DNA of 13,610 nt from Candidatus Levyibacteriota bacterium (lineage in GTDB: Bacteria > Patescibacteria > Microgenomatia > Levybacterales > UBA12049). Positions 1 to 13,610 of this stretch are shown here, piece by piece (within the stretch, counting starts at the first letter, position 1; every line of letters starts with the position of its first letter). The stretch spans positions 1-13,610 of the forward strand of contig PPGL01000050.1 of assembly GCA_003173915.1 (NCBI GenBank). The letters are read 5' to 3'. The translations under genes and the position numbers were made by a program. The notes beneath the pieces are model-generated. The model saw nothing but the letters and a program-made list of their open reading frames with translations, made no database searches and had not been told where the DNA came from.

Positions 1-416
1 TTGCAGTTGTTGGAAATAAAAAAGGAAAAGTTGGTGTCGGACACGGAAAAGCAGCAGACGTCGCAGCATCTATTCGAAAAGCAGTTTCAGCAGCAAAAAG
101 ACAGTTTATTGAAGTCCCAATTGTGAATGGAACTATTCCATTTGGTGTCAGAATAAAGCGAGGAGCAGCAAAAATTATGCTTAAGCCTGCTCCAAAAGGA
201 AGTGGAGTTATTGCTGGTGGAGCAGTAAGAAGTGTTGTTGCTGCAGCTGGAATTGAAAATATTTCTTCAAAAGTACTTGGAACAAACAATAAATCAAGTA
301 ATGTGTATGCAACAATTGATGCGCTCAAGCAAATTGCTGTAATGCACAATAAATTTAAAAATCAATCAGCTGGACAGGCTGGAGATACGCATGCAAAAGG
401 CAAAAATCAAAAATAA
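1..416 (+). CDS. rpsE: 30S ribosomal protein S5 (uS5), 5' end outside window
   Basis: S5 sits on the back of the small subunit near the mRNA entry channel and helps decoding accuracy. The reading frame is open from base 3 to the TAA at 414-416, giving 137 visible residues. They begin inside the N-terminal dsRNA-binding-like domain (VVGNKKGKVGVGHGKA), run through PFGVRIKRGAAKIMLKPA, and reach the C-terminal domain (GSGVIAGGAVRSVVAAAGI). Roughly the first 30-40 residues are missing at the window edge. A GTG at 123 could be mistaken for a start, but family similarity continues upstream in the same frame, so it is an internal valine codon. The next gene is rplO after 9 nt; rpmD (L30), which usually lies here, is absent. 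Confidence 0.97.
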   Translation, partial: AVVGNKKGKVGVGHGKAADVAASIRKAVSAAKRQFIEVPIVNGTIPFGVRIKRGAAKIMLKPAPKGSGVIAGGAVRSVVAAAGIENISSKVLGTNNKSSNVYATIDALKQIAVMHNKFKNQSAGQAGDTHAKGKNQK

Positions 417-425
417 TATATTCCT

Positions 426-881
426 ATGAATACGTTACATACATTACCATCAATAACAACAAAGGCAAAAAAAAGACTTGGACAAGGACATGGTTCTGGT
501 CGTGTTAAAACTTCTGGTCGAGGTCAAAAAGGGCAAAAAGCACGACGCAAGATTAAGCTTTCTTTTGAAGGAGGAGCATTGCCTCTTATTAAAAGAATGC
601 CATTTCTTCGTGGAAAAGGTCGCAACTATTCTTTGCAAGGCAAGAAAGTATTAGTAACGCTTGATAGACTTAATGGTTTTGCAAAAGACAGTATTGTCGA
701 TGTTGAAGCATTAATTAAAAATAAAATTGTTGTAGAAAAAGACGCAAGAGATTATGGCGTGAAGATTCTTGGAGATGGTACAATAGAGAAGGCTCTGCGA
801 GTAAAACTTCCAACTTCTCAGTCTGCAAAAAAGAAAATTGAGAAGGCAGGGGGAAGCGTAGAGTTGTCTCTCAATGAATAA
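426..881 (+). CDS. rplO: 50S ribosomal protein L15 (uL15)
   Basis: L15 is a late-assembly protein of the large subunit that threads an extended N-terminal tail into 23S rRNA. The 151-residue product has the diagnostic glycine/lysine-rich tail at residues 19-40 ([20 protein letters not shown]). [11 protein letters not shown] follows at about 48-57 and then the globular C-terminal domain. The length is normal for bacteria. The ATG at 426 has no clear Shine-Dalgarno sequence. The 3' end overlaps the secY start by 8 nt (ATGAATAA, 874-881), which suggests coupled translation of the two genes. Confidence 0.97.
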
Positions 882-2163
882 CATTCTTGACGTTTTTAGA
901 AAAAGTTGGGCTTCGCCAGAAGTCCGCGGCAAACTTCTTTTTACCGCTGCCATATTTGTTGTTTTCCGTTTTTTTGCTCACATTCCAGTAAGCGGAGTAA
1001 ATATTGCTAGTCTTAAAACCCTTTTTGCCCAAAATCAATTTTTAGGTTTGTTAGATATTTTTTCCGGAGGAGCATTAGCAAATTTTTCTGTCATGGGACT
1101 TGGTCTTAATCCCTATATCAATGCTTCTATTATTTTGCAGCTTTTAACAATGGTATTCCCAAAGCTTGAGGAACTTCAAAAAGAAGGAGATTCAGGAAGA
1201 CAGAAGATAAATCAATATACTCGCATGGTAACTGTTCCTTTGGCAGCGCTCCAGGCTTTTGGTATGTATGCACTGCTTCGCTCACAACACATTATCGCAA
1301 CTCTTTCAATTATTAATGTTATTGCTTTCATTCTTACTATGACCGCTGGAACAATGCTTGCCGTATGGCTTGGAGAACTTATCTCAGAAAAAGGAATAGG
1401 AAATGGTGTGTCCCTTCTTATTTTCGCAGGTATTATTGGAAGACTTCCTGTTGCTTTTACCCAAACTGCATCAACAGCAACTGCAGAAAATATGTTTAAC
1501 ATTCTGATTTTTGCTGCACTTGGCATTATTGTCATTGCTGCAATTGTTATTATTAACGAGGCAACTCGCCAAATTCCCGTGTTTTATGCAAAGCGAGTAA
1601 GAGGAAATAAAACATATGGTGGTCAGTCAACACATCTTCCTCTTCGACTAAATCAGGCAGGAGTTATTCCAATTATTTTTGCTGTGTCACTTGTCCTCAT
1701 TCCATCTCTTCTTGCAAATTATTTTACGAATTCAAAGGTTCCATTTTTCCACTCGTTGTCCAATGCCATTGTAACTGGATTTAATCCCAATGGGTGGTTA
1801 TATAATGCGGTGTATTTTATTCTTGTTGTCGGATTTACGTATTTTTATACAGCTGTTATTTTTAATCCAAAAAAAATTGCAGAGGATATTCAAAAGTATG
1901 GAGGATTTATTCCTGGAGTCAGACCTGGTACGCCAACAGCAAATTTTCTTAATTATGTTTTGACTCGCATTACCCTTGCTGGCGCATTATTTTTAGGTAT
2001 TATTGCTATCTTCCCTTCTCTTGCAAAAGAAATTACCGGTATCCAAACGCTTCTTCTTGGTGGAACAGGTGTTCTTATCGTTGTGAGTGTTGTTCTTGAG
2101 ACAGTAAAGGCTATCGAAGCACAACTTGTCATGCGCAACTACGATACATTTGTAGAGCAGTAA
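874..2163 (+). CDS. secY: Sec translocon channel subunit SecY
   Basis: SecY is the pore of the general secretion channel in the cytoplasmic membrane and works with SecE/SecG and the SecA motor. The 429-residue product fits the ten-helix family. Visible hallmarks are [15 protein letters not shown] (lateral-gate/plug region, about 73-87), [44 protein letters not shown], the cytoplasmic loop [22 protein letters not shown] used for SecA/ribosome binding, and the C-terminal [18 protein letters not shown] followed by [11 protein letters not shown]. The start is fixed by the 8-nt overlap with rplO. A 97-nt repeat-filled gap follows before adk. Confidence 0.98.
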
Positions 2164-2167
2164 GTTA

Positions 2168-2253
2168 GTTCAGAGTTAAGGGTTTAGGGTTCAGAGATAA
2201 GGATTATTTACGTAGGTTTCTCTACTATGAACTATCCACCCTAAACTATAAAC
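2168..2253. repeat. Inverted arrays of degenerate 7-nt repeats, secY-adk gap
   Basis: Five consecutive 7-nt units read on the + strand from 2168 to 2202 (consensus GTTNAGR). At least four units in the same register read on the - strand from 2253 back to 2226 (GTTTATA, GTTTAGG, GTGGATA, GTTCATA), with a weak fifth to 2219. The arms face each other across about 16-23 nt. Aligning the two arms unit by unit gives about 24 of 35 matches, so an imperfect hairpin is possible. Together they fill nearly all of the secY-adk gap. The family recurs at 3679, 5339 and 6960. Confidence 0.85.
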
Positions 2254-2260
2254 AAATACT

Positions 2261-2800
2261 ATGAAGATAATTCTTATTGGCATTCAGGGATCTGGAAAAT
2301 CTACACAAGGAAATCTTCTTTCAAAAGAATTAGGGATTCCGTATCTTTCCACAGGACACATTTTTCGTCAACTTGCACAAGAAGACACAGATTTAGGGAA
2401 ATATATTAAAGAAACAATGAATGCAGGGTATCTTATCCCTGATGAAAAAACACTCGAAATTGTTACCGAATATCTTGGGCGTCCAGAATACGAAAAAGGA
2501 TATATTCTTGATGGGTTTCCGAGAACCCTTACTCAAGCAGAATCATTTCAAAATGGTATTAATAAAGTCATGTATCTTAAAATATCCGATGAAGAAGCAC
2601 TAAGGCGTATTTCTCTTCGTAATTCAGGTAGAGCAGATGATACAAAAGAGGCAATCAAACGAAGAATTGAATTATTTCACACATTTACAGAGCCTGTTAT
2701 TGATTATTATCGCCAGAAAGGTGTTTTGGCAGAGGTAGACGGTGAAAAAACAATAGAGGAAATTTTTGAAAATATAAAAAAACATTTACCGCATGAGTAA
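2261..2800 (+). CDS. adk: Adenylate kinase, short-LID form
   Basis: Adk interconverts ATP + AMP and 2 ADP in the cytoplasm. The 179-residue product shows the P-loop GIQGSGKST (7-15), the AMP-binding segment LSTGHIFR (29-36), and the DGFPRT motif (84-89). The LID region is reduced to RNSGRADDTKEAIKRR (120-135), without the roughly 30-residue zinc-finger-like or beta-rich LID of the usual 214-residue enzyme. The arginines and Asp-Asp of the catalytic LID edge remain. The secY-adk-map order resembles the Gram-positive spc operon. The start follows a repeat-filled gap and lacks an obvious ribosome-binding site. The stop overlaps the next kinase by 8 nt (ATGAGTAA). A UMP/CMP kinase is a weaker alternative. 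Confidence 0.9.
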   Translation: MKIILIGIQGSGKSTQGNLLSKELGIPYLSTGHIFRQLAQEDTDLGKYIKETMNAGYLIPDEKTLEIVTEYLGRPEYEKGYILDGFPRTLTQAESFQNGINKVMYLKISDEEALRRISLRNSGRADDTKEAIKRRIELFHTFTEPVIDYYRQKGVLAEVDGEKTIEEIFENIKKHLPHE

Positions 2801-3356
2801 TATATCCTCACCAATACTTCTTGCTTTTGTTGGCATGCCAGGATCTGGAAAAACCGAGGCTGCCCAATATCTTAAAGAGAAGGGATATGCGTATGTTCGC
2901 TTTGGAGATGTTACAGAAAATCTACTACGGGAAAAGGGGTTACCAATAACTCCAGAAAATGAAAAGGAAATTCGAGAAACACTTCGGCAAGAATCGGGAA
3001 TGCAAGTATATGCCGAGAAATCCCTGCCTAGGATTAAAGATTTATTTCAAACGAACGCTGTTGTTGTCGTAGATGGTCTCTATTCTTGGGAAGAATACCT
3101 CTATTTACAAAAAAGAGAATTTAGCGTCGTTGTTGTACATATTTTTACAGAACGGGCAATCCGCTATGATCGATTAACGCATCGAACAATCCGTCCGTTG
3201 CAAAATGGAGAAGCATTTGCCCGCGATATTGCAGAAGTTGAAAAACTTAATAAAAGTGGTCCCATTGCTATTGCGGATTACCTTATCGAAAATAACGAGA
3301 CAAAAGAGGAATTATATGCTAAGCTAGACAAACTTTGTAAGAGGTTATCAATATGA
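2793..3356 (+). CDS. P-loop nucleotide kinase-like protein, UPF0200 / dephospho-CoA-kinase-like
   Basis: This 187-residue P-loop protein opens with a beta strand and Walker A GMPGSGKT (14-21). It then shows VRFGDVTENLLREKGLPITPEN (35-56), a Walker-B-like strand VVVVDGLYSWEE (90-101), and RYDRLTHRTIRP (124-134), where a LID-like arginine cluster would lie. The C-terminal ADYLIENN (161-168) resembles the closing strand of dephospho-CoA kinase-type folds. The GDV, 'GLPITPEN' and 'DGL.S.EE' segments match what I recall of archaeal UPF0200 proteins better than bacterial CoaE. The true substrate is unknown; a nucleotide or dephospho-CoA is plausible. It overlaps adk by 8 nt and map by 4 nt, so it is embedded in the translated string. 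Family assignment is moderate, substrate weak. Confidence 0.75.
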   Translation: MSNISSPILLAFVGMPGSGKTEAAQYLKEKGYAYVRFGDVTENLLREKGLPITPENEKEIRETLRQESGMQVYAEKSLPRIKDLFQTNAVVVVDGLYSWEEYLYLQKREFSVVVVHIFTERAIRYDRLTHRTIRPLQNGEAFARDIAEVEKLNKSGPIAIADYLIENNETKEELYAKLDKLCKRLSI

Positions 3357-4138
3357 TTTCTATTAAAAAACCAAACGAAATTGCAATTATGGAGAGAGCG
3401 GGCAAAATACTTGCCGAAGTCTTGTACGAAGTTCTTGATCACGTCAAGCCAGGCGTAACCGAACTTGAGCTTGATAGCCTAGCAGAAGAACTAACCCTCA
3501 AAAAAGGTGGCGAACCAGGCTTTAAAAAAGTTCCAGGGTATCATCATGCTATTTGTGTTGCGACAAATGATGTTGTTGTTCACGGTATCCCAACAAAGTA
3601 CAAATTAAAAGAAGACGATATTATTGGAATAGACTATGGTGTGTTTATGGAAGGTTTTCATACCGATATGGCTGAGACGATTAGGGTGACGGGTAAAGGG
3701 TTTAGGGTTCAGGATTCAGGGGAAGAGGATGCCATAGACAGGTTTTTGCGTATTGGTAAGCAAGGTATGCTTGATGGTATTGCTAAGGTAAAGCCTGGAA
3801 ACCACATTGGAGACATTTCTTGGGCAATTCAATCTCAAGTCGAAGGAAAAGGGGGATACTCTGTTACACGTAGCCTTATTGGTCACGGAGTGGGAAGAGA
3901 ACTTCATGAAGAACCGGAAGTTCCAGGGTATCTTGAAGGCCCAATCATTCGTACGCCCGAACTTATTCCTGGTATGACGATTGCAGTTGAGGTTATTTAT
4001 ACCATGGGAGGGCCGGAGGTCGTTTATTCGGGAGAGGACGACTGGACGATAAGAAGCGCGGACGGTAGCCTTGGAGGGCTATTTGAACGTACAGTTTTGG
4101 TTACCGAAAAGGGCCACAAGGTGATTACGGAGAGATAA
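3353..4138 (+). CDS. map: Type I methionine aminopeptidase
   Basis: Map removes the initiator methionine from nascent proteins. All five metal ligands of the pita-bread fold can be placed: D94 (GIDYGV), D105 (FHTDMAE), H178 (GHGVGRELHEEP), E213 (AVEVIY) and E245 (LFERTVLV). The substrate-binding H77 lies in VVVHGIP. At 261 residues it is near family length, but the spacing from D105 to H178 is 73 residues against 63 in the E. coli enzyme (numbering from memory). The extra residues fall at about 110-125 (start VTGKGFRVQDSGEED), exactly where the DNA carries the 7-nt repeat array. The ATG overlaps the previous stop (ATGA) and has GAGGT at 3341-3345 as a possible ribosome-binding site. Confidence 0.96.
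   Translation: MISIKKPNEIAIMERAGKILAEVLYEVLDHVKPGVTELELDSLAEELTLKKGGEPGFKKVPGYHHAICVATNDVVVHGIPTKYKLKEDDIIGIDYGVFMEGFHTDMAETIRVTGKGFRVQDSGEEDAIDRFLRIGKQGMLDGIAKVKPGNHIGDISWAIQSQVEGKGGYSVTRSLIGHGVGRELHEEPEVPGYLEGPIIRTPELIPGMTIAVEVIYTMGGPEVVYSGEDDWTIRSADGSLGGLFERTVLVTEKGHKVITER
3679..3727 (+). repeat. Intragenic 7-nt repeat array inside map
   Basis: Seven consecutive 7-nt units fit this stretch. The central four (GTAAAGG, GTTTAGG, GTTCAGG, ATTCAGG; 3693-3720) are close to the consensus seen in the secY-adk gap, and the flanking units are weaker. A 17-nt word, AAGGGTTTAGGGTTCAG, is identical at 3696-3712 and 2178-2194. The array is read in frame and encodes the extra residues around 110-125 of Map. 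Confidence 0.8.
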
Positions 4139-4167
4139 TTGCTCTTTTTCACTGTATTTGATATAAT
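4139..4167 (+). promoter_or_regulatory. Probable promoter for infA-rpmJ
   Basis: A -35-like TTGCTC (4139-4144) begins right after the map stop codon. It is separated by 17 nt from a perfect TATAAT (4162-4167) with an extended TG at 4159-4160. The infA ATG lies 19 nt past the -10, so a leader of roughly a dozen nucleotides is expected. No Shine-Dalgarno sequence is visible in it. Confidence 0.75.
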
Positions 4168-4186
4168 AAAACTCTTAAGTCTTTAG

Positions 4187-4402
4187 ATGGCGCATCAAGG
4201 ATCTATTGAAATGGAGGGAGTCGTTATTGAATCCCTCCCAAATACGTTATTTAGAGTACAGCTGCCAGATGAGTCAGTTGTACTTTGTACGTTATCCGGC
4301 AAAATGCGAATTCATTATGTAAAAATTTTGCCTGGAGATAGAGTACGAGTTGAAGTAACGCCCTATGATAAGACAAGAGGAAGGATTACGTATAGACTAT
4401 GA
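4187..4402 (+). CDS. infA: Translation initiation factor IF-1
   Basis: IF-1 binds the A site of the 30S subunit during initiation. The 71-residue product is a single OB-fold of standard length. It has the expected order [19 protein letters not shown], then [22 protein letters not shown], then [17 protein letters not shown]. The ATG at 4187 starts the family-typical N-terminus ([11 protein letters not shown]). The gene has its own promoter just upstream and ends in TGA, overlapping the rpmJ start as ATGA (4399-4402). The use of TGA as a stop here argues against a recoded genetic code. Confidence 0.97.
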
Positions 4403-4512
4403 AAGTACAAGCAAGTGTCAAACCACGATGTGCAAAATGCAAACTTATTAAACGCAAAGGCGTTGTACGGGTTGTTTGTGAAAATCCACGACATAAACAG
4501 CGACAAGGATAA
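4399..4512 (+). CDS. rpmJ: 50S ribosomal protein L36 (bL36), zinc-ribbon form
   Basis: This 37-residue gene (ATG 4399, TAA 4510-4512) is short enough to be missed by ordinary length cut-offs. It encodes [15 protein letters not shown], then [16 protein letters not shown] at the end. L36 is a small protein of the large subunit near the peptidyl-transferase side. The four zinc ligands are present as C11, C14, C27 and H32, so this is the metal-binding paralogue type. Its length is the usual 37 residues. It overlaps infA by 4 nt, and rpsM follows after 5 nt, the standard infA-rpmJ-rpsM order. Confidence 0.97.
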
Positions 4513-4517
4513 ATATT

Positions 4518-4925
4518 ATGAGAATTTCAGGTATTAATATTCCAGATGAAAAGCGAGTTGATATTTCGCTTACCTATATTTATGGAATTGGCCGAAGTAA
4601 TGCAAAAGATGTTTTGGTAAAAGCTAATGTCGATGGAGCAAAGCGAGTAAAAAATTTATCAGAAGACGAACAAAAAAGACTTCTCGATGTGTTATCAACA
4701 TATAAGCTCGAAGGAGATTTAAGAGCAGAAATCGTTGGAAATATTAAAAGATTAAAAGATAGCGGTACATATCGAGGGATGAGACACATGAGAAATCTTC
4801 CAGTGCATGGGCAACGAACCAGATCTAACGCACGTACCAAAAGGGGTAAGAGAGTAACCATTGGTGCAATCAAGAAAGAAGTAGCAGCAAAGATAGAAGC
4901 AGCTGCAACAACAAAAGCTAAGTAA
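4518..4925 (+). CDS. rpsM: 30S ribosomal protein S13 (uS13)
   Basis: S13 lies in the head of the small subunit, forms intersubunit bridges and contacts P-site tRNA through its basic tail. The 135-residue product starts RISGINIPDEKRVDISLTYIYGIG, the helix-two-turn-helix region. It continues through GDLRAEIVGNIKRLKDSGTYRG and the highly conserved RHMRNLPVHGQRTRSNARTKRG. The C-terminus (about 116-135) is an Ala/Lys/Glu extension, slightly longer than the E. coli protein (118 residues). It is followed by rpsK after 4 nt. Confidence 0.97.
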   Translation: MRISGINIPDEKRVDISLTYIYGIGRSNAKDVLVKANVDGAKRVKNLSEDEQKRLLDVLSTYKLEGDLRAEIVGNIKRLKDSGTYRGMRHMRNLPVHGQRTRSNARTKRGKRVTIGAIKKEVAAKIEAAATTKAK

Positions 4926-4929
4926 TACT

Positions 4930-5334
4930 ATGGCAGACGAAACAAAAAAAACAGTTGTAACAAAAAAGAAAAAAGCAGGAGCCGTTGCAACACAACGAGG
5001 CAAACTATATATTACAGCAACCTTTAACAACACGCTTGTTACGGTAACAAACGATAAAGGCGAAACAGTTACGTGGAGTTCATCTGGTTCTAAAGGATAC
5101 AAGGGAACACGAAAATCCACTCCATATGCAGCAAGTGTTGCTGTTGAGGATGCAGCAAAGCGTGCTCTTGAAAAAGGAATTAAAGCTGTTGATATTTTTA
5201 TAAAAGGTCCAGGATCGGGTCGAGATTCTGGTCTTCGAGCAGTAAAAACAGCAGGACTCTCAATTAGTTCGATTACTGATATTACACCAATCCCGCATAA
5301 TGGACCGCGGGCAAAAAAGAAAAGAAGAGTGTAA
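4930..5334 (+). CDS. rpsK: 30S ribosomal protein S11 (uS11)
   Basis: S11 lies on the platform of the 30S subunit beside the mRNA exit. After a basic N-terminal extension (residues 1-23, Lys/Thr-rich), the 134-residue protein shows YITATFNNTLVTVTNDKGE. SSGSKGYKGTRKSTPYAA and IKGPGSGRDSGLRAVKTAGL follow, and it ends with DITPIPHNGPRAKKKRRV. The Asn-Gly in PHNG is the family site of isoaspartate formation in E. coli. The gene is followed by an 88-nt gap filled by the 7-nt repeat arrays. Confidence 0.97.
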   Translation: MADETKKTVVTKKKKAGAVATQRGKLYITATFNNTLVTVTNDKGETVTWSSSGSKGYKGTRKSTPYAASVAVEDAAKRALEKGIKAVDIFIKGPGSGRDSGLRAVKTAGLSISSITDITPIPHNGPRAKKKRRV

Positions 5335-5338
5335 TCTA

Positions 5339-5416
5339 ATTCAGAATTTATAGTTCAGAATTAAGAGTTAGACAGAATATTTTTAATTTTGAATTCTACA
5401 TTTTGAATTCTAAATT
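5339..5416. repeat. Inverted arrays of degenerate 7-nt repeats, rpsK-rpsD gap
   Basis: The + strand reads 7-nt units from 5339 to 5373 (ATTCAGA, ATTTATA, GTTCAGA, ATTAAGA, GTTAGAC). The - strand reads five units in the same register from 5416 back to 5382 (ATTTAGA, ATTCAAA, ATGTAGA, ATTCAAA, ATTAAAA). The consensus is RTTNARA. The arms face each other across 8 nt, with about 24 of 35 positions matching when aligned unit by unit. Only 6 nt separate the array from the rpsD start codon. Confidence 0.82.
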
Positions 5417-5422
5417 TTATTT

Positions 5423-6025
5423 ATGGCACGATATACAGGACCAAAACATAGAATTGCACGACGAGAAGGAGTAAATATCCTTGATAAAACTTCTGCCTCT
5501 CTTCAGAGAAGACTGGGACAAACCCCAGGAGTGCATGGTGCAAAAAGAAAGAGAAAACTTTCTGAGTTTGGTATTCAACTTCGAGAAAAACAAAAAGCAA
5601 AAGCAATGTATGGACTTTTGGAAAAACAATTTAAAAATATGGTACACGCTGTTGCTACTCAAACAGGGGACACGGGAGAGCTTCTTATTGCAGCACTTGA
5701 AACACGTCTTGATAATATTGTGTATAGGTTAGGTTTTGGAAAAACAAGATATCAGGCTCGACAGCTTGTTTCTCATGGACATGTGTTAGTAAACGGCAAA
5801 AAAGTAACAATTCCTTCTTTTCACGTTGCCGAAGGAACTGTTGTTACACTAGCTACAAAAATGCAAGCAAATGCACAAGTGACAAAGCTTACAGAGGAAA
5901 ACAAAGTTGTTTTACCATTCCTTGAGAAAAAAGGACTTGCTGGAAAGCTTGTTAGGATGCCAAAACACGCAGATGTTGAGGTTCCTTTTGACACAAGATT
6001 GATTGTTGAATATTATTCTCGTTAA
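5423..6025 (+). CDS. rpsD: 30S ribosomal protein S4 (uS4), zinc-free form
   Basis: S4 is a primary 16S-binding protein that nucleates 30S assembly and helps form the mRNA entry pore. The 200-residue product begins MARYTGPKHRIARREG and carries the S4 RNA-binding domain (ETRLDNIVYRLGFGKTRYQARQLVSHGHVLVNGKKVTIPSF, about 93-133). It has no cysteines in the N-terminal domain, so it is the zinc-independent type. In E. coli S4 represses its own operon, but no equivalent target is obvious here; the heptad array lies directly upstream. The 3' coding end also contains the rpoA promoter. Confidence 0.97.
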   Translation: MARYTGPKHRIARREGVNILDKTSASLQRRLGQTPGVHGAKRKRKLSEFGIQLREKQKAKAMYGLLEKQFKNMVHAVATQTGDTGELLIAALETRLDNIVYRLGFGKTRYQARQLVSHGHVLVNGKKVTIPSFHVAEGTVVTLATKMQANAQVTKLTEENKVVLPFLEKKGLAGKLVRMPKHADVEVPFDTRLIVEYYSR

Positions 6026-6034
6026 TGCTATAAT
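6006..6034 (+). promoter_or_regulatory. Strong internal promoter for rpoA, inside the rpsD 3' end
   Basis: A -35 TTGAAT (6006-6011) is followed by a 17-nt spacer and a perfect -10 TATAAT (6029-6034), with the extended-10 TG at 6026-6027. The -35 and spacer start within the last rpsD codons. The expected transcription start falls at about 6041-6042, which is the rpoA ATG, so the transcript would be leaderless. Confidence 0.85.
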
Positions 6035-6041
6035 ACCATTT

Positions 6042-6959
6042 ATGATTGATCCGATTTTCACAGTTAAAGAAGCTAAAAATACAGGCGATTATGGACAATT
6101 TGTTGTTGGTCCACTCGAACCAGGATTTGGATACACAATTGGCCATGCAATGCGACGAATTCTTCTTACTTCAATTCCAGGAGCATCCATTACCTCTGTA
6201 AGAATCAATGGCGTAAAGCACAGATTTTCACAACTTCCAGGACTCAAAGAAAATATCGTTGATTTCCTTCTTAATGTTAAAGGTCTTTCTATACGATTTA
6301 CAGGTAGTAAAAAAACAGCAACGCTTAAGCTTTCTGTTAAAGGACCAAAGGAAATTACTGGAGCAGACGTTGAAGCCACAGACGGTGCAGAAGTTGTCAA
6401 TAAAGATCACTATCTTGGATATCTTTCAGATAAAAAACTTGACATGGAAATGACTGTTGAGGAAGGATATGGATACTCACTCGCTGAAGAACGATCTTCT
6501 TCCGAACTGGGTGTTATCCAAACAGATGCAATCTTTACTCCAATTCAAAGAGTAAATTATTCAGTAAGAGCAACTCGTGTTGGTCGCCGAACAGACATGG
6601 ACGAATTAGTACTTGAAATTTGGACAAATGGTTCTGTCAATCCAAAAGCAGCACTTGATGAAACTGCAAAGCTTTTGTCAACGTATTTTGCCCAAGTATA
6701 CGAACCAAAAACAGCAGCAGTAACAGAAGGAGCAGCAGTAACATCATCTATTTCCGATGATTTACTCAAATTAACTATCGATGAACTCGATCTTCCAACA
6801 AGAATTTACAACAGTCTCCGAAATGGAGGAATCGAAACAGTTGGTCAACTTCTTTCAACACCTCGAAAAGATTTAGTTTCTATGAGAAATATGGGAGCAA
6901 AATCTATTTCTGTTATCGAAGAAAAGTTACAAGAAAAAGGGATATCGTTAAACGTATAA
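6042..6959 (+). CDS. rpoA: DNA-directed RNA polymerase subunit alpha
   Basis: Alpha dimerises to scaffold RNA polymerase, and its C-terminal domain contacts upstream promoter DNA and activators. The 305-residue product has the N-terminal assembly domain (about 1-225, including GPLEPGFGYTIGHAMRRILL and the late EIWTNGSVNPKAAL). A short linker follows, then the helix-hairpin-helix C-terminal domain (about 242-305). Residues matching E. coli R265, N268, G296, K298 and S299, which contact UP elements, are kept as R254, N257, G285, K287 and S288. I chose the ATG at 6042 because it follows the promoter at the expected distance and gives the usual MIDPIFTV-type N-terminus. An upstream TTG at 6003 would only add residues overlapping rpsD. 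Confidence 0.96.
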   Translation: MIDPIFTVKEAKNTGDYGQFVVGPLEPGFGYTIGHAMRRILLTSIPGASITSVRINGVKHRFSQLPGLKENIVDFLLNVKGLSIRFTGSKKTATLKLSVKGPKEITGADVEATDGAEVVNKDHYLGYLSDKKLDMEMTVEEGYGYSLAEERSSSELGVIQTDAIFTPIQRVNYSVRATRVGRRTDMDELVLEIWTNGSVNPKAALDETAKLLSTYFAQVYEPKTAAVTEGAAVTSSISDDLLKLTIDELDLPTRIYNSLRNGGIETVGQLLSTPRKDLVSMRNMGAKSISVIEEKLQEKGISLNV

Positions 6960-7037
6960 GTCAAAAGTCAAAGGTCAAAAGTCAAAATATAACACGCTAT
7001 TTTCCTAACAGTCGGCTTTTGAATTCTTACTTTTGAC
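6960..7037. repeat. Inverted arrays of 7-nt repeats, rpoA-rplQ gap
   Basis: Four nearly perfect 7-nt units, consensus GTCAAAR, run on the + strand from 6960 to 6987, starting at the first base after the rpoA stop. The - strand reads GTCAAAA (7037-7031), GTAAGAA and TTCAAAA (7023-7017), then two eroded units to 7003. The outermost units of the two arms are perfectly complementary. The gap is 93 nt, close to the 97 and 88 nt of the other two arrays. rplQ starts 15 nt beyond. Confidence 0.85.
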
Positions 7038-7052
7038 TTTTTTTATTAGCAT

Positions 7053-7532
7053 ATGAGAAAACAAGTATTTGGAAGAAAATTACAACGTGATACAAATGAG
7101 AGAAAGGCTTTATTTAAAAGTCTTATGACTTCTCTTATTGAAAAAGAGAGCATCAAAACAACAGAAGCAAAAGCAAAGGCAGTTAAGGGAGAGATGGAAA
7201 AGCTTGTAACAAAAGCCAGAGATAATGGTGCGCAAGCAGAAAGAGCACTGCAAGCATATTTTTCCGCACCTGTTATGAGAAAGCTTATCAGCGATATTGC
7301 TCCTCGCTTTGTCGGACGTCCAGGTGGATACACACGAATTATTAAAATTGGTAACAGACTTCGAGACAATGCAAAGATGGTAGTTTTAGAATGGGTGGAG
7401 AAACCAGCAGCTAAAACTGCAAAGACAGTAAAAGCAGCAGAAAAAGTAGAAGCAGAGAAAACAGTTGAAACACCAAAAAAGAAAACAGTAAAGAAAGCTG
7501 AAAAGAAAGAAATAAAGGAGAAGAAAAAGTAA
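7053..7532 (+). CDS. rplQ: 50S ribosomal protein L17 (bL17) with Lys/Ala/Glu-rich tail
   Basis: L17 is a bacteria-specific large-subunit protein near the peptide exit tunnel. Residues 1-116 are the conserved domain (RKLQRDTNERKALFKSLMTSLIE, then TTEAKAKAVKGEMEKLVT, then GGYTRIIKIGNRLRDNAKMVVLE). Residues 117-159 form a low-complexity tail of Lys, Ala, Glu, Thr and Val, predicted to be disordered or a charged helix. This makes the protein longer than the 127-residue E. coli version. The stop overlaps the rplM start by one base (TAATG). AAGGAG at 7515-7520 inside the tail sits 11 nt before the rplM ATG and could act as its ribosome-binding site. Confidence 0.96.
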   Translation: MRKQVFGRKLQRDTNERKALFKSLMTSLIEKESIKTTEAKAKAVKGEMEKLVTKARDNGAQAERALQAYFSAPVMRKLISDIAPRFVGRPGGYTRIIKIGNRLRDNAKMVVLEWVEKPAAKTAKTVKAAEKVEAEKTVETPKKKTVKKAEKKEIKEKKK

Positions 7533-7957
7533 TGAACCAAATGACAAAACCAACAAAAGCAACAGAAATTCAAAGAGCGTGGCATATTGTTGATGCCAAA
7601 GACAAAGTGTTAGGAAGACTTTGTACAGAAATTGCAACGCTTCTTATGGGAAAGAACAAACCATATTTTGCAAAAAATATGGACTGCGGTGATTTTGTTG
7701 TTGTTATTAATGCAAAGGATGTAAAAATTACTGGGAAAAAATATACAGAAAAAAACTACTCAAGACATTCTGGATATCCAGGTGGGTTTAAATCAGAATC
7801 TTTCCAAGAATTACAGAATCGAAAACCAGAAGATGTTATCAGTCATGCAGTAAAAGGGATGTTGCCGCAAAATAAACTTCGTGATAGTATGCTTTCTAGG
7901 CTTCGAGTTTTTGCAGGTGCCGAACATACCTTTGCAGACAAATTTAAAACACAATAA
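7532..7957 (+). CDS. rplM: 50S ribosomal protein L13 (uL13)
   Basis: L13 is an early-assembly protein of the large subunit. The 141-residue product matches family length. It shows WHIVDAKDKVLGRLCTEIATLLMGKNKPYF at the start, then GDFVVVINAKDVKITGKK, YSRHSGYPGGFK, and KGMLPQNKLRDSMLSRLRVFAGAEH. rpsI follows after 2 nt. The rplM-rpsI pair is joined directly behind rplQ, an order also seen in Firmicutes, where a few transporter and tRNA-modification genes lie between. Confidence 0.97.
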   Translation: MNQMTKPTKATEIQRAWHIVDAKDKVLGRLCTEIATLLMGKNKPYFAKNMDCGDFVVVINAKDVKITGKKYTEKNYSRHSGYPGGFKSESFQELQNRKPEDVISHAVKGMLPQNKLRDSMLSRLRVFAGAEHTFADKFKTQ

Positions 7958-7959
7958 CT

Positions 7960-8412
7960 ATGGCAAATAACAAACAAAAAAGAGATTACACATATGCAGT
8001 TGGAAGACAACGAGAAGCAGTTGCACGTGTCAGAATTTACGCTCATGTGAAAGACGGACAAACATGGGGAGAAACTCCTGTACAAAAGTCACAAATTTTG
8101 GTTAATGGTCAACCTGTTGAAAAATATTTTCCAGGGCCTGTATATAAGGCTCTCTATATGAAACCATTTATTGCTACTCACAGCGCTGATAAATATGCTG
8201 TTACTGTAAAAGTTGCTGGTGGTGGGAGAAGTGGACAACTTGATGCAATGGTTCAAGGAATTGCTCGAGCATTGTCAGCTCTTGATGGAACAAAATTCCG
8301 ACCTACTCTAAAAGCAGCTGGACTTCTTACTCGAGATGCGAGAGTTCGCGAACGAAGAAAAGTCGGAACCGGTGGAAAAGCAAGACGCAAGAAACAATCC
8401 CCAAAGCGTTAA
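7960..8412 (+). CDS. rpsI: 30S ribosomal protein S9 (uS9)
   Basis: S9 is in the 30S head, and its C-terminal tail reaches the P-site tRNA anticodon stem. The 150-residue product shows YAVGRQREAVARVRIY (9-24), ILVNGQPVEKYFPGP, KVAGGGRSGQLDAMVQGIARAL and LLTRDARVRERRKVGTGGKARRK. It ends in SPKR, close to the universal SKR ending. It is somewhat longer than E. coli S9 (130 residues), because of an insertion after KDG and a longer N-terminus. It is the last gene of the ribosomal string. Confidence 0.97.
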   Translation: MANNKQKRDYTYAVGRQREAVARVRIYAHVKDGQTWGETPVQKSQILVNGQPVEKYFPGPVYKALYMKPFIATHSADKYAVTVKVAGGGRSGQLDAMVQGIARALSALDGTKFRPTLKAAGLLTRDARVRERRKVGTGGKARRKKQSPKR

Positions 8413-8504
8413 ACCTTTTTTGTTCTCATAGTCTTCAATATATTCGCCATTTTTATCGCTATGGTAATCTTTTTCAATAAATCATGCAAACAAAATTAAA
8501 GCTG

Positions 8505-8534
8505 TTGCATTATTTTCGAGAAATATGCTAGAAT
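8505..8534 (+). promoter_or_regulatory. Probable promoter of the SurA_N-like gene
   Basis: A -35-like TTGCAT (8505-8510), an 18-nt spacer and an extended -10 (TGC then TAGAAT, 8529-8534) lie here. The ATG at 8541 starts 6 nt after the -10, so the transcript start should fall on or next to the start codon. The rest of the 8413-8504 gap shows no gene, clear terminator or heptad array. Confidence 0.75.
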
Positions 8535-8540
8535 GCACTC

Positions 8541-9320
8541 ATGGCAAAAAATAATGGTTCGAAAAAAACAACACCAAAACACAAAAAATCTGCTTCACAA
8601 ACTGCGCGAGTAACTACAAAGAAATCTTCATCATTACCAAAAGCGAAAAAAACATCTGCGCCACTTGAAGATACAGTTACGATGGGTGTTGAAAAAAATG
8701 AATCTCAGTCATGGAATGTTCCACCTGTTGCTCAGACATTAAAAAAACCCCAAGTGCTTCTTCCAATTATTGCACTTGTTATTTTGGCACTTCTTGCATA
8801 TATTTTTAGATCGTGGTTTGTTGTTGCAACAGTAAACGGACAAATAATTACCAGGTCACAACTTAATCGTCAGCTCGAACAACAATATGGAAAAGAAGTA
8901 TTAGATTCAATTGTTACCAAAACACTTATTTTGCAAGAGGCAAACAAACAACATATTTCAGTAAGCCAAGACGATGTCAACTCGTCACTCAAACAAATTT
9001 CAGATTCTCTGTCTCAACAAGGGCAATCGCTTGATAGTGTTTTAGCAGCACGAGGAATGAGTAAACAAGATCTTATTGATCAAATTAAGTTACAGAAAAC
9101 TGTTGAAAAATTAGTTGGGAAAAATGTAACAGTTTCTGACCAAGAAATAGAAAATTATATTTCTTCTAATAAAGATAGTTTGCCAACCGGGCTTTCTGAT
9201 GACCAACTGAAACAACAAGTCAAACAGCAATTGCTACAACAAAAGATTAATGATAAAGCACAAGCATTAGTCTCTGATTTACAGAAAAAAGCTCATATCT
9301 CCTACCTTGCTTCATTCTAG
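8541..9320 (+). CDS. Membrane-anchored SurA N-terminal-domain-like protein, no PPIase domain
   Basis: The 259-residue product has a cytoplasmic Lys/Ser/Thr-rich segment (1-70) and one transmembrane helix at about 71-89 (VLLPIIALVILALLAYIF). An extracytoplasmic part follows, opening with VVATVNGQIITRSQLNRQLEQQYG (94-117). That 'vNG..It..ql' start, the 'tLILQEANKQHISVSQDDV' helix and 'VSDQEIENYI' (199-206) are typical of SurA_N/PrsA-like foldases. No parvulin domain follows; the protein ends after the second helical part. I infer a surface-exposed chaperone-like protein for secreted polypeptides, perhaps with a separate catalytic partner. The C-terminal third is rich in Gln and Lys. It is probably transcribed alone from a leaderless promoter. 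Confidence 0.8.
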   Translation: MAKNNGSKKTTPKHKKSASQTARVTTKKSSSLPKAKKTSAPLEDTVTMGVEKNESQSWNVPPVAQTLKKPQVLLPIIALVILALLAYIFRSWFVVATVNGQIITRSQLNRQLEQQYGKEVLDSIVTKTLILQEANKQHISVSQDDVNSSLKQISDSLSQQGQSLDSVLAARGMSKQDLIDQIKLQKTVEKLVGKNVTVSDQEIENYISSNKDSLPTGLSDDQLKQQVKQQLLQQKINDKAQALVSDLQKKAHISYLASF

Positions 9321-9343
9321 TTTTTTAGAGTTCATCTATAGTG

Positions 9344-9360
9344 TTGAAAACATTTTTCAA
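9344..9360. promoter_or_regulatory. Perfect 7-bp inverted repeat upstream of the gene at 9393
   Basis: TTGAAAA (9344-9350) and TTTTCAA (9354-9360) are exact reverse complements around a CAT spacer. The palindrome covers the expected -35 area of the next promoter, a normal place for a repressor or activator site. It is AT-rich, so chance is not excluded. Confidence 0.4.
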
Positions 9361-9376
9361 TAAAATCCTACACGCA

Positions 9377-9385
9377 TGTTATAAT
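9377..9385 (+). promoter_or_regulatory. Extended -10 promoter for the gene at 9393
   Basis: TGT followed by a perfect TATAAT (9380-9385) lies 7 nt before the ATG at 9393, again giving a leaderless transcript. No good -35 is seen at 16-18 nt spacing (TTCAAT at 9356-9361 is the best), consistent with an extended -10 type or an activated promoter. Confidence 0.7.
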
Positions 9386-9392
9386 ATAGGAC

Positions 9393-10151
9393 ATGAATAG
9401 ATCAGAAATAATACACAGGAATGCTGCAAGAATAATAAAGGGTTGGCGACTTACAAAAATTTGGCGAGAATCAGAGCTTCAAGGGAGAAAATGGCATACT
9501 CAAGATTGTACTCTTAATGATGGTAGTATCTCTTATGGTGCTAGCTTTAAAGATTTGCACGCTCCACTTGAAGATGGACTAAATAAAGCAATGATAAAAG
9601 CCTCTAGAGAAAATAGGCCTTGTGTATTATTTGACGTTTTCTCTGGTCCAGAGTTTGCGCGTGGTGTTGTTTCAAAAACAGAAGCACGACTTACATATCC
9701 GCAAAATATTTCTTTTAAAGCCAGAGCTCTGAGTCTTGTTGATATAAGAACGACAGAAGCAATAGAGGCAGACAGAAGTATAGGTTTGGAAGTAAGCGCA
9801 GGAATTGTAATATTACCAGAAGATTTTGAAAGACATTTGGCAGCGATGTTTGGAGATACTTTTATTGATGTTGCTGTCATGCGAGGAAAAGGCGCGTTAA
9901 ACACAATAGCCAATTTTTTTTATGGAGATTTTGCAAGAATGTTAGCAAGTCGCCTAAATCCCGATGGAGGTGTTATGTATATTGATTTTGAGTATGCAGA
10001 TGATATAGAGGAAATCAGAGGATTTATTGAGAATTGGCGTCCTAAGGCCGAAGCAGCAGGATTTATAATTGACTATAATAATTCCAGTCGACTTCCTGCC
10101 ATTTCTATAACAAGGACACCGGAGTCAGTAAACAATAATCTGCCTTTTTGA
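9393..10151 (+). CDS. Hypothetical protein, possible divergent class I methyltransferase fold
   Basis: I do not recognise a specific family. In the 252-residue product, VLFDVFSGPEFARGVV (78-93) has the position and shape of a Rossmann motif I, although the usual GxGxG is replaced by FSGPEF. SFKARALSLVDIRTTEA (107-123) could be the second strand region. FIDVAVMRGKGALNTI (157-172), followed by ARMLASRLNPDGGVMYIDF (181-199), resembles the late strand and 'LkPGG..v' segment of SAM-dependent methyltransferases. The lost glycine pattern means cofactor binding is uncertain. There is no signal peptide or membrane segment. It ends in TGA, 14 nt from the convergent hydrolase gene. The fold call is inference. 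Confidence 0.7.
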   Translation: MNRSEIIHRNAARIIKGWRLTKIWRESELQGRKWHTQDCTLNDGSISYGASFKDLHAPLEDGLNKAMIKASRENRPCVLFDVFSGPEFARGVVSKTEARLTYPQNISFKARALSLVDIRTTEAIEADRSIGLEVSAGIVILPEDFERHLAAMFGDTFIDVAVMRGKGALNTIANFFYGDFARMLASRLNPDGGVMYIDFEYADDIEEIRGFIENWRPKAEAAGFIIDYNNSSRLPAISITRTPESVNNNLPF

Positions 10152-10165
10152 AATTTTGATTATTT

Positions 10166-10792
10166 CTATACTTCAAACACTTCTCCAGTTTCGGGTTTGA
10201 GAAAACGAATATTTTGCTTTGCAAAAAATTCTTCCAGTCTTTCATACATGCCTTTGCTCACTTCTTCTTTCCAGTGCCAGTCGTGAATTGGAATAATCAC
10301 TTTTGGTTTGACTTTCATTGCTGTTTCAACAGCCCATGTTGTACTTCCCCAAGGAGCCTGTATTGGAAGAGCAAGTATTTCGGGCGAACGATCAAATGTG
10401 AGGGAATCACCAGGGCTGGCAAATTTTTCCCAAAGTGTTACCATAACGTTTTCAGGACTCGGACCCATAAAAATTTTTTCGTGTGGAACAGGCGTAAGTT
10501 TTATAAAATCATTCCCTTCTGTAAAAGCAGAGATGCCATCTTTTTCCAGCATGTCTGCAATAGAACCTGTGGCAAAGATTTGGATATCTGGAAATTTAAT
10601 AATTAGTTGTCTGAGAAAAGGGAGGTAAAAATGATCTGCGTGTTCGTGTGTGTAGCACACAGCATCGAGTTTGGAAAATTGTTCAACGTTTATTGCTCCA
10701 CTTTCTACAGAATAATTTCCTGGGTCAATAAGAATTGTTTTTCCCTGGTCTTCGACAACTAAGCATGAGTGGAGATATTTAGAAAGCTTCAC
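10166..10792 (-). CDS. UlaG-type metallo-beta-lactamase-fold hydrolase
   Basis: The 208-residue product starts with GTG (complement of 10790-10792). It has the beta-sandwich opening VVEDQGKTILIDPGNYS (12-28), the metal motif THEHADHF with H49, H51, D53 and H54, and a C-terminal IPIHDWHW with the final ligand-like H170. This pattern fits the broad UlaG/YhfI-like 'metal-dependent hydrolase' group, cytoplasmic and often of unknown substrate (phosphodiester or lactone). A middle histidine or aspartate ligand is not obvious in the 100-150 region; H104 (PVPHEK) is a candidate. The gene converges with the one at 9393 and diverges from the one at 10865. Fold confident, reaction unknown. Confidence 0.88.
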   Translation of the reverse strand: MKLSKYLHSCLVVEDQGKTILIDPGNYSVESGAINVEQFSKLDAVCYTHEHADHFYLPFLRQLIIKFPDIQIFATGSIADMLEKDGISAFTEGNDFIKLTPVPHEKIFMGPSPENVMVTLWEKFASPGDSLTFDRSPEILALPIQAPWGSTTWAVETAMKVKPKVIIPIHDWHWKEEVSKGMYERLEEFFAKQNIRFLKPETGEVFEV

Positions 10793-10799
10793 AGATCTT

Positions 10800-10805
10800 A
10801 GTATA
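10800..10805 (-). promoter_or_regulatory. Possible -10 box for the minus-strand hydrolase
   Basis: Read on the minus strand, TATACT ends 7 nt before the GTG start codon, the same spacing as at the other genes here. No convincing -35 is visible at the right distance, so this rests on the -10 and its position. Confidence 0.45.
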
Positions 10806-10829
10806 CATCATTTACTTTCATATGTACTG

Positions 10830-10858
10830 TTGACTTTTCAAAACTAAGAAGTTACCAT
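10830..10858 (+). promoter_or_regulatory. Probable promoter of the gene at 10865
   Basis: TTGACT (10830-10835), a 17-nt spacer and TACCAT (10853-10858) form a promoter whose -10 ends 6 nt before the ATG at 10865. The 72-nt region between divergent genes must therefore hold promoters for both directions. Confidence 0.6.
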
Positions 10859-10864
10859 ATTCAT

Positions 10865-11407
10865 ATGGTTGATTCCGGAATGTCTGAATTTCCTGGTACA
10901 GAAATCACTTCCAGCCGAGAGGCTGATACCAAATTTGGTCAACATTTAGCTGCATATATTACTGAAGTTTTATTTCCTGCAACTCCAAATGATATGCGTA
11001 TGCCAGGTCGTAATGGTCCCAGCGAAAATACATTTCTTTGGTATACAAAACAAGAAGGGAGTATAGTTCCCACAAGCTCCTTAACAATTGGTCGGGATCC
11101 TCAAACAGGAGAAATTGAAATTGACTCGTCTTTAAATCCAACGGCAGATGTGCGTGGTGAGGGAAGTTTTGTGCAGTTAAATGTTAATGGGCAAGGAGTT
11201 CCCATTAAATCTTTAGATGGAACAACAGAAACAAATGTGAGAGAAGTGAAAAATGGCATAATACCAGGAGTGGCAGAAGTGATAGGAACACATTTAGATA
11301 AAGCATCTAGATTTGTCGCACAAAAAACAGGTAAGCCTGTGCAGTCATTTTCTGCCTTTGTTCAGGCTCGAACACAAGGGCCTTCTAGTCCACCCACCGC
11401 TAAATAA
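10865..11407 (+). CDS. Hypothetical protein of unknown family
   Basis: The 180-residue product is not recognised. It has no signal peptide, transmembrane helix, P-loop or obvious catalytic motif and no cysteine. Residues 55-125 look like a beta-rich segment (TFLWYTKQEGSIVPTSSLTIGRD, GEIEIDSSLNP, EGSFVQLNVNG), followed by a possible helix (GVAEVIGTHLDKASRFVAQKTG, about 135-156). The C-terminus (TQGPSSPPTAK) is probably disordered. It sounds like a small soluble cytoplasmic protein. The start is supported by a leaderless-type promoter. It converges with the tRNA-Pro gene 14 nt away. Confidence 0.75.
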   Translation: MVDSGMSEFPGTEITSSREADTKFGQHLAAYITEVLFPATPNDMRMPGRNGPSENTFLWYTKQEGSIVPTSSLTIGRDPQTGEIEIDSSLNPTADVRGEGSFVQLNVNGQGVPIKSLDGTTETNVREVKNGIIPGVAEVIGTHLDKASRFVAQKTGKPVQSFSAFVQARTQGPSSPPTAK

Positions 11408-11421
11408 GGTTTGATTTCGTG

Positions 11422-11492
11422 TCGGGGATCGGGGAATTGAACCCCAGCCGCACGCACCCCATGCGCGTATTCTACCGTTAAACTAATCCCCG
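11422..11492 (-). tRNA. tRNA-Pro, anticodon GGG
   Basis: On the minus strand a complete 71-nt cloverleaf can be drawn. The 7-bp acceptor stem is CGGGGAT/ATCCCCG, the D arm has a loop containing AACGGTA, and the anticodon stem is CGCGC/GCGTG with loop ATGGGGT (anticodon GGG, complement of 11458-11460). The variable loop has 4 nt, and the T arm TGGGG/CCCCG carries TTCAATT. The C1-G72 pair and discriminator A73 are the bacterial proline identity elements. The CCA end is not encoded (CAC follows G72), so it must be added by a nucleotidyltransferase. It reads CCC and CCT codons. Confidence 0.97.
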
Positions 11493-11588
11493 TTTGAAAA
11501 ATAAGCGAATAATCCAATAAACAAAATAACCAAATGGATTACTCAGGCAAGTGCTGCTTTATTTTACCATTTTTTTTGTAATTTTTCC

Positions 11589-11617
11589 TTGTTCTTTAGC
11601 TTACTTTTTACTATAAT
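11589..11617 (+). promoter_or_regulatory. Probable promoter of the VOC-fold gene
   Basis: TTGTTC (11589-11594), a 17-nt spacer and a perfect TATAAT (11612-11617) are followed 7 nt later by the ATG at 11625. The upstream part of the tRNA-to-gene gap (11493-11588) holds only a weak 7-bp inverted repeat (TAATCCA, 11510-11516, with TGGATTA, 11535-11541). Confidence 0.75.
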
Positions 11618-11624
11618 GAATCTG

Positions 11625-12005
11625 ATGAAACTCTCAAAAAATGCTATTTCAGTCGGGATTTGGTCCGAAGATTATAAAACATTAGCAAAATGGTATACAG
11701 ATGTTCTGGGTTTCCAAGTAGCCGAACAAGCAGAACTTTCCAATGATTCCTATATTGCCTTTAAACTTGATGATAATTGGTTTTGGGTTGGTAAGCATGA
11801 TCAGGTTCACGGTAATAATAAAGATCCCTATAGAATTATGATTGAATTTTATGTTGAGTCTGTTTTAGAGACTTTTAATGAGTTAAAAGAAAAAGGAGTT
11901 ACTATGATTGCTGAGCCATTTGCCGAACCAACTGGGACAGGAAATTGGTGTATGACAATAGCAGATCCAGAAGGTAATATCCTGCAATTCTACGGAAAAA
12001 AATAA
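11625..12005 (+). CDS. VOC-superfamily (glyoxalase/bleomycin-resistance fold) protein
   Basis: The 126-residue product has two babbb modules. The first is AISVGIWSEDYKTLAKWYTDVLGFQV with SYIAFKLDDNWFWVGKHD. The second is RIMIEFYVESVLETFNELKEKGV with WCMTIADPEGNILQFYGKK. The length is standard for single-domain VOC proteins. The first-strand histidine and final glutamate that bind metal in glyoxalase I appear replaced (Ser/Gly near residue 10 and Gln in NILQFY), so metal catalysis is doubtful and ligand binding or a different chemistry is likely. I chose ATG 11625 because the TATAAT lies 7 nt upstream. An ATG at 11616 overlaps that box, and further-upstream TTG starts would fall inside the promoter. 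Confidence 0.88.
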   Translation: MKLSKNAISVGIWSEDYKTLAKWYTDVLGFQVAEQAELSNDSYIAFKLDDNWFWVGKHDQVHGNNKDPYRIMIEFYVESVLETFNELKEKGVTMIAEPFAEPTGTGNWCMTIADPEGNILQFYGKK

Positions 12006-12039
12006 TCTTCAAACGCTATTCTAATATAGAAAGATATAG

Positions 12040-12067
12040 TTGATTTTGTAACTGGTCATGCTAGAAT
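12040..12067 (+). promoter_or_regulatory. Probable recA promoter
   Basis: TTGATT (12040-12045), a 16-nt spacer and an extended -10 (TGC then TAGAAT, 12062-12067) precede recA. CTAGAAT is repeated at 12061-12067 and 12072-12078, one helical turn apart, and the palindrome TTCTA-ATA-TAGAA lies at 12019-12031. The leader would be about 4-5 nt. Confidence 0.7.
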
Positions 12068-12078
12068 AATACTAGAAT

Positions 12079-13182
12079 ATGGGTAGACCTCCAAAAAATT
12101 CATCAGCAGTTCCAACTTCCAATGGCTCTGCATCAAATCCAAAACTTGAAGCAGTCCGCATGGCAATGGAAGCAATAGAAAAGCAATACGGAAAAGGTTC
12201 CATTATGCGTATGGGAGAGGCAGCAGAAAAAATGGATATTTCTGTTGTTTCCACAGGATCGTTACCTCTTGATATCGCTCTTGGTGTTGGAGGATTGCCT
12301 CGAGGAAGAATAATCGAAATTTACGGACCAGAAGCATCTGGAAAAACGACTATTTGTTTGTCAGTCATTGCTCAAGCACAAAAACACGGTGGTGTTGCAG
12401 CATTTATTGATGCTGAGCACGCCCTTGACCCTTTGTGGGCAGAAATCGTTGGAGTAAAGCTTGACGAACTTCTTATTTCTCAGCCTGATACTGGTGAACA
12501 AGCACTTGAAATTGCAGAAAGTTTGGTACGTTCGGGAGGAATAGATGTTTTAGTTATTGATTCAGTTGCTGCACTTGTGCCAAGAGCAGAAATCGAAGGA
12601 GAAATGGGAGACGCAATGGTAGGTTTACAAGCTCGCTTAATGTCTCAGGCACTTCGAAAACTTACTGCTGTTATTTCCAAATCCAAAACAGTTGTTATTT
12701 TTACTAACCAACTTCGACAAAAAATTGGTGTCATGTTTGGAAATCCAGAAACAACAACTGGTGGACTTGCACTCAAATTCTATGCAACGGTGCGTATGGA
12801 CGTACGAAAAATCGAAACAATTAAAGACGGAGATAAGGTTGTTGGATCAAGACATAGAGTTAAGATTGTAAAAAATAAAGTTGCTTCGCCTTTTAGAGTG
12901 GCAGAGTTTGAAGTATCAGGAAAAGGAATTTCTCGAGAAGGAGGAATTTTGGATGTGGGGATTGAGCTTGGTGTTATTTCAAAATCCGGAGCATTCCTTC
13001 GATATGGAGATGCTATGCTTGGGCAAGGACGTGTTGCGGCAATGCAAACACTCAAAGACGACAAGGATACAGAGAAAAAAATTGTGAAAGAAATTCTTGA
13101 AAAAAGTGAAACGCGCATTCCTCTGACCATTGGTACAGAAGATGGAGAAGAATCAGAAAACGAAGAAATTGTGACTGGTTAA
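12079..13182 (+). CDS. recA: Recombinase RecA
   Basis: RecA forms ATP-dependent filaments on single-stranded DNA for homologous recombination and SOS control. The 367-residue product has an N-terminal oligomerisation helix ([26 protein letters not shown], 21-46). Walker A is GPEASGKTT (83-91) and Walker B is VLVID (157-161). AEIEGEMGD leads into loop L1, and the DNA-binding L2 region is [19 protein letters not shown] (211-229). The C-terminal domain ends in an acidic tail ([10 protein letters not shown]). Length and motif order are normal. The first 20 residues are a Ser/Pro/Asn-rich extension. The start is supported by the promoter ending 11 nt upstream. recX follows after 125 nt, a standard pairing. 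Confidence 0.98.
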
Positions 13183-13187
13183 TAGTT

Positions 13188-13297
13188 TGTCATTCCGGAA
13201 TCCATTTCTTGTATAGATTCCCGCTTTCGCGGGAATGACAAGGAAGAGATCCTAAAACCCGTTCGGCGAACTCAGCGCAGGTAAGTTCAGGATGACA
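13188..13297. repeat. Composite palindromic intergenic repeat, dRS3-like
   Basis: The block is clearly GC-richer than its surroundings. Its core is a perfect hairpin (ATTCCCGC 13217-13224, loop TTTC, GCGGGAAT 13229-13236), which fits the Neisseria dRS3 pattern ATTCCC-N8-GGGAAT. GTCATTCC (13189-13196) pairs with GGAATGAC (13232-13239). A second palindrome, GTTCG-G-CGAAC, lies at 13261-13271. The block ends with GGATGACA, so TGTCAT and ATGACA bound it. This looks like a dispersed, possibly mobilised, non-coding element. It does not end in a T-run, so a simple terminator is not the best reading. Confidence 0.75.
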
Positions 13298-13301
13298 TAA
13301 T
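13296..13301 (+). promoter_or_regulatory. Possible -10 box for recX at the edge of the repeat
   Basis: CATAAT overlaps the last bases of the palindromic repeat and ends 6 nt before the recX ATG. There is no matching -35. The position fits the leaderless pattern, but recX may instead be read through from recA. Confidence 0.4.
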
Positions 13302-13307
13302 ATATTC

Positions 13308-13610
13308 ATGGATGAAAAATTCTACACCCACGCATTAAAATTTCTCACCAAGCGGCCTCGAAGTGAAAAAGAAGTTCGTGATAATCTGCTTAAAAAAAAA
13401 GCAGATCCTATACAAATAAATATTATTGTTGACAAGCTCAAAGAACAAAAATTTCTCAATGATTATGAGTTTGCATTATGGTGGATTGAACAACGGACAC
13501 TTCTAAACCCCAAGGGTTGGTACGTCTTGGAACTTGAATTACGGCAAAAAGGCATTTCGGAGGAGATTATCAAAGAATTAAGAAGCAAAAATAAGGAATT
13601 AAGAAAAGAT
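13308..13610 (+). CDS. recX: RecX-type RecA regulator, 3' end outside window
   Basis: RecX binds the RecA filament groove and blocks or tunes filament growth. 101 codons are visible from the ATG at 13308 to the window edge. The helical-repeat signatures are there: YTHALKFLTKRPRSEKEVRDNLLKK (6-30), then IIVDKLKEQKFLNDYEFALWWIEQR (39-63), then GWYVLELELRQKGISEEIIKEL (70-91). These correspond to the first two three-helix repeats of the family. The last visible residues (KELRSKN then KELRKD) form a short tandem repeat of 7 residues. Position directly after recA supports the call. The C-terminal part is cut off. Confidence 0.9.
   Translation, partial: MDEKFYTHALKFLTKRPRSEKEVRDNLLKKKADPIQINIIVDKLKEQKFLNDYEFALWWIEQRTLLNPKGWYVLELELRQKGISEEIIKELRSKNKELRKD

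Follow-up and report, generated by a model that had tools for sequence, protein, structure and literature searches.

Heptanucleotide tandem arrays in the gaps of a Levyibacteriota ribosomal operon and within conserved enzyme genes of its relatives: a probable genome-wide class with a seven-base step

What fills the long gaps of an otherwise gene-tight ribosomal operon, and does it belong to the gaps at all? We address this question for a Candidatus Levyibacteriota bacterium (contig PPGL01000050.1, assembly GCA_003173915.1), where "the window" denotes the whole 13,610-nt stretch analysed. The names of its ribosomal-operon genes (secY, adk, rpsK, rpsD, rpoA, rplQ and so on) are assignments by the initial annotation and by us, whereas the identity of Map is backed by sequence matches to solved structures; a second kinase-like ORF (2793-3356) lies between adk and map and has counterparts of 28-55% identity in some relatives. 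The initial annotation had described facing arrays of 7-nt units in the secY-adk, rpsK-rpsD and rpoA-rplQ gaps, whose lengths of 97, 88 and 93 nt are correct by coordinates, and had read them as a defined, inverted element type. The features at issue, with a tRNA gene further along the window, are as follows.

2168..2202, + strand: heptads on the left side of the secY-adk gap (GTTNAGR exact in four, approximate in a fifth)
2212..2253, - strand: opposing heptads of the same gap, degenerate but all in one 7-nt phase (lag-7 p = 0.01)
2175-2190 / 2238-2253: inverted pair of the secY-adk gap
3691..3720, + strand: heptad array within map, in-frame reading in the GKGFRVQDSGEE region
5338..5364, + strand: rpsK-rpsD gap, left arm, with units resembling ATTCAGA
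5383..5419, - strand: right arm of the rpsK-rpsD gap, weak by itself (p = 0.08)
6958..6988, + strand: rpoA-rplQ gap, left arm, built of GTCAAAA units, its first bases overlapping the rpoA stop codon
7016..7041, - strand: rpoA-rplQ gap, right arm, with a short T run after it
11421-11492, - strand: tRNA-Pro (GGG)

The arrays themselves are real. The left arm of the secY-adk gap reads GTTCAGA, GTTAAGG, GTTTAGG and GTTCAGA, all exact GTTNAGR, together with GATAAGG at one mismatch, and it faces five degenerate opposite-strand units in a single 7-nt phase: GTTTATA, GTTTAGG, GTGGATA, GTTCATA and GTAGAGA (one exact, three with one mismatch and one with two). Lag-7 identity amounts to 17/21 in this left arm, a value reached by 0 of 2000 dinucleotide shuffles, and to 13/21 in the right one (p = 0.01 by the same shuffles). 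The facing design is shared by the other two gaps, each with its own unit as had been proposed, in rpoA-rplQ with 19/21 in the left arm (0 of 2000 shuffles) and p = 0.01 in the right, and in rpsK-rpsD with p = 0.0035 on the left and p = 0.08 on the right. When eleven stretches of the window (ten gaps and the map stretch) were tested whole against 500 dinucleotide shuffles each, lag 7 was significant for secY-adk, rpoA-rplQ and the map stretch (0/500 in every case), rpsK-rpsD gave p = 0.06 at lag 7 with a strong lag 14, and the remaining gaps among the eleven had no significant lag-7 signal. The map array had been absent from the initial annotation; it lies in frame within the gene, and the window's Map carries about 9 extra residues at this position relative to the best-matching solved structure.

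To place these arrays in a wider setting we scanned stretches of seven related CPR genomes (1.14 Mb), calling an array at 18/21 lag-7 matches after exclusion of simple repeats (lag 1-4 self-similarity limit of 0.62, or 0.60 in the inverted-partner test below). Lag 7 yielded 113 arrays, against 0, 0, 7, 7 and 3 at lags 5, 6, 8, 9 and 10, and lag 14 yielded 64; the stretches from G004, G002 and G008 were picked on contigs with pattern matches, so that densities are biased while the period is unaffected. A skeptic might hold that A+T-rich low-complexity sequence simply looks periodic, and the right arms of the window's gaps, weak when taken alone (p = 0.01, 0.08 and 0.01), could be cited for this. 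Yet none of 20 shuffles of the whole window contained a stretch with 17/21 lag-7 identity, 34 of the 113 arrays come from a genome sample of 51% G+C, and the lag spectrum refutes chance outright, leaving it a negligible share of our belief.

Array sites in relatives are dispersed, many per genome, but they are not confined to gaps: 62 of the 113 arrays were called coding, 46 in gaps and 5 across an edge (calls by a custom codon-model caller rather than a trained gene finder). The "defined element type" of the initial annotation hence survives as a definable array class and fails as a gap element, the window itself holding one array inside map. Its general unit form, RTYNARR, likewise describes a tendency and no strict rule; a four-unit pattern searched over 286 genomes of the phylum gave 607 matches in 95 genomes, compared with 406 in 93 for the backward pattern used as control. 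Nor is the inverted layout defining. Among 304 arrays compared with within-genome swaps (12 of 316 were omitted, their genomes having fewer than 5 others), 29 ranked within the top 5% by inverted-partner score where about 15 were expected, i.e. about a twofold excess, made up of 19/212 intergenic (10.6 expected) and 10/92 coding arrays (4.6 expected), whereas the mean inverted-partner score was not shifted relative to swapped arrays (Wilcoxon p of 0.50 intergenic and 0.56 coding). Facing arms are thus weakly enriched and a minority feature.

Arrays within genes provide a ruler for the process behind them. In G004 they are read as peptides such as NSKFKIQNSK and NSQLSTLNSQ within enzymes, and their coding context is secure because each of the ten array proteins tested has a Pfam family match (RecR, LeuRS, GAPDH, RsmH, Fmt and TsaD are among the ten). 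Relative to the best-matching solved structures, the extra residues at the array number about 16 in GAPDH, 12 in TsaD, 6 in RecR and 5 in RsmH; the Fmt array of G004 entails no net insertion, and the Pgk array of G004 equals the corresponding G008 loop in length. In a survey of exact runs over 1.99 Mb from 15 genomes, coding sequence held none of 24-25 nt and 37 of at least 26 nt, 35 of these at 26-34 nt, a size of ~4.5 units that matches what a +21-nt in-frame step would give. Intergenic sequence held 15 runs of at least 26 nt and a smoother fall-off from short to long; counts at 21-27 versus 28-34 nt were 15/29 in coding and 20/9 in intergenic sequence (p = 0.0044, with bins chosen after seeing the data). 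Since 13 of those 15 intergenic runs also measure 26-34 nt, however, the frame need not be what sets array size, which may be intrinsic. Among periods 5-12 other than 7, exact runs of at least 3.5 copies numbered three in the same 1.99 Mb, all of period 8. All 37 coding units are stop-free, which adds no evidence because it is forced once three units sit in an ORF. The 17 exact coding arrays of G004 comprise 11 different units, with a mean pairwise difference of 2.15 of 7 positions versus 3.06 for random heptads, and share a unit core that is often TCAA on the coding strand.

Comparison of orthologous loops reveals turnover of the units. We aligned loci for GAPDH (30 of 65 matching genomes), Map (30 of 72, plus 3 others) and RsmH (30 of 65, plus 1), and among these aligned loci perfect arrays of at least 26 nt occupy the same loop in 7/30, 6/33 and 9/31 cases, built from 6, 5 and 6 different units, respectively. 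In four species the GAPDH loop is of equal length and the array start and length (32-33 nt) agree within one base, yet two of them have ATTCAAA as the unit and one each GTTCAGA and GTTCAAA. On a 30-taxon tree computed with the loops left out of the input, and read for topology only, the array-bearing species are scattered, and the neighbours G320/G303 and G297/G004 differ in unit. To the Map loop series the window contributes an imperfect array (units near GGGTTYA) that is not counted among the six perfect ones; the length of this loop varies among relatives. In RsmH, 15 of 31 species have a loop of 32 aa, six with an array and nine without. As a separate observation made by eye, GAPDH (L139-L168), ArgS (L053) and Map (L169-L198, L003) of relatives contain G+C-rich palindromes that are apparently read in frame, giving peptides such as DPSTSSGQG in these conserved enzymes.

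We consider it probable, at roughly 0.58, that the gap arrays belong to a genome-wide class of heptanucleotide tandems made and renewed by seven-base re-copying and filtered by the reading frame. In this putative process an error of DNA synthesis would re-copy the last seven bases several times, both making and renewing arrays. Between genes any number of units would survive; within genes mainly additions of three units (+21 nt) would, the frame being kept. The window's gaps would then be tolerated places for arrays, and their facing arms a by-product, whether of fold-back copying or of two arrays laid down in opposite sense, some of them perhaps retained as RNA stems. We favor iterated seven-base re-copying because there is a single period, because arrays in genes have a characteristic size and because whole arrays are renewed.

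The gaps of relatives bear on a further possibility, namely that intergenic arrays are functional RNA stem-loops, selected for pairing while their sequence drifts and serving as processing sites, stabilizers, attenuators or stop-to-start bridges in ribosomal operons. The three window gaps contain inverted pairs of 16, 27 and 25 nt, and RNA folding, a check suggested by the initial annotation, gives predicted z values of -2.0, -4.1 and -3.9 (secY-adk, rpsK-rpsD and rpoA-rplQ). A search with RpoA returned 12 loci, the nearest at 82% identity (L001, L002) and 7 of the 12 titled Levyibacteriota or Levybacteria; in 9 of the 12 the rpoA-rplQ gap is long (72-198 nt), with folding z of -1.7 to -6.2 and a sequence of its own in each, and several of the predicted stems begin at the stop codon and extend as far as a T run ahead of the next ATG. 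Only 2 of these 9 long gaps (L006, L009) reach the lag-7 array threshold, other likenesses having been noted by eye, so that the conserved hairpin and the arrays may be two different things. At the other two sites most relatives have no such gap: the secY-adk junction is at most 5 nt in 7 of 8 relatives with both genes matched (70 nt of other sequence in L006), and rpsK-rpsD at most 16 nt in 8 of 11 (77 and 83 nt with lag-7 arrays in L007 and L010, and 117 nt with another repeat in L006). Because these junctions are short in most relatives, the long gaps of the window there look like additions to formerly short ones, which counts for the re-copying reading.

Selection for pairing likewise leaves the coding majority of arrays aside. 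Among gaps of at least 45 nt, arrays occur in 26/365 co-directional, 4/64 convergent and 7/135 divergent cases; an mRNA-processing or stabilizing role, as floated by the initial annotation, is unsupported as the general cause because divergent gaps carry arrays about as often as others. Terminators or processing elements are unsupported as the general cause in view of the same divergent placement, which is not expected of intrinsic terminators, and of terminator-like matches, of which there are six in window positions 2100-7100 and none inside the three gaps. Individual hairpins may still act at the RNA level, but as an explanation of the intergenic arrays we regard functional stem-loops as quite unlikely. 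By eye, a TTGCTCTTT...TATAAT-like stretch opens the map-infA gap (4139-4186) and is seen again in L001, L004, L007, L009 and L010 among others; it may be a promoter.

Could the arrays instead be small mobile palindromic elements, akin to Rickettsia palindromic elements or REPs and moved in trans by a hairpin-acting Y1 (RAYT-like) transposase? Near-identical hairpins lie in two neighboring gaps of L007, with similar pairs in L006 and L003 (all by eye), and the presence of arrays in frame within genes would suit such elements. Y1_Tnp is found in 66 of 95 genomes with arrays versus 71 of 191 without (OR 3.85, p = 4e-7) and in 33 of 38 array-rich genomes versus 104 of 248 others (OR 9.1), both figures ignoring kinship and base composition. 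Weaker or absent correlates are rve, RVT_1 (reverse transcriptase; OR 1.62, p = 0.07 for genomes with arrays and OR 2.55, p = 0.01 for rich genomes) and DinB, the last rejected as a cause for want of any association (OR 0.77, p = 0.31). The flanks of Y1_Tnp genes tell against the transposase as mover despite this strong co-occurrence: of 15 flanks from array-bearing genomes, 11 have G+C-rich perfect palindromes and one a heptad array, whereas REP elements would be expected to flank their cognate RAYT (Y1) gene, and the Y1_Tnp of L013 is also flanked by G+C-rich palindromes (by eye). Moreover, the coding arrays are not copies of one sequence, since the 17 of G004 fall into 11 units and lack the conserved element sequence that marks Rickettsia palindromic elements, and for most arrays an inverted partner is not significant. 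The link between Y1 transposase and arrays may accordingly be indirect, and we hold mobile palindromes to be a doubtful source of the arrays. Two further observations concern palindromes as such: in L083, L085, L087, L089, L090, L093, L094 and L095 the individual Y1 copies are apparently each accompanied by a palindrome of their own, in many cases on both flanks, and in the window the gap between recA and the next gene (13183-13307) contains two palindromic pieces, one of them REP-like (GTCATTCC ... GGGAATGAC), with z = -3.1 for the predicted fold of the gap.

Seven-base re-copying with a frame filter, our preferred reading, meets difficulties of its own. The slippage-driven growth suggested by the initial annotation is a live option in a slippage-like form, but plain slippage would change length by 7, and the RsmH and Fmt data are against it; the 32-aa RsmH loop of 15 of 31 species, present with and without an array, and the shared unit core both resist it. 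Given that unchanged length and the Fmt array without net insertion, either length-neutral homogenization or a paired loss and gain of 21 nt is needed. A shared core, often TCAA, is not expected if any local word can be re-copied, the twin hairpins of L007 look like copying of a whole element, and the strong Y1 transposase association stands against re-copying and finds no explanation in it. Because the 26-34 nt size is found for exact runs between genes as well, one can conceive of a fixed burst, in which a telomerase-like CPR activity would re-copy a seven-base template about three times per event, leave perfect arrays of ~31 nt (4.5 units) and keep rewriting the same enzyme loops in frame. 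We rate this as unlikely; if true, loops of conserved enzymes would be renewed by DNA-level stutter and not by point mutation.

Heptanucleotide repeats are already known from cyanobacteria, Beggiatoaceae, Bacteroidetes and Xanthomonas, and the likeness that the initial annotation saw to repeats of other bacteria is supported. The STRR repeats of heterocystous cyanobacteria are seven-nt tandem units between genes, alike in that respect and different in their units and hosts. In the available text of MacGregor (2015; PMC4679880), TAACTGA direct repeats of Beggiatoaceae, Cyanobacteria and Bacteroidetes are tandem and mostly intergenic, and occur within ribosomal operons (upstream of S4 among other places) and in some ORFs, where they lie in the stop-free orientation. 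There a single unit prevails per genome, and copies within ORFs mostly encode protein termini or belong to hypothetical proteins, whereas CPR arrays have many units per genome, often lie amid conserved enzymes, and further differ in their 4.5-unit size and their unit turnover at orthologous sites. TAACTGA was not found as a unit in the arrays of the three window gaps; the unit GTTATCA in the rpoA-rplQ gap of L009 (10926-10953) is its reverse complement up to rotation. As far as the available part of PMC4692102 goes, the GGGAATC and GGGGA(T/C)T heptads of Xanthomonas and Nostoc are similarly dispersed, with variable unit positions and also convergent inverted pairs, so that inverted heptad pairs were already known in Xanthomonas, but they are G-rich, quadruplex-capable and under-represented on the coding strand of ORFs.

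Elements inserted within genes offer a second comparison. According to the portions available of PMC10969869, Rickettsia palindromic elements are also inserted in frame within unrelated protein genes, but they are about 150 bp long, palindromic and grouped in sequence families, while CPR arrays are about 30 nt, have only the period and a loose core in common, and often contain no palindrome. Borg tandem repeats, again from a partial view of the source (PMC9879509), are likewise perfect and lie about half in ORFs without breaking them; their ORF units have lengths divisible by three, whereas CPR arrays, with a unit of 7, preserve the frame through the number of units. Literature searches that combined CPR or Patescibacteria with palindromes or repeats of this sort found no report among the papers listed, which is weak evidence of absence given that subscription journals were largely beyond reach. 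A suggestion from 2007, repeated in the available parts of PMC4679880 and PMC4692102, is that heptamers mirror the stretch of DNA within a polymerase's grip.

Heptanucleotide repeats of bacteria have thus been noted before without an accepted cause. In CPR bacteria the signal is unusually pure, at period 7 and its multiples, it sits within conserved enzymes, and its turnover can be followed at known positions; with the reading frame as a ruler, the pure period and this turnover allow the process to be measured, both in its step and in its burst size. The arrays also show that conserved proteins of reduced genomes accommodate segments made of repeats, and they call for caution among those who annotate CPR genomes or predict structures from them, as such loops may arise at the level of DNA.
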